Made by a program: the position numbers and the translations under genes
Source of the DNA: Isoptericola sp. BMS4
Lineage (GTDB): Bacteria > Actinomycetota > Actinomycetes > Actinomycetales > Cellulomonadaceae
Length of the DNA: 64,000 bases
Direction of reading: 5' to 3'
NCBI RefSeq assembly: GCF_011634835.1
Contig: NZ_SIRP01000001.1
Span: forward strand, 3,096,970 to 3,160,969
In this document: in pieces, positions 1 through 64,000 of the stretch
Layout: the number at the start of each line of letters is the position of its first letter
Position numbering within the stretch: position 1 is the first letter of the stretch
The notes under the pieces: generated by a model
Told to the model about the DNA's origin: nothing
Database searches by the model: none
Seen by the model: the letters and a program-made list of their open reading frames with translations, nothing else

Positions 1-18
1 GGCTCTTCGCCGATCCGG
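1..18. repeat. IS terminal inverted repeat, left copy
   Basis: GGCTCTTCGCCGATCCGG is the exact reverse complement of bases 1443-1460. It lies 6 bases from the stop codon of the transposase gene, so it is the transposase-distal (3') end of the element. Confidence 0.85.
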
Positions 19-24
19 TAGGGA

Positions 25-1344
25 TCAGGGTGTGAGTCCTCCGCCGGCGAGCAGCATCCGTAGCCGGTAGTTGTCCCGGTTGCGGTAGCCGCGGGCGAGG
101 CGGCGGGCGAGTTCGATGATGCCGTTCATGGCCTCGGTGCCACCGTTGTTCGCGCGGCCGGTGGTGAAGTAGGCCAGGAACGCGGTGCGCCACTTGCGCA
201 GGGTCCGTCCGAGGCGAGCGACTTCGCCGATGGGGCAGGTGTGGAACGTCGCGAGGACCTTCTCGGCCATCTGGCGGCCCTCGGCCAGGTCTCGGGCCCG
301 GTAGGCGGCTCGTAGCTGCTGGGCGCACTGCCAGGCGACGAACACTTCCTCATGGGCTTCGTCGGCGTTGATCGCCCGGGCCAGGCGGGCCTGCTGCTTG
401 TCGGTGAGGTTCTCGGCGCCGGCGCGCAGGATGGTCTGGATCCCGAATAGGGGGTCGCCCTTACGGCCGCGGTGCCCGGTGGTGTCCTGCTGGACCCGGC
501 GACGCACCTCGTCCACGACGGCCGTACCCAGCTTGACGACGTGGAACGCGTCCAGGACCGCGGTCGCGTCTTCGAGCTGGTCGTCGATGGCGGACTTGTA
601 GCCGCCGAACGGATCCAGGGCCGCGATGCCGATGTTCTTGCGGAAGCCGTCGCCGCGCGCGGTCAGCCAGTCGACGTAGGCCTTCCTCGAGCGGCCCGGC
701 ACCAGGTCCAACAGCCGGGCGTGCACGCGGCCGTCGGCGTCGCGGGTGAGGTCGACCATCCCGGTCAGCTCCTTCGGACCGCGTTTCTTCGGGTTGGCGT
801 GGTGCCAGACGTGCTCATCCACGCCGAGGCTCGTCACGCCCGCGAAGCGGGACTCGTCGGCGGCGAGGCGCTCCAGCTCGGGCCGCACCAGACGCCACAG
901 CGCCCACCACGACACGCCCAGTCGGCGGGCCAGACCGGCGATCGTGGCGTGCTCCAGGCGCAACTGCCCGATCGCCCAGGTCAGCGCACGGGCCGTGATC
1001 GAGGCTCGCGGCGCCACGAGGGACGGGATCTGCTCGACGAACGTCCCTCGCGGGCACGCCGCCTCCGGACAGCGCCACACGCGTTGCCGCCACACCAGCC
1101 GGACCCGGGCATCACCATGCGGGACGTCGTGCAGGACCCGCCGGCGCCGTCCGCGACTCGGGGCCACGACCCCGCAGTCCGGGCAGCCCCGCAGCTGCCA
1201 CGGCAACGAGACCGTCACCGTCATCAACGTCTCGGCCCGCTCGACCGCCTCGACATGCACCTGCGGCAGACCGAGCAGGACGTCACACCGCGAACACGGG
1301 TCAGTAGTGGTGGGCGCGCCAGCGCACCCCGTAGCGTTGGACAA
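25..1344 (-). CDS. ISL3 family transposase
   Basis: 439 residues, the usual length for an ISL3 transposase, which moves the element by DDE chemistry. The N-terminus has paired cysteines typical of the family's zinc-binding domain (CSRC near residue 17, CPDC near 54, and CPEAAC near 92). An HTH segment follows (ATIAGLARRLGVSWWALWRL). The catalytic core shows the family signatures SLGVDEHVWHH (first Asp), AALDPFGGYKSAI (second Asp region) and a C-terminal GTEAMNGIIELARRLARGYR block carrying the Glu. No frameshift or internal stop is seen, so it is probably active. It is the only gene of the IS. Confidence 0.93.
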   Translation of the reverse strand: MSNATGCAGAPTTTDPCSRCDVLLGLPQVHVEAVERAETLMTVTVSLPWQLRGCPDCGVVAPSRGRRRRVLHDVPHGDARVRLVWRQRVWRCPEAACPRGTFVEQIPSLVAPRASITARALTWAIGQLRLEHATIAGLARRLGVSWWALWRLVRPELERLAADESRFAGVTSLGVDEHVWHHANPKKRGPKELTGMVDLTRDADGRVHARLLDLVPGRSRKAYVDWLTARGDGFRKNIGIAALDPFGGYKSAIDDQLEDATAVLDAFHVVKLGTAVVDEVRRRVQQDTTGHRGRKGDPLFGIQTILRAGAENLTDKQQARLARAINADEAHEEVFVAWQCAQQLRAAYRARDLAEGRQMAEKVLATFHTCPIGEVARLGRTLRKWRTAFLAYFTTGRANNGGTEAMNGIIELARRLARGYRNRDNYRLRMLLAGGGLTP

Positions 1345-1442
1345 CGTCGAGGTCCTCGAAGTCGATCAGTGGTTGGCGCTTCTGATCATCGGGGACCTCG
1401 ACCCCTACCTCCAGCCCGCTACCCCGCCCGGGCTACTCCCCA

Positions 1443-1460
1443 CCGGATCGGCGAAGAGCC
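1443..1460. repeat. IS terminal inverted repeat, right copy
   Basis: CCGGATCGGCGAAGAGCC pairs perfectly with bases 1-18. It sits about 100 bases upstream of the transposase start, leaving room for the transposase promoter inside the element. Confidence 0.85.
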
Positions 1461-1629
1461 ACCCGGCGGCTACGGCACGACTGCTACAGCGGACGAAGGA
1501 CTGTGGGCCCGAAAGGGCTGGGGGGGACGCTCGTCCTGACCCCACGACACGCCCGAGCCATCCACACGTTCTGGCCGCTAACCCGCACGTCGCCGTCGGT
1601 GTGCGCCGATCCGGGCCCGGATACGACGA

Positions 1630-1654
1630 AAGGCCCCGCCGATGGCGGGACCTT
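1630..1654 (-). terminator. Rho-independent terminator of tRNA-Ala
   Basis: Read on the minus strand, AAGGTCCCGCC, loop ATC, GGCGGGGCCTT forms an 11-bp stem (one G-T pair) followed by TTTCGTCG. It lies 9 bases past the tRNA 3' end and fits a terminator for that transcript. Confidence 0.75.
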
Positions 1655-1663
1655 CCTCACGGG

Positions 1664-1736
1664 TGGAGCTGAGGGGACTCGAACCCCTGACCCCCTGCAT
1701 GCCATGCAGGTGCGCTACCAGCTGCGCCACAGCCCC
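1664..1736 (-). tRNA. tRNA-Ala (anticodon GGC)
   Basis: The 73-base cloverleaf on the minus strand has acceptor arm GGGGCTG pairing with CAGCTCC, including the G3-U70 wobble pair that is the alanine identity element. The anticodon stem is CCTGC/GCAGG around loop ATGGCAT, giving anticodon GGC, and the T loop is GTTCGAGTC-like. The discriminator base is A. The 3' CCA is not encoded (the next bases are CCC). A hairpin terminator follows. The gene is intact; the IS about 200 bases upstream has not disrupted it. Confidence 0.95.
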
Positions 1737-1818
1737 GAGAACCTGACGTCCGCCGTGAGGCGATCGTCCTGATTCGGTATGTTCCTCCCGGGTTGTGCCC
1801 CGTGGGAACGTCGATATC

Positions 1819-2511
1819 TTAGGCAGACTTCGGGCCAGGTTCCAAATTCCAGTCCGGACCCGCCTGCCACCGGTCGAGCGGGTACCCCGCCCCCACGTTG
1901 TGGGCGACGAGCCGCCACCCGGGCACGACGCCGTCGGCGGATCGGTGCAGGTGGGACCAGTGCACGTTGTGCATCCCGGCGATGCCCCGCCAGCCCGTGG
2001 GGTCGAGGCCGAGCAGCGCCGTCACCGCGAGGGAGATCGCCGCCCCGTGGGACACGACGACGAGACACTCGTCACCGTCGAGCTCGCCCGCGTGCTCGGT
2101 GATCGCCGCGTGCATGCGGCGCGCCACCTGGGCCTTCGTCTCGGCACCCGCGCCGGCGGGCTCGGCACCCTGCCGCCAGGCCGCGTACTCGTCGGGCCAG
2201 CGGGCGGAGATCTCCTCGCCCGTCATGCCCTCCCACTCGCCGAAGGCGCGCTCGCGGAGCCGCTCGTCGGTCCGTACGGCCGGCGACCCCCCGACGGCGC
2301 GCACGTACGCGGCGGCGGTGTCGGCAGCCCGGCTGAGGTCCGACGAGACCACGCGGGCCGCCCGGTGCGACGACGCGAGGGCGGCGGCGCCCTCGTCCGC
2401 CTGCCACCGGCCGACCTCGTCGAGGGGGATGTCGATCTGCCCCTGCAGCCGCAGGGACGCGTTGTAGGCGGTGCGCGCGTGCCGCACCAGGACGACGGTC
2501 CCGGCGGTCAC
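1819..2511 (-). CDS. histidine phosphatase family protein, GpgP-like
   Basis: 230 residues of the histidine phosphatase (phosphoglycerate mutase-like) superfamily, which hydrolyses phosphate esters through a phospho-histidine. The catalytic motif reads LVRHARTAYN near residues 8-17 (the family norm is RHG-x-T, so Ala replaces Gly), and the second histidine is in VVVSHGAAISLA. The GTG start is chosen because it forms a GTGA overlap with the stop of rsfS. In mycobacteria, nadD-rsfS is followed by gpgP (glucosyl-3-phosphoglycerate phosphatase). The same order here makes GpgP-type activity plausible, but substrate specificity cannot be read from the sequence. Confidence 0.85.
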   Translation of the reverse strand: MTAGTVVLVRHARTAYNASLRLQGQIDIPLDEVGRWQADEGAAALASSHRAARVVSSDLSRAADTAAAYVRAVGGSPAVRTDERLRERAFGEWEGMTGEEISARWPDEYAAWRQGAEPAGAGAETKAQVARRMHAAITEHAGELDGDECLVVVSHGAAISLAVTALLGLDPTGWRGIAGMHNVHWSHLHRSADGVVPGWRLVAHNVGAGYPLDRWQAGPDWNLEPGPKSA

Positions 2512-2954
2512 GGGTGCTCGCCGTCGAGCCGGATCGCGCCGTCGCCGGACGCGTCCCCGTACTCGGCCGCCGCCACCGCGGAGTCCTCCCCGCGGGCGTC
2601 CGCGGGCAGCTCCACCGGCGGGCAGTCCTTCCAGAGACGCTCGAGGGCGTAGTACACCCGGTCCTCGGCATGCTGGACATGGACGACGACGTCGCCGAAG
2701 TCGAGCAGCACCCACCGCGCCTGCGTCTTGCCCTCCCGCCGGACCGCCTTGACGCCGGCGCGGTGCATCGCCTCCTCGACCGCGTCGACGATCGCGGCGA
2801 CCTGCCGCTCGTTCGTGCCGGACGCGATGAGGAACACGTCCGTGAGGACGAGCTGCTCGCTCACGTCCAGCGCGATGATCTCCTGGGCCTTGCGGTCCGA
2901 GGCGGCGCGAGCGGCCAGGACGGCCAGCTCGACGGCACGGGCGCTGGCGGTCAT
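2508..2954 (-). CDS. rsfS: ribosome silencing factor RsfS
   Basis: 148 residues of the RsfS/Iojap family. The protein binds L14 on the 50S subunit and blocks subunit joining when nutrients are short. Family segments seen include the AVxAAxxASDRKAQEI-type start, DVFLIASGTNERQVAAI, and WVLLDFGDVVVHV. The ATG start overlaps the upstream gene's stop (ATGA), and the stop overlaps the downstream phosphatase start (GTGA). A C-terminal acidic tail after residue 120 (EDSAVAAAEYGDASGDGA) is longer than in many homologues. It is part of the tight nadD operon. Confidence 0.93.
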   Translation of the reverse strand: MTASARAVELAVLAARAASDRKAQEIIALDVSEQLVLTDVFLIASGTNERQVAAIVDAVEEAMHRAGVKAVRREGKTQARWVLLDFGDVVVHVQHAEDRVYYALERLWKDCPPVELPADARGEDSAVAAAEYGDASGDGAIRLDGEHP

Positions 2955-4171
2955 GCAGCTCCTCCGGGGGTGTCGATCGTGAGGGTCGCCGCCGCGGCGG
3001 GCGCCGCGTCGGTCGTGAAGTCGGCGTCGTCCGAACCGTCGAGCAGCAGCTTCCACAGCAGCAGCCCGAGCACGAAAGCCACGACGACCAGCACGATGTA
3101 GTGCAGCCAGGTGTAGGACGATTCGTGCTCGTCGTCCCAGTCCTCGTCGTCCTCGTCCACCACCGGCGACGACGCGGAGCCGGCTCGCACCGGCTGGTCG
3201 GCGCCGACCAGCGCGTCGAACGGCGAGGGGGTGGGGCCGGGCGCCGGCTCGGCGGCCGCGGGGCCCGTGGTGGCGGGCGCGACGGACGCGGGACGGTCGG
3301 TGGCCGGACTGGCCCACGGCAGGGGCGGCGCCGACGAGGCGGCCGGCGCCGCGGGAGCGGCCGCGGCGTCCTGCCCGTAGCCGGTGCGCGAGCCTGCCGG
3401 CACGGCGGGGGCCACCGTCGTCTCCTCCGCCGCGCCGCCGGCCGGGCCGGCGGGGAAGGACGACGCGGGCCGCGGCGACTCGAAGGGCGAGCGCCGCGCC
3501 GGTGTCGCCTCCTCCGTGCCGCCGTGGCGCGACGACACCCGCGTGGGGGCACCCACGGCACCGCCGCCCGCCGGCGCCGCCGACGGCGACACCGTGGGCG
3601 GGAGGGACGACGGGGAGGCCGGCGCGGCCGGGGGCCGGCCGGGTGCGGCTGAGCGGGGCGGGCCCGTCGGCGCGGCAGGCGCGGGGCGCGAGGGCGCCTG
3701 GCTCCCCGGCCCCGGCACGGTCCCGATCGGTGGCGCGGGAGCGGGTGTGGGCCCGGCCGACGGGCGGACCGCCGTGTGCTCGGCCGAGCGCTGCACCGGC
3801 GTGAGCCGTCCGGTCTCGTCGAGGCCTCGCATACCGCCCGAGGCGGACGGCGGGCGGACGACCGGGGCCGAGGTCGGGAACGCCGAGCCCGCCGACGACT
3901 GTTCGCGCATCGACCGCCGCGACGGCGGACGGGTGGGCGCCGGCTGCGGCGCCGGGGACACCGGGGCGGGCGCGGGCGCCGGTGCCGGCGAAGGAGCGGG
4001 TGCCGGTGCGGCGGCGTGGCCGGCGCCCGGGTACGTGGGCGGCGTGGCGTAGGTGCTCGGGGCGGGGCGCGCGGCCGCCGCCTCAGCGGCGGCCCTCGCG
4101 GCAGCGGCCGCCTGCTCGCGCTCGCGGATCTCACGCCGGGTCATCGGGCGGGACGGGTTGTTCTCACTCAT
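2951..4171 (-). CDS. Pro/Ala-rich single-pass membrane protein
   Basis: 406 residues. Roughly residues 30-340 are low-complexity Pro/Ala/Ser/Thr/Gly sequence. A charged, Arg/Ala-rich N-terminus ([20 protein letters not shown]) precedes it, and a single hydrophobic helix near residues 355-378 ([19 protein letters not shown]) follows, with a short acidic tail. This layout suggests an anchored protein with a long disordered cytoplasmic arm. Similar disordered genes are common between nadD and rsfS in actinobacteria, but I know no function. The start overlaps the end of nadD by 8 bases and the stop overlaps rsfS, so it is translated with them. Confidence 0.75.
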
Positions 4172-4781
4172 CGAGACCTCGATACAGACCGTGCTTGGCG
4201 ATGTACTGGACCACGCCGTCCGGCACCAGGTACCACACCGGGAGACCGGCTTGCGCCCGTCGGCGGCAGTCGCTGGACGAGATGGCCAGCGCCGGCACCT
4301 CGAGCGTCGTGACGCCGTCGGGCGGCAGGCCGTCCACCGTGAGCCGGTGTCCCGGCCGCGTGACAGCCACGAAGTGTGCCATCTCCCACAGGCGCGCGGC
4401 ATCCTTCCACGTGAGGAGCTGCTCGATCGCGTCCGCGCCGGTGATGAAGTACAGGTCCGCCTCGGGCCGCTGGTCGCTCAGGTCGCGCAGCGTGTCGACG
4501 GTGTACGTCAGCCCGGGTCGGTCGATGTCGACCCTGCTGACCGTGAAGCGCGGGTTGGACGCGGTCGCGATGACCGTCATCAGGTAGCGGTCCTCGGCGG
4601 GCGACACCTGCTGGTGCTGCTTGAACGTCGGCTTCCCCGTGGGGACGAAGACGACCTCGTCGAGGTCGAGCAGCGACGCGGCCTCCGAGGCGGCGACGAG
4701 GTGTCCGTGGTGGATCGGGTCGAACGTCCCGCCCATCACCCCCAGGCGCGGGCGTCGACGACCGGACGGCGAGTGGCTCAC
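4164..4781 (-). CDS. nadD: nicotinate-nucleotide adenylyltransferase
   Basis: 205 residues. NadD adenylates nicotinate mononucleotide to deamido-NAD in NAD synthesis. The nucleotidyltransferase motif [11 protein letters not shown] lies at residues 17-27, and the C-terminal ISSSDCRRR is the family's ISSTxIR-type motif with Asp-Cys in the variable positions. Length is normal. It is the first gene of an overlapping chain (nadD, membrane protein, rsfS, phosphatase), the conserved actinobacterial order. Confidence 0.95.
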
Positions 4782-4800
4782 GCTTGCCGGGCGGGCGCCG

Positions 4801-4956
4801 TCAGTGGCGGTTGTGGACGTTGCGGAACGCGTACGTCACGACGAGCGCGGCGACGAGCCCTCCGAACGCGAGCAGACCCAGGACGACCGGCGGGATGCCC
4901 TCGACGGCGTTCTCGGCCACGGACTCCTGGGCGACCTGGACGGCGGTGTGCAGCAC
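4801..4956 (-). CDS. small single-pass membrane protein (51 aa)
   Basis: A 51-residue protein starting at GTG, preceded by AGGAGGA at good spacing; an in-frame ATG 57 bases further upstream has no such site. It has a short amphipathic N-terminus, one membrane helix (about residues 22-44, rich in Val/Leu/Ala/Gly) and a basic tail ending RNVHNRH. Small proteins of this kind sit between nadD and proA in many Micrococcales. Function is unknown to me. The gap of 19 bases to nadD suggests co-transcription. Confidence 0.75.
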
Positions 4957-5022
4957 GGGTTCCTCCTGTGCGTCGTGCCTGACGGTGGTTTCGGTCGGGG
5001 GCAAGTCTCTCACGCGCGACGC

Positions 5023-6378
5023 TCAGGGCCGTACGTGCCCGTCCCCTGTCACCACCCACTTGGTGGTCGTCAGCTCCGCGAGCCCCATGGGCCCCCGGGC
5101 ATGGAGCTTCTGCGTGGAGATCCCGATCTCGGCGCCGAGCCCGAGCTGCCCGCCGTCGGTGAACCGCGTGGACGCGTTGACCATCACCGCGGCCGAGTCG
5201 ACCTCGGCGACGAAGCGCTCCGACGCCGTCAGGTCCCGGGTGAGGATCGCCTCGGTGTGCCCCGACGACCAGGTGCGGATGTGCTCGATCGCGTCGTCGA
5301 GGGAGTCGACCACCCGGACCGCGAGCTCCGCCGCGAGATACTCGGTGGCCCAGTCCTCGTCGGTGGCGGGGACCACCTCGACGGACTCGGGCGCGAGGGC
5401 GACGGTGCGCTCGTCGCCGTGCAGCAGCACGCCCGCCCCGCCCAGGGCGGCGAGCGCGGCCGGCAGGAACGCCTCGGCCGCGTCGGCGTGCACGAGCAGC
5501 GTCTCCGCCGCGTTGCAGACCCCCACGCGCTGCGTCTTCGCGTTCATCACGATCTCGACGGCGCCGGGGACGTCGGCGGTGGCGTCCACGTAGACGTGCA
5601 CGTTCCCGACGCCGGTCTCGATCACGGGCACGGTGGAGGACTCGACGACGGTGCGGATCAGGTCGGCGCCGCCGCGCGGCACCAGCACGTCCACGAGGCC
5701 GCGCGCCTGCATGAGCGCCACTCCCCCGGGCCGGCCGTGCGCGTCGATGGTCTGCACGAGGTCGGCGGGCAGGCCGCGGGCCTCGAGCGCGCGACGCAGC
5801 ACCGCGACGATCGCGGCGTTCGACGACGCGGCCGCGCTGCCGCCGCGCAGGACCACCGCGTTGCCGGACTTCAGGGCGAGACCGGCCGCGTCGACCGTGA
5901 CGTTGGGCCGGGCCTCGTAGATCATCCCGACCACGCCCATCGGCACCCGCAGCTGGCGCAGGCGCAGGCCGTTGGGCAGCGTCTGCCCGCGCACGACCTC
6001 GCCGACCGGGTCGGGCAGCCCCGCCAGCTCGCGCAGCGCGTCGGCGACGGCGGCCACTCGCTCCGGCGTGAGCGCGAGGCGGTCCAGCAGGCCCGGCGAC
6101 ATCCCGTTCACGCGGCCGCGCTCGACGTCGTGCGCGTTCGCCTCGACGACCTCGGCCGTGGCCTCGACGAGCGCGTCGGCGAGCGCGAGCAGCGCGCTGT
6201 CCTTCGTCGCCCGGTTCGCCGTCGCCAGAGCCCGCGACGCGACCTTCGCGCGCCGGGCGACGTCGTGGACCGCCGCCGTCACGTCCGGGTCCGCCGCCGC
6301 GGCGCCCGGCGTCGACGGAGCCGCCCCGGCGGGCTCGTCGTGGCCGGAGGTCGTGGGGTGCTCGAACGTCGTGGTCAT
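5023..6378 (-). CDS. proA: glutamate-5-semialdehyde dehydrogenase
   Basis: 451 residues. ProA reduces glutamyl-5-phosphate to the semialdehyde with NADPH, the second step of proline synthesis. The catalytic cysteine is in [13 protein letters not shown], and an aldehyde dehydrogenase fold signature is seen in [15 protein letters not shown]. An Ala/Pro-rich N-terminal extension of about 35 residues precedes the conserved domain. It lies 85 bases downstream of proB on the same strand, so the two committed steps are together. Confidence 0.95.
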
Positions 6379-6463
6379 GAGCCGAGACTACGACGTCGCC
6401 CGCGGACCGGGACAGACCCCGTCCAGCTGGCGGGACCACCGTGCCGGGTCGGGCGCCGGCGGC

Positions 6464-7585
6464 TCAGGTGAGGACGAGGTCGTCGCGGTGCACGACCTCA
6501 CGGTCGTACCCGTGACCCAGCTCGTCGCGCAGGTCCGATGTCGAGCGGCCCAGCAGCGGCGGCAGCTCGCCCGCGTCGAACGCCACGAGTCCCCGCGCGA
6601 CGACGACGCCGTCCGGGGCCACGAGCTCGACCGGGTCCCCGGCCTCGAACACGCCCTCCACGCGGACCACGCCGGCGGGCAGCAGCGACGCGCGGCCGCC
6701 CAGCACGGCCCGCGCCGCGCCGTCGTCCAGGTGCAGCCTGCCCTGCGAGCGGGCGGCGTGGGCGATCCAGAGCCGCCGCGCCGACGTGCGCCGGCCAGTG
6801 GCCGCGAAGAACGTGCCGACGTCCTCGCCCGCGAGCGCCGCGCGGGCGTGCGGGGCGCTGGTGAGCACCGCCGGGACACCCGACCCGGTCGCGATGCGGA
6901 CCGACTCCAGCTTCGTGACCATGCCGCCCGTCCCCACCGCGCTGCCCCGGGCGGTCACCTCGATCCCGGCGACGTCCACCAGGTCCGCGACGTGCGCGAC
7001 CCGGCGGGCGCCGGGACGCGACGGCGGCGCGTCGTGCAGGCCGTCGACGTCGGTGAGGAGCACGAGGGCGTCGGCGCGCACCAGGTGCGACACGAGCGCC
7101 GCCAGCCGGTCGTTGTCGCCGAACTTCAGCTCGTCCGTCGTCACGGCGTCGTTCTCGTTGACGACGGGGACGACGCCGAGCGCGAGCAGCCGCTCCAGGG
7201 AACGCTGCGCGTTGCGGTACCGGGCCCGGCGCACCGTGTCCTCGGCGGTGAGCAGCACCTGGCCGACACGCAGCCCGTGTGCCGCGAAGGCCTCCGTGTA
7301 CCGGGCGACGAGCTGGCTCTGCCCGAGCATCGCCGCCGCCTGCATCGTCGCGAGGTCGCGCGGCCGCGCGGCGAGGCCCAGCGGTCCGATGCCCGCGGCG
7401 ACGGCGCCGGACGTCACGAGGACGACCTGGCCGCCCGCGCGCACCCGGTCCGCGAGCACGTCGACGAGCGCGCCCAGCGCGCCCAGGTCGAGGTGGCCGT
7501 CCGGTCCGGTCAGCGACGACGACCCGATCTTGACGACGACGCGACGCGCGTCGGGGAGGCTGGCGCGGGAGGTGGCGGCGTTCAC
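6464..7585 (-). CDS. proB: glutamate 5-kinase
   Basis: 373 residues, full length for the two-domain form. The N-terminal amino-acid kinase domain begins VVVKIGSSSLTGPDG and contains PVVNENDAVTTDELKFGDND. The C-terminal PUA domain covers roughly residues 285-373 (GRLHLDDGAARAVLGG onward). ProB phosphorylates glutamate and is the proline-inhibited step of the pathway. It lies 21 bases after obgE on the same strand, in the usual actinobacterial order obgE-proB-proA. Confidence 0.95.
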   Translation of the reverse strand: MNAATSRASLPDARRVVVKIGSSSLTGPDGHLDLGALGALVDVLADRVRAGGQVVLVTSGAVAAGIGPLGLAARPRDLATMQAAAMLGQSQLVARYTEAFAAHGLRVGQVLLTAEDTVRRARYRNAQRSLERLLALGVVPVVNENDAVTTDELKFGDNDRLAALVSHLVRADALVLLTDVDGLHDAPPSRPGARRVAHVADLVDVAGIEVTARGSAVGTGGMVTKLESVRIATGSGVPAVLTSAPHARAALAGEDVGTFFAATGRRTSARRLWIAHAARSQGRLHLDDGAARAVLGGRASLLPAGVVRVEGVFEAGDPVELVAPDGVVVARGLVAFDAGELPPLLGRSTSDLRDELGHGYDREVVHRDDLVLT

Positions 7586-7606
7586 CCGCCCATCATCCCG
7601 CGACGG

Positions 7607-9124
7607 TCAGTGGTCGTCGGGGTCGGTCCAGTGCCCGGACTCCCGTTCGGTCCACAGCTCGCGCCGGGCCTCCGCCTTGGCGTCCATCCGCTCGGTGAAG
7701 TCCCGTCGCTTGTCGGCACGGGTGGGCCGGTGGCTCTCGTCGAGGCGCAGGTCGGTGCCGCGCGCGCCGAGCAGCTCCGCGCCGGTGACGAGCGTGGGCT
7801 CCCAGTCGAAGACGACGGCGTCGCGCGGGTCGCCGATGCGCACCTCGTCGCCCGCCACGGCGCCGGCGGCGAACAGCTTCTCCTCGACGCCCAGCTTGGC
7901 GAGCCGGTCGGCGAGGAACCCGACGGCCTCGTCGTTGTTGAAGTCGGTCTGCCGCACCCACCGCTCAGGCTTGGCGCCGCGCACCTCGTAGTAGGTGCCG
8001 TCGTGGTCCTTCTTCGCGGTGACGGTGAACCCGGCCTCGTCGACGGCCCGGGGGCGCAGCACGACGCGCGCGGGCTCCGGGGCGGGCGCGGCCGCGCGGG
8101 CCCGCTCGACCAGCTCGGCGAGCGCGAACGTGAGCTCGCGCAGCCCCTCGTGGCTGGCGGTGGAGATCTCCAGGACGCGCAGCCCGCGCGCCTCCAGGTC
8201 GGGCCGCACGAGCTCGGCGAGGTCGCGCGCCTCGGGGACGTCGATCTTGTTGAGCACGACGACGCGCGGCCGCTCGGCGAGCGGGACCCGGCCGCCGGAG
8301 ATCTCGAGGTCCTGCGCGTAGGCCGACAGCTCGCCCTCGATGACGTCGAGGTCGCTGACCGGGTCGCGGCCGGGCTCGAGGGTGGCGCAGTCGAGCACGT
8401 GCACGATGACGGCGGTGCGCTCGATGTGCCGCAGGAACTCCAGGCCGAGCCCGCGTCCCTCGCTCGCGCCGGGGATCAGCCCGGGCACGTCGGCGACGGT
8501 GAAGCGCGCCTCGCCGGCCTGCACCACGCCGAGGTTCGGCACGAGGGTCGTGAACGGGTAGTCGGCGATCTTGGGCCGCGCCGCGGAGACGGCGGCGACG
8601 AGGGAGGACTTGCCCGCGCTCGGGTACCCGACGAGCGCCACGTCCGCGATGGTCTTGAGCTCGAGGACGACGTCGGCCTGCTCGCCGGGCTCCCCCAGCA
8701 GGGCGAAGCCGGGGGCCTTGCGGCGCGGGGACGCGAGCGCGCGGTTGCCGAGGCCGCCGCGCCCACCGTGCGCCACGACGTACTCGGCGCCGTCGCCGAC
8801 GAGGTCGGCGAGCACCGTGCCGTCGGGATCCTTCACGACGGTGCCGTCGGGCACGCGCAGCACCAGGTCGGCGCCGTTGGCGCCGTCGCGGTCGTCACCC
8901 ATCCCCTGGGTGCCGTTGGTCGCCCGGCGGTGCGGCGAGTGGTGGTACTCGAGCAGCGTCGTGGTCTGGGCGTCGACGACGAGCCGCACGCTGCCGCCGT
9001 CGCCGCCGTTGCCCCCGTCGGGGCCGGCGAGCGGCTTGAACTTCTCGCGGCGGATGGAGGCGACTCCGTGCCCGCCGTCACCGCCCGCGGCGTGCACCAC
9101 CACGCGATCGACGAAGCTGGCCAT
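7607..9124 (-). CDS. obgE: GTPase ObgE/CgtA
   Basis: 505 residues. The domains are an N-terminal glycine-rich Obg fold (residues 1-158), a G domain with G1 [10 protein letters not shown] near residue 166, [16 protein letters not shown] (G3) and LNKID (G4), then a C-terminal OCT domain and a charged tail. ObgE is an essential 50S-assembly GTPase linked to ppGpp control. The start [10 protein letters not shown] is taken because it matches the family and has GAGAGGA upstream; a longer reading of 22 residues has no support. A hairpin separates it from rpmA. Confidence 0.95.
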
Positions 9125-9179
9125 GGGGCGATCCTCTCTCAGACGCACCGCGCGGGCAGCCGGTGCTCGGGTACAGCAC

Positions 9180-9208
9180 GAGGGGCGCACCGCAGCGGTG
9201 CGCCCCTC
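9180..9208 (-). terminator. hairpin between rpmA and obgE
   Basis: GAGGGGCGCACCG, loop CAG, CGGTGCGCCCCTC is a perfect 13-bp stem. It lies 30 bases after the rpmA stop on the minus strand and 56 bases before the obgE start. It has no long T tract, so it may terminate only part of the ribosomal protein transcript and set the ObgE level. Confidence 0.65.
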
Positions 9209-9237
9209 GCGGAAGGGTGGTGCCGTCGGACTGCTGC

Positions 9238-9495
9238 TCAGACCTCGGCGGCGACCACGTCGACGACCTTGCGGCCGCGACGGGTGGCGAAGGCCACCGA
9301 GCCGGCGGACAGCGCGAACAGCGTGTCGTCGCCGCCGCGGCCGACGTTGTCGCCGGGGTGGAAGTGCGTGCCGCGCTGGCGGACGAGGATTTCGCCGGCC
9401 TTGACGGCCTGGCCGCCGTAGCGCTTCACGCCGAGCGACTTGGCGTTGGAGTCACGACCGTTGCGCGAGGAGCTCGCGCCCTTCTTGTGTGCCAT
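9238..9495 (-). CDS. rpmA: 50S ribosomal protein L27
   Basis: 85 residues. It begins [16 protein letters not shown], the conserved L27 N-terminus whose tail reaches the peptidyl transferase centre, and contains [25 protein letters not shown]. It has no N-terminal cleavage extension of the Firmicutes type. It lies 71 bases downstream of rplU in the usual rplU-rpmA-obgE order. Confidence 0.97.
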
Positions 9496-9566
9496 CTGTC
9501 AGTCCTGCTTTCTGCGACGAACGAGGAAGGTCTCGCGCGGGCGCCCGGAAGGCTCCCGGCGGGAAG

Positions 9567-9875
9567 TCACTTGATGCCGGTGACCTTCAGGCGGGTCAGC
9601 TGCTGACGGTGACCCTGACGCTTGCGGTAGCCGGTCTTGTTCTTGTACTTGTGGATCGTGATCTTGGGGCCCTTGGCGTCCCGCACGACCTCCGCGGTGA
9701 CCTTCACCTTCGCGAGCTTCTCGGCGTCGGTGGTCACCTTCTCCCCGTCCACCAGCAGCAGGGCCGGCAGCTCCACGGTCTCGCCGGGCTCGGCCCCGAC
9801 ACGGTCCATGACGACGATGTCCCCGACGGACACCTTCTCCTGACGGCCACCGGCCTTGACGATCGCGTACACCAC
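9567..9875 (-). CDS. rplU: 50S ribosomal protein L21
   Basis: 102 residues with the GTG start chosen, giving [15 protein letters not shown] as in most L21 proteins; an in-frame ATG at 9887 (MSSN...) is the alternative, but its GGAG site is only two to three bases away. The C-terminus [18 protein letters not shown] is the conserved rRNA-binding block, ending in [11 protein letters not shown]21 binds 23S rRNA near L20. It is the first gene of rplU-rpmA. Confidence 0.95.
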
Positions 9876-10079
9876 GTTGCTGCTCATCTCTCCTGGTCTG
9901 GGCATGCCGCACGACGTTCGTCACCGACTTGGTCTGCAACTCGCTCCGCCGCGGCGGTCGAGTGCGGTGCGTCCTGGGCACACGGGACAGGCACGCCGAA
10001 GACGTGCCGACGTCCAAGACTACGTGAGGACAGCCCCGGGTTCAAACCCTCCGGGCGCGCGCACCGGTGACGCGCCCCA

Positions 10080-10289
10080 CTACTCGTCGAGGACGAACGT
10101 CACCTGGAGGTCCACCTGCCAGGCCACGATGGCGCCGTCCGACACCTCGACCTTCTGCTCCTTGACCCAGGCGCCGGAGATGTTGCGGACCGTGCGGCCG
10201 GCGCGCTCGAGGCCGACGCGGACCGCGTCTTCGAAGCTCGTGTCCGAACGGGCGGTGATCTCCGTGACGCGAGCGATCGTCCCTGCCAT
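10080..10289 (-). CDS. dodecin family flavin-binding protein
   Basis: 69 residues, the normal dodecin length. Dodecins form hollow dodecamers that store riboflavin or FMN. The sequence shows the family pattern MAGTIARVTEITARSDTSFEDAV and NISGAWVKEQKVEV, with the flavin-stacking tryptophan at residue 41. The ATG has GGAGGA upstream at normal spacing. It is a single gene facing the divergent methyltransferase. Confidence 0.93.
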   Translation of the reverse strand: MAGTIARVTEITARSDTSFEDAVRVGLERAGRTVRNISGAWVKEQKVEVSDGAIVAWQVDLQVTFVLDE

Positions 10290-10386
10290 GGCGTCCTCCG
10301 ATCTCGGGTGCCGGCGCCGGTCGCCGGCGGTCCCTCGATCCTCGCCCCGCCCGGTGCCGCTCGCCAGGAAGGGCGATGATGGGGCC

Positions 10387-11013
10387 ATGACCGGACGGAC
10401 GGGGCCCGCCGGTCCTCCGGGCGGCGAGGACCGTGCGGACGGCGGCGCGGAGGCCGTGGCCGCGGCGATGCGCGACGTCGACCGGGCCGACTTCCTGCCC
10501 CGAGCACGCCGCCCCTGGGCGCACGAGGACCGCCCCCTCGAGTTCGGGCACGGCCAGACCTGCTCCCAGCCCTCGACCGTGGCCGCGATGCTCCGGCTGC
10601 TGCGGGTCCGCCCCGGGGACCGGGTGCTCGACGTCGGCGCAGGGTCGGGGTGGACGACGGCGCTCCTCGGGCGCCTGGTCGGCCCGGCCGGTGAGGTGCT
10701 CGGGCTCGAGCTGCTGCCGGACGTCGCGGCCTGGGGCGCGGCGAACGTCCGCCGCGCGGGGATGCCGTGGGCCCGGCTGGTCCCCGCCTCGCCCGAGGTG
10801 CTCGGGGCGCCGCGGCCGGAGGGGTGGGACCGGGTGCTCGTGTCGGCCGCCGCCGACCGCCTCCCGCAGACCCTGGTGGACCAGGTCGCCCCCGGTGGCC
10901 GCATGGTCGTCCCCGTGCGCCACGCGATGACTCTCGTGGAGCGCGCGGAGGACGGCACCGTCCGGCTCTCGGAGCACGGCACGTACTCGTTCGTGCCCCT
11001 CGTCGAGGGCTGA
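10387..11013 (+). CDS. protein-L-isoaspartate O-methyltransferase-like methyltransferase
   Basis: 208 residues of the PCMT/rRNA adenine methyltransferase-like SAM fold. Motif I is VLDVGAGSGWTTALLG (about residues 79-94). The upstream FGHGQTCSQPSTVAAML matches the PCMT substrate-loop pattern GxxxTxSxPxxVAxM. PCMT repairs isoaspartyl residues in ageing proteins, but short actinobacterial members are often of uncertain substrate. An ATG at 10387 is used; the ribosome site is weak (AGGAAGGG, about 17 bases upstream). It is divergent from dodecin. Confidence 0.8.
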   Translation: MTGRTGPAGPPGGEDRADGGAEAVAAAMRDVDRADFLPRARRPWAHEDRPLEFGHGQTCSQPSTVAAMLRLLRVRPGDRVLDVGAGSGWTTALLGRLVGPAGEVLGLELLPDVAAWGAANVRRAGMPWARLVPASPEVLGAPRPEGWDRVLVSAAADRLPQTLVDQVAPGGRMVVPVRHAMTLVERAEDGTVRLSEHGTYSFVPLVEG

Positions 11014-11105
11014 GCCGGAGCGCAGCGCAGGCGCGGCCCGAACAGGTCGCACGAGGGCTGACGGCGCCCGCACGGCACGGGGGCTGTCCCCATAGCCGGG
11101 GCCTA

Positions 11106-11121
11106 CCTACGCTCCCGTAGG
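11106..11121. promoter_or_regulatory. dyad operator candidate upstream of the desaturase
   Basis: CCTACG-CTCC-CGTAGG is a 6-bp perfect dyad lying 77 bases before the desaturase start, in a 184-base gap that otherwise holds no gene. Dyads of the CCTACG/CGTAGG type look like TetR-family sites; no regulator gene is adjacent. This is a candidate only. Confidence 0.4.
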
Positions 11122-11197
11122 GTCGAGGGATCCGCACGACGAGCACCTGCTCCTCCCGCGGCTGGGAAGCCGGCACCGACCTCTGCGAGGCCTGCGC

Positions 11198-12307
11198 ATG
11201 ACCGTGACCACCGCCGACGACGTCGACACCAGGACCGCGAGATCGGCACGCCGTCTCGCGGACGCGCCCCACACGAGCTCGTACAGCGCGCTGTCCCGCG
11301 AGATCCGTGAGGCGGGACTGCTGCGCCGCGCCTACGGCTACTACCTGGCCACCGCCGTCGGCCTCGCGCTGGCGCTGGGCGGGGCCGTGACGGCGTTCGT
11401 GCTGCTCGGCGACTCCTGGTTCCAGCTGATCGTCGCGGGCGCGCTCGGCGTGATCCTCACCCAGCTCGCGTTCCTCGCGCACGAGGCCTCGCACCGGCAG
11501 GTGTTCGCCTCCGGACCGGTGAACGACCGGGTCGGCCGGCTGCTGGCGAACGCCGCCGTCGGCATCAGCTACTCGTGGTGGATGTCCAAGCACACCCGGC
11601 ACCACGCGAACCCCAACCACGTGGGCAAGGACCCTGACGTCGCCAACGACGTCGTCGTGTTCACGCCCGAGGGCGGCCGCGAGCACACCGGGTTCCTCGC
11701 CGTGATCACCCGGTACCAGGGATGGCTGTTCTTCCCGCTGCTCACCCTCGAGGGGCTCAACCTGCACGTGACGTCGATCCGGTCGCTGCTGCGCGGCACG
11801 CGGGCCGACCGCGCGGTCCGCCGGCGCGAGCTCGCGACGATCGGCGTGCGGCTCGCGGCGTACGTGGGGGTGCTGTTCTGGGCGCTGCCGCCCGGCCTGG
11901 CGCTCTCGTTCCTCGGCGTCCAGCTCGCCGTCTTCGGGGTCTACATGGGCGCGTCGTTCGCGCCGAACCACAAGGGCATGGCGATGGTGCCCGAGGGCAG
12001 CCGCCTCGACTTCCTGTCGAAGCAGGTGCTGACCTCCCGCAACATCCGCGGCGGGTGGCTCATGAACGTCGCGATGGGCGGGCTCAACCACCAGATCGAG
12101 CACCACCTGTTCCCGAGCATGCCCCGCCCGCACCTGGCCCGCGCCCGCCGCATCGTGCGCGAGCACTGCGCGACGCACCGGATGCCGTACACGGAGACGA
12201 GCCTGGTGCGGTCCTACGCGATCGTCGTCGCCTACCTGAACCGGGTGGGCCTGGCCGCGCGCGACCCGTTCGACTGCCCGATGCGCCGGACGATGCGCGG
12301 CTACTGA
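11198..12307 (+). CDS. fatty acid desaturase (acyl-CoA/phospholipid type)
   Basis: 369 residues, a membrane di-iron desaturase. Three histidine boxes are visible: HEASH (residues 95-99), HTRHHANPNH (132-141) and HQIEHHLFP (about 298-306). Hydrophobic segments lie near residues 50-95 and 205-245. The Q-x-x-HH third box is typical of front-end/DesA-like desaturases, which introduce double bonds for membrane fluidity. It is apparently monocistronic, with a dyad operator candidate upstream. Its stop overlaps the convergent tdk stop by 7 bases. Confidence 0.9.
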   Translation: MTVTTADDVDTRTARSARRLADAPHTSSYSALSREIREAGLLRRAYGYYLATAVGLALALGGAVTAFVLLGDSWFQLIVAGALGVILTQLAFLAHEASHRQVFASGPVNDRVGRLLANAAVGISYSWWMSKHTRHHANPNHVGKDPDVANDVVVFTPEGGREHTGFLAVITRYQGWLFFPLLTLEGLNLHVTSIRSLLRGTRADRAVRRRELATIGVRLAAYVGVLFWALPPGLALSFLGVQLAVFGVYMGASFAPNHKGMAMVPEGSRLDFLSKQVLTSRNIRGGWLMNVAMGGLNHQIEHHLFPSMPRPHLARARRIVREHCATHRMPYTETSLVRSYAIVVAYLNRVGLAARDPFDCPMRRTMRGY

Positions 12308-12918
12308 CCGCGCGCCGCCCGGTGCTCCCGGCACCGGGCCTCGTACGACTCCGCCCCGCCGACGTGGCCGGGCTCCGGTGTCAGCGCGTCCGTCGGGGCG
12401 TCGCCTCCGCCGTCGGGCACCCCACCGGGACCTCCGGGACCACCGGCCCGCCGGACGTGGAACGCGGCGTCCCGGCCGCAGACCGCGCACACGGCCGTGA
12501 GCTTCGTGACCGACTCGGCGACGGCCATGAGCCCGGGCAACGGCTCGAACGGGCGCCCGTCGTACGTCACCGACAGCCCCGCGACGACGACCACCAGGCC
12601 GGCGTCCGCCAGCCCGGTCACCACGGGCACCAGGTCGGGGCCGAAGAACTGCGCCTCGTCGACGGCGACCACGCGCACGCCCTCGCCGACCAGCCCGGGG
12701 ATCTCCCCCGCCGACGCCACGCCGCGCGACGCCACCTCGAGCCCCGAGTGGGACGCGACGCGCCCGGGGCCGCTGCGGGTGTCGAGCTCGTGCGCGACCA
12801 CGAGGACGCCGCGGCGCGCGGCCTGCGCCCGGTGCACGCGCCGCACCAGCTCCTCGGTCTTGCCCGCGAACATCGGGCCCGCGATCACCTCGAGGCGCCC
12901 CGTGGTCCCGTTCCCCAT
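12301..12918 (-). CDS. tdk: thymidine kinase
   Basis: 205 residues, type II thymidine kinase of the pyrimidine salvage pathway. The P-loop is GPMFAGKTEEL (residues 14-24). VVAVDEAQFFGPDLV carries the DEAQF Walker B, and FEPLPGLMAVAESVTKLTAVC is the lasso region. Zinc ligands are CAVC and a C-terminal CREH, with His in the last position. The start MGNGTTGRLEV is chosen because it matches the family; upstream sequence is not conserved. A Gly/Pro insertion near residue 165 is unusual but in frame. Confidence 0.92.
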   Translation of the reverse strand: MGNGTTGRLEVIAGPMFAGKTEELVRRVHRAQAARRGVLVVAHELDTRSGPGRVASHSGLEVASRGVASAGEIPGLVGEGVRVVAVDEAQFFGPDLVPVVTGLADAGLVVVVAGLSVTYDGRPFEPLPGLMAVAESVTKLTAVCAVCGRDAAFHVRRAGGPGGPGGVPDGGGDAPTDALTPEPGHVGGAESYEARCREHRAARGQ

Positions 12919-12950
12919 GCCGTCAGTCAAGCACCCGATACCGTGAGAAC

Positions 12951-13622
12951 GTGACTCGCACCCCACGGACCGTCATGTTCCTGCACGGGCTCGGAGCCCG
13001 CCCGTCGTCCTGGGACCACCAGCTCGGTGCGTTGCCAGCCGGGTACACGGGGTTCGCTCCCCCGATCGCGGGCATCGAGGGCGCGGCCCGCCGTCCGTTC
13101 ACCATCGATGGGGCGGTGCGTGCGCTGGTGGCGGACCTCGACGCCCGTGGGGTGGACCGGGCCCACGTGTGCGGGCTCTCCCTCGGCGCCATGGCGGCGA
13201 CGCAGCTCGCTCTCAGCCACCCCGACAGGGTCGCCTCGCTCGTGCTCTCCGGCAGCCAGGTGCGGCCCAACCCCGCGCTCATGGCCGTGCAGCGCGCCGT
13301 CGTGCGCACGCTGCCGGGGTCGGTTGCCGCGGGCATGGGCCTGACGAAGGCCGACTGGCTCGCCGTCCTGCGCGTCCTGGCCGACGTCGACACCGTGCCC
13401 CGGCTCGGCGGGATCGCAGTCCCCACGCTCGTCCTGTGCGGGTCGCGGGACGTCGCGAACCTGCCCGCGGCCCGGCGGCTCGCCGCCGGCGTGCCCGGCG
13501 CGGAGCTCAGGATCGTCCGCGGCGTCGGGCACCCGTGGAACGAGCAGCACCCCGAGCTCTTCGCGGCGACGATCGGGGACTTCTACCGTCGGGTCGCGGA
13601 GGACGAGCAGCCCTCACGATGA
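12951..13622 (+). CDS. alpha/beta hydrolase
   Basis: 223 residues with the alpha/beta hydrolase layout. The oxyanion segment FLHGLGARPSSW lies near residues 10-21, the nucleophile elbow GLSLGA is at residues 75-80 (serine 77), the acid is in LVLCGSRDVANLP, and the histidine is in VRGVGHPWNEQHP. Substrate is unknown; related proteins act as esterases or lactonases. It has a GTG start 32 bases from the divergent tdk start. A strong hairpin follows the stop. Confidence 0.85.
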   Translation: MTRTPRTVMFLHGLGARPSSWDHQLGALPAGYTGFAPPIAGIEGAARRPFTIDGAVRALVADLDARGVDRAHVCGLSLGAMAATQLALSHPDRVASLVLSGSQVRPNPALMAVQRAVVRTLPGSVAAGMGLTKADWLAVLRVLADVDTVPRLGGIAVPTLVLCGSRDVANLPAARRLAAGVPGAELRIVRGVGHPWNEQHPELFAATIGDFYRRVAEDEQPSR

Positions 13623-13625
13623 CGA

Positions 13626-13663
13626 CGAGGGGGGCGCCCGGCCGTGGCCGGGCGCCCCTCGTC
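13626..13663. terminator. bidirectional hairpin between convergent genes
   Basis: ACGAGGGGGGCGCCCGGCC pairs with GGCCGGGCGCCCCTCGT (17 bp with a two-G bulge, 2-base loop that would open to 4 or more). It sits between the hydrolase stop and the RNase E stop and can serve both strands. Confidence 0.75.
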
Positions 13664-13673
13664 GGTCTCGCCG

Positions 13674-16600
13674 TCAGTCCCCGGACGGCGCCGGGTGCTC
13701 GTCCTCGTCGGCGTGCTCGTGCGCGTGCGCCGCCGCCGCCGCGATCGTCGCGAGCGTCGCCTTGACCGCCTCCCGCGCCTCCGACTTGTCGTCGGGCAGC
13801 TTCGGGACGTCGGCGTGCGCCTCGGCCGTCTCCGCGGCCTGCTGCTTGCCGGACCGCTTGCGGCGCGACTTCTTGCCGCCGTCGCCGTCGCCGGACGAGG
13901 CCGGCCCACCCTTCTCGTTCGGGTGGTCGTGGACGATGAAGCCGCGTCCCTTGCAGTGCTCGCAGGTGGTGGAGAACGCCTCCACCAGGCCCTGCCCGAC
14001 ACGCTTGCGCGTCATCTGCACCAGACCGAGGGACGTCACCTCCGCCACCTGGTGCTTGGTGCGGTCCCGGCCGAGGCACTCGACCAGGCGGCGCAGCACC
14101 AGGTCGCGGTTCGACTCGAGCACCATGTCGATGAAGTCGATGACGATGATGCCGCCGATGTCCCGCAGCCGGAGCTGGCGGACGATCTCCTCGGCCGCCT
14201 CGAGGTTGTTGCGGGTGACGGTCTCCTCGAGCGTGCCGCCCGCACCGGTGAACTTGCCGGTGTTGACGTCGATGACCGTCATCGCCTCGGTCCGGTCGAT
14301 GACGAGCGACCCGCCCGAGGGCAGCCAGACCTTGCGGTCCATGCCCTTGGCCAGCTGCTCGTCCACCCGGTGCACGGCGAAGACGTCGGTGGACTCGGTC
14401 CACTTCGAGACCCGCTCGCGCAGGTCGGGGGCGAGCTCCGAGACGTAGGTCGAGATCTCGTCCCACGCCCCGTCACCCTGGACCACCAGCGACGAGAAGT
14501 CGTCGTTGAAGATGTCACGGACGACGCGGATGGCCATGTCGGGCTCGCCCTGCAGCAGCGCGGGCGCGCTCGTGGAGGACTTCTCCGCCTTGGCGGTGAT
14601 GGCCTCCCACTGGCCCTGCAGCCGCTCGACGTCGGCCTTGAGCTCGGCCTCGCTGGCGCCCTCGGCGGCGGTGCGCACGATGACGCCCGCGCCGTCCGGC
14701 ACGACCTCGCGCAGGATCTTCTTGAGCCGGCTGCGCTCCGTGTCGGGGAGCTTGCGGCTGATGCCGGTCATCCCGCCGCCCGGCACGAAGACGAGGTAGC
14801 GGCCGGCCAGCGTGACCTGCGAGGTCAGGCGGGCGCCCTTGTGGCCGATGGGGTCCTTGGTGACCTGCACCAGCACCGAGTCGCCCGACTTGAGGGCCTC
14901 CTCGATACGGCGCGGCTGCCCCTCGATCCCGGCGGCGTCCCAGTTGACCTCGCCGGCGTACAGCACGGCGTTGCGGCCCTTGCCGACGTCGACGAACGCG
15001 GCCTCCATGCTCGGCAGCACGTTCTGGACGCGGCCCAGGTAGACGTTGCCGACCATGGACGCCTGCGACTGCTGGGAGACGTAGTGCTCGGTGAGCACGT
15101 CGTCCTCGAGCACGGCGATCTGGGTGCGGCCGTCCTCCTCGCGCACGACCATCGACCGCTCGACCGACTCGCGGCGCGCGAGGAACTCCGCCTCGGTGAT
15201 GATCTGCCGGCGCCGCCCGGCGTCGCGACCCTCCCGGCGCCGCTGCTTCTTGGCCTCGAGACGGGTCGAGCCCTTGAGCGCGGTGACCTCGTCCCGGTCA
15301 CGGCCCCGCGCCTCCGCGCGCTCGGCGCGGTCCGCCCGGGTGCCGCGGCGGCGGCGACGACGGCGACGGCCGGAGGACTGCTCGCCCTCCTCCGCGGCCT
15401 CGCCGTCCTCCGACGGCGCGTCGGCGGGCCGGTCCGCACCCTCGGCGGGCTGCTCGGAGTCGGCCTCGCCGACCTGCTCCTCGCCCTCGGCCGTGGTCTC
15501 GTCGTCGCGGCGGCCGCCCCGACGGCCGCGACCGCCCCGGCGGCGACGACGGCGCGGGCGGATGTCCTGCTCGTCCCCGTCGTCCTCGAGAAGGTCCTCG
15601 GGGCCGAGGTCCACGAGCGCGACGCCCTCGGCGAGCAGCTCGGACTCGATGACGCCGACCTCCTGCACGGCGGCGACGTCGTCCTCGCTGAGATCCACGG
15701 CCGGCTCGGCCGGCGCCGCCTGCTCGGTCGACGGCGCCGCGCCCTGCGGGGCCTGCGCCCGCGGCTCGTCGGCAGCGTCCTGCGCCGCGGCGGGCTGCGC
15801 CGCCGGGGCCTGGTCGGCCGGCGCCCCCGTGCCCCGGGTGGCGCGCTTGCGCCCCGAGCGGGCGTTCCTGCGCGTCCCCTCGGCCGCCGGCTCCGGGGTG
15901 GAGGCCGGCCCGGAGGCGGGTGCCTGGGTGCCCTCGGTGCTCGGCGTGGCCTCGGTGCTCGGCGTGCTCTCGGGGGCGGCCGCCGTCGTCTCGGGGACGG
16001 CGTGCGGGTGCGGCGGCCCGGCCGGGGCCTGCGCGCGCCGCGGGCGGCGCGCGGTCGACAGGTCGGGGGCCTGGAACAGCATCGCGGTCGTCGCCAGGCG
16101 CGGGGTGGAGGTGCCGCGGCCGCCGGTCTGCGACGACGCGCTCCCCGCGCCCCGCGCACCCCCGGCCGCCGAGCCGCTCTTGCTCGCCGAGGTGCCGGCC
16201 TGGCCCTGGCCCGGGGCGTCGGCCACCGTGCCGGCGGTCGCGGCACCGGACGTCGTCTCGGGCGCCGTGGCATCAGCCGTCGTGTCGTCGGACGCCGTGG
16301 CGTCGGGCGTCGTCGAGACGTCCTGGGTCGCGGCCTTCGACCCCCGCTTCGCCGTCGTCTTCCTGCCGGTCGTGGCCGCCTTCGTGCGCGCCGAGCCCGA
16401 GGACGTGCCCGACGAGGCGGCCGGAGCCTCCTCCGCCCCGGACGCGGCCTTGGTGGAGCGGCGTGCCCTGGTCTTCTTGGCGGGCGCCTCGGCCGCGGCG
16501 CCGGGCTCGTCGGACGTCGCCGCGGGCTCGGCGGCCGCGCCGTCCTGCGCGGCCGAGGACCCGGCGGCCCTCTTCGTCGTCTTCCCGGTGGACCTCGTGG

Positions 16601-17066
16601 CCGACTTCGCGGTGGTCTTCCCGGTGGTCTTCCCCGTGGTCTTCGCCGCGGACTTCTCCGTCGACTTCTCCGTGGACGTCTCGTCCGACGTCTCGTCCGA
16701 CGTCTCGGTGGTCTTCCCGGCTGCCGACCTCGTGCCGGCCCTGGACCGCGAGCGCGCCGCCCGGGCGGGCTTCTCCGCCTCGGCGGGCTTCTCGGGCGCG
16801 GCCTCGGCCGGCCCGGCGGGCAGGACGATGTCGTCCAGGGATCGGGGCGCGTCGACGGCCGAGGCCGGGGACGTCGTGGGACCGCTCGCACGCTCGGGAA
16901 GGACGATGTCACCGAGGCCGGCACCCGCGGGAGCGGCCTCGCCGGGCGTCACCGGCGCGGCGGTCGGGCGGGTCGCGCGGCGGCGGCCGGGCTTGCGGCG
17001 GGTCGCGGGGTCGCCGGGGCTCTCCGTGGCACGGGTGTCGGCCTCGGTCGGGATGTCGGACGTCAC
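13674..17066 (-). CDS. rne: ribonuclease E/G, long actinobacterial form
   Basis: 1130 residues. The first ~600 residues are disordered, rich in Ala, Thr, Lys and Pro with short repeats (TSDETSDETSTEKSTEKS region; [19 protein letters not shown]). An S1 RNA-binding domain follows near residues 668-715 (GNVYLGRVQNVLPSMEAAFVD). The catalytic region around residue 930 has the metal-binding VIDVNTGKF and GGIIVIDFIDM, and the Zn-link CEHCKGRG lies near 1033. RNase E initiates mRNA decay and rRNA processing. The GTG start is chosen for its AGGAG site 8 bases upstream; a longer reading of 41 residues is unlikely. Confidence 0.93.
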   Translation of the reverse strand: MTSDIPTEADTRATESPGDPATRRKPGRRRATRPTAAPVTPGEAAPAGAGLGDIVLPERASGPTTSPASAVDAPRSLDDIVLPAGPAEAAPEKPAEAEKPARAARSRSRAGTRSAAGKTTETSDETSDETSTEKSTEKSAAKTTGKTTGKTTAKSATRSTGKTTKRAAGSSAAQDGAAAEPAATSDEPGAAAEAPAKKTRARRSTKAASGAEEAPAASSGTSSGSARTKAATTGRKTTAKRGSKAATQDVSTTPDATASDDTTADATAPETTSGAATAGTVADAPGQGQAGTSASKSGSAAGGARGAGSASSQTGGRGTSTPRLATTAMLFQAPDLSTARRPRRAQAPAGPPHPHAVPETTAAAPESTPSTEATPSTEGTQAPASGPASTPEPAAEGTRRNARSGRKRATRGTGAPADQAPAAQPAAAQDAADEPRAQAPQGAAPSTEQAAPAEPAVDLSEDDVAAVQEVGVIESELLAEGVALVDLGPEDLLEDDGDEQDIRPRRRRRRGGRGRRGGRRDDETTAEGEEQVGEADSEQPAEGADRPADAPSEDGEAAEEGEQSSGRRRRRRRRGTRADRAERAEARGRDRDEVTALKGSTRLEAKKQRRREGRDAGRRRQIITEAEFLARRESVERSMVVREEDGRTQIAVLEDDVLTEHYVSQQSQASMVGNVYLGRVQNVLPSMEAAFVDVGKGRNAVLYAGEVNWDAAGIEGQPRRIEEALKSGDSVLVQVTKDPIGHKGARLTSQVTLAGRYLVFVPGGGMTGISRKLPDTERSRLKKILREVVPDGAGVIVRTAAEGASEAELKADVERLQGQWEAITAKAEKSSTSAPALLQGEPDMAIRVVRDIFNDDFSSLVVQGDGAWDEISTYVSELAPDLRERVSKWTESTDVFAVHRVDEQLAKGMDRKVWLPSGGSLVIDRTEAMTVIDVNTGKFTGAGGTLEETVTRNNLEAAEEIVRQLRLRDIGGIIVIDFIDMVLESNRDLVLRRLVECLGRDRTKHQVAEVTSLGLVQMTRKRVGQGLVEAFSTTCEHCKGRGFIVHDHPNEKGGPASSGDGDGGKKSRRKRSGKQQAAETAEAHADVPKLPDDKSEAREAVKATLATIAAAAAHAHEHADEDEHPAPSGD

Positions 17067-17451
17067 GAAAGGTGCTCCTGCTCCGGCGGCCCCGCCCACA
17101 CCTGCGGGCCACCGGGTGGTCGCCGTCCGGACGGCGGCGCTGCTCAGCGCACCGGCCGGACGGAAGTCTCGGTCACGGCCACGCGGCACGGGGACGGTCT
17201 TCGCGGACGCCGGCGGCAGGTGCTCTCACCCTCTGCCGCGGCACCGCGTGCGGACCGCGCGTGCTGCGAGCTCGTGGCTGCCCAGGGGATGTGGGCCCCG
17301 GCAGCTCCGTCCCAGTATCGCATCACCGGGGCCGTGGCGGCGGACCGACGTGCGACCGGCACCCGATCCGGGCCCGACCGCCGAACCAGGGCCGGACGCC
17401 GGGGGCGAGACGGGTGCGAGATATGGCACACCACCCGAGGCGCTTCTGCGC

Positions 17452-17481
17452 TTGACTTGTGAAGATGTTCACGAGCAAGAT
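17452..17481 (+). promoter_or_regulatory. candidate cydABDC promoter
   Basis: TTGACT (17452-17457) resembles a -35 box, and CAAGAT (17476-17481), 18 bases on, is a weak -10. The first Rex-type site fills the spacer, which would let a bound repressor exclude RNA polymerase. The -10 match is poor, so the exact promoter is uncertain. Confidence 0.4.
17457..17474. promoter_or_regulatory. Rex operator 1 upstream of cydA
   Basis: TTGTGAAGATGTTCACGA matches the Rex consensus TGTGAAC-NNN-TTCACA with one or two edge changes. Rex is the NADH/NAD-sensing repressor that controls cyd operons in Streptomyces. The site lies 175 bases before the cydA start. Confidence 0.8.
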
Positions 17482-17498
17482 CGTGAACACTTTCACGA
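17481..17498. promoter_or_regulatory. Rex operator 2 upstream of cydA
   Basis: TCGTGAACACTTTCACGA is a perfect 7+7 dyad around CACT and a second Rex-type match. Its centre is 24 bases from the centre of operator 1, a little over two helical turns, so two dimers could bind the same face. Confidence 0.8.
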
Positions 17499-17648
17499 GC
17501 GTCTCGGCGCCGGGTCGGCCGCGTGACCTGCGAGGCCGTACCTCCCTCGTCGTGCGCCCGTACGGCTGCCGCCATACCGTCGGACTGACGACACGCGGCG
17601 ATCAGCATCGCCGAGGCGCCGACAGCGCCCGAGACCCCAGGAGAACCC

Positions 17649-19148
17649 GTGGACGCCCTCGCACTGGCCCGCTGGCAGTTCGCCATCACGACCGTCTACC
17701 ACTTCATCTTCGTGCCCCTGACGATCGGGCTCGCGCCTCTCGTGGCCGGGATGCAGACCGCGTGGGTGGTCACCAAGAAGGAGCGGTGGCTGCGACTCAC
17801 GAAGTTCTTCGGCAAGCTGCTGCTCATCAACTTCGCCCTCGGCGTCGTGACCGGCATCTGGCAGGAGTTCCAGTTCGGCATGGCGTGGAGCGAGTACTCC
17901 CGTTTCGTGGGCGACGTGTTCGGCGCCCCGCTCGCGATGGAGGCGCTCGCCGCGTTCTTCGTCGAGTCCGTCTTCCTCGGGGTGTGGATCTTCGGCTGGG
18001 ACCGCGTGTCCAAGAAGGTCCACCTGGCCGCCATCTGGCTCTTCGCCCTGGCCACCAACCTCTCCGCGTTCTTCATCCTCGCCGCCAACTCCTGGATGCA
18101 GCACCCCGTCGGCACCGTCTACAACGAGGAGACCGGCCGGGCGGAGATGGAGTCCATCAGCGCGGTGCTGACCAACAACACGCTCTGGGCCGCCTTCCCG
18201 CACACCATCACCGCCGCGTTCCTCACCGCGGGCACCTTCGTGTGCGGGATCGCCACCTGGTGGATGGTGCGGCTGGCCCGGCGCAGGAGGCCCGGTGACG
18301 TCGAGACGGCGCGCACCGTGTACCGGCCGGCCGTGCGCCTCGGCGTCGTGGTCATGATCGTCGCCGGGCTCGGCGTCATCTGGTCCGGCGACGTGCAGGG
18401 CAAGCTCATGTACGAGCAGCAGCCGGGCAAGATGTCGTCGGCCGAGGCCCTGTGCGAGGGCACCGAGTCGGCCGAGTTCTCCATCCTCGCCGTCGGCCCC
18501 CTGTACGCGGGCTGCGAGGACGTGGACCACCTCATCTCCGTCCCGGGCGTCACGAGCTACCTCGGCACCGGACACTTCACCGGCGAGGACTCCTACCTGC
18601 CCGGCGTCTACGACGTCCAGGAGCAGTACACGGAGCGCTACGGCGACACGACCGTGACCGGCGAGCCGGTCACCTACACCCCGCCCCTCGCGGTCGCGTA
18701 CTGGTCGTTCCGGCTCATGATCGGCCTGGCGGCGTTCTCGGTGGCGCTCGCGCTGGCGGCCCTGTGGTTCACCCGCAAGGGTCGGGTGAGCGACAACGTC
18801 TGGCTGTCCCGCCTCGGCATCCTCGCCATCCCCATGCCGTTCCTCGCCTGCTCCTTCGGCTGGATCTTCACGGAGGTCGGCCGCCAGCCGTGGGTCGTGG
18901 CACCGAACCCGACGGGCATCGACCAGGTGCGCCTGCTCACCGACCGCGGCGTCTCCACCGCGGTCCCGCCGGGCGTGATCCTCACGTCGATGATCGTCCT
19001 CACCGTCATCTACGCGGTGCTCGCGGTGGTCTGGTACCGCCTCATGCACCGCTACACCGTCGAGGGCGTCCCCGACTCCGTGCGGGACGAGTCGCCGGAG
19101 GCCCAGAGCCCCGACGACACCGACCGCCCCCTGTCCTTCGCGTACTGA
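17649..19148 (+). CDS. cydA: cytochrome bd oxidase subunit I
   Basis: 499 residues, membrane subunit that oxidises quinol and holds hemes b558, b595 and d. Heme ligands seen include His18 in TTVYHFIFVPLTIG and the histidine of FPHTITAAF near residue 184; GWIFTEVGRQPW near 405 is the family signature. The Q loop is of the short type. Several membrane helices are evident. The GTG start follows AGGAGAACCC. It is the first gene of cydABDC, an oxidase used at low oxygen, and is preceded by two Rex sites. Confidence 0.97.
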   Translation: MDALALARWQFAITTVYHFIFVPLTIGLAPLVAGMQTAWVVTKKERWLRLTKFFGKLLLINFALGVVTGIWQEFQFGMAWSEYSRFVGDVFGAPLAMEALAAFFVESVFLGVWIFGWDRVSKKVHLAAIWLFALATNLSAFFILAANSWMQHPVGTVYNEETGRAEMESISAVLTNNTLWAAFPHTITAAFLTAGTFVCGIATWWMVRLARRRRPGDVETARTVYRPAVRLGVVVMIVAGLGVIWSGDVQGKLMYEQQPGKMSSAEALCEGTESAEFSILAVGPLYAGCEDVDHLISVPGVTSYLGTGHFTGEDSYLPGVYDVQEQYTERYGDTTVTGEPVTYTPPLAVAYWSFRLMIGLAAFSVALALAALWFTRKGRVSDNVWLSRLGILAIPMPFLACSFGWIFTEVGRQPWVVAPNPTGIDQVRLLTDRGVSTAVPPGVILTSMIVLTVIYAVLAVVWYRLMHRYTVEGVPDSVRDESPEAQSPDDTDRPLSFAY

Positions 19149-19178
19149 GCGCCCGAGAACGAGTCTGGGAGACCCACC

Positions 19179-20228
19179 GTGGACCTCGCGATCCTGTGGT
19201 TCGTCATCATCGCCGTCCTGTGGACCGGCTACCTCGTGCTCGAGGGCTTCGACTTCGGCGTCGGGATGCTGCTGTCCGTGCTGCCGCGCGGCGGCCGCGA
19301 GCAGAAGGAGACCGAGCGCCGCGTCCTCGTCAACACCATCGGCCCCGTCTGGGACGGCAACGAGGTGTGGCTGCTCACCGCCGGCGGCGCCACCTTCGCG
19401 GCCTTCCCGGAGTGGTACGCCACCATGTTCTCCGGCTTCTACCTGCCGCTGCTCATCATCCTCGTCGGGCTCATCGCCCGCGGCGTCGCGTTCGAGTACC
19501 GGGGCAAGATCGCCGACGCGACGTGGGCGCGGCGCTGCGACCTCGCCATCCAGGCCGGGTCCTGGATCCCCGCCGTCATGTGGGGCGTCGCCTTCGGCAA
19601 CCTCGTGCGCGGCCTGCTGCTCGACGCCGACCACCAGTACGTCGGCGGGTTCTGGGCCCTGCTCAACCCATTCGCGCTCCTGGGCGGCCTCACCACGCTG
19701 GTCCTCTTCGCCCTGCACGGCGCGATCTTCGTCTCGCTCAAGACGGACGGGGACATCCGCACCCGGGCGCAGCGCCTGGCCGCGACGCTCGCCGTCGTCG
19801 CGCTCGTGGTCGCCGGCGGCTGGGCCGTGTGGGCGCAGCTGGCGTACTCGGTCGCGTGGACGTGGGTCCCGGTCGCCGTGGCCGCCCTCGCCCTCGTGGG
19901 CGTCGTGGTCACCACGCGCGCCCGGCGCGAGGGGGCGGCGTTCACCCTGTCGGCGGTGACCATCGCCTCGGCCGTGGTGCTGATCTTCGGCTCCATGTAC
20001 CCCGACGTCGTCCCGGCGACGGGCGGCGGCGAGGCGCTCACCGTCGCCGAGGCGTCCTCCACCCCGTACACGCTCACGGTGATGTCCTGGGTGGCCGTCG
20101 TGCTGACCCCCGTCGTCATCCTCTACCAGGGGTGGACGTACTGGGTGTTCCGGCGCCGCCTGTCCACCCGCGACATCCCCGCGCCGGCCGGGCTGAGCTG
20201 GCAGAAGATCAAGGACGCGGCGTTCTGA
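19179..20228 (+). CDS. cydB: cytochrome bd oxidase subunit II
   Basis: 349 residues, mostly hydrophobic helices. The N-terminal signature WFVIIAVLWTGYLVLEGFDFGVG is the CydB family start, followed by IGPVWDGNEVWLLTAGGATFAAFP. It pairs with CydA to form the oxidase. The GTG start has GGGAG upstream, and the gap to cydA is 30 bases. Length is normal. Confidence 0.97.
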   Translation: MDLAILWFVIIAVLWTGYLVLEGFDFGVGMLLSVLPRGGREQKETERRVLVNTIGPVWDGNEVWLLTAGGATFAAFPEWYATMFSGFYLPLLIILVGLIARGVAFEYRGKIADATWARRCDLAIQAGSWIPAVMWGVAFGNLVRGLLLDADHQYVGGFWALLNPFALLGGLTTLVLFALHGAIFVSLKTDGDIRTRAQRLAATLAVVALVVAGGWAVWAQLAYSVAWTWVPVAVAALALVGVVVTTRARREGAAFTLSAVTIASAVVLIFGSMYPDVVPATGGGEALTVAEASSTPYTLTVMSWVAVVLTPVVILYQGWTYWVFRRRLSTRDIPAPAGLSWQKIKDAAF

Positions 20229-20229
20229 C

Positions 20230-21939
20230 GTGAGACCGCTCGACCCCCGGCTGCTCCGCCAGGTCCGCGCCGCCCGCGCCTACGTCGTCCTCACCGCCGC
20301 GCTCGGCGTGGCCGCCGCCGGCCTCGTCGTCGTCCAGGCCCTCGCGATCGCGCACGTGCTCGGACCCGTCGTGCTCGCGGTGAGCCCCGGCGGCGACGGC
20401 ACGGTCGACCAGGCCGCGACCACCCGGTGGCTCGCGACGCTCGCCGGGGCCGCCGCCGGACGTGCCGTCGTCGCGTGGGCGCAGGAACGGTACGGCCGCC
20501 GCGCGGCCACCGCCGTCGTCGCGGACCTGCGCGCCCAGGTCGTCGCCCACGCCGTCGAGCTCGGACCGCGCCCGCCCGCGGGCGCCGCGCCGTCGGACGT
20601 CGCCACCCTGGCCACCCGCGGCCTGGCCGACCTCGAGCCGTACCTCGTGCGCTTCCTGCCCCAGCTGCTCCTCACCGCGATCGTCACGCCCGCCACCGTG
20701 CTCGTGGTCCTGGGGCTCGACTGGGTCTCCGCGCTCATCGCCGCCGTGACCCTGCCGCTGGTGCCGTTCTTCATGTGGCTCGTCGGCACCATGACGGCCG
20801 GGACGTCGGAGCGGCGGCTCACCACGGTCGAGCGGCTCGGGTCGCAGGTGCTCGACCTGGTCGCCGGGCTGCCGACCCTGCGGGCCTTCGGGCGCGAGGT
20901 CGGGCCGGGCGCGCGCGTACGCGCCCTCGGCGAGTCCGCCCGGCGCGCCACCACCGGCACCCTGCGCGTCGCGTTCCTCTCCGGGGCGGTGCTCGAGCTG
21001 CTCACCACGCTGTGCGTCGCCATCATCGCCGTCGGGATCGGGCTGCGGCTCGTGCACGGCGATGTCGACCTCGTCCCGTCGATCGCCGTGCTCGTGCTCG
21101 CGCCCGAGATCTTCCTGCCCCTGCGGCGCGTCGGCGCGGAGTTCCACGCGTCGACCGACGGGCTCGCCGCCACCCGTCGCGCCTTCGCCGTCCTCGACCT
21201 CCCCGCGACCCCCGCCGGCCCCGGGACCGCGCCCGCCGCCGTCGGGGGGACGCTCGTCCTCGACGAGGTCACCGTCCACGCTCCCGACCGGCACGTGGAC
21301 GCCCCCGCCGGGCTGTCGGCACGGATCCCGCTCGGCACCGGCGAGCCCGGCGGCGGACGCGTCGTCGCGCTGCGCGGACCGAGCGGGGCGGGCAAGTCCA
21401 CCCTGGTGCTGCTCCTGCTCGGCCTGCTGCGCCCGGACGCCGGCCGGATCCGGCTCCACGCGGCCGACGGCACGACGGTCGACCTCGCCGACGCCCCCTG
21501 GTGGGACCAGGTCGCCTGGGTGCCCCAGCGGCCCGCCGTCGGGCCCGGCACGGTACGCGACGTCGTCACGGACGGGCGGCGGGTCCCGGACGCCGCGCTC
21601 GACGACGCCGCCCGCACCACCGGGCTCGACGCCGTCCTCGCCGGCCTGCCGGACGGGTGGGACACCCCCGTCGGCCTCGGCGGCGCCGGCCTGAGCGTCG
21701 GGCAGCGCCAGCGCGTCGCCCTCACGCGGGCGCTCGCGGGCGCCGCCGACCGGCCCGTCGTGATCCTGGACGAGCCCACCGCGCACCTCGACGCCCGCGG
21801 CGAGCGGACCGTGCTGGACACCGTGCGGGCGTGGCGGGACGCCGGGCGGACCGTGGTCGTCGTGGCCCACCGGGCCTCCCTGCTGGCACTGGCCGACCAG
21901 GTCGTCGACGTCGAGGCGCGGGAGGTGGCCCGTGCCTGA
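20230..21939 (+). CDS. cydD: thiol reductant ABC exporter subunit CydD
   Basis: 569 residues, an ABC half-transporter with six membrane helices in residues 1-320 and an ATPase domain after about 340. Walker A is GPSGAGKSTL, the signature is GLSVGQRQRVAL, and Walker B is VVILDEPTAHLDA. CydDC exports glutathione or cysteine and is needed to assemble cytochrome bd. It starts one base after the cydB stop and overlaps cydC by 8 bases, so the four genes form one transcript. Confidence 0.94.
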   Translation: MRPLDPRLLRQVRAARAYVVLTAALGVAAAGLVVVQALAIAHVLGPVVLAVSPGGDGTVDQAATTRWLATLAGAAAGRAVVAWAQERYGRRAATAVVADLRAQVVAHAVELGPRPPAGAAPSDVATLATRGLADLEPYLVRFLPQLLLTAIVTPATVLVVLGLDWVSALIAAVTLPLVPFFMWLVGTMTAGTSERRLTTVERLGSQVLDLVAGLPTLRAFGREVGPGARVRALGESARRATTGTLRVAFLSGAVLELLTTLCVAIIAVGIGLRLVHGDVDLVPSIAVLVLAPEIFLPLRRVGAEFHASTDGLAATRRAFAVLDLPATPAGPGTAPAAVGGTLVLDEVTVHAPDRHVDAPAGLSARIPLGTGEPGGGRVVALRGPSGAGKSTLVLLLLGLLRPDAGRIRLHAADGTTVDLADAPWWDQVAWVPQRPAVGPGTVRDVVTDGRRVPDAALDDAARTTGLDAVLAGLPDGWDTPVGLGGAGLSVGQRQRVALTRALAGAADRPVVILDEPTAHLDARGERTVLDTVRAWRDAGRTVVVVAHRASLLALADQVVDVEAREVARA

Positions 21940-23686
21940 GACCCTCCGCGGCCTCGCGGAGCGCGACCCTCTGCTGCGCGTGCTGCCGCTGCTGGAGATC
22001 CGGTGGGCCCGCGTGGCCCGCGCCGTCGCGCTCGGCACCCTCACGCTCGTGTGCGCGATCGGGCTCGCCGCGGCCGCGGCCTGGCTCGTGGCGCGGGCGT
22101 CGCAGATGCCGCCCGTGCTGGTGCTGTCCGTCGCCACGGTCGGCGTGCGGGCCTTCGGGACCGGGCGCGCGTTCTTCCGCTACCTGGAGCGCCTCGCCTC
22201 GCACGACGTGGCGCTGCGCGGCATGGCGGCGCTGCGCGCGAACCTCTACGACCGCCTCGCCCGCGGCGGGGCCGACGTCGTCGCGCTGCGGCGCGGCGAC
22301 CTGCTCGCCCGCGTGGGCGGGGACGTCGACGACGTCGGCGACGTCGTCGTGCGCGCCGTCGTCCCGGCGTCCGTCGCCGCGGTGGCCGGCGTCGGGTCGG
22401 TCGTCCTCGTCGGCGCGTTCCTGCCCCTGGCCGGGCTCGTGCTGCTCGCCTGCCTGCTGCTCACCGGCGTGCTCTCGCCGTGGCTCGCGTCGCGGGCCTC
22501 GCGGTCCGTCGAGGTGCGGGGCGCGGCGGCCCGTGGCGAGGTCTCCGCCCGCACGCTGGAGCTGCTCGAGGACGGCCAGCAGCTCCGGGTGGCCGGGCGG
22601 CTCGCCGACCGCACGGCGGCGCTGCGCGCCGCCGACCGCAGGCTCGCCGCGGCCACGGACGACGGCGCACGGGTCTCCGGCGTCTCCGCGGCGATCGAGG
22701 CCGGCGCCCAGACGCTCGCGGTCCTCGGCTGCCTGCTCGTCGGGATCCCGGCCGCGCTGGCCGGCGACCTGGCCGCGACCGAGCTCGCCGTGGTCGTCCT
22801 CACGCCCCTCGCCGTGTTCGAGGTGACGACCGCCCTGCCCGCGGCCGCGGTGCAGCTGCGCCGCTCGCGAGAGGCCGCCCGCAGGCTCCTCGCGCTGCTG
22901 CCCCAGGCCGCGGCCCCTGCGCCTGTCCCCGAGCCCGCTCCGGCCGGCACGCTGCTCGCGCTCGACGACGTGGCCGCAGGCTGGGCGCCCGGGGCGCCGG
23001 TCGTCCGTGGGGTGGACCTCACGGTCCGGCCCGGCGCGGTCGTGGCGCTCGCCGGCCCCTCCGGGGTGGGCAAGACGACGCTGCTGCTCGCCGCCGCCGG
23101 CCTCCTGCCGCCGACGCACGGCCGGGTGCGGGGCGGCGGGCTGTTCGTCGCCGAGGACGGCCACGTCTTCGGCACCACGGTGCTGGAGAACCTGCGCGTG
23201 GCCCGGCCCGACGTGACCGAGGACGACGCCCGCGACGCCCTGGACGCCGTGGGCCTCGCGGCGTGGCTGGCGGCGCTGCCCGCCGGGCTCGACACCCCCC
23301 TCGGCACCGGCGGCACCGACGTCTCCGGCGGCGAGCGACGGCGCCTGCTCGTCGCGCGGGCCCTCCTGGCGCCGCACCGGGTGCTGCTCGTCGACGAGCC
23401 CGCCGAGCACCTCGACGCCGCCACCGCCGACGCCCTCGTGGCCGCCCTGGCCGCGCACGCCCGCGCGACCGGCCGCGCCGTCGTCGTCGCCTCCCACCGG
23501 CTCGGCCCCCTCGGCCTCGCCGACGAGGTGCTGCTGCTCGACGCCGGCCCCGACGGCGCCGCGCGCGTCGTGGCCCGCGGCCCGCACACCGCGCTGCTCC
23601 GCGCCGACGCCGGCTACGCGTGGGCCGCCGAGCAGGAACGCAGCGGCCCGAGCCCCGCGGCCGTCCCACCCCGACCACGACCCTGA
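21932..23686 (+). CDS. cydC: thiol reductant ABC exporter subunit CydC
   Basis: 584 residues, partner half-transporter of CydD. The membrane domain fills residues 1-320. The ATPase domain has Walker A GPSGVGKTTLL, signature DVSGGERRRLLVAR and Walker B VLLVDEPAEHLDA, where Ala-Glu replaces the usual Thr-Ala of the D-loop approach. It is the last gene of cydABDC. A 91-base gap follows before the next ABC system. Confidence 0.94.
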   Translation: MPETLRGLAERDPLLRVLPLLEIRWARVARAVALGTLTLVCAIGLAAAAAWLVARASQMPPVLVLSVATVGVRAFGTGRAFFRYLERLASHDVALRGMAALRANLYDRLARGGADVVALRRGDLLARVGGDVDDVGDVVVRAVVPASVAAVAGVGSVVLVGAFLPLAGLVLLACLLLTGVLSPWLASRASRSVEVRGAAARGEVSARTLELLEDGQQLRVAGRLADRTAALRAADRRLAAATDDGARVSGVSAAIEAGAQTLAVLGCLLVGIPAALAGDLAATELAVVVLTPLAVFEVTTALPAAAVQLRRSREAARRLLALLPQAAAPAPVPEPAPAGTLLALDDVAAGWAPGAPVVRGVDLTVRPGAVVALAGPSGVGKTTLLLAAAGLLPPTHGRVRGGGLFVAEDGHVFGTTVLENLRVARPDVTEDDARDALDAVGLAAWLAALPAGLDTPLGTGGTDVSGGERRRLLVARALLAPHRVLLVDEPAEHLDAATADALVAALAAHARATGRAVVVASHRLGPLGLADEVLLLDAGPDGAARVVARGPHTALLRADAGYAWAAEQERSGPSPAAVPPRPRP

Positions 23687-23777
23687 CCCTCCGCGGCCGC
23701 GCTCCAGGCGAGCTCAGGGTCCGAACCGGGGGGATGCCCGAGGCCGGGGCGCGCCCGCGCCGCCTAGCGTCACGAGC

Positions 23778-24701
23778 ATGATCACGATCGACGCACTCAC
23801 CAAGCGCTACGGCGACTTCGCAGCCGTCGACGACGTCTCGTTCACCGCCCGTCCCGGGCGCGTCACCGGCTTCCTCGGCCCCAACGGGGCCGGCAAGTCC
23901 ACCACCCTGCGGGTCCTGACCGGGCTCGCCACCCCGACGTCCGGCACCGCCACGGTGCTCGGCCACCGCTTCGCCGACCTGCCCGACCCCGGCCACGAGG
24001 TCGGCGTCCTCCTCGACGCGTCCGCCCAGCACGGCGGTCGCACCGGCCGCGAGACCCTCGTCCTCGCCCAGCGCACCATGGGGCTGCCCCCGACCCGCGT
24101 CGACGACATGCTCGACCTGGTCGGCCTCACCCGGGCCGAGGCGGCCCGCCGGGTCCGCGACTACTCCCTCGGCATGCGCCAGCGGCTCGGCATCGCGACC
24201 GCCCTGCTCGGCGACCCGCAGGTCCTCGTCCTCGACGAGCCGGCCAACGGGCTCGACCCCGCCGGCATCCGCTGGATGCGCGACCTCCTGCGCACCTTCG
24301 CCGACGACGGCGGCACCGTCCTGCTCTCCAGCCACCTGCTCGCCGAGATCGAAGCGATCGCGGACGACATCGTCGTGATCGGAGGCGGGCGCATCGTCGC
24401 CTCCGGCGCCAGCGAGGAGCTGCTCTCCGGCACGGGCACCCTCGTGCGGGCCGACGACGCCGCGGTGCTCGCCGCCGCGCTCACCGACGCCGGGCACCAG
24501 GCCACCCGCACCGACGACGTCGTGCTCACCGACGCCGCCCTCACCGACGCGGGGCACGTCGCCTTCCGCGCCGGGATCCCCGTGACCGAGCTCCGCGCCG
24601 CCGACGGCGCCGGCCTGGAGGAGATGTTCCTCGAGCTCACCGCCACGACCCAGCGTGACGCCACCGGCGCCGCGCCCGCCCCGACGGGAGCAGCAGCATG
24701 A
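23778..24701 (+). CDS. ABC exporter ATP-binding protein
   Basis: 307 residues of the CcmA/DrrA-like class. Walker A is GPNGAGKSTTLR (near residues 34-45), the signature is YSLGMRQRLGIATALLGDP, and Walker B is VLVLDEPANGLDP. The C-terminal 80 residues carry a small domain with a duplicated LTDAALTDAGH-type stretch. It energises the permease encoded next, overlapping by 4 bases (ATGA). The substrate is unknown; related pairs export antibiotics or lipids. Confidence 0.9.
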   Translation: MITIDALTKRYGDFAAVDDVSFTARPGRVTGFLGPNGAGKSTTLRVLTGLATPTSGTATVLGHRFADLPDPGHEVGVLLDASAQHGGRTGRETLVLAQRTMGLPPTRVDDMLDLVGLTRAEAARRVRDYSLGMRQRLGIATALLGDPQVLVLDEPANGLDPAGIRWMRDLLRTFADDGGTVLLSSHLLAEIEAIADDIVVIGGGRIVASGASEELLSGTGTLVRADDAAVLAAALTDAGHQATRTDDVVLTDAALTDAGHVAFRAGIPVTELRAADGAGLEEMFLELTATTQRDATGAAPAPTGAAA

Positions 24702-25537
24702 CCTCCACGACGACCTCGCCGGCGACGGCGTCCCCCACATCCGGCACGTCTGATGTGGCCCGGCGCCGGGTCCCCGGCCCTGTGCCGTTCGGCCGCCTCG
24801 TCGGCGTCGAGGTGCGCAAGACGGGCGACACCCGCTCCAGCCGCTGGATCCTGCTCGCCCTCGGCCTGCTCGCGGCGGGCGCGTGCGCCGTCGTCCTCGG
24901 CTTCATGCCCTCCGAGACGTGGACCTACGGCACCTTCCTCGACCAGATCAGCTATCCGCTGGCGCTCGGGATCCCCATGCTCGCCGTCCTGTCGGTGGCC
25001 GGCGAGTGGGGCCAGCGCAGCGCCCTGACGACGTTCACGCTGGTCCCCCGGCGCGGCCGGGTCGTCGCTGCCAAGGCCGCGGTCGCCGCCGGGTACGTCG
25101 TCGTGACGATGGCGCTCGCGTTCGGGCTGGCCGCGCTGTGCACGCTCGTCGCAGGCGCCGCGGCGGGCGACGACGCGGCCTCGGTCCTGTGGGACGTGCC
25201 GGTCGGCCAGCAGCTGCGCCTCGTGCTCTTCATGGCGGTCGCCATGGCGGTCGGGTTCACGCTCGCCGTCGTGCTGCGCCACACCGCCGCCGCGATGGTC
25301 GGCTACCTGCTCATCGCGCTGGTGCTGCCCAACCTGTCCAGCCTGCTGGCCTCCGTCCAGGACTGGTACCGCGACGCGGCGCCCTGGGTGGAGATCACCT
25401 CCGCGCAGTACAACCTCCTCGGGCCCGACGCACCGACCGGCGAGCAGTGGGCCCAGCTCGGCACCACGGTCCTGCTGTGGATCGTGCTGCCCCTGACCCT
25501 GGGCGTACGCCGGCTGCTGCGCGTCGAGATCCGCTGA
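24698..25537 (+). CDS. ABC exporter permease
   Basis: 279 residues of the ABC-2 type. About six hydrophobic segments are seen, the first at residues 45-70 after a Thr/Pro/Ser-rich N-terminus and the last at residues 255-270. It forms the membrane channel with the ATPase encoded immediately upstream (4-base overlap). The two genes form a complete minimal exporter. No substrate can be assigned. Confidence 0.85.
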   Translation: MTSTTTSPATASPTSGTSDVARRRVPGPVPFGRLVGVEVRKTGDTRSSRWILLALGLLAAGACAVVLGFMPSETWTYGTFLDQISYPLALGIPMLAVLSVAGEWGQRSALTTFTLVPRRGRVVAAKAAVAAGYVVVTMALAFGLAALCTLVAGAAAGDDAASVLWDVPVGQQLRLVLFMAVAMAVGFTLAVVLRHTAAAMVGYLLIALVLPNLSSLLASVQDWYRDAAPWVEITSAQYNLLGPDAPTGEQWAQLGTTVLLWIVLPLTLGVRRLLRVEIR

Positions 25538-25584
25538 CGGGCAACCGGGCGCGTCGCGGGCGCCGTCGGGTAACGTCGCCGGGC

Positions 25585-26523
25585 GTGAAGATTCTCGTGC
25601 CCGGCAACGTGCCCTTCGACATGACGGTCGACGTCCCCGGGGTGGAGGTGGCGCACTACGTGATGCGCGACCCCGTCCCGGAGGAGCACGCCGACGCCGA
25701 GATGCTCGTGACGTGGTCGAGCCCGCAGCGGGTCCTGGAGGACGCCGCCCGCCGGATGACGCGGCTGCGCTGGGTGCAGACGCTCAACGCGGGCCCCGAC
25801 CAGGCGCTCGCAGCCGGGTTCGCGCCGGACGTCGTGATCTCGTCCGGCCGGTCCCTGCACGACGCGACCGTCGCCGAGCACACGCTGGCGCTCGTGCTCG
25901 CCACCGTGCGACGCCTCGACCGCACCCTCGCCGCCCAGCGGGACCACGTCTGGGACCGCGACCTCGGGCGCGAGCAGGCCCGCGACGAGGCGCGGTTCAC
26001 CCTGCACGGCGCGCGCGTCACGGTGTGGGGCTTCGGGTCGATCGCGGCGGTCCTGGCGCCGATGCTGGCGGCGCTCGGCGCGCGGGTGACCGGGGTGGCG
26101 TCGTCGGCGGGCGAGCGGTACGGGTTCCCCGTGGTCGCGTCGGTCGACGAGGTGCTGCCCACCACCGACCTGCTGATCTCCCTGCTGCCCGCCACCGACG
26201 CCACGTACCACGCGGCGGGCGCCCGCGTGCTGGGCCTCCTGCCCGACCACGCCCGGTTCGTCAACGCCGGGCGCGGCGCGACGGTCGACGAGGACGCGCT
26301 CGTCGCGGCGCTGCGCGACGGCACCCTCGCCGGCGCCGCGCTCGACGTCACCGAGACCGAGCCGCTGCCCACAGACTCCCCGCTGTGGGACGCCCCGCAC
26401 CTGATCCTCACCCCGCACGTCGCCGGCGGGCGCCCGCAGGACGCGGCGGCGTTCGTCACGGAGCAGCTGCGTGCCTGGCTGGCCGACGGGCCGTCCGGGC
26501 TGCGCAACGTCGTCGCGCGCTGA
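25585..26523 (+). CDS. D-isomer specific 2-hydroxyacid dehydrogenase
   Basis: 312 residues. The Rossmann motif is VWGFGSIAAVLAPML (GxGxxG-like with Ser-Ile in place of part of the glycine pattern), followed by the family's LLISLLPATDAT, FVNAGRGATVDEDALVAAL and LTPHVAGGRP. The catalytic triad would be Arg in the NAGRGA region, Glu in VTETEPLP and His in TPHVAGG. It is therefore a NAD(P)-dependent 2-hydroxyacid or phosphonate/glyoxylate-type reductase. The GTG start is preceded by a weak site. It is convergent with the mutM remnant. Confidence 0.87.
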   Translation: MKILVPGNVPFDMTVDVPGVEVAHYVMRDPVPEEHADAEMLVTWSSPQRVLEDAARRMTRLRWVQTLNAGPDQALAAGFAPDVVISSGRSLHDATVAEHTLALVLATVRRLDRTLAAQRDHVWDRDLGREQARDEARFTLHGARVTVWGFGSIAAVLAPMLAALGARVTGVASSAGERYGFPVVASVDEVLPTTDLLISLLPATDATYHAAGARVLGLLPDHARFVNAGRGATVDEDALVAALRDGTLAGAALDVTETEPLPTDSPLWDAPHLILTPHVAGGRPQDAAAFVTEQLRAWLADGPSGLRNVVAR

Positions 26524-26555
26524 GGCCGCCCGCGACCTCCCCGGGTCGGCACGTC

Positions 26556-26593
26556 GTCCCCGGGTCGGCAGACATGTGTGCCGACCCGGGGAC
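26556..26593. terminator. 15-bp hairpin between convergent genes
   Basis: GTCCCCGGGTCGGCA pairs perfectly with TGCCGACCCGGGGAC across an 8-base loop. Part of the left arm (TCCCCGGGTCGGCA) is also directly repeated just upstream (about 26538-26551). It lies after the dehydrogenase and before the stop end of the mutM remnant, so it probably once served as the terminator for both. Confidence 0.7.
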
Positions 26594-26625
26594 GGAGTGC
26601 CGACCTGACGGCGGGGACGCCGCAG

Positions 26626-26775
26626 CTACCAGCGCCCGTGGCGCGGGCGCGGCTGGCAGCGCGGGCAGCTGAAGGAGGAGCGGTTCATGAACTCGTCGCG
26701 GCGCACGGGGGTGCCGCACCGCGGGCACGGCTCGCCCGCGCGGCCGTAGACGGCGAGGCCACGGGCGAAGTAGCC
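26626..26775 (-). pseudogene. stranded C-terminal end of mutM (fpg)
   Basis: The minus strand encodes 49 residues that match the end of formamidopyrimidine-DNA glycosylase: [20 protein letters not shown], then the FMNRSS block, the second Cys pair and a PRPRHGRW end. The zinc-finger cysteines are CPRC and CPRC. Codons are GC-rich like the host. Upstream of GYFARG the similarity stops abruptly and no start is present. The intact mutM 14.6 kb away ends with a different 44-residue tail, so this is read as the original tail left behind when the island entered. Confidence 0.8.
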
Positions 26776-26861
26776 TCCCTTCCCAAGATTGACGCATTGA
26801 CCCTTCGAGAGCCGATCGAGGGAACATCTTCCCAGGTCAGAAGCTGTTTCCAACAGTATCC

Positions 26862-27320
26862 TTAGCCAGCGACCGGGGCCCAGATCGGGCCGAGCGCATC
26901 GAGTCTCGGACTTGACTGTATGCAGGGCCCGTCGAGGGGCGCACCGGTGTATCGACTCCGGTTGCACACTCGTTGCCTACGCTGTCGATCCACTGCCCCT
27001 GGATCGCCTTCGACGGGCCCCCGGTCACGTATGTGATCCAGGAACACCTTGCGGATGTCAGCATTCTGTTCGTCTGACAGCGGCACGGCGGCTTCCCGGA
27101 TCCTCCGAACGTGCTCCTCGTGGGCGGTCCAACCGAAGGCATCATTCAGGTCGCCGACGCGGATCAGCGTCTTGAACACGCGACGTCCGTCGCTGCCGAC
27201 CACCTTCTCGGTGCGCGAAGGAAGGTCCCCCTGCCACATGCGCCGCCGGATCGCCTGAACGCTGCAGCGGTGACGCGCCGCCGCGGCGGCGACATCGATC
27301 AGTTCGTCTTCGGGCCTCAT
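26862..27320 (-). CDS. helix-turn-helix protein, excisionase/MerR-like N-terminus
   Basis: 152 residues. Residues 1-60 look like a winged HTH ([20 protein letters not shown], then a wing [21 protein letters not shown]), as in small MerR- or Xis-like DNA-binding proteins. A conserved-looking [20 protein letters not shown] follows near residues 77-96. The remaining 55 residues are Arg/Pro-rich and may be a non-native extension. It starts at ATG 27320 and is divergent from the XRE gene. Placed near the island's left end, it could be a recombination directionality factor, but that is a guess. Confidence 0.55.
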
Positions 27321-27438
27321 GTCTGCTCCAGTTCTCTCAGGTGCCCGGAGCAGGACTCGATCACGGTCGCGCCCTCGGGCACGCAGGTGTGACTGATAGT
27401 CCGTGGACTCATCGTCATCGTATCGAAAACGTTGACGT

Positions 27439-27660
27439 ATGAGTGTTCTGGCGCATCGCATCGCGTTCGGCGAGCGCCTTCGCGATCTGCGGCAGGAGCG
27501 CGGCTGGGCCTCTCAGGAGGCCTTCGCGCATCACGTCGAGCTCGACCGCACCTACATCAGCGGGCTGGAACGCGGACGCCGCAACCCAACCCTGGACGTC
27601 ATCGTGAAGCTCGCACACGGGCTCGACGTGACGCCCTCTGAACTCCTCGCCACCCTGTAG
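27439..27660 (+). CDS. XRE-family HTH regulator
   Basis: 73 residues consisting almost wholly of one Cro/C1-type HTH (FGERLRDLRQERGWASQEAF, then TYISGLERGRRNPTLDVIVK). It is the size of a typical restriction-modification controller (C) protein or small phage repressor. A GTATC-NNN-AACGTT motif lies at 27420-27433, directly against the start codon, so it may bind there and control itself. It is the only plus-strand gene of the island. Confidence 0.85.
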   Translation: MSVLAHRIAFGERLRDLRQERGWASQEAFAHHVELDRTYISGLERGRRNPTLDVIVKLAHGLDVTPSELLATL

Positions 27661-27662
27661 TA

Positions 27663-27906
27663 CTACAGCCGTAGATCGCGACCGTGACCTGCGGTGATGT
27701 GTCTACGGAATCGCGCGGTGCGGGCTTTGGTCAGGATGAATTGCAGCAGCTCCTCGACTGCGCCAGACCCCACAAGGAGCGCGTCGTGCGCGCTCACGTC
27801 GATCGCACTCGGCTGTGACTATCGCTCCACTTGCGCCGCAGCTCCTCGCGGGCTTCGTCCGGTGTGGCCTCGCCGGCCAGGACGCGGCAGACGCTGTACA
27901 CGGCCC
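27663..27906 (-). pseudogene. decayed partial copy of the neighbouring antitoxin-like gene
   Basis: The minus strand encodes RVLAGEATPDEAREELRRKW, which mirrors RVLTGETSPEDAREELHRKW of the gene just upstream (27923-28606). It has no start in its frame and ends at a TGA (stop at 27796). That stop overlaps a GTG that opens a 44-residue reading (27663-27797) containing VEELLQFILTKARTARFRRH. The second reading may be the end of a former coupled gene or chance. No other homology is recognised. Confidence 0.45.
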
Positions 27907-27922
27907 TGGTCGGCCAGGGCAG

Positions 27923-28606
27923 CTACGTCACGGACGACGAGCGAGAGACCCGAGAGCGCGATCGTCGGATCTCGACGACAGGGGGCGTGGTCCCAACCGT
28001 CGACGCACGGCGAGGGTCCGCGGGGTCGCCGAAGATGAAGCGCGCGGGGCGGCCCACACGGATTGGAGCGTTGACGAGCCCCAAGAGAGGGCGCGTCTCG
28101 CCGTTGCGACGGAGCGGGTGCGTCCCGTCCGGATACGAGTGCCCCGTGTCCACCGACAACGGGATGACCACCCGCTCGTCGCCGTCCAACAGCAGCTGAT
28201 AGTGGTCACCTGATTCGGTCGAGAGCACCCAGGAGCCACCCTCGTCGACGTCGAGCCGGTCGCGGGTCTCGAGCTCTCTGCGGATCGGCATGTCCGGGTC
28301 GCTCTGGCCGCCGCCCCACTTCCGGTGCAGCTCCTCCCGTGCATCCTCCGGCGACGTCTCGCCGGTCAGGACGCGGCGGGAACGGTCCATGGCCTCCCCG
28401 CGCGGCTCCTCACATTCGAGCCGGTGACCGGCGCGGATCAGGGCCAGCTCGTCCTCGATGCCAGCGTCGTCGGGTGAATTGGTCGTCCTGACATCGCCTG
28501 CGCCACGCACGGCTTTCAACCGCTCAACTTCTGTCGCGTACGCGGGGTCGGTCTCCCGGCGCTCGCGGACGAACTCGTCGTGGTTCTTCAGGTCCGTCAG
28601 CTTCAT
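27923..28606 (-). CDS. unrecognised protein with antitoxin-like N-terminus
   Basis: 227 residues. The start MKLTDLKNHDEFVRERRETD resembles the first helices of HigA/XRE-type antitoxins, but no HTH follows. Near residues 78-98 is RRVLTGETSPEDAREELHRK, reminiscent of the short helical motif of VbhA-type antitoxins. The C-terminal half (GSWVLSTESGDHYQLLLDGD, then ...PARFIFGDP) looks like a small beta domain. The last ~17 residues are Arg/Ser-rich and may be a frame artefact. The ATG has GAGGAG 8 bases upstream. Function unknown; possible role as an antitoxin or inhibitor. Confidence 0.6.
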   Translation of the reverse strand: MKLTDLKNHDEFVRERRETDPAYATEVERLKAVRGAGDVRTTNSPDDAGIEDELALIRAGHRLECEEPRGEAMDRSRRVLTGETSPEDAREELHRKWGGGQSDPDMPIRRELETRDRLDVDEGGSWVLSTESGDHYQLLLDGDERVVIPLSVDTGHSYPDGTHPLRRNGETRPLLGLVNAPIRVGRPARFIFGDPADPRRASTVGTTPPVVEIRRSRSRVSRSSSVT

Positions 28607-28666
28607 GATGAGCACTCCTCGATCTGGCTGAGCGTATCAACAGTAAACGACCTGAGAGCAGTCAGG

Positions 28667-31600
28667 CTAAACAAGAACCCTCACGGTCTTACGGCGCTTG
28701 ACGCCATTCTTGACGATCTCAATGCGCTCAGCCTTCTCGAGGTGCTTGAACACCGTCTCGGCGGACGACGCACTGTTGACAGCGGCGGCATAGTCAAACG
28801 TTGCATCAGGCCCAGCCGTGAGCTGGTTGTACGGTTCCCCCAGGGAAGCGAGGATGCTCACGACATCGTCGTCGGAGAGGCCCTTGGCCAGCACCAGCTG
28901 GCGCATGACGGATTCCGCTGACTTCGTGACGCGTGCGATTCTCCGGATCTCATCCGAGGGCAGTTTGATCCGGTTCTTGTTGGCGAAACAACAGGCCGCA
29001 CGTAGCGAATGTTCATCGTCATCGGGAACGTACTCCGAGAGCTTGCCCACGACGGTCTTCTTCAGGCCGTCGTCGATCGAATCGCCCTCAAGGAACTCGG
29101 CAACGAAGCCCTCGACGATCTCAGGCTCGATGAACCTATCGACGCCCTTCGATACCTTGAACGCCTCGGACATGGCGTTCCACCCACCAGGCGCGAAGTG
29201 GGCGAAGGTCTCGAAGTCGTCGTCGAAGAGCCCTGCTTCGAGTCCATGGGCGAGAAGCTGATCCTTGCTGGGCTCAACCGGTGTGAGATCGAAGCCTTCC
29301 TCAGGGACAACCTGGCTGGCCAGAGCCACACGGGTACGTGCAGGCAGATGGGCCGAGGCGTTCAGAACCTTGATCGCGAGCTTCGCACGCTCGTCGTCGC
29401 CGACCTCCTCGACCTCCAACAGCTCGACCGGTCCGGAGTCGTCCGCCGAGGTGAGGAACGACGAGAGCGGTTGGTCGATGTCGTGCACAGCCTCGTACGA
29501 CGCAACGTTGGCTGTCGAGCACCTCACATGGTTTGCGTCGACGAGGAACGGCCACATCGTCTTAGGCACGTCGTTGAGCGACGAGACCTTCAGCGTCTCT
29601 GCGCCGCCGTCGATCACACTGTGCAGCTGCTCTTCCGTCCAGGCCTCCCCCTGCTCGTTCAGTACATCGACGAGCACCTGCTCGGACTGGACAAGACAGC
29701 TGCTTGCATCGTCCGCCTGCATGGCTACCAGGTAGTCCGCAATCCGCGCCTTGCAGTGCTCCCACACCTTCGGGTTCTTCCGGACCTCGTCGAGCGTCGG
29801 TACTTCGTCGATCCCGAGCGCCAGCTTCAGATTCGACACGCTGATGTCGTACATCCGAGCCCCGACGATGCGGTCTCGGAGCGGTTCGCTCAGAGCAGCC
29901 AGGTTGGGAACGACCAGATCAACAACCTTAAGCACCTCGAACAATCGCTCCGTCGTGTCATCGGCCTGGGGCCGCTTCACGGCGGTCAAGTGCGCATGGG
30001 ATGACCTGATCAGCTCGGACGCGTGCTCTCCGAAGTCGTAGGAGTCTGCGTGCTGCGCGCCGAGCAGCGCGGCATCGAACAGGCCGATACGAGTCTCTTC
30101 GTCGGGCAGCTCTGTATGAGCGGCCAGGTACTCGAAGACGTTCGCCCATGGGTGTCGCGCCAGCATCTCAACGAGACGCTCTGCGGCCACACCGGGCGTG
30201 TTCAGGAAAGCACTGAGGAACTCCCGTACCTGGTCGCTCTTCTGGTGGGCGACGATGAACGCGATCAGCCTCTCGGCGTCAGCACGCCGCTCGCGGAGAA
30301 GGAAGTCAGCCACCTCGATATTCAATGCGCTCACTGTGTTCGTGAAGTCGTCCGGGACCTGTGCCATCAGGTTGTTCAGAGCGTTCTTCGACGTGAAGTG
30401 ATAGTCGAGATACATCTCGCTAGGCTGGACGCTGTGGTTGTAGAAGTGAGCGACGTCAACACCGGTGAACTTGCCGTAGAAAATCGCTGAGTACTCCGCG
30501 AAGTTTCGGGTGATGAATCCCTTCCGAACCAGATCACGTGCGAGCTCAGAGCAAATATTTCCTTCGATCAACTGATCGAACGGAATCCTGTCGCTCGGAA
30601 CGCGTTCGTATCGAGCAAGGTCGGCGAAATCAGCACCACGAAGCATCGAGACGTCGTCATCATATTGAGCCATGACACCAGCGAATTCCTCAGGCGTCGG
30701 ATCTACCCAGTGTTCTGCGTGCCTCAATTCTGGGAAGAGCCTGTCAATTCGGGCCGCATCAACTGACGTCCTCTGATTGTTTGGGTACCGGAGACTGAAT
30801 GCGCAGGTTTCAGCGACCAGCGCCCAGAACTCCACGTCTTTAGTCTCGCCGAGCGTGAATGTTTGGTCGCCGACCAAGATGACAACCTGGTTGTCGTTGT
30901 ACACACTCACGAACATGTTCTTCATGTCCTTCAACCGCTCACCAAGCACTGCCGCAGTCTTGTGCCGGAGATTGCGTGTCTCCTCGACCCGGTTTCTGGC
31001 CCGACGTCGCGACTGCAGGTATTCGATCAGCGCGCGGACCTCGTCTCGGTGGAGCCGTTCGAGTTCGTCGAGAGTGCTGGTTCGCTGGGCGATCTTCTCG
31101 AAGTCCGCCATGTGGAAGTTCTTGTACACCACCAACGCGAACAAGTGATCGGCAGTCATTGCCGGTGCGGGAGTCTTGGTCCAAAGCAGGCGCTCGACGA
31201 ACACTGCGAACTCGTTGCAGATGTTGATCATCAAGCGCATGTCCGTCGTGTGCTTTGCGACGAGGTCCACCAGTGGACGCGAAACGAAGTCGTCGGGAAA
31301 ACCCAATTCCTTCAGCGCTTCGGCAAGATGGTCACGCGCGTTCCGGTGCGAGAGGAAGGGAACGATCGGGATGACCAGTTCAAAGAACTTGGTGCGGTTG
31401 GCCCGCCGCACGGCCTCGGCCGCGAGGTCAGGCTTCGACTCGACGGCCCTCGCGGTGGCGTCGGCCCTCTTCTCGTCGTCCGCTTCTCCGGTCGGCGTCC
31501 CGTCAACTTTGGGCGCTTCCTTCGCGCCGAGCTGCTCGAACAGGCTGTCTTTGATGGCGTAGATGAACCGCAGAGGCCGATCCTTGTTCGCCCACTGGGC

Positions 31601-32401
31601 CGAGGCGTTCACGAGGGTGTTGAGCTCACGGAGGGAGTCGAAGATTTGCGGGTCGTCGAAGCGATCCAGGTCTTCGAAGATCACGAACTCAGGATTGGCC
31701 TTGTCAAAGAATGCGACGATCTCGTCGAGGAAGCTGTCGAAGTAGGTGCTTGGGCTCTCGTCCAGTGCGATCTTGGTTCCAGCAGTCGCTACCTCGGAGA
31801 CAATCCGATCCCCGACCAGCCATCGGAGCGACCACACAACTCCCACCATGAGCACGAAGAACACGAGGATGAGACCGACCTGCGTGGGCACGCTCGCCTG
31901 GGCTCCTGGCCAGTCAGCGGGAGGCTGCACGCCGAGCAACCACAGGAGAACAAGCGTCGCACTCGAGACACCGAGCGCCTGCCACAGCGCGCGCCACTTG
32001 GTGAGCGGGTTTCGGCGTGCAACTCTGGAACCGCGGAGCCGTCCAGGCTTCAGCCGGTAGACGAGTTGCTTGACGAGCTCTTTCTGGATCCGATTGGTGA
32101 GGTCCTCGTCGTCATCGTCGGGCCCGAGCGTACTGATGCTGATCCGAACCGTCTTCGACTTGTGATTCTCTTCGAACTGGTCAAGAACGCTGGACTTGCC
32201 GACGCCGTACCTGCCGGTCAGCGCGATGTTCCGGTTCCTCTTCTCCTGGACGGCCTCCTCGAGGTGCCGCACGTAGAGGTCGTGGTGATCCCCCTTGAAA
32301 TCAGGGGCAAGAGTTCGGAGTTCGATCTTCTTCGAGGCGTCCGAGTCCTTCACCCCGGTCTCCGCCCCCTCGTCAGGTTCCTCATCACTCTGCTTCGTCA
32401 T
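28667..32401 (-). CDS. membrane P-loop NTPase (KAP/YobI-like), 1244 aa
   Basis: Walker A is TGRYGVGKSS (residues 62-71) and Walker B is FVIFEDLDRF (239-248). Between them lie two membrane helices (about 144-158 and 175-196), an arrangement found in KAP and YobI-type NTPases, whose ATPase domain is split by transmembrane segments. Residues 300-330 are charged. The remaining ~900 residues are helical, with no recognised catalytic motif, and may be a sensor or scaffold. It starts inside the stop of the XRE gene (ATGA), which in turn overlaps hsdR. Codon use is less GC-rich than in housekeeping genes. KAP-like NTPases occur in several anti-phage systems, so a defence role is inferred. Confidence 0.8.
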   Translation of the reverse strand: MTKQSDEEPDEGAETGVKDSDASKKIELRTLAPDFKGDHHDLYVRHLEEAVQEKRNRNIALTGRYGVGKSSVLDQFEENHKSKTVRISISTLGPDDDDEDLTNRIQKELVKQLVYRLKPGRLRGSRVARRNPLTKWRALWQALGVSSATLVLLWLLGVQPPADWPGAQASVPTQVGLILVFFVLMVGVVWSLRWLVGDRIVSEVATAGTKIALDESPSTYFDSFLDEIVAFFDKANPEFVIFEDLDRFDDPQIFDSLRELNTLVNASAQWANKDRPLRFIYAIKDSLFEQLGAKEAPKVDGTPTGEADDEKRADATARAVESKPDLAAEAVRRANRTKFFELVIPIVPFLSHRNARDHLAEALKELGFPDDFVSRPLVDLVAKHTTDMRLMINICNEFAVFVERLLWTKTPAPAMTADHLFALVVYKNFHMADFEKIAQRTSTLDELERLHRDEVRALIEYLQSRRRARNRVEETRNLRHKTAAVLGERLKDMKNMFVSVYNDNQVVILVGDQTFTLGETKDVEFWALVAETCAFSLRYPNNQRTSVDAARIDRLFPELRHAEHWVDPTPEEFAGVMAQYDDDVSMLRGADFADLARYERVPSDRIPFDQLIEGNICSELARDLVRKGFITRNFAEYSAIFYGKFTGVDVAHFYNHSVQPSEMYLDYHFTSKNALNNLMAQVPDDFTNTVSALNIEVADFLLRERRADAERLIAFIVAHQKSDQVREFLSAFLNTPGVAAERLVEMLARHPWANVFEYLAAHTELPDEETRIGLFDAALLGAQHADSYDFGEHASELIRSSHAHLTAVKRPQADDTTERLFEVLKVVDLVVPNLAALSEPLRDRIVGARMYDISVSNLKLALGIDEVPTLDEVRKNPKVWEHCKARIADYLVAMQADDASSCLVQSEQVLVDVLNEQGEAWTEEQLHSVIDGGAETLKVSSLNDVPKTMWPFLVDANHVRCSTANVASYEAVHDIDQPLSSFLTSADDSGPVELLEVEEVGDDERAKLAIKVLNASAHLPARTRVALASQVVPEEGFDLTPVEPSKDQLLAHGLEAGLFDDDFETFAHFAPGGWNAMSEAFKVSKGVDRFIEPEIVEGFVAEFLEGDSIDDGLKKTVVGKLSEYVPDDDEHSLRAACCFANKNRIKLPSDEIRRIARVTKSAESVMRQLVLAKGLSDDDVVSILASLGEPYNQLTAGPDATFDYAAAVNSASSAETVFKHLEKAERIEIVKNGVKRRKTVRVLV

Positions 32402-32619
32402 TCTGCGTCCGTCTGCTGGTCCTTCAGCTCGAGCCTCAGGCCGAGCGCCTTAGCGATGCTGGCGATGGTCGACGTCGTCACGTCGTTGTTCGCCTCGACG
32501 CGCGCGATCGTGGGGCGGGACACCCCGGCCTTCTCGCCGAGCTCCGTCTGAGACCACCCCTTCTTCTTGCGTGCGTCGCGGATGACGTCGCCGAAACCAG
32601 CCTGCTCTGCCTCGTTCAT
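32398..32619 (-). CDS. XRE-family HTH regulator embedded in the hsd operon
   Basis: 73 residues with one Cro/C1-type HTH (IRDARKKKGWSQTELGEKAG, VSRPTIARVEANNDVTTSTI) and the tail IASIAKALGLRLELKDQQTD typical of HigA-like or C-protein regulators. Its ATG overlaps the hsdR stop and its stop overlaps the NTPase start, both as ATGA. It probably tunes expression of the operon. A dyad with GTATC-NNN-AACGTT sits upstream of hsdM and is a candidate target. Confidence 0.88.
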   Translation of the reverse strand: MNEAEQAGFGDVIRDARKKKGWSQTELGEKAGVSRPTIARVEANNDVTTSTIASIAKALGLRLELKDQQTDAE

Positions 32620-35600
32620 CGCTCCAGCGCTCCCGCGTCGCTCGGCGGATCCTGCTCCCCATGGACCTGAGCATGAAGAGCATCTGCTGCGATGTCGGCG
32701 ATCTGATCGACGAACGCGGGATCGGTCATGTACGACTGGATCTCCTTCGACTCCTGCACGGTCTTGAACACGGCGAGGCCGACGGCGTTGCTGAAGCCGT
32801 CGGAGGCCTTCAGCTGCGCGACGGTATTGCTCTTCGCCATCGCCACGGCCTCCTCGTTCTCGTCGAGGAAGCCCCAGAGCGTCGTGATGAAGCCCGAGAC
32901 GCTCTCCGGGCGCACGTCGACGCCCTTGGCCTGGAACATCTCGTTGACCTTGTCGATGGCCTCGTCCAGCGGGCCGCGCGGCGGGGTCGTGGATGAGCCG
33001 TGCTCGCCGTCGAACCCCGGGAGCTCGAGGCCGTCGTCGCTGCCGGCGCTGAGCGAGTGGTCCTCCTCGATGGCCGACGGCACCAGCTGGACGCCGGTGA
33101 GCTGCACGCCCTCGAGGTAGCTGAGGTCGTAGCCGCCGTCGTCGAGATGGAGGTTGCGGTCCAGCAGCGTCGTGAGGATCGCGCGGCGGTGCAGCTCGGG
33201 ATCCTGGTAGTCGACGATCTGGCTGAGGAACTGCCAGGCGCTGCGGTAGGCGTGGACGTCCGCGCGGAAGCTCTTCAGCGCCTCGAGTCGGTCCTTGTCC
33301 TTGGCGAGGACCGCTCGACGGCGCTGCCCCGTCCAGCGGTTCTTGATCGGCGACAGAGCCCTGGCGATCGTCTCACCGCCTGCCTCGGTGAGGTAGGCAT
33401 CAGCGATGGCATCCATGTCGCTCTGGGTGTAGAGATCGGCGGAGTCCAGCCGCTCGCCGATCGTGTACAGCGCGTTGGGATCGACGTCGCCGGTGACGTG
33501 GGCGTCGGAGTAGTAGAGCTTGAAGTCCTCCTGGATACTCGCCGGCGTGTTCTTGAAGTCGACGACCATCGGGGCGCTCTTGCCCGGGTAGATGCGGTTC
33601 AGCCTGGACAGGGTCTGGACCGTCGCGATCCCCGAGAGCTTCTTGTCGACGTACATCGCCATCAGGCGCGGCTCGTCAAAGCCGGTCTGGAACTTGTTCG
33701 CGACGATGAGGACCCGGAAGATGCCCTCCTCACGGAAGGCCCTGGCGGCATCACTCCTGTCGTTCTCCGAGACCTCGGTGACAGACCGACCGGCCTCGTC
33801 GGTGAGCGCGCCGGAGAACGCCACCAGCGTGCTCATGTCCGTGTAGCCCTGCGCCTCGATGTAGGCGTTCATCTTCCGCGACCAGCCGAGCGCCTCCTGT
33901 CGCGTGGACGTGACGACCATGGCGCGTGCCTCGCCGTCGAGCATGTCCATGACGTTGCGCCGGAAGTGCTCGACGACGACCCGCACCTTCTGCGCGATCG
34001 CGGTCGAGTGCAGCTGGGCATAGCGGACGATGGCGGTGACGGCCTCGCCGGTGTTGACCTGGATCTCGGCGTCGGCGTCCTTGAGCGAGTTCTTCACCCG
34101 GAGGAACATGTCGTAGGTCGAGTAGTTCGACAGCACATCGAGGATGAAGCCCTCCTCGATCGCCTGCGCCATCGTGTACGTGTCGAAGGCCTCCCAGCGG
34201 CCGTCGCGCTCGGTGCCGAACAGACGCAGCGTCTTCGCCTTCGGCGTCGCCGTGAGCGCGACGAAGGTGATGTTGCTCGACGCGGCGATGGCGGAGTCCT
34301 TGGCGGCCAGAAGGTCCTCGGCGCTGATGTCCTCGTCCGGATCCACCTCGACGTCGACGAGGAGCTCCTTGAGCTTCTTGGACGCGGTCCCGGACTGCGA
34401 GGAGTGTGCCTCGTCGGCGACCACGGCCCAGCGCCGGCCGTGCAGCTCCTGGCTGTCCTCGATGAGCTTCATGACCTCGGGGAAGGTCTGCAGGGTGCAG
34501 GTGATGATGTGATCGCCCTCGAGCAGCGCCTTCTTCAGCTGCGGCGACTTCGCCCCGGACTTCTCGCCCACCGCGACGACGAGCCCCTTGCTCGACTGGA
34601 CGAGGTTCATGTCGTCGCGGATGTTCTCGTCGAGCACCGTGCGGTCGGTGACGACGATGACGGAGTCGAAGGTCGACTTCGAGTCCTGGTCCATGTGGCG
34701 GATCAGACGATGGCTGAGCCACGCGATCGTCTTCGTCTTGCCCGAACCTGCCGAGTGCCAGATCAGGTAGCGCTGACCCGGGCCACGGGCCTCGATGTCG
34801 GCCACGACACGCTCCACGGCGCGCAGCTGGTGGAAGCGCGGGAAGATCAGTCGGCCGTCGTCCTTCTTGCCCGACTTCCCCGGCTCGAACAGCGCGAAGT
34901 CCTTGAGGATGCGCATGAACGTCGGCCGCGCGAGGATCTCACGCCACAGGTAGTCGGTCGACGAACCGGTGGACGAGGGCGGGTTGCCCTCGTGGCCGTC
35001 GTCGCCCCGGTTGAACGGCAGGAACACCGTATCCTCGCCCTGCAGCTTCGTCGCCATGTACACGAGGTCGTTGGACACGGCGAAGTGGACCAGAGCACGG
35101 CCCGGCGCGAGCAGCGGCCTCGAACGGCCGGGCTTGCGGTCCTCCTTGTACTGCCGGATGGCGTCGTTGATCGACTGCGTGTTGTCGGTCTTCAGCTCGA
35201 GCGTGGCCACCGGGAGACCGTTGGCCGTCAGCACGACATCGATCGACTCGTTCGTCCTCGTGTCGAAGCGCACCTGCCGCAGGACGCGCAGACGGACCGC
35301 GTCCGCCGCCTCCAGGACCTCTGCCAGGTTCGGATTCGCCGGCGGGAACTCCATCATCGCCCCGAACCTCGCCGCCGGACGGCCGATCTGCGCGTAGGTG
35401 AAGCCCTTGCGCAGCGCCCCGAGCAGCCCGCCCACCGGGTGCCCCGTGGTCGGGTCCATCCTCGTGGCCTTCGCGAGCTCCTTCGTGATGTGCTGGAGCA
35501 GCTTGCGCTCCGCGTCGACCCGCTCGTCGCCGACGAGGTCCCCGGGGACGGCCTTCTCGTACTCCTCGGGGTACTGAGACGCCAGCCAGTACAGCGCATC

Positions 35601-35732
35601 GCCGGGCACCATCGCGAGGCCCACGTCCCAGCCGATCGGCTTGCCCTCATCCTCGTACAGCCAGCCGCGCCCGGCCAGCTCCGCGCAGAGGTTCTCCTCG
35701 AACTCGCGCTCCATCAGCTGGGCGTTGCTCAT
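32616..35732 (-). CDS. hsdR: type I restriction enzyme subunit R
   Basis: 1038 residues. The N-terminal PD-(D/E)XK nuclease has Asp165 in NESIDVVLT and ELK at 179-181. The SF2 motor follows with Walker A HSAGSGKT (326-333), DEAH at 440-443 and the LTATPK motif. A helical C-terminal domain binds the methylase core. HsdR translocates and cuts unmethylated DNA with HsdM and HsdS. Length is normal and no motif is missing. Start and stop overlap hsdS and xre by 4 bases each. Confidence 0.95.
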   Translation of the reverse strand: MSNAQLMEREFEENLCAELAGRGWLYEDEGKPIGWDVGLAMVPGDALYWLASQYPEEYEKAVPGDLVGDERVDAERKLLQHITKELAKATRMDPTTGHPVGGLLGALRKGFTYAQIGRPAARFGAMMEFPPANPNLAEVLEAADAVRLRVLRQVRFDTRTNESIDVVLTANGLPVATLELKTDNTQSINDAIRQYKEDRKPGRSRPLLAPGRALVHFAVSNDLVYMATKLQGEDTVFLPFNRGDDGHEGNPPSSTGSSTDYLWREILARPTFMRILKDFALFEPGKSGKKDDGRLIFPRFHQLRAVERVVADIEARGPGQRYLIWHSAGSGKTKTIAWLSHRLIRHMDQDSKSTFDSVIVVTDRTVLDENIRDDMNLVQSSKGLVVAVGEKSGAKSPQLKKALLEGDHIITCTLQTFPEVMKLIEDSQELHGRRWAVVADEAHSSQSGTASKKLKELLVDVEVDPDEDISAEDLLAAKDSAIAASSNITFVALTATPKAKTLRLFGTERDGRWEAFDTYTMAQAIEEGFILDVLSNYSTYDMFLRVKNSLKDADAEIQVNTGEAVTAIVRYAQLHSTAIAQKVRVVVEHFRRNVMDMLDGEARAMVVTSTRQEALGWSRKMNAYIEAQGYTDMSTLVAFSGALTDEAGRSVTEVSENDRSDAARAFREEGIFRVLIVANKFQTGFDEPRLMAMYVDKKLSGIATVQTLSRLNRIYPGKSAPMVVDFKNTPASIQEDFKLYYSDAHVTGDVDPNALYTIGERLDSADLYTQSDMDAIADAYLTEAGGETIARALSPIKNRWTGQRRRAVLAKDKDRLEALKSFRADVHAYRSAWQFLSQIVDYQDPELHRRAILTTLLDRNLHLDDGGYDLSYLEGVQLTGVQLVPSAIEEDHSLSAGSDDGLELPGFDGEHGSSTTPPRGPLDEAIDKVNEMFQAKGVDVRPESVSGFITTLWGFLDENEEAVAMAKSNTVAQLKASDGFSNAVGLAVFKTVQESKEIQSYMTDPAFVDQIADIAADALHAQVHGEQDPPSDAGALER

Positions 35733-36937
35733 GCGACTTCCTTCTTGCCGGTGACGACATCGGTGATAAGCGCCGCGCGACGCTCGAGGAGCAGGGACTT
35801 GAGATCAGCGACCTTCGCCAGCATGGCGTCGATCCTGCCGGTGACCTCGTCGAGGTGATCAACAGTTGCGCGTTGGATATCGAGACTGACTACTGGAATG
35901 CGCTGTTGTCCCAATTTTGATCGAGAAATGCGCTGGCGAGTCGAACCGCCTTGAAGACTCTCGATTAGAGTTCGGAATCGACCGCTGTTGAGAACATATT
36001 CGAGGTAGGCTGGGATCATCTTTTCCCGATCGGCGCGCACCACAGCAACATCGACTACCGTGATCGTGCGACCGAGTCCGGTTGGCAGAACACACGCTCG
36101 GCCAATTGGGTCCGGCATACGAGCGATGAGCACGTCACCAGGGACGACCTCTCTGCATGCAAGGCGGTCGAATGCTTCCTGGTTCACGCGACGGTCGGAT
36201 TTATCAAGGAACTTCCCAACGCCAATGTCCGCAAGCTGAAGTAGCCGAATATCGCCGTTCGGATCCTGATCCTTGCTCTCGACCCAGTCTCCGTCGAAGA
36301 AGTTCTCGGAGTTTGATGCAAACGCAAGCGGAACTGTCGAACCGTTGAAATGCTTGTCGACTGCCTCCATCACGACCGACTCGCGCCGAGCATTGAGTTC
36401 CCCTGCAAGCTCGTCCATCTTGCCCAGCATCGCGTCGATCTCGCCGGTTTCGCGGTCGAGGTAGTCGGCGATGGTGACCTGCTTCCTGGGCTCCGCATTA
36501 AAGAGTCGATGCTCCTGTACGAAACGCGGCGCGATGCGGCGAAGGTTGCCCACACCTTGAAGAGAATGTGCGCCTTCGTCGAGGAACGGCAGGCTCTGAG
36601 CGACGTAGCAGAGGTAGCGTGCGTCGACTCCCGGGCGTGGTCGAACGACATGTACCTCAGTTGTTGCGAGCCCGATCGTCGTGGGGATGTCCGCAACAAT
36701 CGACCGACCGGCTTCGAACGTCGGAGTGATCTTCGGGATGAGAACGTCACCGCGCCTGAACGGGGTGTAGCTCAGCTTCTTGGACCACGCGATCGTGCGG
36801 GAAAAGTCTGCCCGCCCACCGGGCCACACAGCTTCCAGCGGCATGAACGTCAGCTTCGCCCCCTCGTTGAGGGTCTGGAGCTCAGGCGTCGCCGGATTGA
36901 CCTCACCGTGCTTCCACAGCGGCGCAGTCTCACGCAT
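35729..36937 (-). CDS. hsdS: type I restriction enzyme specificity subunit S
   Basis: 402 residues with two target-recognition domains. Each is followed by a conserved helix: IADYLDRETGEIDAMLGKMD after TRD1 (near residues 155-175) and VDHLDEVTGRIDAMLAKVAD near the C-terminus. The near-repeat of these helices sets the spacing of the bipartite target. The target itself cannot be predicted. The second TRD (about 35860-36300) is clearly lower in GC than hsdM and hsdR, a sign of domain exchange. It overlaps hsdM by 8 bases and hsdR by 4. Confidence 0.93.
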   Translation of the reverse strand: MRETAPLWKHGEVNPATPELQTLNEGAKLTFMPLEAVWPGGRADFSRTIAWSKKLSYTPFRRGDVLIPKITPTFEAGRSIVADIPTTIGLATTEVHVVRPRPGVDARYLCYVAQSLPFLDEGAHSLQGVGNLRRIAPRFVQEHRLFNAEPRKQVTIADYLDRETGEIDAMLGKMDELAGELNARRESVVMEAVDKHFNGSTVPLAFASNSENFFDGDWVESKDQDPNGDIRLLQLADIGVGKFLDKSDRRVNQEAFDRLACREVVPGDVLIARMPDPIGRACVLPTGLGRTITVVDVAVVRADREKMIPAYLEYVLNSGRFRTLIESLQGGSTRQRISRSKLGQQRIPVVSLDIQRATVDHLDEVTGRIDAMLAKVADLKSLLLERRAALITDVVTGKKEVA

Positions 36938-38879
36938 CCCGATGCACCGCCTCGAACATCTCGCCGAGCTCGCTCATCAGCCTGGCGACGTCGGCGTCGA
37001 TCTCCTCGAGTGGCCGCGGCTCCTCGGGTACGTAGAAGAGCCTGGTGAACGGGATCTCGTTGCCCTCCTTGGCCTTCGAGACGTCCCAGGTGGCCCCCTC
37101 GGCGAAGGGCAGCACCTCACGCTCCATGTGCTCGTCGAGGTGTTCACTCCTCGGCACGCGCTCGGTGATCTTCCAGCCGTCGAGGAGCACCGGATTGCCC
37201 TTGCGGTCGACGGCGAGCGGCGCGTCGTCGTCCTGGACACCCATGGCCGAGGCGACCGCGTCGACAAGCCCGATCGGTGCCTTCAGCCCCTTCGTCTTGC
37301 AGCGCTGCTGGAAGGCGGCAGGCAGGCTGTTCCACACAAAGCCGTCGAGGCCGCGCATGATCTCCGCATGGTCCTCGACGAACGCTTTGTGCTCGCGCAC
37401 GGCGTCGACCGCGTCTTCGGAGAACACCGCGGCGAGGCGCGCCTGCTTGTAGACAGGCACGTCGCGGAACATGAAGTCCTCCTTCACCATGACGCGCGAG
37501 ATCGCCGAGTCGGCGTACTCGAACGCCTGATACGCCTTCAGCACCGTGTCGCGATTCGTGGGGCTCATCTCGCGGCGCTTGTCGCCCATGCCCTTGCGCA
37601 TGGGCTCCCACTGGTTGGTGGCATCGATGAGCTGGATCCTCCCGACGCGCTCGGGATCCTTGTCGGCGTCGAGGATCCAGACGTAGGTCGCGATGCCGGT
37701 GCCGTAGAACATCTGCGTCGGCAGGGCGATGATGGCGTCGATGAGGTCCTCGTCGAACAGCCACTGGCGGATGGCGTTGGGGCCCTTGTCGCTGCTGAAC
37801 AGCGGCGAGGCGTTCGAGACGACGGCGGCGCGGCCGCCCTGGCTGTTCTTGCCGGCCGGGCTGAGCTTCGAGGCGCAGTGCGCGAGGAAGAGCATCTGGC
37901 CGTCGCTCTTGGACGGCAGGCCGTGGCTGAAGCGGGAACCCTGGGTCTTCGCCTGCTCCTTGACCGACGAGTACTGGACCTCCCAGTCCATGCCGAACGG
38001 CGGGTTGGACAGCACATAGTCGAAGGTCTGGTCCGCGTACTCGTCGTGCAGCAGCGTGTCGCCGTGCTTGATGGCGTCGGGGCGGCCGCCCTGGATCAGC
38101 AGGTCGGCTTTGCCGAGCGCGAACGCTGAGGACATGAGCTCCTGGCCGTAGAGCGTGACGTCGATCTTCTCGTTCGTGCGTCGCAGCGCCTCCTGCGCGA
38201 TCAGCAGCATGCCGCCCGAGCCGGCCGTCGGGTCGTAGATCGAGCGGGCCGTGCTGTCGCCGGCCAGTGTGTCGTCGTCGTCCGCGATGAGGACGTCGAC
38301 CATGAGCTTGATCGCATCGCGCGGTGTGTAGAAGTTGCCGGCGGCCTTGCCCTTCTTGTTGAACGCCCGGTACATGACGTCCTCGAAGACGTCGCCCATG
38401 CTGGTGTCGCTGAGGCTGCCGGGGCTCAGGTCAAGCGTGGAGAAGTGCTTGACGACGGCGTGCAGGCGATTGGCGTCGGCGAGCACCTTCGCGCGCCGGG
38501 CGAAGTCGAAGGACACCCAGATGTCGGCGATGTTGTTCGAGAAGCCGTCGACGTAGCTCTTGAGGGACTTGTCCACGTTGTCGTCGACGGAGGCGATCGT
38601 GGCCAAGTCGAGCTTCGAGACGTTGTAGAAGCTGAGCCCGAATTTGTCCTTGACGGCGATGTCGATCAGGTGGTCCGGCATGCCGCCGAGCGAGTCGACG
38701 AACGCGGTGACCTCGGCCTTGGTGTCCGCGAGCATGCACTCCAGCCGACGAAGAACGGTGAACGGCAGGATGTAGTCGCCGTAGTCCTCCTCGTCGACGA
38801 CGTTGCGGAGGTACTTGTCTGCCGTGTCCCAGACGATCCTCGCGGTCGTCGTGCTACGTGCGCCGGTCTGCTCTGCCAT
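36930..38879 (-). CDS. hsdM: type I restriction enzyme methylase subunit M
   Basis: 649 residues, N6-adenine methyltransferase. An N-terminal HsdM helical domain (DTADKYLRNVVDEEDYGDYI) precedes the SAM motif I YDPTAGSGGML near residues 215-225 and the catalytic NPPF (SNPPFGMDW) near 292-295. The ATG at 38879 has AGGGA 9 bases upstream; a GTG two codons earlier is the alternative. It is the first gene of the five-gene chain hsdM-hsdS-hsdR-xre-NTPase and has the island's strongest promoter-like gap upstream. Confidence 0.94.
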   Translation of the reverse strand: MAEQTGARSTTTARIVWDTADKYLRNVVDEEDYGDYILPFTVLRRLECMLADTKAEVTAFVDSLGGMPDHLIDIAVKDKFGLSFYNVSKLDLATIASVDDNVDKSLKSYVDGFSNNIADIWVSFDFARRAKVLADANRLHAVVKHFSTLDLSPGSLSDTSMGDVFEDVMYRAFNKKGKAAGNFYTPRDAIKLMVDVLIADDDDTLAGDSTARSIYDPTAGSGGMLLIAQEALRRTNEKIDVTLYGQELMSSAFALGKADLLIQGGRPDAIKHGDTLLHDEYADQTFDYVLSNPPFGMDWEVQYSSVKEQAKTQGSRFSHGLPSKSDGQMLFLAHCASKLSPAGKNSQGGRAAVVSNASPLFSSDKGPNAIRQWLFDEDLIDAIIALPTQMFYGTGIATYVWILDADKDPERVGRIQLIDATNQWEPMRKGMGDKRREMSPTNRDTVLKAYQAFEYADSAISRVMVKEDFMFRDVPVYKQARLAAVFSEDAVDAVREHKAFVEDHAEIMRGLDGFVWNSLPAAFQQRCKTKGLKAPIGLVDAVASAMGVQDDDAPLAVDRKGNPVLLDGWKITERVPRSEHLDEHMEREVLPFAEGATWDVSKAKEGNEIPFTRLFYVPEEPRPLEEIDADVARLMSELGEMFEAVHRDA

Positions 38880-38913
38880 GCTCACCCGTCCCTGGTCGAT
38901 CGATGCCCGTTCA

Positions 38914-38933
38914 ATGTATCACGAACGTTACAT
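38914..38933. promoter_or_regulatory. dyad operator candidate upstream of hsdM
   Basis: ATGTATCACGAACGTTACAT has matching ends (ATGTA/TACAT) and an internal C/G pair, giving a partial dyad 35 bases before the hsdM start. It contains GTATC-ACG-AACGTT, which recurs as GTATC-GAA-AACGTT immediately before the XRE gene at 27439. It is a candidate site for one of the two XRE regulators. Confidence 0.4.
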
Positions 38934-39057
38934 CGGGTGGTGGACCACGGAGCAGATTGAGGCGTCTAGGGTGAGAAAGTTCATCCCGCGGTCGTTGTGC
39001 GGGGCGGGACAGCGCCGACTCCATCACCGGACCGCGCAGATCAGGAGTGAGGCCGCG

Positions 39058-39336
39058 TCACCTCAGCAGATCGAGGATGGTGGGCAAGTACTTGCGCACC
39101 TGCTCCCGGTCGCTCTCCTGCTCCTCGTCGGACAGCTCGTCGTACGGCGTCGACATCTGGGTCTCCCAACGCTGGGCGAGCTCAGCGGGCACCACAAGAG
39201 CCCCGTCCTCCCTCCGCTCGCACTGGTCGTGGACGTACCGCTGCCAATGCGCCCATCGTTCATGCTCGATCGCAGCGAGCCGGTCGACTGCCCGCGCACT
39301 CTCTAGCACCTCACGGATCTCGTCGTGGGAACGCAT
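39058..39336 (-). CDS. small RyR-like domain protein
   Basis: 92 residues. The core LAAIEHERWAHWQRYVHDQC followed by MSTPYDELSDEEQESDREQV resembles the RyR repeat (a Trp-rich helix, then a PYxEL-xEExKxxDR segment), which Burroughs and Aravind-type surveys place among possible ligand-binding domains of bacterial conflict systems. It begins ATGA-overlapped with the caspase stop, so it is translated with it. No enzyme motif is seen. Short RyR-like proteins also occur in phages, so an inhibitory or sensing role is equally open. Confidence 0.7.
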   Translation of the reverse strand: MRSHDEIREVLESARAVDRLAAIEHERWAHWQRYVHDQCERREDGALVVPAELAQRWETQMSTPYDELSDEEQESDREQVRKYLPTILDLLR

Positions 39337-40316
39337 CAGATCAGGTCCTGCTTCACAAGAGACCAGTAGTGCTGGCCGAGCGCTGTCAGTTCGCAAGACT
39401 TCGATTCCATCGCCGCGTGCCACATGTGCGGGGCGTCGACCGGGCGGACGAGGTTCACCTTCACCAGCGCCTGCAGCACGGCAAAGTCGGCATTCTTCGC
39501 GGGATCTGGAACCGGAGTCGAGTCCGGCTCGCGACCGGAGCGCTCAGGCTCGTAGGCGGGATCAAGCTGGAGCTCCGTCGTGGGCTGCTCGAACAACGTC
39601 GTGAGCTTCCGCAGATCCTCCAACTCAATCGGAGCGTCCGCCGTCCGGAGCGAGACGAACTTCTTCACGTTCGTCTTGAAGACAGGCCGCTGTGCCCACG
39701 GTCCGAGCGACTGGTCGATGTGCGCATAGACGCTGCCGGGCGTCACCTCGCCGACAAGGTTGCTGGCCGCGCCATTCAGTGCGTCCACGAGCAAGCGGGT
39801 GAAGACGCCCGATCCACCGCTCTCCATGGCGTACTGATCCGCCGTGGACGCCGTGAGGAGCGTGACGCCCTCCTTGATCTCAGCGATGTTCTTCCCTGCC
39901 GGGTTGTCCCCTGCCACGCCACCGTGGCAGCTGTCGAGGATGATCACCTTGTTCTTCGCAGGAGAACGATTGGCGAACGCCATGACCTCCGACAGCGACA
40001 GCCCGTCGTGCCCGTCGGCGCTATCGCTCGCGCACAAGTACCCACCGACCCCGTCGATGTAACCGTGCCCCGCGAAGTAGAACAGCGAGACATCCGCGTC
40101 GTCCTTGAACAGCTCTTCGACAGCCCCGCGCAGATCCGCGCGGGTCACAGTGGCGTGCGGACCGGTACCGACCAGCACCCGCGGCTGCGCGAAGTTGAGA
40201 GTGCCGTCAGCATGGCGGTCGAGCACGTTCTTGACGCTGTACGCGTCGCTCACAGCACCGCTGAGGGAGCCGATCCTGTCGTAGTGGTCGATACCGACGA
40301 CGAGGGCCTTGCGCAT
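39336..40316 (-). CDS. caspase-like (C14) protease
   Basis: 326 residues. The N-terminal caspase fold begins [20 protein letters not shown]. The catalytic His84 is in YFAGHGYID and Cys130 in IILDSCHGG, the classic dyad. Residues 220-326 form a separate helical C-terminal domain ([15 protein letters not shown] and [20 protein letters not shown]) that is not protease and could sense a ligand. Bacterial caspase-like proteins act in regulated cell death during phage infection. It starts 11 bases after the TIR gene and overlaps the RyR-like gene. ATG at 40316 is chosen because the conserved domain begins there. Confidence 0.9.
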
Positions 40317-40327
40317 CGCGGTGCCCT

Positions 40328-40699
40328 TCAGAGGGAGTCGATGAAGCCGGAGATGTTGGCATCGCTCCACGGCACGGTCCGGACCCCCGCGAGAAAGGTG
40401 CGGTCATCGGAGTACGCCCAGATCCCGAGGAGCGGCTTTCCCTCGTCCTTCGCACACTGGATCTCCCACTTCTGGCCCTCGGAGTCCAGCGAGCTGCTGC
40501 TGACGAGGGCGATCACTCCGTGGGAGCGCCGGATGCGCGTGCGGACCCTGTCCTTCCAGCCGGAGTCGTACGGCTCCTTTACTGACATGTCGATGAACTC
40601 GTACGGCGCGCGAGGGCCGAGCGACTGCCCCTTCAGGAAATCCCTCTGTCGCTCGTCCTCCATCGCGAACGCGACGAATACAACCTTGTTCTCAGCCAT
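40328..40699 (-). CDS. TIR-like protein (MTH538/DUF1863 type)
   Basis: 123 residues. It begins [20 protein letters not shown] and has [18 protein letters not shown] and [20 protein letters not shown], the pattern of the MTH538 TIR-like family that includes ThsB of Thoeris. The likely catalytic glutamate is Glu79 in KWEIQCA. Such TIR enzymes make cyclic ADP-ribose-type signals from NAD after phage infection. It is the first gene of the trio with the caspase and RyR-like genes. I recall a TIR plus caspase-like pair described as type IV Thoeris, which this matches in gene content. Confidence 0.85.
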
Positions 40700-41261
40700 G
40701 CCTGGCTCTCCTCATCGGCTCGAGCTGCGACGCCGGGGGGTCGCATCTGTGCTCGTCATCACGCTATCGAGCACCACTGACATTCGACGCCGATGGTACG
40801 GCGCGGCACGGATCAGACCCATGACCACGCCACAGATGTGACCGAGGACCTTGGGCCTCGCGCTGTCGCCTCCCGCCGGCAGCCTTCGGCTCGGACGCTC
40901 ACACATGACTTCGTTTAAGGGTGTATGTCCGGCGGCCCCGATATCAGCATGTGGTGCCCGCCGGCCGCCGCGACGAGGAGCGCGTCGACGGCCTCGCGCT
41001 GGCCGACGACGGTCGGGGCAACCGACGATTCCCGCGACCCTGCCGCGATCCGCGGACAACGCGATGGGGTTCGACATGATCTCCATCGCGTCGGGCACTA
41101 TCCACCTCGCTTCGCCGTCGCGCATCCCGACCCCTCCATCGTTCAACATGTCAACGTCAACGGGACGAGGAGTCGAACAGGACTCCGCCGAGGTCTCGAA
41201 CGCGACCTTCTCCCCGCCAACGGAGCGTCGCACGCTCGACAGCCGCAACGACCGAGTCGAC
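40700..41261. other. 562-base region between the TIR gene and mutM
   Basis: No intact gene is supported. The part nearest the TIR gene should hold its promoter. The middle carries the ComM-like fragment at 40915-41090. Bases 41091-41261 show nothing I recognise; several overlapping frames are open in this stretch, but none looks like a known protein. Confidence 0.5.
40915..41090 (-). pseudogene. fragment of a Mg-chelatase/ComM-type ATPase
   Basis: The minus strand reads PTVVGQREAVDALLVAAAGG, then HHMLISGPP, and stops (DIHP then TAA). This is the segment that precedes Walker A in ComM/YifB-type AAA ATPases (usual form VxGQxxAxxALxVAAAGGHHLL-x-GPPGxGKT). The break falls exactly where GTGKT should begin. 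No start is seen and the upstream frame is not recognisable. It is a truncated gene end, possibly marking an older junction inside the island. Confidence 0.5.
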
Positions 41262-42161
41262 CTAGCGTTTTCGCTGGCAGACCGGGCAAAAGTAGCTCGA
41301 GCGGTTCATGAACCGTTCGCGTACGATGGACGTGCCGCAACGTTTGCAAGGACGGCCATCCCGCCCATATGAGACAAGGCTCCGGGCAAAAAATCCGGAC
41401 TCGCCGTTGACGTTGACGTACAGGGCGTCGAAGCTCGTGCCGCCCTGTGTGAGCGCCTCGGACATGACCTCGGAGGCGGCATCGAGCACGCGGCGCACGA
41501 CCGGACGCGTCATGGTGTCCGTCGCGCGGGCGTAGTGCACACGGGCGCGCCACAGCGCCTCGTCGGCGTAGATGTTCCCGATGCCGGAGGCGATCGTCTG
41601 GTCGAGCAGCGCCCGCTTGATCCCGGTGCGGCGCCGCCGGACGGTCGCGACCGCCGCGTCGGCGTCGAAGGCGGGGTCGAGCGGGTCGCGGCCGACGTGC
41701 GCCACCGGCTCGGGCACGGCGGCGAGATCGCTGCCGCGGCCTCCCGGAGCGCCGTCGGGCGTGGGGACCAGGTCCACGACGGACAGGTGGCCGAACGTGC
41801 GCTGGTCGACGAAGTCGAGGAAGCGCGCGCCGGACGGGCTGTCGTCGAGGTGCAGCCGGGCCCGCAGGTGCGGGTGCGCCCACTCCCCCGCCACGGCCGG
41901 GTCGCGCACCAGGAGCTGGCCCGACATCCCGAGGTGCGCGAGCAGGGCGGCGTCCTCGCCCACGGGCAGCCACAGGTACTTGCCGCGGCGGGCGGCGGCG
42001 GTCAGCCGCCGGCCGCGCAGCTGGTCGGCGAAGCCCGCCGGGCCGCCCTCGTGCCGCCGTACCGAGTAGTCGCGGAACACCTCGACGTCGCGCACGACGG
42101 CGCCCACCACGAGGCGGTCCAGCCCGTCACGGACGGTCTCGACCTCGGGGAGCTCAGGCAC
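41262..42161 (-). CDS. mutM: formamidopyrimidine-DNA glycosylase with island-derived tail
   Basis: 299 residues. Fpg removes 8-oxoguanine and nicks the strand. Pro2 and Glu3 ([14 protein letters not shown]) form the active site; the Lys of RRGKYLWLP and a C-terminal zinc finger CKRC...CPVC are present, so it should work. From [16 protein letters not shown] (codon 256 on, base 41396) to the end, codons become AT-rich (TTTTTTGCC, CATATG, AAACGT) and protein similarity to host Fpg tails drops. The usual host tail is found orphaned at 26626-26775. The start overlaps the rnc stop by 8 bases, the conserved rnc-mutM order. Confidence 0.93.
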
Positions 42162-42891
42162 CCGCGCCCTCGGCCCGCGCCGGCACCGCCGGGAGGTCCT
42201 TCAGCGCGCGGTAGGCCTGCTCGGCCGCGGCCTGCTCGGCGTGCTTCTTCGCCGTGCCGGAGCCCAGGCCGAGCACCGGGCCCGCCGAGACCTGCGCATG
42301 GAAGACCCGGGCGTGCTCCGGGCCCTCGCCCGTCACCTCGTAGACGGGTGCGGCGAACCCGCGCTCGGCGACGACCTCCTGCAGGGACGTCTTCCAGTCG
42401 AGGCCCGCGCCGAGGTCGGCCGCGTGCTCCAGCGTCGTGTCCACGAGGCGGTGCACCAGCTCGCGCGCCGGCTCCAGGCCGTGCGACAGGTACGTGGCCC
42501 CGATGAGCGCCTCCACGGTGTCCGACAGGATCGAGTCCTTGTCGAAGCCGCGGGTGCGCATCTCGCCCTTGCCGAGCAGCACGTAGCCGCCCAGGTCGAG
42601 GCGCCGCGCGACGGCGGCCAACGCACGCTGCGACACGGTCGCGGCGCGCATCTTCGCCAGCTCGCCCTCGGGCAGGTCGGGGTGGCGCCGGTAGAGCGCC
42701 TCCGTCACGACCAGGCCGAGCACGGTGTCCCCGAGGAACTCGAGCCGCTCGTTGGTGGGGATGCCCCCGGCCTCGTGCGCGAACGACCGGTGCGTCAGCG
42801 CGAGGACGAGAAGCTCGGGGTCCAGATGGACCCCGAGCTTCTCGAGAAGAGCGGCCGGCTCCGGACGTTCCCGGGTGCCGTTCGCAGGCAT
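42154..42891 (-). CDS. rnc: ribonuclease III
   Basis: 245 residues. The N-terminal nuclease domain has the signature [13 protein letters not shown] near residues 43-55. The second acidic cluster [12 protein letters not shown] follows, and a dsRNA-binding domain runs from about residue 165 ([14 protein letters not shown]) to the tail. RNase III processes rRNA and double-stranded RNAs. The start MPANGT is chosen because upstream sequence is the rpmF end. It is followed by mutM with overlap. Confidence 0.95.
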
Positions 42892-42892
42892 G

Positions 42893-43087
42893 TCAGCCCG
42901 CGTGCTCGGTGCGCAGCGCCTCGGCGTACTGGCGGCCCTTGTAGGTGCCGCAGGTGGGGCACGCCGCGTGGGACAGCTTCTGCCCCTTGCAGCTGGGGCA
43001 CGTGGTGAGGGTCGCCGCGGTGGTCTTCCACTGCGAGCGACGCGCACGGGTGTTGCTGCGCGACATCTTGCGCTTGGGAACAGCCAC
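42893..43087 (-). CDS. rpmF: 50S ribosomal protein L32
   Basis: 64 residues, of the zinc-ribbon (C+) form, with CPSC and CPTC. It begins with GTG (read as Met): [20 protein letters not shown], the standard L32 start. It lies 2 bases after yceD and 1 base before the rnc start, so the set yceD-rpmF-rnc-mutM is a single unit. Confidence 0.97.
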
Positions 43088-43089
43088 GG

Positions 43090-43680
43090 TCAGCTCTCTT
43101 TCGTCTCGTCGGACACGCTCGACTGCTCGAGCATGGTCTGCAGCGCCGACCAACGGGGGTCGACGACGTCGTGATGGTGCTCGGGGTCGTCCTCGAGCCG
43201 TGCACCGCACTCGGAGCACAGGCCGGGGCAGTCCTCGCGGCACAGCGGTTGAAATGGTAGTGCAGTGACGAGCGAATCCCGAACCGCGGGCTCGATGTCG
43301 GCCTGGTCGTCGACCAGCACCGACTCCTCCTCCGCGTCCTCGTCGCCCGACTCCTCGGCCGCCTCGACCCGCTCGGGGTAGGCGAACAGCTCCTGCACCC
43401 GGACGGTCACCTGCTCGGTCACCTCGTCGAGGCACCGGACGCACTCGCCGACCGCCGTGCCGCGCACGACGCCCGTCACGAGCACGCCCTCCATGACCGC
43501 CTCCAGGCGCAGGCCCAGCGTGAGGTCGCCGCCCTCGGGGATGCCGATGACCGCCGTGCCGAGGTCCGCCGGGGCCGGCACGACGCGCGAGACCTCGGAC
43601 ATCGTGCCGGGACGCCGCGAGAGCTCGTGCGTGTCGAGCACGAGCGGCGAGCGCTTCTCGGTACTGATGGCAGACTCCAA
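43090..43680 (-). CDS. YceD/DUF177 family protein
   Basis: About 196 residues of the DUF177 family (YceD), which is encoded beside rpmF in most bacteria and is linked to 23S rRNA or L32 handling. The conserved segment is PLCREDCPGLCSECGARLED with its Cys cluster, and VVRGTAVGECVRCLDEVTEQ is seen upstream. The start is uncertain: the longest reading begins at TTG (43680) without a clear ribosome site. Internal GTG at codon 14 is a weaker alternative because it would cut the usual SPLVLDTHEL start. Confidence 0.85.
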   Translation of the reverse strand: MESAISTEKRSPLVLDTHELSRRPGTMSEVSRVVPAPADLGTAVIGIPEGGDLTLGLRLEAVMEGVLVTGVVRGTAVGECVRCLDEVTEQVTVRVQELFAYPERVEAAEESGDEDAEEESVLVDDQADIEPAVRDSLVTALPFQPLCREDCPGLCSECGARLEDDPEHHHDVVDPRWSALQTMLEQSSVSDETKES

Positions 43681-43825
43681 TGACGGGCGCGTTCAGGGGT
43701 GGGAGATCAGGTGGACGGCCCGAAGCGGACCAGCGGCTCAGTCTACGACATCACCCGGGCGCCGTGCACCGGGCCCTGGCGTGACCCACCTCTCAGGCAG
43801 GGACGCCGTCGGCGCCGGGCAGTGG

Positions 43826-44407
43826 TCAGGCCGGGCTCTCCTGCGGCCAGTCCGGGTCGCGCACCGCGTCCCAGCGGACGCGCGGCGCGGCGCCCTGCTC
43901 CAGCCGTCCCGCGAGCTTCTCCCGACCCGCGGCCACCTGCGCGCCGAGCGCGTCCAGGTCGTGCTGGAAGTCCGCCAGCCGCCGGTCGCAGTACTCGTCC
44001 GCGTCGGTGCGCAGCGCGGCAGCCCGGCGCTCGGCGTCGGCCACGATCTCCGCGGCCCGGGACTCCGCCTGCACCACCACCTGCTCGGTCTGCACCAGCT
44101 CGATGGCCCGCGCCCGGGCGGTGGCGACGATCTCCTCCGCCTTGCGGTGCGCCGTGGCGAGGGTGCTCTCCGCGGCGGCGAGCACCTCGTCCGCGCGCGC
44201 CACCTGCGTGGGCAGGGCGTCGCGCAGCTCGTCCACCAGGCCGAGCGCCTGCTCCCGGTCGATCTTGACATTGGTCGACAGCGGACCCGACCTCGCGTTC
44301 TCGACGAGTGCCGCCAGGTCGTCGAGGATCTCCAGCAGCCCGGCGGTCGGGTTCTCCCCCGCCGGCGTGCCCTGCCCGTCCCCTGTCGTCGCGGTCGTGT
44401 CGTCCAT
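43826..44407 (-). CDS. DivIVA-like coiled-coil protein
   Basis: 193 residues. After a short disordered start comes AGLLEILDDLAALVENARSG, then a long coiled coil (about residues 60-170) with many Ala/Glu/Arg heptads. This is the actinobacterial DivIVA-like/cell-division initiation family that sits between coaD and yceD-rpmF. It likely binds membranes or scaffolds growth; no enzyme motif is present. ATG at 44407 has AAGGAG upstream; a further in-frame ATG 15 bases upstream is less likely. Confidence 0.75.
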   Translation of the reverse strand: MDDTTATTGDGQGTPAGENPTAGLLEILDDLAALVENARSGPLSTNVKIDREQALGLVDELRDALPTQVARADEVLAAAESTLATAHRKAEEIVATARARAIELVQTEQVVVQAESRAAEIVADAERRAAALRTDADEYCDRRLADFQHDLDALGAQVAAGREKLAGRLEQGAAPRVRWDAVRDPDWPQESPA

Positions 44408-44418
44408 GCTCTGCTCCT

Positions 44419-44916
44419 TCACCGTGCCAGTGCTGCGTGCACCGCGTCCGCGACGCCGGCCGGGACCAGGTCGTCGATCGGCCCGCCGAACCGTGCCACG
44501 TCCTTGACCAGCGACGACGCGACGTGGGCGTACCCCGGGTCGCCGGGGACGAAGACGGTCTCGACCCCCGTCGCCCCTCCTGTCAGGTGCCGGTTCATCA
44601 GTGCCATCGGCAGCTCGGCGTCGAAGTCCGCCCCGCCCCGCAGCCCCTTCACGACCGCGACGGCGCCGACGTCGCGGCAGAAGTCCACGAGCAGCCCGGG
44701 GACCTCGGCCACGCGGACGTCGGCCGTCTCCGGGTCGGCGTCCAGGGCGGCGCGGACGAGGTCCACGCGGCGTTCCGGCGGCAGCAAGGCGTTCTTGGCG
44801 GCGTTGCGGGCGACCCCGACCACCACGTCGTCGAACATGCGGCGCGCGCGGCGCACGACGTCGAGGTGACCGAGGGTGATCGGGTCGAAGGACCCGGGGC
44901 AGACGGCGGTGCTCAC
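44419..44916 (-). CDS. coaD: phosphopantetheine adenylyltransferase
   Basis: 165 residues. The signature GSFDPITLGHLDVV lies at residues 8-21, and the C-terminal region has the ISSSLVKDVA-type motif as VASSLVKDVARFGG. CoaD makes dephospho-CoA from 4'-phosphopantetheine. Start GTG at 44916 (VSTAVCPGSFD). It lies 74 bases after rsmD and 11 before the DivIVA-like gene. Confidence 0.95.
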   Translation of the reverse strand: MSTAVCPGSFDPITLGHLDVVRRARRMFDDVVVGVARNAAKNALLPPERRVDLVRAALDADPETADVRVAEVPGLLVDFCRDVGAVAVVKGLRGGADFDAELPMALMNRHLTGGATGVETVFVPGDPGYAHVASSLVKDVARFGGPIDDLVPAGVADAVHAALAR

Positions 44917-44990
44917 GTCGCCGACGGTACCCGGCCCGGCGGCGATACGTCCGAGGCGCCCCGGGGACGGCCGCAACCGCGCCGCCGCGC

Positions 44991-45581
44991 TCAGGGCCGG
45001 CCCGCGGGCTCCGCGAAGTGCACCGCCGTGCCGCCGTACGTCTTGGTCGCGATGGGAGCGAGCCCCGTGGGCCAGGCGGGCTCGCCGCTGCGGGTCGCCC
45101 GCTCGACGGCGATCACGGCGTCGCGCGCGAGGACGCCCGGGGTCGCGAGGTCGGCCAGGATCCGGTCCAGGGTGGCGCCGGGCAGGTCGTAGGGCGGGTC
45201 GAGCAGCACCAGGTCGAAGGGTCCGGCGAGCGTGCCGGCCTCCGCCTCGGCCGCGAGCCGCCCGGTGCACCGCTCCGCGGGCTCCGCCAGCACCCGTACG
45301 GTCCGCCCGAGCCCCAGGTCCGCCACGTTGCGGCGCGCCACGTCGGCGGCCCGGCGGGCGGCGTCGACGAGCACGACCTCGGCCGCGCCGCGGCTGGCGG
45401 CCTCGATGCCCAGCGCCCCGGACCCGGCGAACAGGTCCAGCACGCGCGCGCCGTCCACGACGCCGTAGTGTTCGAGGCGGGAGAACACCGCCTCGCGCAC
45501 CCGCTCGCTCGTGGGCCGGGTGCCCGACGGCGGCACGGCGATGCCGCGGCCGCCGACCGACCCGGCGACGATCCTGGTCAT
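44991..45581 (-). CDS. rsmD: 16S rRNA (guanine-966 N2) methyltransferase
   Basis: 196 residues. It begins MTRIVAGSVGGRGIAVPPSG, followed by LDLFAGSGALGIEAASRGA (SAM motif I) and LVLLDPPYDLP (catalytic motif IV), the RsmD pattern. It methylates G966 of 16S rRNA. It is encoded between recG and coaD, the conserved order. Confidence 0.95.
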   Translation of the reverse strand: MTRIVAGSVGGRGIAVPPSGTRPTSERVREAVFSRLEHYGVVDGARVLDLFAGSGALGIEAASRGAAEVVLVDAARRAADVARRNVADLGLGRTVRVLAEPAERCTGRLAAEAEAGTLAGPFDLVLLDPPYDLPGATLDRILADLATPGVLARDAVIAVERATRSGEPAWPTGLAPIATKTYGGTAVHFAEPAGRP

Positions 45582-45618
45582 GGCTCAGCCCTCACGACCG
45601 TCGAGGATAGGTCACCCG

Positions 45619-47874
45619 TCACGCGCGCTCGAGGAACTCCTCCTGCTCCTCGTCGAGCTGCTCCGCGATCGCCCCTGCGAGCTCCGGGTGGTCCGTGAGG
45701 TCGGGGTCGGCCGCCACGACGGCGGTCGCCTCGGTGCGCGCGTCGGCGATGAGGTCGGCGTCGGCGACGACCCGCAGCAGCCGCAGCGAGCTCGACCTGC
45801 CCGACTGCGCGGCACCGAGCACGTCGCCCTCGGAGCGCAGCTCCAGGTCGAGGGCCGCGAGCTCGAAGCCGTCGGTGGTGCGTGCGAGCGCCTCGACGCG
45901 CGCCGCGGCCGGCGTCCCCGGGCGCGCGGTCGACACCAGGAGGCACAGGCCCGGGTCGGCTCCACGGCCGACCCGGCCGCGGAGCTGGTGCAGCTGGGAG
46001 ACGCCGAACCTGTCGGCGTCGAAGATCACCATCACGGTGGCCTGCGGCACGTCGACGCCCACCTCGACCACGGTCGTGGACACCAGCACGGGCGCGGCAC
46101 CCGAGGCGAAGCGCGCCATCGCCTCGTCCTTGTCGGCGGGCGCCATCTGCCCGTGCAGCACGCCGATCTCCACGCCGTCGAGCCGGGGCAGCTCCCGCAG
46201 CGACTCGGCGACCTCGAGCACGGCCCGCAGGGGCGCCCGCTCGTCGCCGGCGTCGGGCCCGGCGACGTCGAGGAACTCGGGCACCTCGTCGAAGTCGCCG
46301 TCGCCCGTGCCCTTCGCCCCGGCCCCGCCCTCGTCGTCCGGGTGGATGCGAGGGCAGACCACGTAGGCGCGCCGGCCGGCGTCCACCTCCTCGCGCACGC
46401 GGTCCCAGACCCGCTCGATCCAGCGGGGGTTGTCGGCGGGGACCACGTGGGAGGTGATGCCGGACCGGCCCGCCGGCACCTCGGACAGCGTCGAGGTCTC
46501 GAGGTCGCCGAAGACGGTCATCGCGACCGTGCGCGGGATCGGGGTGGCGGTCATGACGAGCAGGTGCGGGGCGCTGCGCGCCTTGGCCCGCAGCGCGTCG
46601 CGCTGCTCGACGCCGAACCGGTGCTGCTCGTCCACGACGACGAGACCGAGGTCGGCGAACTGCACCTGGTCGCCGAGCAGGGCGTGGGTGCCCACGACGA
46701 TCCCGGCCTCGCCGCTCGCCGCGGCCAGCAGGGACTCCTTGCGCGCGGCCGCGGGCTGCGAGCCCGTCAGCAGGGCCACACGGGTGCCGTTCGCCGCGCC
46801 GCCGAGGAGCCCGCCCTCGGCGAGCGGGCCCAGCATCCGGCGCAGGGAGCGGGCGTGCTGCGCGGCCAGCACCTCGGTCGGGGCGAGCAGCGCGGCCTGC
46901 CCGCCGGCGTCGACGACCTGGAGCATGGCCCGCAGCGCGACCACGGTCTTGCCGGAGCCGACCTCGCCCTGCAGCAGCCGCTGCATGGGCCGCGGCCGCG
47001 CCAGCTCGGCGGCGATCTCCTCGCCGACGGAGCGCTGCCCCTGCGTGAGGGTGAACGGCAGCGCCGCGTCGAAGTCGGCGAGCAGGCTCGCCTCGTCGTC
47101 GCCCCGCGGGGGCCGGGCGGTCGCCGCCTCGGTGCTGACGCGGGCACGGCGCTGCGCGAGCACCGACTGGAGTACGAACGCCTCCTCGAAGCGCAGGCGG
47201 CGCCTGCCCTCCTGCCAGTCCGTGTCCGTGCCCGGCACGTGCACGGCCCGCAGGGCGTCCAGGCGGGAGCCCAGCCCGAGGCGCGCACGGACCTCCTCGG
47301 GGACGGGGTCGGGGACGTCGGCCGCGGTGAGCGGGTCGAGCACGGTGCGCACGGCGCGCTGGATCCGCCAGGTCGGCACGGACGCCGTCGCCGGGTAGAT
47401 CGGGATGGGCCGGGAGGCCTCGATCATGGCCTCCTCGTCGTCGTCCGCGTGCACGCCCACCAGGACGTAGTCCGGGTGGGTCAGCTGGCGCCGGCCCCGG
47501 TACTCGGAGACCACGCCGGTGAAGAGCCCCGACCGGCCCGGCCGCAGCCGGTCCTCGTGCGGGCGCAGCGCGCCGGCGCGCTTGGCGAAGAAGGTCAGGG
47601 CGAGCTGGCCGTGCCCGTCGGTGACCGTGGCCTGCAGCAGCGCGCCGCCGCGCGAGCGCATCTGCCGCACGGTCGCGCTCTGCACGCGCGCCATCACGGT
47701 CACGTGCTCGCCGAGCTGCAGCTGCTCCATGTCGGTGAGCCGGCCGGGCTCGGAGTACCGCCGCGGGTAGTGCCGCAGCAGGTCGTCCACCGTGACGATC
47801 CCCATCGCGGCCAGCGGGCCGGCGGCGCGCTTGCCGAGGGTGGTCGTCAGCGGCTCGGTGAGGCGCGCGGTCAC
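45619..47874 (-). CDS. recG: ATP-dependent DNA helicase RecG
   Basis: 751 residues. An N-terminal wedge/OB domain (DDLLRHYPRRYSEPGRL) is followed by the SF2 motor: Walker A LQGEVGSGKTVVA, DEQH in VVVDEQHRFGVEQRD, MTATPIPRT, and the late motifs STTVVEVGVDVP and GRVGRGADPGLC. RecG remodels stalled forks. The GTG start forms a GTGA overlap with the stop of the upstream DAK gene. Between motifs IV and V there is an acidic insertion (PDDEGGAGAKGTGDGDFD) that is longer than in E. coli. Confidence 0.95.
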   Translation of the reverse strand: MTARLTEPLTTTLGKRAAGPLAAMGIVTVDDLLRHYPRRYSEPGRLTDMEQLQLGEHVTVMARVQSATVRQMRSRGGALLQATVTDGHGQLALTFFAKRAGALRPHEDRLRPGRSGLFTGVVSEYRGRRQLTHPDYVLVGVHADDDEEAMIEASRPIPIYPATASVPTWRIQRAVRTVLDPLTAADVPDPVPEEVRARLGLGSRLDALRAVHVPGTDTDWQEGRRRLRFEEAFVLQSVLAQRRARVSTEAATARPPRGDDEASLLADFDAALPFTLTQGQRSVGEEIAAELARPRPMQRLLQGEVGSGKTVVALRAMLQVVDAGGQAALLAPTEVLAAQHARSLRRMLGPLAEGGLLGGAANGTRVALLTGSQPAAARKESLLAAASGEAGIVVGTHALLGDQVQFADLGLVVVDEQHRFGVEQRDALRAKARSAPHLLVMTATPIPRTVAMTVFGDLETSTLSEVPAGRSGITSHVVPADNPRWIERVWDRVREEVDAGRRAYVVCPRIHPDDEGGAGAKGTGDGDFDEVPEFLDVAGPDAGDERAPLRAVLEVAESLRELPRLDGVEIGVLHGQMAPADKDEAMARFASGAAPVLVSTTVVEVGVDVPQATVMVIFDADRFGVSQLHQLRGRVGRGADPGLCLLVSTARPGTPAAARVEALARTTDGFELAALDLELRSEGDVLGAAQSGRSSSLRLLRVVADADLIADARTEATAVVAADPDLTDHPELAGAIAEQLDEEQEEFLERA

Positions 47875-49658
47875 GGGACCACCCCCTCCGGGGTGCCGGG
47901 GGCCTCGCCCTCGACGAGCGGCTCGACGCCGATCCCGACGCGGTCCCCCGGCCTCCCGGTGCGCATCACGACGACGTCCGCGCCGCCCGAGACGGCCTCG
48001 GCACGCGCCGCCAGCATCTGCACCGTGGCCTCGGGCACGGCCTCGTCGGGCAGGAGGGTCACGATGGCGGTGGGCGAGCCCGCCACGAGCCGCTTGACGA
48101 TGGCGCCCACCGCGACCGCGGGCCCCGCGCCGACACGCAGCCCGGTCACGACCTCGCGCACGGCCGCCGGCACGTCGACGGTGCCGTCGTCCGCGCGGGC
48201 GTCGTCCAGCGCCGCCGCCAGCGCGGACATCCCGGACACGATGTGGGCGTCGCTCGGCGCCGGGACCGTGACGATCTCCGGCGGCGGGGAGCCGCCGGGG
48301 TCGGCGGCCGCGGCGACGAGGGCGGGCATCCCCGCGAGGAGCCGGTCGGGCGCGAGCACGAGCACGTGCGGCGTGCCGGCGCCGAGCGCCGCCGCGGCGA
48401 GGTCGTCGGCGGTCGGGGGCACGTCCAGGTCGAGCACCACGACGGCCCCGGCGCGGGCGAGCTCGGCGGCGAGCGCCGGCGCGCCCGTCGTCACCACGAC
48501 CGTCCACCGCTCGGGCGGGACGGCCAGGTGGCGCACCGACACCCGGGACACGGCCCCGCGCGAGACCCACCGCCGGGCCACGCCCAGCGCCGCGTCGAGG
48601 TCCGCGGTGTGCACATGCGCCTGCCAGAGGGACTCCTGGGTGGCGGGCCGCGCCGCCCCGGGCTCCGTGCCCGACCCGCCGGTGCCCTCGTCCGTCTCCT
48701 CGTGTCCCGTGGTGTCCGTGGTGTCCGCGGTCTCGCCGCCGCCGACGACCACCACGGAGCTGCCGACGTCGTCGAGGTCGGCGCGCAGGGCGTCGGCCAC
48801 CGCGCCCGGGCGGAAGCCGACCGCGGTGGCCGACCGCTCCAGCACGAACATCAGCTCGACGTCGTCGGCCGCCGCCTCCTCGGGCCGGGCGTCCGCGTCC
48901 GTGCCCGCGTCGGCGGGGGCGGCGTCCGCGGGCTCGGCGTACCCCCGCAGGTCCATGTCCAGCAGCACGGGCGCCATGCTGCCGCCCGCCTCCGACACGG
49001 CGTCCGGCCGCTCGTCGTGCCCGGCGTCCACCTCCCGCTGCGCCGCGGCGAGCGAGCCGAGGACGAGCACGAGCCCGCAGGCCCCGGCGTCGAGGACGCC
49101 GGCGGCGCGCAGGGCGGCGAGCGTCCCGACGCTGCGGAGCGCGGCCTCGCGCGCCCCGCGGCGCGCGGCGTCGAGCACCGACAGGCGGGCGGGTGCGCCC
49201 AGCGGCCCCACCATCCCCCCGGCCTCGACATGCCGCGCGGACGCGGCGGCGGAGTCCGCGGCGGTGAGGATCGTGCCGGGAACCGGGTGGGCGACGGCCT
49301 GGCGCGCGGAGCGGGCGGCGACGTCCAGGGCGAGCCCGAGCGAGTCCCCCCGCGTCGCGGCCACGGTCAGGCCGCGGAGCCACTCGCTGAGGATCACCCC
49401 CGAGTTGCCCCGGGCGCCGAGCAGCGCGGACCGCGCCGCCAGCCGCAGCAGCCGCGCCCCGCCGGCGTCGGCGGGGGCGTCGCGGACCGCGGACGCCGCC
49501 TCCCGGGTGGTGAGGTACATGTTGGTGCCGGTGTCCCCGTCGGCCACGGGGAAGACGTTGACCCCGTCCAGCTCGCCGCGCGCCGCGGCGAGGGCGTCGG
49601 CGGCGGTGCGGAGCCACGAACGCACGACGGGCGCGGCGAGAAGCTCGGGCTGATCCAC
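47871..49658 (-). CDS. DAK2-domain protein, FakA/YloV-like
   Basis: 595 residues. The N-terminal DhaL domain has ADGDTGTNM (near residue 42) and GNSGVILSEWL (near 85), and the C-terminal region has the FakA-type domain. FakA with a DegV-like FakB phosphorylates exogenous fatty acids. No DegV gene is adjacent. A low-complexity acidic stretch (GGGETADTTDTTGHEETDE) lies near residue 310. It overlaps recG (GTGA), and the order rpmB, DAK, recG, rsmD, coaD is typical of actinobacteria and firmicutes. Confidence 0.88.
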   Translation of the reverse strand: MDQPELLAAPVVRSWLRTAADALAAARGELDGVNVFPVADGDTGTNMYLTTREAASAVRDAPADAGGARLLRLAARSALLGARGNSGVILSEWLRGLTVAATRGDSLGLALDVAARSARQAVAHPVPGTILTAADSAAASARHVEAGGMVGPLGAPARLSVLDAARRGAREAALRSVGTLAALRAAGVLDAGACGLVLVLGSLAAAQREVDAGHDERPDAVSEAGGSMAPVLLDMDLRGYAEPADAAPADAGTDADARPEEAAADDVELMFVLERSATAVGFRPGAVADALRADLDDVGSSVVVVGGGETADTTDTTGHEETDEGTGGSGTEPGAARPATQESLWQAHVHTADLDAALGVARRWVSRGAVSRVSVRHLAVPPERWTVVVTTGAPALAAELARAGAVVVLDLDVPPTADDLAAAALGAGTPHVLVLAPDRLLAGMPALVAAAADPGGSPPPEIVTVPAPSDAHIVSGMSALAAALDDARADDGTVDVPAAVREVVTGLRVGAGPAVAVGAIVKRLVAGSPTAIVTLLPDEAVPEATVQMLAARAEAVSGGADVVVMRTGRPGDRVGIGVEPLVEGEAPGTPEGVVP

Positions 49659-49823
49659 GCCCCCACGGTAGCGGCGGGGGGCGGTGACCGGACCCACGTT
49701 GAGGGGCACCGCTCGCATCGGCTATCCTCGTGTGGTTGCCCGGCCGGTCCGGGCTCCCCCAGACCACCGACCTCACGTCCTGCTGCCCTGGCGCGGGACG
49801 TGCACGACGATTCAGGAGACACC

Positions 49824-50015
49824 GTGGCTGCCAACTGCGACGTCTGCGGCAAGGGCCCGGGCTTCGGGCACAGCATCTCGCACTCCCACATCCGCACGAA
49901 GCGCCGTTGGAACCCCAACATCCAGCGCGTGCGCGCCGTGGTCGCAGGCACCCCCAAGCGGGTCAACGTCTGCACCTCGTGCCTCAAGGCGGGCAAGGTC
50001 ACGCGCCAGGCGTGA
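49824..50015 (+). CDS. rpmB: 50S ribosomal protein L28
   Basis: 63 residues. GTG start (VAANCDVCGKGPGFGHSISH) with AGGAG 6 bases upstream. The Cys pairs CDVC and CTSC mark the zinc-binding (C+) form. It is divergent from the DAK gene. Two perfect hairpins follow the stop (50077-50111 and 50137-50172). Confidence 0.97.
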   Translation: MAANCDVCGKGPGFGHSISHSHIRTKRRWNPNIQRVRAVVAGTPKRVNVCTSCLKAGKVTRQA

Positions 50016-50076
50016 GCCCGAGGTGACGCGACGGGTGGGGGCCGAGGAACGAGGCATCCGCCCGCAGCAGAACCGG

Positions 50077-50111
50077 CAGGCTCACGCCTCGACAGCACAG
50101 GCGTGAGCCTG
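50077..50111 (+). terminator. hairpin downstream of rpmB (first)
   Basis: CAGGCTCACGCCT and AGGCGTGAGCCTG form a perfect 13-bp stem with a 9-base loop. The same AGGCGTGAGCC word occurs at the end of rpmB itself, so it is repeated three times in about 110 bases. Confidence 0.6.
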
Positions 50112-50136
50112 GGCCGCACCGCCGTCTCGACGTTCG

Positions 50137-50172
50137 CACGACGCCCGCCGGGCCCGCCCGGCGGGCGTCGTG
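50137..50172. terminator. hairpin downstream of rpmB (second)
   Basis: CACGACGCCCGCCGGG, loop CCCG, CCCGGCGGGCGTCGTG is a perfect 16-bp stem. It lies 121 bases after rpmB and 112 before the acetyltransferase. It has no T tract, as is common in high-GC actinobacteria. Confidence 0.7.
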
Positions 50173-50283
50173 CTGCGCACGGGCGGGTCGTCCGGCGGCC
50201 CGACGACGACCAGCGCAAAGAATTCTTGAAGCGTTCACCAATACATGTTGGCCGACGGGGTACCCGCGTGGCAGGCTGGTCAG

Positions 50284-50802
50284 ATGAGCGTGCAGACCGA
50301 CAGTGAAGTGGTGATCCGGCCCGCCGCCGCCGACGACGCGGCGAGCATCGCGCGGGTGCACCTGATCTCCTGGAAGGGCGCGTACGCGTCCGTGCTGCCG
50401 GCCGAGTACCTCGACAGCCTCGACGCCGCCGACCGGGTCGCGGAGTGGCAGCGGATCCTGGCCGAGGGCAGCGCCACGACGCTGGTCGCCGAGGGCGACG
50501 GCCGGCTGCTCGGATTCGCCAGCTACGGACCCTGCCGGGACGAGGACGCCGAGGACGGCGACCTGGAGCTGTACGCCATCTACCTCGACCCGGAGGCCTG
50601 GGGCCGCGGCGTCGCCCGCGAGCTGATGCGGACGGTCCTGGCCGACGTCCCCGACGACGTCCCGATGTCGCTGTGGGTGCTCGCGCAGAACGACCGCGCC
50701 CACCACTTCTACCGCCGGCACGGCTTCCACCCCGACGGCATCGAGCGCATCGACGACATCGCCGACGTCCCGGTCACCGAGGTGCGCTTCCGCCGCGGCT
50801 GA
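50284..50802 (+). CDS. GNAT family N-acetyltransferase
   Basis: 172 residues with the GNAT fold: VIRPAAADDAASIARVH at the start, LELYAIYLDPEAWGRGVARE (the acetyl-CoA loop region, Q/R-x-x-GxG/A-like as WGRGVA) and AHHFYRRHGFHPDG near the end. Substrate unknown. ATG at 50284 fits the family start; an ATG 39 bases upstream is not supported. It is convergent with thiL, with 21 bases between. Confidence 0.85.
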   Translation: MSVQTDSEVVIRPAAADDAASIARVHLISWKGAYASVLPAEYLDSLDAADRVAEWQRILAEGSATTLVAEGDGRLLGFASYGPCRDEDAEDGDLELYAIYLDPEAWGRGVARELMRTVLADVPDDVPMSLWVLAQNDRAHHFYRRHGFHPDGIERIDDIADVPVTEVRFRRG

Positions 50803-50823
50803 CGCCGCCCGGCCGACGGCCCG

Positions 50824-51882
50824 CTACCTCTCGAAGTGGTCCCAGCCGGGCCGGAGAGAAGGCACGGCGCCGTCGACGGTGGCCCGCGGCCCGTCGGCCG
50901 CCGACTCGCGTACCCGCCCGAGACGCCGGAACCCGGCCGGCAGCTCCGTCCCCGCGGGGAACGTGGCGAGCAGCCCGTGGTCCTCCCCGCCGCTCAGCAC
51001 CCACGCGAGCGCGGCGTCGTCGCCGAGCCCCAGCAGGCGGGCGGCGGGCGCGACGTCCGCGGCCGCCGCGGCCAGTGCTCCGGCCTCCAGGTCCACCACG
51101 ACACCGCTCGCGGCCGCCACACGGCCCGCGTCCCGCAGCAGCCCGTCGGAGACGTCGAGCATCGCGGTCGCCCCGGCGTCGGCCGCCGCGGGCCCGGCGG
51201 CGAGCGGCGCCCGGGGACGCAGGTAGCCGGCGACGCACCGCTCGGCCGCGCCGCCGGGTCCGCCCGCGCCCTCGGGCCCGGCGCCCTCTGCGGCACCGCC
51301 CCCGACGCCGCCCTGCAGGAGCGCCAGCCCCGCCGCCGACCGCCCGAGCACCCCCGCGTGGGCGACGACGTCGCCCGGCCGCGCACCCGAGCGCAGGACC
51401 GGGTCCCGGCCGGACAGGTCGCCGTGCGCCGTCACCGCGACGACCACCGCGTCCCCGCCGGACAGGTCGCCCCCGACGACCGCCGCGCCGACGGGGGCGC
51501 ACGCGTCGGCCAGGCCGCGCGCCAGGCCGGTGACCCAGTCGACGGGCAGGTCCCCCGGCACGACCAGGGAGACCACGAGCGAGGTCGGCACCGCCCCCAT
51601 CGCGGCCACGTCGGCGAGGTTCTGCACGGCCGCGCGCGCCCCGACGTCGTACCCGGTCGACCAGCGGCGGCGGAAGTGCCTGTCCTCGACGAGCACGTCG
51701 GTCGTCACCACGAACCGGCCGTCCGGGGCCGCCACGACGGCCGCGTCGTCGCCGGGACCCAGCAGGGTCGCCGATCCCGCAGGCAGCAGCGGGAACACCC
51801 GGGCAAGGAGGGCGGTCTCGGACAGGTCGCGCACGAGCGGCGCGCTCGCGCCGGGCGCGTCGGTGGCGTCGGTCACGGGCAC
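50824..51882 (-). CDS. thiL: thiamine-monophosphate kinase
   Basis: 352 residues. The signature LLGPGDDAAVVAAPDGRFVV and the later DVSDGLLRDAGRVAAASG match ThiL, which makes thiamine diphosphate from the monophosphate. It has a Gly/Ala-rich insertion (GGVGGGAAEGAGPEGAGGPGG) near residue 215 not seen in E. coli. It is divergent from the DUF3515 lipoprotein, an order common in actinobacteria. Confidence 0.93.
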   Translation of the reverse strand: MPVTDATDAPGASAPLVRDLSETALLARVFPLLPAGSATLLGPGDDAAVVAAPDGRFVVTTDVLVEDRHFRRRWSTGYDVGARAAVQNLADVAAMGAVPTSLVVSLVVPGDLPVDWVTGLARGLADACAPVGAAVVGGDLSGGDAVVVAVTAHGDLSGRDPVLRSGARPGDVVAHAGVLGRSAAGLALLQGGVGGGAAEGAGPEGAGGPGGAAERCVAGYLRPRAPLAAGPAAADAGATAMLDVSDGLLRDAGRVAAASGVVVDLEAGALAAAAADVAPAARLLGLGDDAALAWVLSGGEDHGLLATFPAGTELPAGFRRLGRVRESAADGPRATVDGAVPSLRPGWDHFER

Positions 51883-51928
51883 GACCCTAAGCGGTCTTCC
51901 TCGCCCGCCCGGCGGGTACCGTGGTCAC

Positions 51929-52411
51929 GTGCTCGGACGCCCCCTCTCCCGCCGTGCCGCGGCCGCCGCGCTCGGCGCGCTCGCCGTCGTGCCGCTGGCC
52001 GCGTGCACCCCGATGATCGGCGCCTCGCCGGCTCCGGACGCGGCGAACCCCGACTGCGCCCCGGTGATGCTCGCGCTGCCCGACACGCTCGCGGGCGACC
52101 TGGACCGGGCGAAGACCAACGCGCAGGCGACCGCCGCGTGGGGCGAGCCCGGCGCCGCGGTCACGCTGCGCTGCGGCGTCACCCCTCCCGGCCCGTCGGC
52201 GGACTGCCAGTCCGTGGAGGGCCCGAAGGGCTCGGTGGACTGGATCGTCCAGGCCTCGGAGGACGGCACGTGGCGGTTCGCGTCGTACGGGCGCGACCCG
52301 GCGGTCGAGGTCGTCGTGCCGCCCGCCGTGACGGCCGACCACTCCACGTCTTTCATCGCGGACCTGGGACAGGCCGTCGGCACCGTCGAACCCACCGCCA
52401 CCTGCTCCTGA
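51929..52411 (+). CDS. DUF3515 lipoprotein
   Basis: 160 residues. The N-terminus has a signal peptide ending in a lipobox (ALAVVPLAACT), so the mature protein is lipid-anchored at the Cys near residue 26. The rest contains the DUF3515 pattern ending with VEVVVPPAVTADHSTSFIAD. Function unknown to me. The GTG start (VLGRPLSRR) is taken because the signal sequence begins there. Confidence 0.82.
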   Translation: MLGRPLSRRAAAAALGALAVVPLAACTPMIGASPAPDAANPDCAPVMLALPDTLAGDLDRAKTNAQATAAWGEPGAAVTLRCGVTPPGPSADCQSVEGPKGSVDWIVQASEDGTWRFASYGRDPAVEVVVPPAVTADHSTSFIADLGQAVGTVEPTATCS

Positions 52412-52466
52412 CCCGCCGACACGGTGCCCTCGGCCCCGTGTCAGTAGCCCGTGGCAGGCTCCCGGC

Positions 52467-52886
52467 ATGGATCAGCGCCTGAGCCTCGTCACCCTCGTCG
52501 TCGCCGACCTCGCCGCCACGCGGCGCTTCTACCGCGACGGGCTGGGCTGGGAGCCCTTCATGGACGTGGCCGAGGAGGTGCTGATGCTGCGGGTCGGAGA
52601 GCACCTGCTGCTGTCCCTGTGGGACGAGGCGGCGGCGCTCGAGGAGATCGGCCCGGTGACCCGCGGCGGCACTCCCCCGGTGACGCTCGCCCACAACGTC
52701 GGGGCCCCGGAGCAGGTCGATGCCGTGCTCGCGGACGCCCGCCGGGCGGGCGCCCCCACGGTGTCCGACGCGACGCAGCGCGAGTGGGGCGGCTACTCCG
52801 GGTACTTCACCGACCCGGACGGGTTCATGTGGGAGGTGGCCTACGCGCCCGGCCCGGTGGGCGACCTCGTCGTGCCGCGGGCCTGA
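52467..52886 (+). CDS. VOC family protein (glyoxalase-like)
   Basis: 139 residues with a vicinal oxygen chelate fold: LSLVTLVVADLAATRRFYRD at the start, and GYSGYFTDPDGFMWEVAYAP near the end, containing the metal-binding Glu of the DPDGxxWE motif. Members include glyoxalases and dioxygenases; substrate unknown. It follows the lipoprotein on the same strand. Confidence 0.85.
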   Translation: MDQRLSLVTLVVADLAATRRFYRDGLGWEPFMDVAEEVLMLRVGEHLLLSLWDEAAALEEIGPVTRGGTPPVTLAHNVGAPEQVDAVLADARRAGAPTVSDATQREWGGYSGYFTDPDGFMWEVAYAPGPVGDLVVPRA

Positions 52887-52922
52887 CCGGCGCCCGACCG
52901 GCCCACGCTCGGCGCAGGCCGC

Positions 52923-54104
52923 TCAGCGCAGGCCGGTCGGGCGTCGCAGGGCGAGCTGCACGAGCTCGTCCACCAGCTCGGGGTACGTCATGCCCGAGGC
53001 CTCCCACATGCGCGGGTACATCGAGAACGGGGTGAACCCGGGCATCGTGTTGATCTCGTTGACGATCACGCGCTCGTCGGGCGTGACGAAGACGTCCACC
53101 CGGGACAGCCCCTCGGCCTCGACCGCCTCGAAGGTGCGCACCGCCGCCGCCCGGACCTCCGCGACGACGTGCTCGGGCAGGTCGGCCGGGCAGCGCAGGT
53201 CCACGTGCTCCTCGTCGAGGTACTTGGCCTCGAAGTCGTAGAACGTGTGGCTGTCGTGGTCGACGACGATCTCGCCCGGCAGGGACGCCCGGGGGGCGCC
53301 GCCGTCGCGTCCGCCGAGCACGGCGCACTCGATCTCGCGGCCCTCGATCCCGGCCTCCACGATCACCTTGGGGTCGTGCCGCTGGGCGGCCGCGACCGCG
53401 GCCGGCAGGTCGACGAGGTCGTCGACCCGGGTGATGCCGAGCGACGACCCGGCCCGCGCGGGCTTGACGAACAGCGGCAGGCCGAGGGGCTTGACGGCGG
53501 CCAGCACGGCCTCGCGGTCCCGCTCCCAGGCTCCGGGGCGGATCACGGTGTACGGCCCGACGGCCAGGCCCTCCCCCGCGAGCACCAGCTTCATGAAGTG
53601 CTTGTCCATGCCGACCGCCGAGGCCAGCACGCCCGCGCCCACGTAGTGGACGTCGGCGAGCTCGAGCAGACCCTGCACGGTCCCGTCCTCGCCGAAGGGC
53701 CCGTGCAGCACGGGGAAGACGACGTCGACGTCACCGAGGACGGCCGGCACCTGCCCGGGCTCGAGCACCCGCAGCGACCGCTCGCCCCGGGCCAGGGAGA
53801 GGACCACCTCGGCGCCCGACTCGGCCGTGACCTCGGGCAGGTGCCCGTCGGTGATCTGCCAGCGCTCCGGGTCGTCCGCCGCGAGCACCCACCGGCCCTC
53901 GCGGGTGATGCCGACGGGGATCACGTCGTAGCGGTCGCGGTCGATCGCGCGCAGCACCCCGGCCGCGGTCGCGGCGGAGACGGCGTGCTCGCCCGACCGG
54001 CCCCCGAACAGCACGGCGACGCGCGTCCTGCGCGGCGCGCCACCGCCCTCGGGGACGGCGGGGACCGGGCTGGTGGTGGACTCGGGGGTGGCGTCGGCGG
54101 ACAT
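52923..54104 (-). CDS. ddl: D-alanine--D-alanine ligase
   Basis: 393 residues of the ATP-grasp family: RTRVAVLFGGRSGEHAVSAA, VFPVLHGPFGEDGTVQGLLE, KPARAGSSLGITRV and the metal site VNEINTMPGFTPFSMYP. Ddl makes the D-Ala-D-Ala dipeptide for peptidoglycan. An N-terminal Pro/Glu/Gly-rich extension of about 25 residues is present. The ATG at 54104 is chosen. It lies 11 bases after the stop of the acyl-CoA ligase. Confidence 0.94.
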   Translation of the reverse strand: MSADATPESTTSPVPAVPEGGGAPRRTRVAVLFGGRSGEHAVSAATAAGVLRAIDRDRYDVIPVGITREGRWVLAADDPERWQITDGHLPEVTAESGAEVVLSLARGERSLRVLEPGQVPAVLGDVDVVFPVLHGPFGEDGTVQGLLELADVHYVGAGVLASAVGMDKHFMKLVLAGEGLAVGPYTVIRPGAWERDREAVLAAVKPLGLPLFVKPARAGSSLGITRVDDLVDLPAAVAAAQRHDPKVIVEAGIEGREIECAVLGGRDGGAPRASLPGEIVVDHDSHTFYDFEAKYLDEEHVDLRCPADLPEHVVAEVRAAAVRTFEAVEAEGLSRVDVFVTPDERVIVNEINTMPGFTPFSMYPRMWEASGMTYPELVDELVQLALRRPTGLR

Positions 54105-54115
54105 CGCGCCCCAAC

Positions 54116-55705
54116 CTACCGGAGTCGGCGGGCGCGCAGCTCCTTGCGCAGGATCTTCCCCGACGCCGACTTCGGGACGGCGTCGACGAACTCGACCGCC
54201 CGCACCTTCTTGTACGGCGCGACCTGCTCGGCGACGAACGACCGTACGGCGTCCTCCGTCAGCCCGCTGCCCTCGCCGCGGACGACGAACGCCTTCGGGA
54301 CCTCGCCCGACTCGGTGTCCGGGACGCCGACGACCGCCGCGTCGGCGATCCCCGGGTGGGTCAGCAGCAGCGCCTCCAGCTCGGCGGGCGCCACCTGGTA
54401 CCCCTTGTGCTTGATGAGCTCCTTGAGCCGGTCGACGACGTGGAACACGCCCTGCGAGTCCACCGTGACGACGTCGCCCGTGTGCAGGAACCCGTCGGGC
54501 TCCAGCGTGTCCCGGGTGGACGCCTCGTCCCCCAGGTAGCCGACCATGACGTTGGGGCCCGCGCACAGCAGCTCCCCCGGCGCGCTGGTGCCGCTGTCCG
54601 GCTGCTCGATCTCGGCCCCGGTGGCGGGGTCCACGACCCGCGCGGACATGTTCGGCACCAGCAGGCCCACCGAGCCGGCTGAGACGTCGGGGCGATCGAC
54701 GGGGATGACGTGCGACACCGGCGACATCTCCGACATGCCGTAGCCCTGCATCACGCGGGCGCCCGGGAGGCGTGCCGCCACCGCCGCGGCGAGCTGCTCG
54801 TCGAACGGCGCCGCGCCCGACATGAGCACGCGCACCGCCGAGAGGTCGCGGCCGGCCGCGGCCGGGTGCTTGGCCAGCGCCAGCGCGATCGGCGGAGCGA
54901 CGAACAGCACCGTGGCACGGTGCTCCTCCACGACCCTGAGGTACTCGGCCAGGTCGAACCGCGGCAGCGTGACGAGGGTCGAGCGCTGGTACACGGCCCC
55001 GTTCATCAGCACCGTCATGCCGTAGATGTGGAAGAACGGCAGCACGGCGGGGATCACGTCGTCGCGCGTGAGCGGGATGTACGCCTCCGTCTGCAGCACG
55101 TTCGCCACGAGGTTGCGGTGGGTGAGCATGACGCCCTTGGGCAGCCCGGTCGTGCCGGACGAGTACGGCAGCACGGCCAGGTGCGTCGCCGGGTCGAACG
55201 ACACGTCGGGTGCCGGGTGCCCGGCGGCGAGCAGGTCGGCCAGCGCCGGGTGTCCCTCGGCGCCGTCGAGCACGACGACGTCGTCGGCCCCGAGCCCCGC
55301 GGCCCGCGCGCCGGCCTCCGCGGCCTCGAGCAGCGGGGAGACCGTGAAGAGCGCCCTGGCGCCGGACGCGACGAGCTGCTTGCCCACCTCGGCGCCCGTG
55401 GCGAGGGCGTTGACCGTCGTCACCGTGGCGCCCGCGCGCAGCAGACCGTGGAAGACGGCGACGAACACCGGGACGTTCGGGCTGTGCAGCGCGACGACGT
55501 CGCCGACGCCGAGACCGCGCGCCGCGACCGCCCCCGCGACGGCGTCGACCTGGCCGCGCAGCGCGCGGTAGGTGGTCTCGGCCCCGGTGGGCCCGTCGGC
55601 CACGGCGACCCGGTCCAGGTCGGCGTCGTCGAGGGAGGCGAACAGGACGTCGTACAGGCTGGCGTCGGGAATCTCCACGTCGGGGTGGGGGCTGCGGATG
55701 ACCAT
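54116..55705 (-). CDS. acyl-CoA ligase (4-coumarate--CoA ligase type)
   Basis: 529 residues, AMP-forming. The AMP motif is PYSSGTTGLPKGV, followed by VMQGYGMSEMSPVSHV and the hinge Asp in TGDVVTVDSQG. The catalytic Lys is in SASGKILRKEL near the end. It activates a carboxylic acid to acyl-AMP and then acyl-CoA; the substrate is probably aromatic or medium-chain but not provable. The ATG at 55705 has AGGGA upstream. It lies 11 bases upstream of ddl. Confidence 0.88.
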   Translation of the reverse strand: MVIRSPHPDVEIPDASLYDVLFASLDDADLDRVAVADGPTGAETTYRALRGQVDAVAGAVAARGLGVGDVVALHSPNVPVFVAVFHGLLRAGATVTTVNALATGAEVGKQLVASGARALFTVSPLLEAAEAGARAAGLGADDVVVLDGAEGHPALADLLAAGHPAPDVSFDPATHLAVLPYSSGTTGLPKGVMLTHRNLVANVLQTEAYIPLTRDDVIPAVLPFFHIYGMTVLMNGAVYQRSTLVTLPRFDLAEYLRVVEEHRATVLFVAPPIALALAKHPAAAGRDLSAVRVLMSGAAPFDEQLAAAVAARLPGARVMQGYGMSEMSPVSHVIPVDRPDVSAGSVGLLVPNMSARVVDPATGAEIEQPDSGTSAPGELLCAGPNVMVGYLGDEASTRDTLEPDGFLHTGDVVTVDSQGVFHVVDRLKELIKHKGYQVAPAELEALLLTHPGIADAAVVGVPDTESGEVPKAFVVRGEGSGLTEDAVRSFVAEQVAPYKKVRAVEFVDAVPKSASGKILRKELRARRLR

Positions 55706-55945
55706 CGTCGGTCCCTTCGTCCGGGGCCCGGTCCTCGTCGACCGGTGCGGGGAGCGTAGCGCCGGGAACCCCCGGCGACACCCGTGCGTTGATGGAGCCG
55801 TGGAAACCACGACCGACATCCCGGTCGCCGCGGCGGACGAGTCCCCGGCGCCCGACGACCCCAGTCATAGTCCCGGCCCGGGGACCGCCCGCTCCCGACG
55901 AGCCGCGGCGACCCCGGACCCCCGACGAGCGGCGGTGCGCCTCCG

Positions 55946-57328
55946 GTGACCGCGCTGCTCTCACTCCTCCTCGGGCTCCTCGTGATCCTCGCGATCACCG
56001 CGGCGACGGCGTACTTCGTCGCTCAGGAGTTCGCCTACATGACCGTGGACCGCTCCCGGCTGGCCGCCCGCGCCGAAGCCGGCGACGCGTCCGCGACGCG
56101 CGCCCTCGCCGTCACGCGCCGCACCTCCTTCATGCTCTCCGGCGCCCAGCTCGGCATCACGGTGACCGGCCTGCTGGTCGGCTACGTGGCCGAGCCGCTG
56201 GTCGGCGACGCGCTCGGGACCATGCTCGGCGGCGTGGGTGTGCCCACCGGCGTCGGCGTGGCCGTCGGCACCGTCACGGCGCTCGTCGTCTCGACGCTGG
56301 TGCAGATGCTCTTCGGCGAGCTGTTCCCGAAGAACCTCGCGATCGCCCGGCCGGAGCCGACGGCGCTGCGGCTGGCCGCGTCGACCCGCGTGTACCTCGC
56401 CGCGCTCGGCTGGCTCATCACCGTCTTCGACAAGGCGTCGAACGCCCTGCTGCGGCTGCTGCGCATCGAGCCGGTGCACGACGTCGAGCACTCCGCGACG
56501 GCGCGCGACCTCGAGCACATCGTGGCCGACTCCCGGGAGAGCGGCGACCTGCCCGACGAGCTGTCGGTGCTCCTGGACCGGATCCTCGACTTCCCCGACC
56601 GCGACGCGGAGCACGCGATGATCCCGCGCTCGCGCGTCGGCACGGTGGAGCCGGGCCTCACGGTGGGAGAGCTGCGTCGTCTCATGGCCGGGGGCCACTC
56701 CCGCTATCCCGTGGTCGACGGCGAGGACCAGGCGCTCGGCGTCGTCCAGCTCACCGACCTCCTGCGCACGGGCCTCGCCGACGACGCACCGGTGACCGAC
56801 CTCATGCGGCCGGTCACGGTGCTGCCGACCCTGATGGCGCTGCCGGACGCGCTCGCCGAGCTCACCCGCACCCGCAACCAGCTCGCCGTCGTCGTCGACG
56901 AGTACGGCGGATTCGCGGGCGTGCTCACCCTCGAGGACCTCGCGGAGGAGCTCGTCGGCGAGATCACCGACGAGCACGACCAGGCGGAGCCCGCCACCGT
57001 CACGCCGGAGGGCGAGGACACCTGGGTGATGGGCGGCGACGTCCACCTGGACGAGGCGGAGCGGGCGCTCGGGCACGACCTGCCGCGCGGCGACCACGAG
57101 ACCGTCGCCGGGCTGCTCATCGCCCAGCTCGGCGCCCTGCCGCGCGCGGGCGACCGGGTGACCGTCGAGCTGCCGCCCGACCCGGCCGACCTCGCGCACG
57201 ACACCCCCGTGACCCGGCACCTCGAGGCGGAGGTGCTCGCCGTCGAGCGGCACGTGCCGCACCTGGTCCGGGTGACGCTGCACGAGTCGACGGACGCCGG
57301 CGACGACGTCGAGGAGGAGGCCCGATGA
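55946..57328 (+). CDS. hemolysin family protein (CNNM/CorC, with CBS pair)
   Basis: 460 residues. The N-terminal CNNM membrane domain has several hydrophobic stretches (LLGLLVILAITAATAYFVAQ) and the SGAQLGITVTGLLVGYVAEP signature. A CBS pair follows (about 205-330), with VVDEYGGFAGVLTLEDLAEE in the second. The C-terminal CorC/HlyC domain runs from 340 (VMGGDVHLDEAERALGHDLP). Such proteins transport or sense Mg or Co ions. It overlaps the next gene by 4 bases (ATGA). Confidence 0.9.
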   Translation: MTALLSLLLGLLVILAITAATAYFVAQEFAYMTVDRSRLAARAEAGDASATRALAVTRRTSFMLSGAQLGITVTGLLVGYVAEPLVGDALGTMLGGVGVPTGVGVAVGTVTALVVSTLVQMLFGELFPKNLAIARPEPTALRLAASTRVYLAALGWLITVFDKASNALLRLLRIEPVHDVEHSATARDLEHIVADSRESGDLPDELSVLLDRILDFPDRDAEHAMIPRSRVGTVEPGLTVGELRRLMAGGHSRYPVVDGEDQALGVVQLTDLLRTGLADDAPVTDLMRPVTVLPTLMALPDALAELTRTRNQLAVVVDEYGGFAGVLTLEDLAEELVGEITDEHDQAEPATVTPEGEDTWVMGGDVHLDEAERALGHDLPRGDHETVAGLLIAQLGALPRAGDRVTVELPPDPADLAHDTPVTRHLEAEVLAVERHVPHLVRVTLHESTDAGDDVEEEAR

Positions 57329-58338
57329 GCGACCCGTGGGTGGTCCTCGCCGCGACCGTCGTCATCATCGCGCTCAGCGCGTTCTTCGTGGCGGTGGAGT
57401 TCGCCCTGCTGGGCGCGCGCCGCCACCGTCTGGAGGACGCCGCTTCCACCAGCCGGTCGGCGCGGGCGGCGCTGCGCAGCTCGTCCGAGCTGACGCTGCT
57501 GCTGGCCGGGTCGCAGCTCGGCATCACCGCCTGCACGCTGGCGCTGGGCGCCGTCACCAAGCCCGCGGTGCACCACTGGCTGACGCCGCTGCTCGCCGGC
57601 TGGGGCATGCCCCACTGGGTGGCCGACGTCGCCGGCTTCGTGCTCGCCCTGGTCCTCGTGACGTTCCTGCACCTCGTGGTCGGCGAGATGGCGCCGAAGT
57701 CGTGGGCGATCGCCCACCCGGAGGCGTCGGCGACGCTGCTCGCGCTGCCGATGCGGGGCTTCATGTGGCTGACGCGTCCCGTGCTGCGCTGGCTCAACGC
57801 GCTGGCGAACCGCTGCCTGCGGCTGGTGGGCGTCGAGCCCGTGGACCACGTGGAGGGCGGGCAGGACCCGGCCGCCCTGCGCCACCTCGTGGAGCACTCG
57901 ACGAACGTCGGCGCCCTGGACGCCCGCTACTCCGCCCAGATCTCGGGCGCGCTGGAGCTGGAGACGCTGACCGTCGACGCGCTGGTCGAGCCGGGCTCGG
58001 TGCCGACGTCGGTGCCGGCGGGCGCGACGGCGGCCGACGTGCGGGCGGCGTCGGTGGCGTCGGGCCATCTGCGCATCCTGCTGGGGCGCGGTGCCGACGT
58101 GCGCGGCGTGGTGCACGTGCGCGACACGCTGCTGCTCGACGACGACGCGCCGGTGGACGGCGTGGCGCGGCCGGCGTTCGTCCTCGACGCGACGACGACG
58201 GTGCACGCGGCGCTGTCGCAGCTGCGCGAGGCGGGCGAGCAGCTCGCGCTGGTGCGGCGCGACGACGGCACGGTGGGCGTCGTCACGCTCGCGGACGTGC
58301 TGCGCCGGCTGCTCCCGCAGCCCGCACCGGCAGGCTGA
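57325..58338 (+). CDS. hemolysin family protein (CNNM, short)
   Basis: 337 residues. It has the CNNM membrane domain (VVLAATVVIIALSAFFVAVE, then AGSQLGITACTLALGAVTKP) and a CBS-like region, but ends after VGVVTLADVLRRLL without the CorC/HlyC C-terminal domain of its partner. It starts inside the stop of the full-length gene, so the two are a tandem pair, probably partners. A hairpin with direct repeats follows (58341-58397). Confidence 0.88.
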   Translation: MSDPWVVLAATVVIIALSAFFVAVEFALLGARRHRLEDAASTSRSARAALRSSSELTLLLAGSQLGITACTLALGAVTKPAVHHWLTPLLAGWGMPHWVADVAGFVLALVLVTFLHLVVGEMAPKSWAIAHPEASATLLALPMRGFMWLTRPVLRWLNALANRCLRLVGVEPVDHVEGGQDPAALRHLVEHSTNVGALDARYSAQISGALELETLTVDALVEPGSVPTSVPAGATAADVRAASVASGHLRILLGRGADVRGVVHVRDTLLLDDDAPVDGVARPAFVLDATTTVHAALSQLREAGEQLALVRRDDGTVGVVTLADVLRRLLPQPAPAG

Positions 58339-58340
58339 CG

Positions 58341-58397
58341 CGCCCGAGGTCGAGGCGAGCGCCCGAGGTCGAGGCTCCGCGCCTCGACCTCGGGCGC
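58341..58397. repeat. hairpin with tandem direct repeat after the CNNM pair
   Basis: GCGCCCGAGGTCGAGGC (58359-58375) pairs perfectly with GCCTCGACCTCGGGCGC (58381-58397), a 17-bp stem with a 5-base loop. CGCCCGAGGTCGAGGC is also present once more at 58341-58356. The pattern suggests a terminator that arose by duplication. No T tract is present. Confidence 0.7.
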
Positions 58398-58427
58398 GGA
58401 CCTCGACCTCGCGGCTACCGTGGGTCC

Positions 58428-59618
58428 ATGACGACCCCGTCGCCGTTCGAGGCGCCCCGCCAGATCCTCACCGACGACCTCTTGGACGCCGTCCGGTCGC
58501 GCGCCGCGACGCACGACCGCGAGAACTCGTTCTTCGCCGACGACCTCGCGGACCTCAAGGCCGCGGGCTACCTGCAGGCGATGGTCCCCGAGCACCTGGG
58601 CGGCGCGGGGCTGACCCTGCGCGAGGCCGCCCACGAGCAGGCGCGGCTGGCGGGGGCGGCCCCGGCCACCGCGCTGGCGGTGAACATGCACCACGTGTGG
58701 GTGGGCGTGGCGCGCTTCCTGCACGAGCGCGGCGACGGCTCCCTGGACTGGCTCCTGACCGAGACGGCGCACGGCGAGGTGTTCGGCTTCGGGTACTCCG
58801 AGGCCGGCAACGACCTGGTGCTGCTCGGCTCGCGTACCGACGCCCGTCCCGACGGCGAGGGCGGCTACACGTTCCACGGCACGAAGATCTTCACGTCGAA
58901 CTCCCCCGGCTGGACGCGGCTGGGCGTCATGGGCCTCGACTCGACGACGGACCCCGACGACCCGCGCATCGTGCACGCGTTCGTCACGCGCGACGGCGGC
59001 GGCTTCGAGATCAAGGACGACTGGGACACGCTCGGCATGCGCGCGTCGCAGTCGTGCACGACGGTGCTCGACGGCGCCCACGCGCCGGCCGACCGCGTGC
59101 TCCGGCGGATCGCTCCCGGCCCGAGCCTCGACCCGTACGTGCTGGGCATCTTCACCTCGTTCGAGATCCTGCTCGCCTCGGTCTACCTGGGGATCGCGGA
59201 CCGCGCGCTCGACCTGGCCGTGGCGGCGGTGAACCGGCGCACGTCGATGAAGACCGGGAAGGCGTACTCCCAGGACCCGGACATCCGGTGGCGCGTCGCC
59301 TCGGCCGCCCTGGCCCTGGACGGACTGTGGCCGCAGCTCGACCTCGTGGCGGGCGAGGTGGACGCGCAGGTGGACGTGCGGTCCGGATCAGGCGCCGGGT
59401 TCTTCCGCTCGACGGCGGGCCTCAAGGTCCGCGTCACGGAGACGGCGCGCGAGGTAGTGGACCAGGCGATCCGCTGCTCCGGCGGGTCCACGTACTTCAA
59501 CCGCTCCGAGCTCGGTCGCCTGTACCGCGACGTGCTCGCGGGGATCTTCCACCCGAGCGACGACGAGTCGGCGCACGCGACGGTGGCGCAGTCGGTCCTC
59601 GGCCCCCTGGAGGACTGA
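58428..59618 (+). CDS. acyl-CoA dehydrogenase
   Basis: 396 residues. It has the acyl-CoA dehydrogenase layout: an N-terminal helical domain, the FAD-binding segment FGFGYSEAGNDLVLLG, EGGYTFHGTKIFTSNSPGW in the middle, the TLGMRASQSCTTVLDGAHAP beta region, and a C-terminal helical domain ending with CSGGSTYFNRSELGRLYRDV. It oxidises acyl-CoA with FAD. The catalytic Glu cannot be placed with certainty. It lies 90 bases after the CNNM pair. Confidence 0.88.
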   Translation: MTTPSPFEAPRQILTDDLLDAVRSRAATHDRENSFFADDLADLKAAGYLQAMVPEHLGGAGLTLREAAHEQARLAGAAPATALAVNMHHVWVGVARFLHERGDGSLDWLLTETAHGEVFGFGYSEAGNDLVLLGSRTDARPDGEGGYTFHGTKIFTSNSPGWTRLGVMGLDSTTDPDDPRIVHAFVTRDGGGFEIKDDWDTLGMRASQSCTTVLDGAHAPADRVLRRIAPGPSLDPYVLGIFTSFEILLASVYLGIADRALDLAVAAVNRRTSMKTGKAYSQDPDIRWRVASAALALDGLWPQLDLVAGEVDAQVDVRSGSGAGFFRSTAGLKVRVTETAREVVDQAIRCSGGSTYFNRSELGRLYRDVLAGIFHPSDDESAHATVAQSVLGPLED

Positions 59619-59652
59619 GCCGGGCGTCCGCGCACTCGCTACCATCCCGGGC

Positions 59653-61101
59653 ATGGCTCTGACCACGGGCACCGTCGCCCGCTACGCGGTCGGCTCGGTC
59701 GGCACGGGCGGCTTCGCCACGCTGCCGGGGCTGGTGCTGGTCTTCTACCTCACGGACACGCTCGGCGTCGCGGCGGCGGTGGCCGGGCTGCTGGTGACGG
59801 GCGCGAAGGTGTGGGACGTCGTCGTCGACCCGGTGATCGGCGCGGCGAGCGACCGCGAGCGCGCCACGACGGGGCGCCGTCGCCGCCTGATGACGGTCGG
59901 CGGGCTGGCGCTGCCGGTGTTCTTCACGCTGACATTCGCCGTGCCGCCGGCCCTGTCCCCGGCCGGGGCCGCCGCGTGGGTGCTGGTCGCGTTCCTGCTG
60001 GCGGCCACGGCGTTCAGCCTGTTCCAGGTGCCGTACATCGCGCTGCCGGCGGAGATCGCCGGCACCTACGACGCCCGCACGCGGCTGCTGACGGCGCGGG
60101 TGGTGGTGCTGACGGCCGCCATCCTGCTGTTCGGCGGGGGCGGGCCGGCGCTGCGCGAGCTGGGCGGCGACGACGAGCGGCTCGGCTACCTGCTCATGGC
60201 GGTCGTCGCGTCGCTGGTGCTCGGCGCGGCGCTGCTCGTGGCCACGACGGCGGACCGCTCGCCGGGCGGACCACCGCCGCGCCCCGCCGTGGCACCCGAG
60301 GACCGCACGCCGCCGGCGCGCCGCCTCCTGGCGCACTACCGCCGGGCCGCGGCGCTGCTGCGCACGAGCGTCCCGTTCCGCACGCTGCTGACGGCGTTCG
60401 TGCTGCAGGCGCTGGCGACCGGCGTGATGCTGGCGGCGGCGCAGTACGTGGCGACGTGGGTGCTGCACAGCACGCCCGCGGTGACGTTCCTGTTCGCGGC
60501 GCTCGTGGGCCCGGCGCTCGTCGTCGCGCCCCTGTGGGGGCGGCTGGCGCGGCGCGTCGGCAAGGAGCGGGCCTTCGCGGCCGCGTCGGTCCTGTTCGTG
60601 GCCGCCGCCGCGCTGCTGGTCCCGCTGGTGTGGGCGCCGGGCTCGTGGGTCTACCTGCCCGTGGGCCTGGCGGGCGCCGCGTACGCCGGCATGCAGTCGC
60701 TGCCGATGGCGATGCTGCCCGACGTCGTCGCGCACGACGCGCGCCGCCACGGCGTCGACCGCGCCGGCGCGTTCGGCGGGGCGTGGACGGCCGGCGAGAC
60801 GACGGGGCTGGCGCTCGGCACGACGGTGCTCACCGCGGTGCTCGCCGCCACCGGGTACGTCGAGTCCAGCGGGGCCGAGGCGGTCACCCAGCCGACGACG
60901 GCGGTCGCCGGCATCGTGGTCGCCTTCAGCCTGCTGCCCGCCGCCCTGGTCGCCGCGAGCCTCCTCGCGCTGCGGCGGTACCCGCTGCGCCGCTCCGACA
61001 TCGACGACGCGACCGCCGACCGCCCGGCACGGCATCCCGGGAGCGGCCCGGCCGCTCCCCCGCGCCCCACCCCGCCCGACCGTCCCCAGGAGATCCCGTG
61101 A
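59653..61101 (+). CDS. MFS transporter (glycoside/cation symporter-like)
   Basis: 482 residues with about 12 hydrophobic helices. The pattern YAVGSVGTGGFATLPGLVLV and GAKVWDVVVDPVIGAASDRE resembles the GPH (melibiose-type) class, with the DxxxxPxxGxxSDR motif. The C-terminal 40 residues are Pro/Arg-rich and cytoplasmic. Substrate unknown. Its stop overlaps the next start (GTGA), so it is coupled to the PLP enzyme and might import its substrate. Confidence 0.85.
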   Translation: MALTTGTVARYAVGSVGTGGFATLPGLVLVFYLTDTLGVAAAVAGLLVTGAKVWDVVVDPVIGAASDRERATTGRRRRLMTVGGLALPVFFTLTFAVPPALSPAGAAAWVLVAFLLAATAFSLFQVPYIALPAEIAGTYDARTRLLTARVVVLTAAILLFGGGGPALRELGGDDERLGYLLMAVVASLVLGAALLVATTADRSPGGPPPRPAVAPEDRTPPARRLLAHYRRAAALLRTSVPFRTLLTAFVLQALATGVMLAAAQYVATWVLHSTPAVTFLFAALVGPALVVAPLWGRLARRVGKERAFAAASVLFVAAAALLVPLVWAPGSWVYLPVGLAGAAYAGMQSLPMAMLPDVVAHDARRHGVDRAGAFGGAWTAGETTGLALGTTVLTAVLAATGYVESSGAEAVTQPTTAVAGIVVAFSLLPAALVAASLLALRRYPLRRSDIDDATADRPARHPGSGPAAPPRPTPPDRPQEIP

Positions 61102-62660
61102 CCGACCCGACCCCCGCCACCACCGACCCCGCCGCGCCCCGCGTCGCGGGGCTGCAGCTCGCCGAGGCGCCCGAGGCCGTGCTGGCGGCGCTCGCCGCGC
61201 GACGTCGGGGCGACGCGCCGACCCACGGCGGCCGGGTGCTGAGCTACGTGTACGACCCGGGCGTCCCCGCGCTGGACGACCTCGCCGCGGACGCCGTGCG
61301 CGCCATGCAGCCCGTCAACGGGCTCGACCCGACGACGTTCGGGTCGGTCGCCGCGCTGGAGCGCGACGTCGTCGCGTTCGCGCGCGACCTGCTGGGCGGC
61401 GACGAGGACACCGTCGGCACCGTCACCAGCGGCGGGACCGAGAGCTGCCTGCTCGCGGTCCAGTCGGCCCGCGACACGTGGCTCGCCGCGCGGGGCCTCG
61501 CCCCCGGGCAGGCCCGCCCCCGGCTGGTCGCGCCCGTGACCGTGCACGCGGCATTCCGCAAGGCCGCGCACCTGTACGGGCTGCGGCTCGACCTGGTGCC
61601 GGTGACGCCGTCGGGTGCCGTCGCCGCCGACGTGCTCGCGGCGCGCGTCGACGACGGCGCGGACGACGTCGCGCTCGTCGTCGTGTCGGCGCCGTCGTAC
61701 CCGCACGCGGCGCTCGACCCCGTGGCCGAGGTGGCGCGCCGTGCCGCCGACGCCGGCGTGCCCGTGCACGTGGACGCCTGCATCGGCGGGTTCGCGCTGC
61801 CGTTCTGGCCCGACCTGCCGGACTGGGACCTGCGGGTGCCCGGCGTGACGAGCCTCAGCGCGGACCTGCACAAGTACGCCTTCGCCCCGAAGGGCGCGTC
61901 GGTGCTGCTGCACCGCGACCGCGACCGGCAGCGCGCCCAGTACTTCGCCACCACCCGCTGGCCGGGCTACCCGGTCGTGAACCCGACCCTGCTGGGCTCG
62001 CGCTCGGGCGGGCCGCTGGCCGCTGCGTGGGCGATCCTGCGGGCGCTCGGGCGCGACGGGCTGGGCGTGCTGGCCGGCCGTGCCCGCGAGGCGACGCTCG
62101 CGCTGCGCGCGGCCGTCGGCGGGATCGAGGGCCTGCGCGTGGTCGGCGACCCGGCGGGCCCGCTCCTCGCCGTGGCGGCGGACGACGACGCGGCGCCCGA
62201 GCGCCGCGTCGACCCGCACCGGTGGGCGGACGCGGCCGCGGAGCGCGGGTGGGTCCTCCAGGCGCAGCCCGGCCTCGACCAGGACGGGTCCGTCCGGCTG
62301 CCGCACACCACGCACCTCACCGTGACCCCCGTCACGGCCGACGTGCTCGACGACCTGGTGCCGGCGCTCGTCGCCGCGGCCGACGACGTGCGGGGCGTGC
62401 CGCGGCCCGACGTCTCGGCGGTGCTCGGTGCGCTGCCGCTGCTCGACGCGGACGCCCCGCTCGACTCGGCGGCGGCCGCGTCGCTGCTGGGCGCCGTCGG
62501 GCTGGACGTCGCCGGCACCGGGGACGACCCTGAGGACGGCGGCGCTCCGGGCGTCGGTCCGATGGCGCCGCTGCTCGCCCTCACCGAGGAGCTGCCGGCC
62601 CCGCTGGTCGAGCGGCTGCTGGTCGAGCTGCTGGCCCGGCTCGTGGAGCCGCGCTCCTGA
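61098..62660 (+). CDS. PLP-dependent decarboxylase-family enzyme
   Basis: 520 residues of the group II (GAD/sphingosine-1-phosphate lyase) PLP family. The sequence TSGGTESCLLAVQSARD binds the phosphate, HVDACIGGFALPF carries the cofactor-interacting Asp, and SLSADLHKYAFAPKG contains the Schiff-base lysine. A C-terminal extension of about 90 residues (acidic, Ala/Pro-rich) is added to the usual length. GTG start with CAGGAG upstream, overlapping the MFS gene. Substrate is not determined; lyase or aspartate/tyrosine decarboxylase activity is possible. Confidence 0.85.
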   Translation: MTDPTPATTDPAAPRVAGLQLAEAPEAVLAALAARRRGDAPTHGGRVLSYVYDPGVPALDDLAADAVRAMQPVNGLDPTTFGSVAALERDVVAFARDLLGGDEDTVGTVTSGGTESCLLAVQSARDTWLAARGLAPGQARPRLVAPVTVHAAFRKAAHLYGLRLDLVPVTPSGAVAADVLAARVDDGADDVALVVVSAPSYPHAALDPVAEVARRAADAGVPVHVDACIGGFALPFWPDLPDWDLRVPGVTSLSADLHKYAFAPKGASVLLHRDRDRQRAQYFATTRWPGYPVVNPTLLGSRSGGPLAAAWAILRALGRDGLGVLAGRAREATLALRAAVGGIEGLRVVGDPAGPLLAVAADDDAAPERRVDPHRWADAAAERGWVLQAQPGLDQDGSVRLPHTTHLTVTPVTADVLDDLVPALVAAADDVRGVPRPDVSAVLGALPLLDADAPLDSAAAASLLGAVGLDVAGTGDDPEDGGAPGVGPMAPLLALTEELPAPLVERLLVELLARLVEPRS

Positions 62661-62688
62661 CGCCGGCCGGCCGTCGTACCCTGCGGCC

Positions 62689-63828
62689 ATGACGCACGAC
62701 CCGCACGCAGCGCTCTCCCCCGACACCCTCGCCGTCACCGCCGGGCGCCCCGCCCGCGTCCAGGGCGGCCCGGTCAACCCTCCGGTGGTGCTGAGCTCCA
62801 CCTACGTCTCCGAGGGCGTCCCGGCCCCGGGCGAGCTGCTGTACGCGCGGGGCGGCACGGAGACGTGGGTGCCGTTCGAGGAGGCCCTGGCCGCCCTGGA
62901 GGGCGGCGGGCACGGCATCGTCTTCGGCTCGGGCATCGCGGCGATCGCGGCCACCCTCGGCGACGTGCCCGACGGCGGTGCCGTGGTGGTGCCTCGCCAC
63001 GCCTACCAGGTCTCGCTCGGCTACCTGGACGACATGGCCGCCCGGCACGGCGTCGAGGTGCGGCGCGTGGACGTCGCGGACACCGAGCAGGTCGTCGCCG
63101 CGCTGGACGGCGCGGACCTGCTCCTGGCCGAGTCGCCCACCAACCCGATGCTCGAGGTCGCGGACCTGCCAGCGATCCTCGCCGCCGCCCGCGAGCGGGG
63201 CGTGCGCTCGGTCGTGGACAACACGTTCGCGACGCCGCTGGGCCAGCAGCCGCTCGCCCTGGGCGCCGACCTGGTCGTGCACTCGGTGACCAAGTACCTG
63301 GCCGGCCACTCGGACGTCGTCCTCGGCGCCGTGGTGACGAACGACCCGGAGCTCGCGGCCTCGGTGCGGGCCTACCGCACGCTGCACGGCGCCGTCGCCG
63401 GGCCGCTGGAGGTGTTCCTCGCGCTGCGCGGCCTGCGCACGCTGCACCTGCGGACCGAGCGCGCGAACGCGAACGCCGCCGAGCTGGCGCGCCGCCTGGC
63501 CGAGCACCCGGCGGTGGCCGAGGTGCGCCACCCCTCGCTGCCGTCCGACCCGGGCCACGAGCGCGCCACGCGGCTCATGCACTCCTACGGCGCCGTGCTG
63601 GGCCTGCGGGCGCACGGCGGGGTCGCGGCCGCCGACGCCGTCGTGGCCGCGCTGCGGCTCTGGGTGCCCGCGACGTCGCTCGGCGGCGTGGAGTCGACCC
63701 TGGAGCGGCGCCGCCGGTTCACGACCGAGTCCGTCACCGTGCCCGAGGACCTGCTGCGGATGTCCGTCGGCGTCGAGGACGTCGAGGACCTGTGGGCGGA
63801 CCTCGACCAGGCGCTCTCCCGCGCCTGA
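62689..63828 (+). CDS. cystathionine gamma-lyase/synthase family PLP enzyme
   Basis: 379 residues of the Cys/Met metabolism PLP family. The N-terminus LAVTAGRPARVQGGPVNPPV, then FGSGIAAIAATLGDVPDGGA, AESPTNPMLEVADLPAI, VVDNTFATPL and the lysine motif HSVTKYLAGHSDVVLGAV identify it. The closing segment SLGGVESTLERRRRFT and the C-terminal VSVGVED-type end fit a gamma-lyase or methionine gamma-lyase/gamma-synthase. The exact reaction cannot be decided. It lies 28 bases after the decarboxylase on the same strand. Confidence 0.9.
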   Translation: MTHDPHAALSPDTLAVTAGRPARVQGGPVNPPVVLSSTYVSEGVPAPGELLYARGGTETWVPFEEALAALEGGGHGIVFGSGIAAIAATLGDVPDGGAVVVPRHAYQVSLGYLDDMAARHGVEVRRVDVADTEQVVAALDGADLLLAESPTNPMLEVADLPAILAAARERGVRSVVDNTFATPLGQQPLALGADLVVHSVTKYLAGHSDVVLGAVVTNDPELAASVRAYRTLHGAVAGPLEVFLALRGLRTLHLRTERANANAAELARRLAEHPAVAEVRHPSLPSDPGHERATRLMHSYGAVLGLRAHGGVAAADAVVAALRLWVPATSLGGVESTLERRRRFTTESVTVPEDLLRMSVGVEDVEDLWADLDQALSRA

Positions 63829-63948
63829 CCGCCGGTAGGCCGGATCGTGGCCGGCCCGTAACCGTGTCGCGATGCGGCCGCCGCCGTCGCGTGCCTACCG
63901 TCGAGAAGGGCACCGCCGTGGGAGCGGTGCACGACGGAGGGATCGGCC

Positions 63949-64000
63949 ATGACCGCCGCACGCAGGGCGCGGGGCGCCGCCGTGGTGGCCGCCGGGCTGG
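63949..64000 (+). CDS. start of an unknown gene cut by the window end
   Basis: The ATG at 63949 has GGAGGGA at good spacing. The 17 readable codons begin MTAARRARGAAVVAAGL, an Arg-rich then hydrophobic pattern that looks like the start of a signal peptide or membrane helix. Nothing more can be said because the frame continues past the window. Confidence 0.5.
   Translation, partial: MTAARRARGAAVVAAGL

Follow-up and report, generated by a model that had tools for sequence, protein, structure and literature searches.

TIR signalling coupled to a caspase-like protease is a known kind of bacterial immunity: a TIR-caspase system, type IV Thoeris, in which an N7-cADPR signal activates the protease, was reportedly described by Rousset et al. 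in 2025. N7-cADPR is named as the signal of the one characterised type IV system in passages of PMC12847820. In staphylococcal Thoeris (ThsA-B1-B2), as presented in PMC12578639, TIR signalling is likewise combined with an accessory gene, there a second TIR that senses the capsid, and the effector is ThsA. In type III CRISPR systems, an immune messenger is controlled by host-encoded ring nucleases and sponges that have viral counterparts (e.g. Csx15; PMC13148439); these are unrelated proteins with a different messenger, and their likeness to the locus described here is one of role only. Finally, a preprint of May 2026 (PMC13232231) presents RyDEP, a mycobacteriophage RyR-domain protein that uses His75 and Asp117 to hydrolyse 2'/3'cADPR; in its pocket, Trp78 stacks against the adenine, while the phosphates are contacted by His100. 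According to the preprint, 2'/3'cADPR was bound by six of the eight phage PF02026 proteins assayed and cleaved by the DyoEdafos protein only, and no 2'/3'cADPR-hydrolysing protein was known before the phage enzyme; in the passages searched, 'type IV' does not occur, 'caspase' appears in one reference only, and N7-cADPR is not among the ligands tried.

The window, meaning the whole stretch of 64,000 nucleotides of Isoptericola sp. BMS4 DNA that was analysed, carries an adjacent TIR and caspase gene pair followed by a third gene, all with intact ORFs on the minus strand. The TIR gene (40328..40699; ATG at 40699, stop at 40328) belongs to the ThsB_TIR family and encodes a 123-aa putative signal synthase, while the caspase-like protease gene (39336..40316; ATG at 40316, stop at 39336) encodes a 326-aa C14 protein, the putative effector. 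The RyR-like gene (39058..39336; ATG at 39336, stop at 39058) is the last in the operon and encodes 92 aa. A gap of 11 bp separates the TIR stop from the caspase ATG, and the caspase stop and the RyR-like ATG overlap as TGATG; these coordinates bear out the three same-strand genes with 11-base and overlapping junctions that a first-pass annotation had proposed. On reading the sequence, Shine-Dalgarno-like purine-rich runs were seen ahead of the operon starts, and a consensus scan of 38800-41300 found no sigma-70-like promoter or terminator. Chance ORFs were ruled out, given that gene order and residues are conserved and the same three-gene order recurs across many phyla.

The first two proteins were readily placed. 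The TIR protein matched Pfam ThsB_TIR (PF08937) with 32.6 bits, above the cut-off of 21.2, and the PADLOC ThsB model with an E-value of 1.8e-6. Of 99 TIRs, 98 have a Glu at the position of its Glu79, which the first-pass annotation had picked out as part of a TIR pattern; the remaining one, in L071, is a TIR split across two frames. The second protein matched Pfam Peptidase_C14 (PF00656) with 61.5 bits (cut-off 21.4, E-value 1.3e-16), the PADLOC caspase model and, below cut-off, the NCBIfam family 'caspase, EACC1-associated type'; PADLOC had no model for the third protein. His84 and Cys130 were kept in all 103 caspases, which upholds the proposed catalytic dyad, while the helical C-terminal domain suggested alongside it was instead predicted to be a mixture of helix and strand. 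The AF2 model of the caspase (mean pLDDT 79.1) had the MALT1 paracaspase as its top Foldseek match, with an E-value of 3e-13. From its families and catalytic residues, the pair reads as type IV Thoeris, an already known kind and the one first proposed for it: the same adjacent TIR and caspase genes form one unit, and the catalytic residues are kept. What differs is the RyR-like third gene coupled to the pair. Our literature search, whose reach did not extend to the original type IV Thoeris paper, found no description of a RyR gene in TIR-caspase operons; type IV Thoeris and the binding of signals by phage RyR proteins are known, and the presence of a RyR gene in these operons is apparently new.

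The third protein matched Pfam RyR (PF02026) with 21.4 bits and an E-value of 3e-4, below the cut-off of 27.4. When members of the RyR alignment A2 were compared with PF02026, all 12 matched at E-values up to 1, the best being 1.1e-4. Against 14 canonical bacterial PF02026 domains from Bacteroidota genomes, hhalign gave a probability of 95.6 (E-value 1e-8), or 95.3 with the operon rows alone, and at most 1.1 in eight column-shuffled controls. A sequence profile of the third protein reached the PDB RyR1 chimera with a best E-value of 7e-5, a sum of weak stretches of which none was significant singly. A PF02026 search of the protein's own genome found no match anywhere, and the controls were likewise unmatched. 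The AF2 model of the RyR-like protein (mean pLDDT 96.5) has an all-helical core, with helices at residues 4-11, 14-38, 51-62, 70-81 and 84-91. Foldseek returned no RyR-fold match for this model at E-values up to 0.001 in PDB or BFVD, which either counts against the RyR fold or reflects what Foldseek can resolve in helical proteins this small. On profile comparison, the protein is a genuine though distant RyR relative. The RyR-like label in the first-pass annotation is thus retained at the level of profile homology, with a Pfam score below cut-off.

Canonical bacterial RyR proteins (PF02026; Bacteroidota loci L155-L177) have in common with the third protein an EHxRW motif and the C-terminal half. 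They differ in that their domains sit in long proteins (open frames of mostly 323-918 aa), whereas the protein here is a free-standing 92 aa, and in that the third protein has a longer middle stretch, without a conserved His there. An alignment of 93 rows, made up of 64 operon rows (loci up to L104) and 29 phage-contig rows, showed His25, Trp28, Trp57 and Leu68 to be invariant. Alignment A3 omits five of the 34 phage rows (L134, L135, L142, L144 and L147).

To place the trio among its relatives, the genomes of 84,980 species were scanned with the caspase alignment, yielding 485 relatives, of which the best 80, ranked by likeness to the window, were kept. In 63 of these best 80 of 485 caspase loci, the RyR gene comes straight after the caspase, a count that overstates the RyR share among all TIR-caspase systems because of the ranking by window likeness. 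That the third gene is unique to the window genome is ruled out by the same count; first taken to be new, it is instead a common part of the operons of one TIR subtype. Plasmids were searched by tblastn with the caspase, giving 76 records, of which 20, picked by hand, were opened. The window, two relatives of its order, these 20 plasmids and the 80 genome loci make up 103 loci, whose gene content was taken from all-frame profile scans and the gene table.

The subtype in question, TIR-A, is defined by score: it takes in the TIRs that reach 180 bits or more against an HMM made from 21 TIRs of the study loci, mostly of subtype A, and L071 was added to it by hand; L089 and L103 are labelled 'other' but look intermediate. 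Across the 103 loci, 77 had TIR-A with RyR, seven had TIR-A without it, 15 had another TIR without it, and none had another TIR with it; the remaining four had no TIR in the flank, and two of them carried RyR. Thinning to below 90% caspase identity left 82 representatives, distributed as 57 TIR-A with RyR, seven TIR-A without, 14 other TIRs without, none with, and four with a TIR-less flank. RyR was directly behind the caspase in 59 of the 82. When the 24 RyR-less loci were searched by tblastn, the single RyR-like stretch to emerge was a weak one in L101, a TIR-A locus, where it lies upstream of the TIR; the remaining 23 gave no match. In L048, the contig ends within the RyR gene.

The RyR gene is rare per genome: searches of a class, an order and a phylum each gave few matches. 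In the class of a Bradyrhizobium genome, the A2 search matched one of 385 genomes, that genome itself; in the window's own order, there was a strong match in three of 396 genomes, and in its own phylum there were four. One of the own-phylum matches (L113) adjoins a caspase fragment. Another of them is a RyR-like ORF of an actinobacterial genome (L114:1507-2007), which neighbours a lysozyme-like gene in a prophage-like setting. The first-pass annotation had considered that the RyR-like gene might stand beside unrelated genes in most relatives, and among plasmids the opposite was observed: 18 of 22 records with the gene adjoin a caspase match. Seventeen of these caspase matches cover 99-100% of the query, and one covers 90% without an annotated gene. 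The other four records comprise a caspase remnant, a rearranged TIR/RyR/caspase cluster, a run of subtilase, CHAT, TIR and RyR genes, and an unrelated archaeal context, which was the weakest match.

We compared the conserved residues of the third protein with the RyDEP pocket. By spacing and alignment, His25-x2-Trp28 and Asp76, the latter in a 'DR' motif, fit His75/Trp78/Asp117 of RyDEP. All 65 operon rows have the three residues; in the phage rows, His25 and Trp28 were kept in 28 of 28 and Asp76 in 27 of 28. The position of RyDEP His100, placed by spacing, is His in just one of the 65 operon rows and one of the 28 phage rows, and 48 of the 65 operon rows have no His at all between positions 37 and 75. 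Because the His100 equivalent is not conserved, the ligand or the binding mode may differ from that of RyDEP, and N7-cADPR, for instance, would be in keeping with such a change of ligand. RyDEP and the phage RyR anti-Thoeris proteins are thus comparable in being small members of the RyR family with the same pocket spacing, and phage homologues of the operon subfamily exist. The difference, besides the phosphate-contact His, is that RyDEP is a phage evasion gene, while the gene here belongs to a host operon and adjoins a putative signal maker.

Relatives of the third protein were found at 34 loci in IMG/VR, 33 of which had neither TIR nor caspase in the available flanks, which were short in 10 of the 11 loci checked for flank length; the exception, L117, has both. 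In the checked loci, the phage RyR genes neighbour tail sheath, terminase, primase/helicase and HNH genes, with PHROG matches of that kind for six of 10 neighbour proteins; a further neighbour weakly matched a nucleotide kinase. Among named phages, Microcystis phages carry a relative. MT835687 had been considered as a phage-borne operon and was rejected, being an unverified faecal clone with a TIR-caspase-RyR unit almost identical to the one in Sphingomonas plasmid loci. The standalone phage RyR genes (L115-L148 except L117) are candidate anti-Thoeris proteins.

The reading to which we give most weight, with confidence somewhat short of even, is that of a three-gene TIR-caspase operon in which the RyR protein acts as a host signal-binding brake that sets the threshold of the caspase. 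Phage infection would lead the ThsB-type TIR to turn NAD+ into a cyclic ADP-ribose-type signal, which would activate the caspase-like protease, so that cell proteins are degraded and the infection is stopped. The protein of the RyR/RyDEP family would be the host's binder of this signal, a sponge and possibly a slow glycosidase, holding it below threshold in healthy cells so that leakage from the TIR does not fire the lethal protease; it may also clear the signal once TIR activity ends. The signal, the killing and the ligand binding we infer from published relatives; the brake role is our own conjecture. The first-pass annotation had the caspase tail as the putative sensor and the RyR-like protein modulate or sense the signal. 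A signal-binding brake is favoured over an undefined modulator because the close phage-borne relatives are of the kind that binds or cleaves Thoeris signals. A brake would not be needed universally, since seven TIR-A representatives lack RyR in the available flanks and none of the 14 other TIRs has it. Gene order also speaks against a brake: antitoxin-like partners are commonly encoded by the first gene, and RyR here is the last.

TIR signalling that ends in cell suicide calls for a threshold. A host RyR protein encoded beside the putative signal maker is a testable candidate for a Thoeris off-switch, which would explain the phage RyR proteins, and the 59 representative operons are available for experiments. 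A broader proposal, less likely than not, is that most TIR-A type IV Thoeris operons encode their own brake, a RyR sponge or glycosidase tuned to N7-cADPR and equivalent to a ring nuclease, and that phage and host RyR genes form one exchange pool. If true, phages took over the host's off-switch, or hosts tamed a phage weapon. A host RyR off-switch would also suggest RyR domains as general binders of cADPR-family ligands, which is of relevance to animal ryanodine receptors.

The main rival to the brake casts the RyR protein in an activating role: as a sensor or adaptor, it would respond to infection or to a change in NAD/ADPR by switching on the very small TIR of 123 aa. The parallel is staphylococcal Thoeris, in which ThsB2 is recruited and activated by ThsB1 and two-TIR sensing has been published (PMC12578639). 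We consider an activating role somewhat unlikely. RyR does track the TIR subtype, accompanying TIR-A in 57 of 64 representatives and other TIRs in 0 of 14, and the RyR-linked TIRs are only 123 aa long, compared with mostly 128-145 aa in TIRs without RyR. Two of the seven RyR-less TIR-A representatives (L017 and L104) moreover carry a second TIR right behind the caspase. Yet TIR-A operons with neither RyR nor a second TIR exist (five of the 82 representatives), both are present in eight, and the conserved residues are those of the pocket of a ligand-binding fold. On the caspase tree, the RyR label changes seven times and the TIR type five times, giving three independent pairs of TIR type and RyR on supported branches, never contrary and too few for a test; the pairing is suggestive rather than proven, and may not be phylogenetically independent.

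A co-receptor or second effector, which would bind the signal and act on or with the caspase, for example by tuning its activation or choice of substrate, is a distinctly less probable role. It would suit the close junction of the two genes: all 59 representatives that have RyR place its start between -4 and +18 bp of the caspase stop, 27 of them with an overlap, although the rule for choosing starts, which accepted the earliest start codon met from 10 bp ahead of the caspase end, favours short gaps. Against this, caspases of near-identical layout work beside the 14 other TIRs, none of which has RyR, and in one case the partner of the RyR gene is CHAT and not this caspase. The latter is on a Sphingomonas parapaucimobilis plasmid (L109:1-2743), where subtilase, CHAT-domain, TIR and RyR genes stand in a row, possibly a TIR-CHAT system sharing the RyR gene. 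Because RyR there accompanies a TIR and CHAT, a different caspase-fold protein, its association may be with TIR signalling and not with this particular caspase.

It is very unlikely that hosts captured the RyR gene from phages, where it acted against Thoeris, and now use it as a Panoptes-like decoy or guard against phage RyDEP-like sponges. Decoy logic of this type has been published (PMC12657218), the phage-borne relatives are close, and operon and phage rows interleave on the RyR tree; the tree is, however, poorly resolved (six starred of 90 inner branches), direction of transfer included. Least likely of all is that this is not a cADPR-signalling Thoeris, the TIR being a plain NADase or something else and the RyR function unrelated: the TIR and RyR profile matches are weak to moderate and the case is built from sequence rather than biochemistry, but Glu79, the His/Cys dyad and the operon are conserved, and a TIR-caspase system with N7-cADPR has reportedly been published (Rousset et al. 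2025, through passages in PMC12847820).

Some representatives carry further genes around the trio. A metallophosphoesterase gene was found nearby in nine of the 82 representatives, all nine with RyR, and an extra TIR_2-type gene in 13, eight with RyR and five without. A five-gene version, in the order extra TIR_2-type gene, TIR, caspase, RyR and metallophosphoesterase, was observed in L011, L012, L014, L070, L071, L076 and L082. In three loci, a second, diverged TIR-caspase pair lies a few kb from the first (L034:6966-8377, L070:235-1763 and L071:223-1618), and the profile scan gave no RyR match beside this second pair.

The operon in the window lies within a genomic island of ~14.5 kb (26776..41272, limits approximate), delimited by same-genus comparison and seated in the 3' end of mutM. 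The mutM gene (41262..42161, minus strand) ends in a last stretch of ~130 bp (41262-41396) that repeat alignment identified as a diverged, island-side copy and one boundary repeat; the other is the displaced native mutM 3' end (26626..26775, minus strand), found by alignment to relatives. Of 17 relatives with mutM, five same-genus genomes were compared, and in all five mutM is contiguous with the sequence that the window has to the left of 26775. Segment 26626..26775 has 78-88% identity to the mutM end of four of these relatives as a separate segment, and falls within a longer match in the fifth. From these alignments, a displaced native end with an island-carried replacement end is an att-like arrangement. 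No integrase was seen on reading the ORF lists of the island.

Other defence genes share the island, all on the minus strand. A type I RM system, a unit separate from the operon, consists of the methylase HsdM (36930..38885; N6_Mtase and HsdM_N; PADLOC MTase_I, E-value 5e-201), the specificity subunit HsdS (35729..36937; PADLOC Specificity_I, 1.4e-49) and the nuclease HsdR (32616..35732; HSDR_N, T1R_D3-like; PADLOC REase_I, 3.9e-34). Beyond it lies a YobI-type NTPase gene of 1244 aa (28667..32401; YobI-ATPase, 3.9e-103; PADLOC Tmn, 9.4e-40), a Tmn-like candidate defence gene. The multilayer immune island with adjacent RM genes, as first suggested, was thereby supported, with the Tmn-like gene as an additional candidate member. 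At the island's left end, we also noted a small ORF that reads as an XRE-like helix-turn-helix protein (27439-27660) and a 230-aa ORF of no recognised kind (27923-28615).
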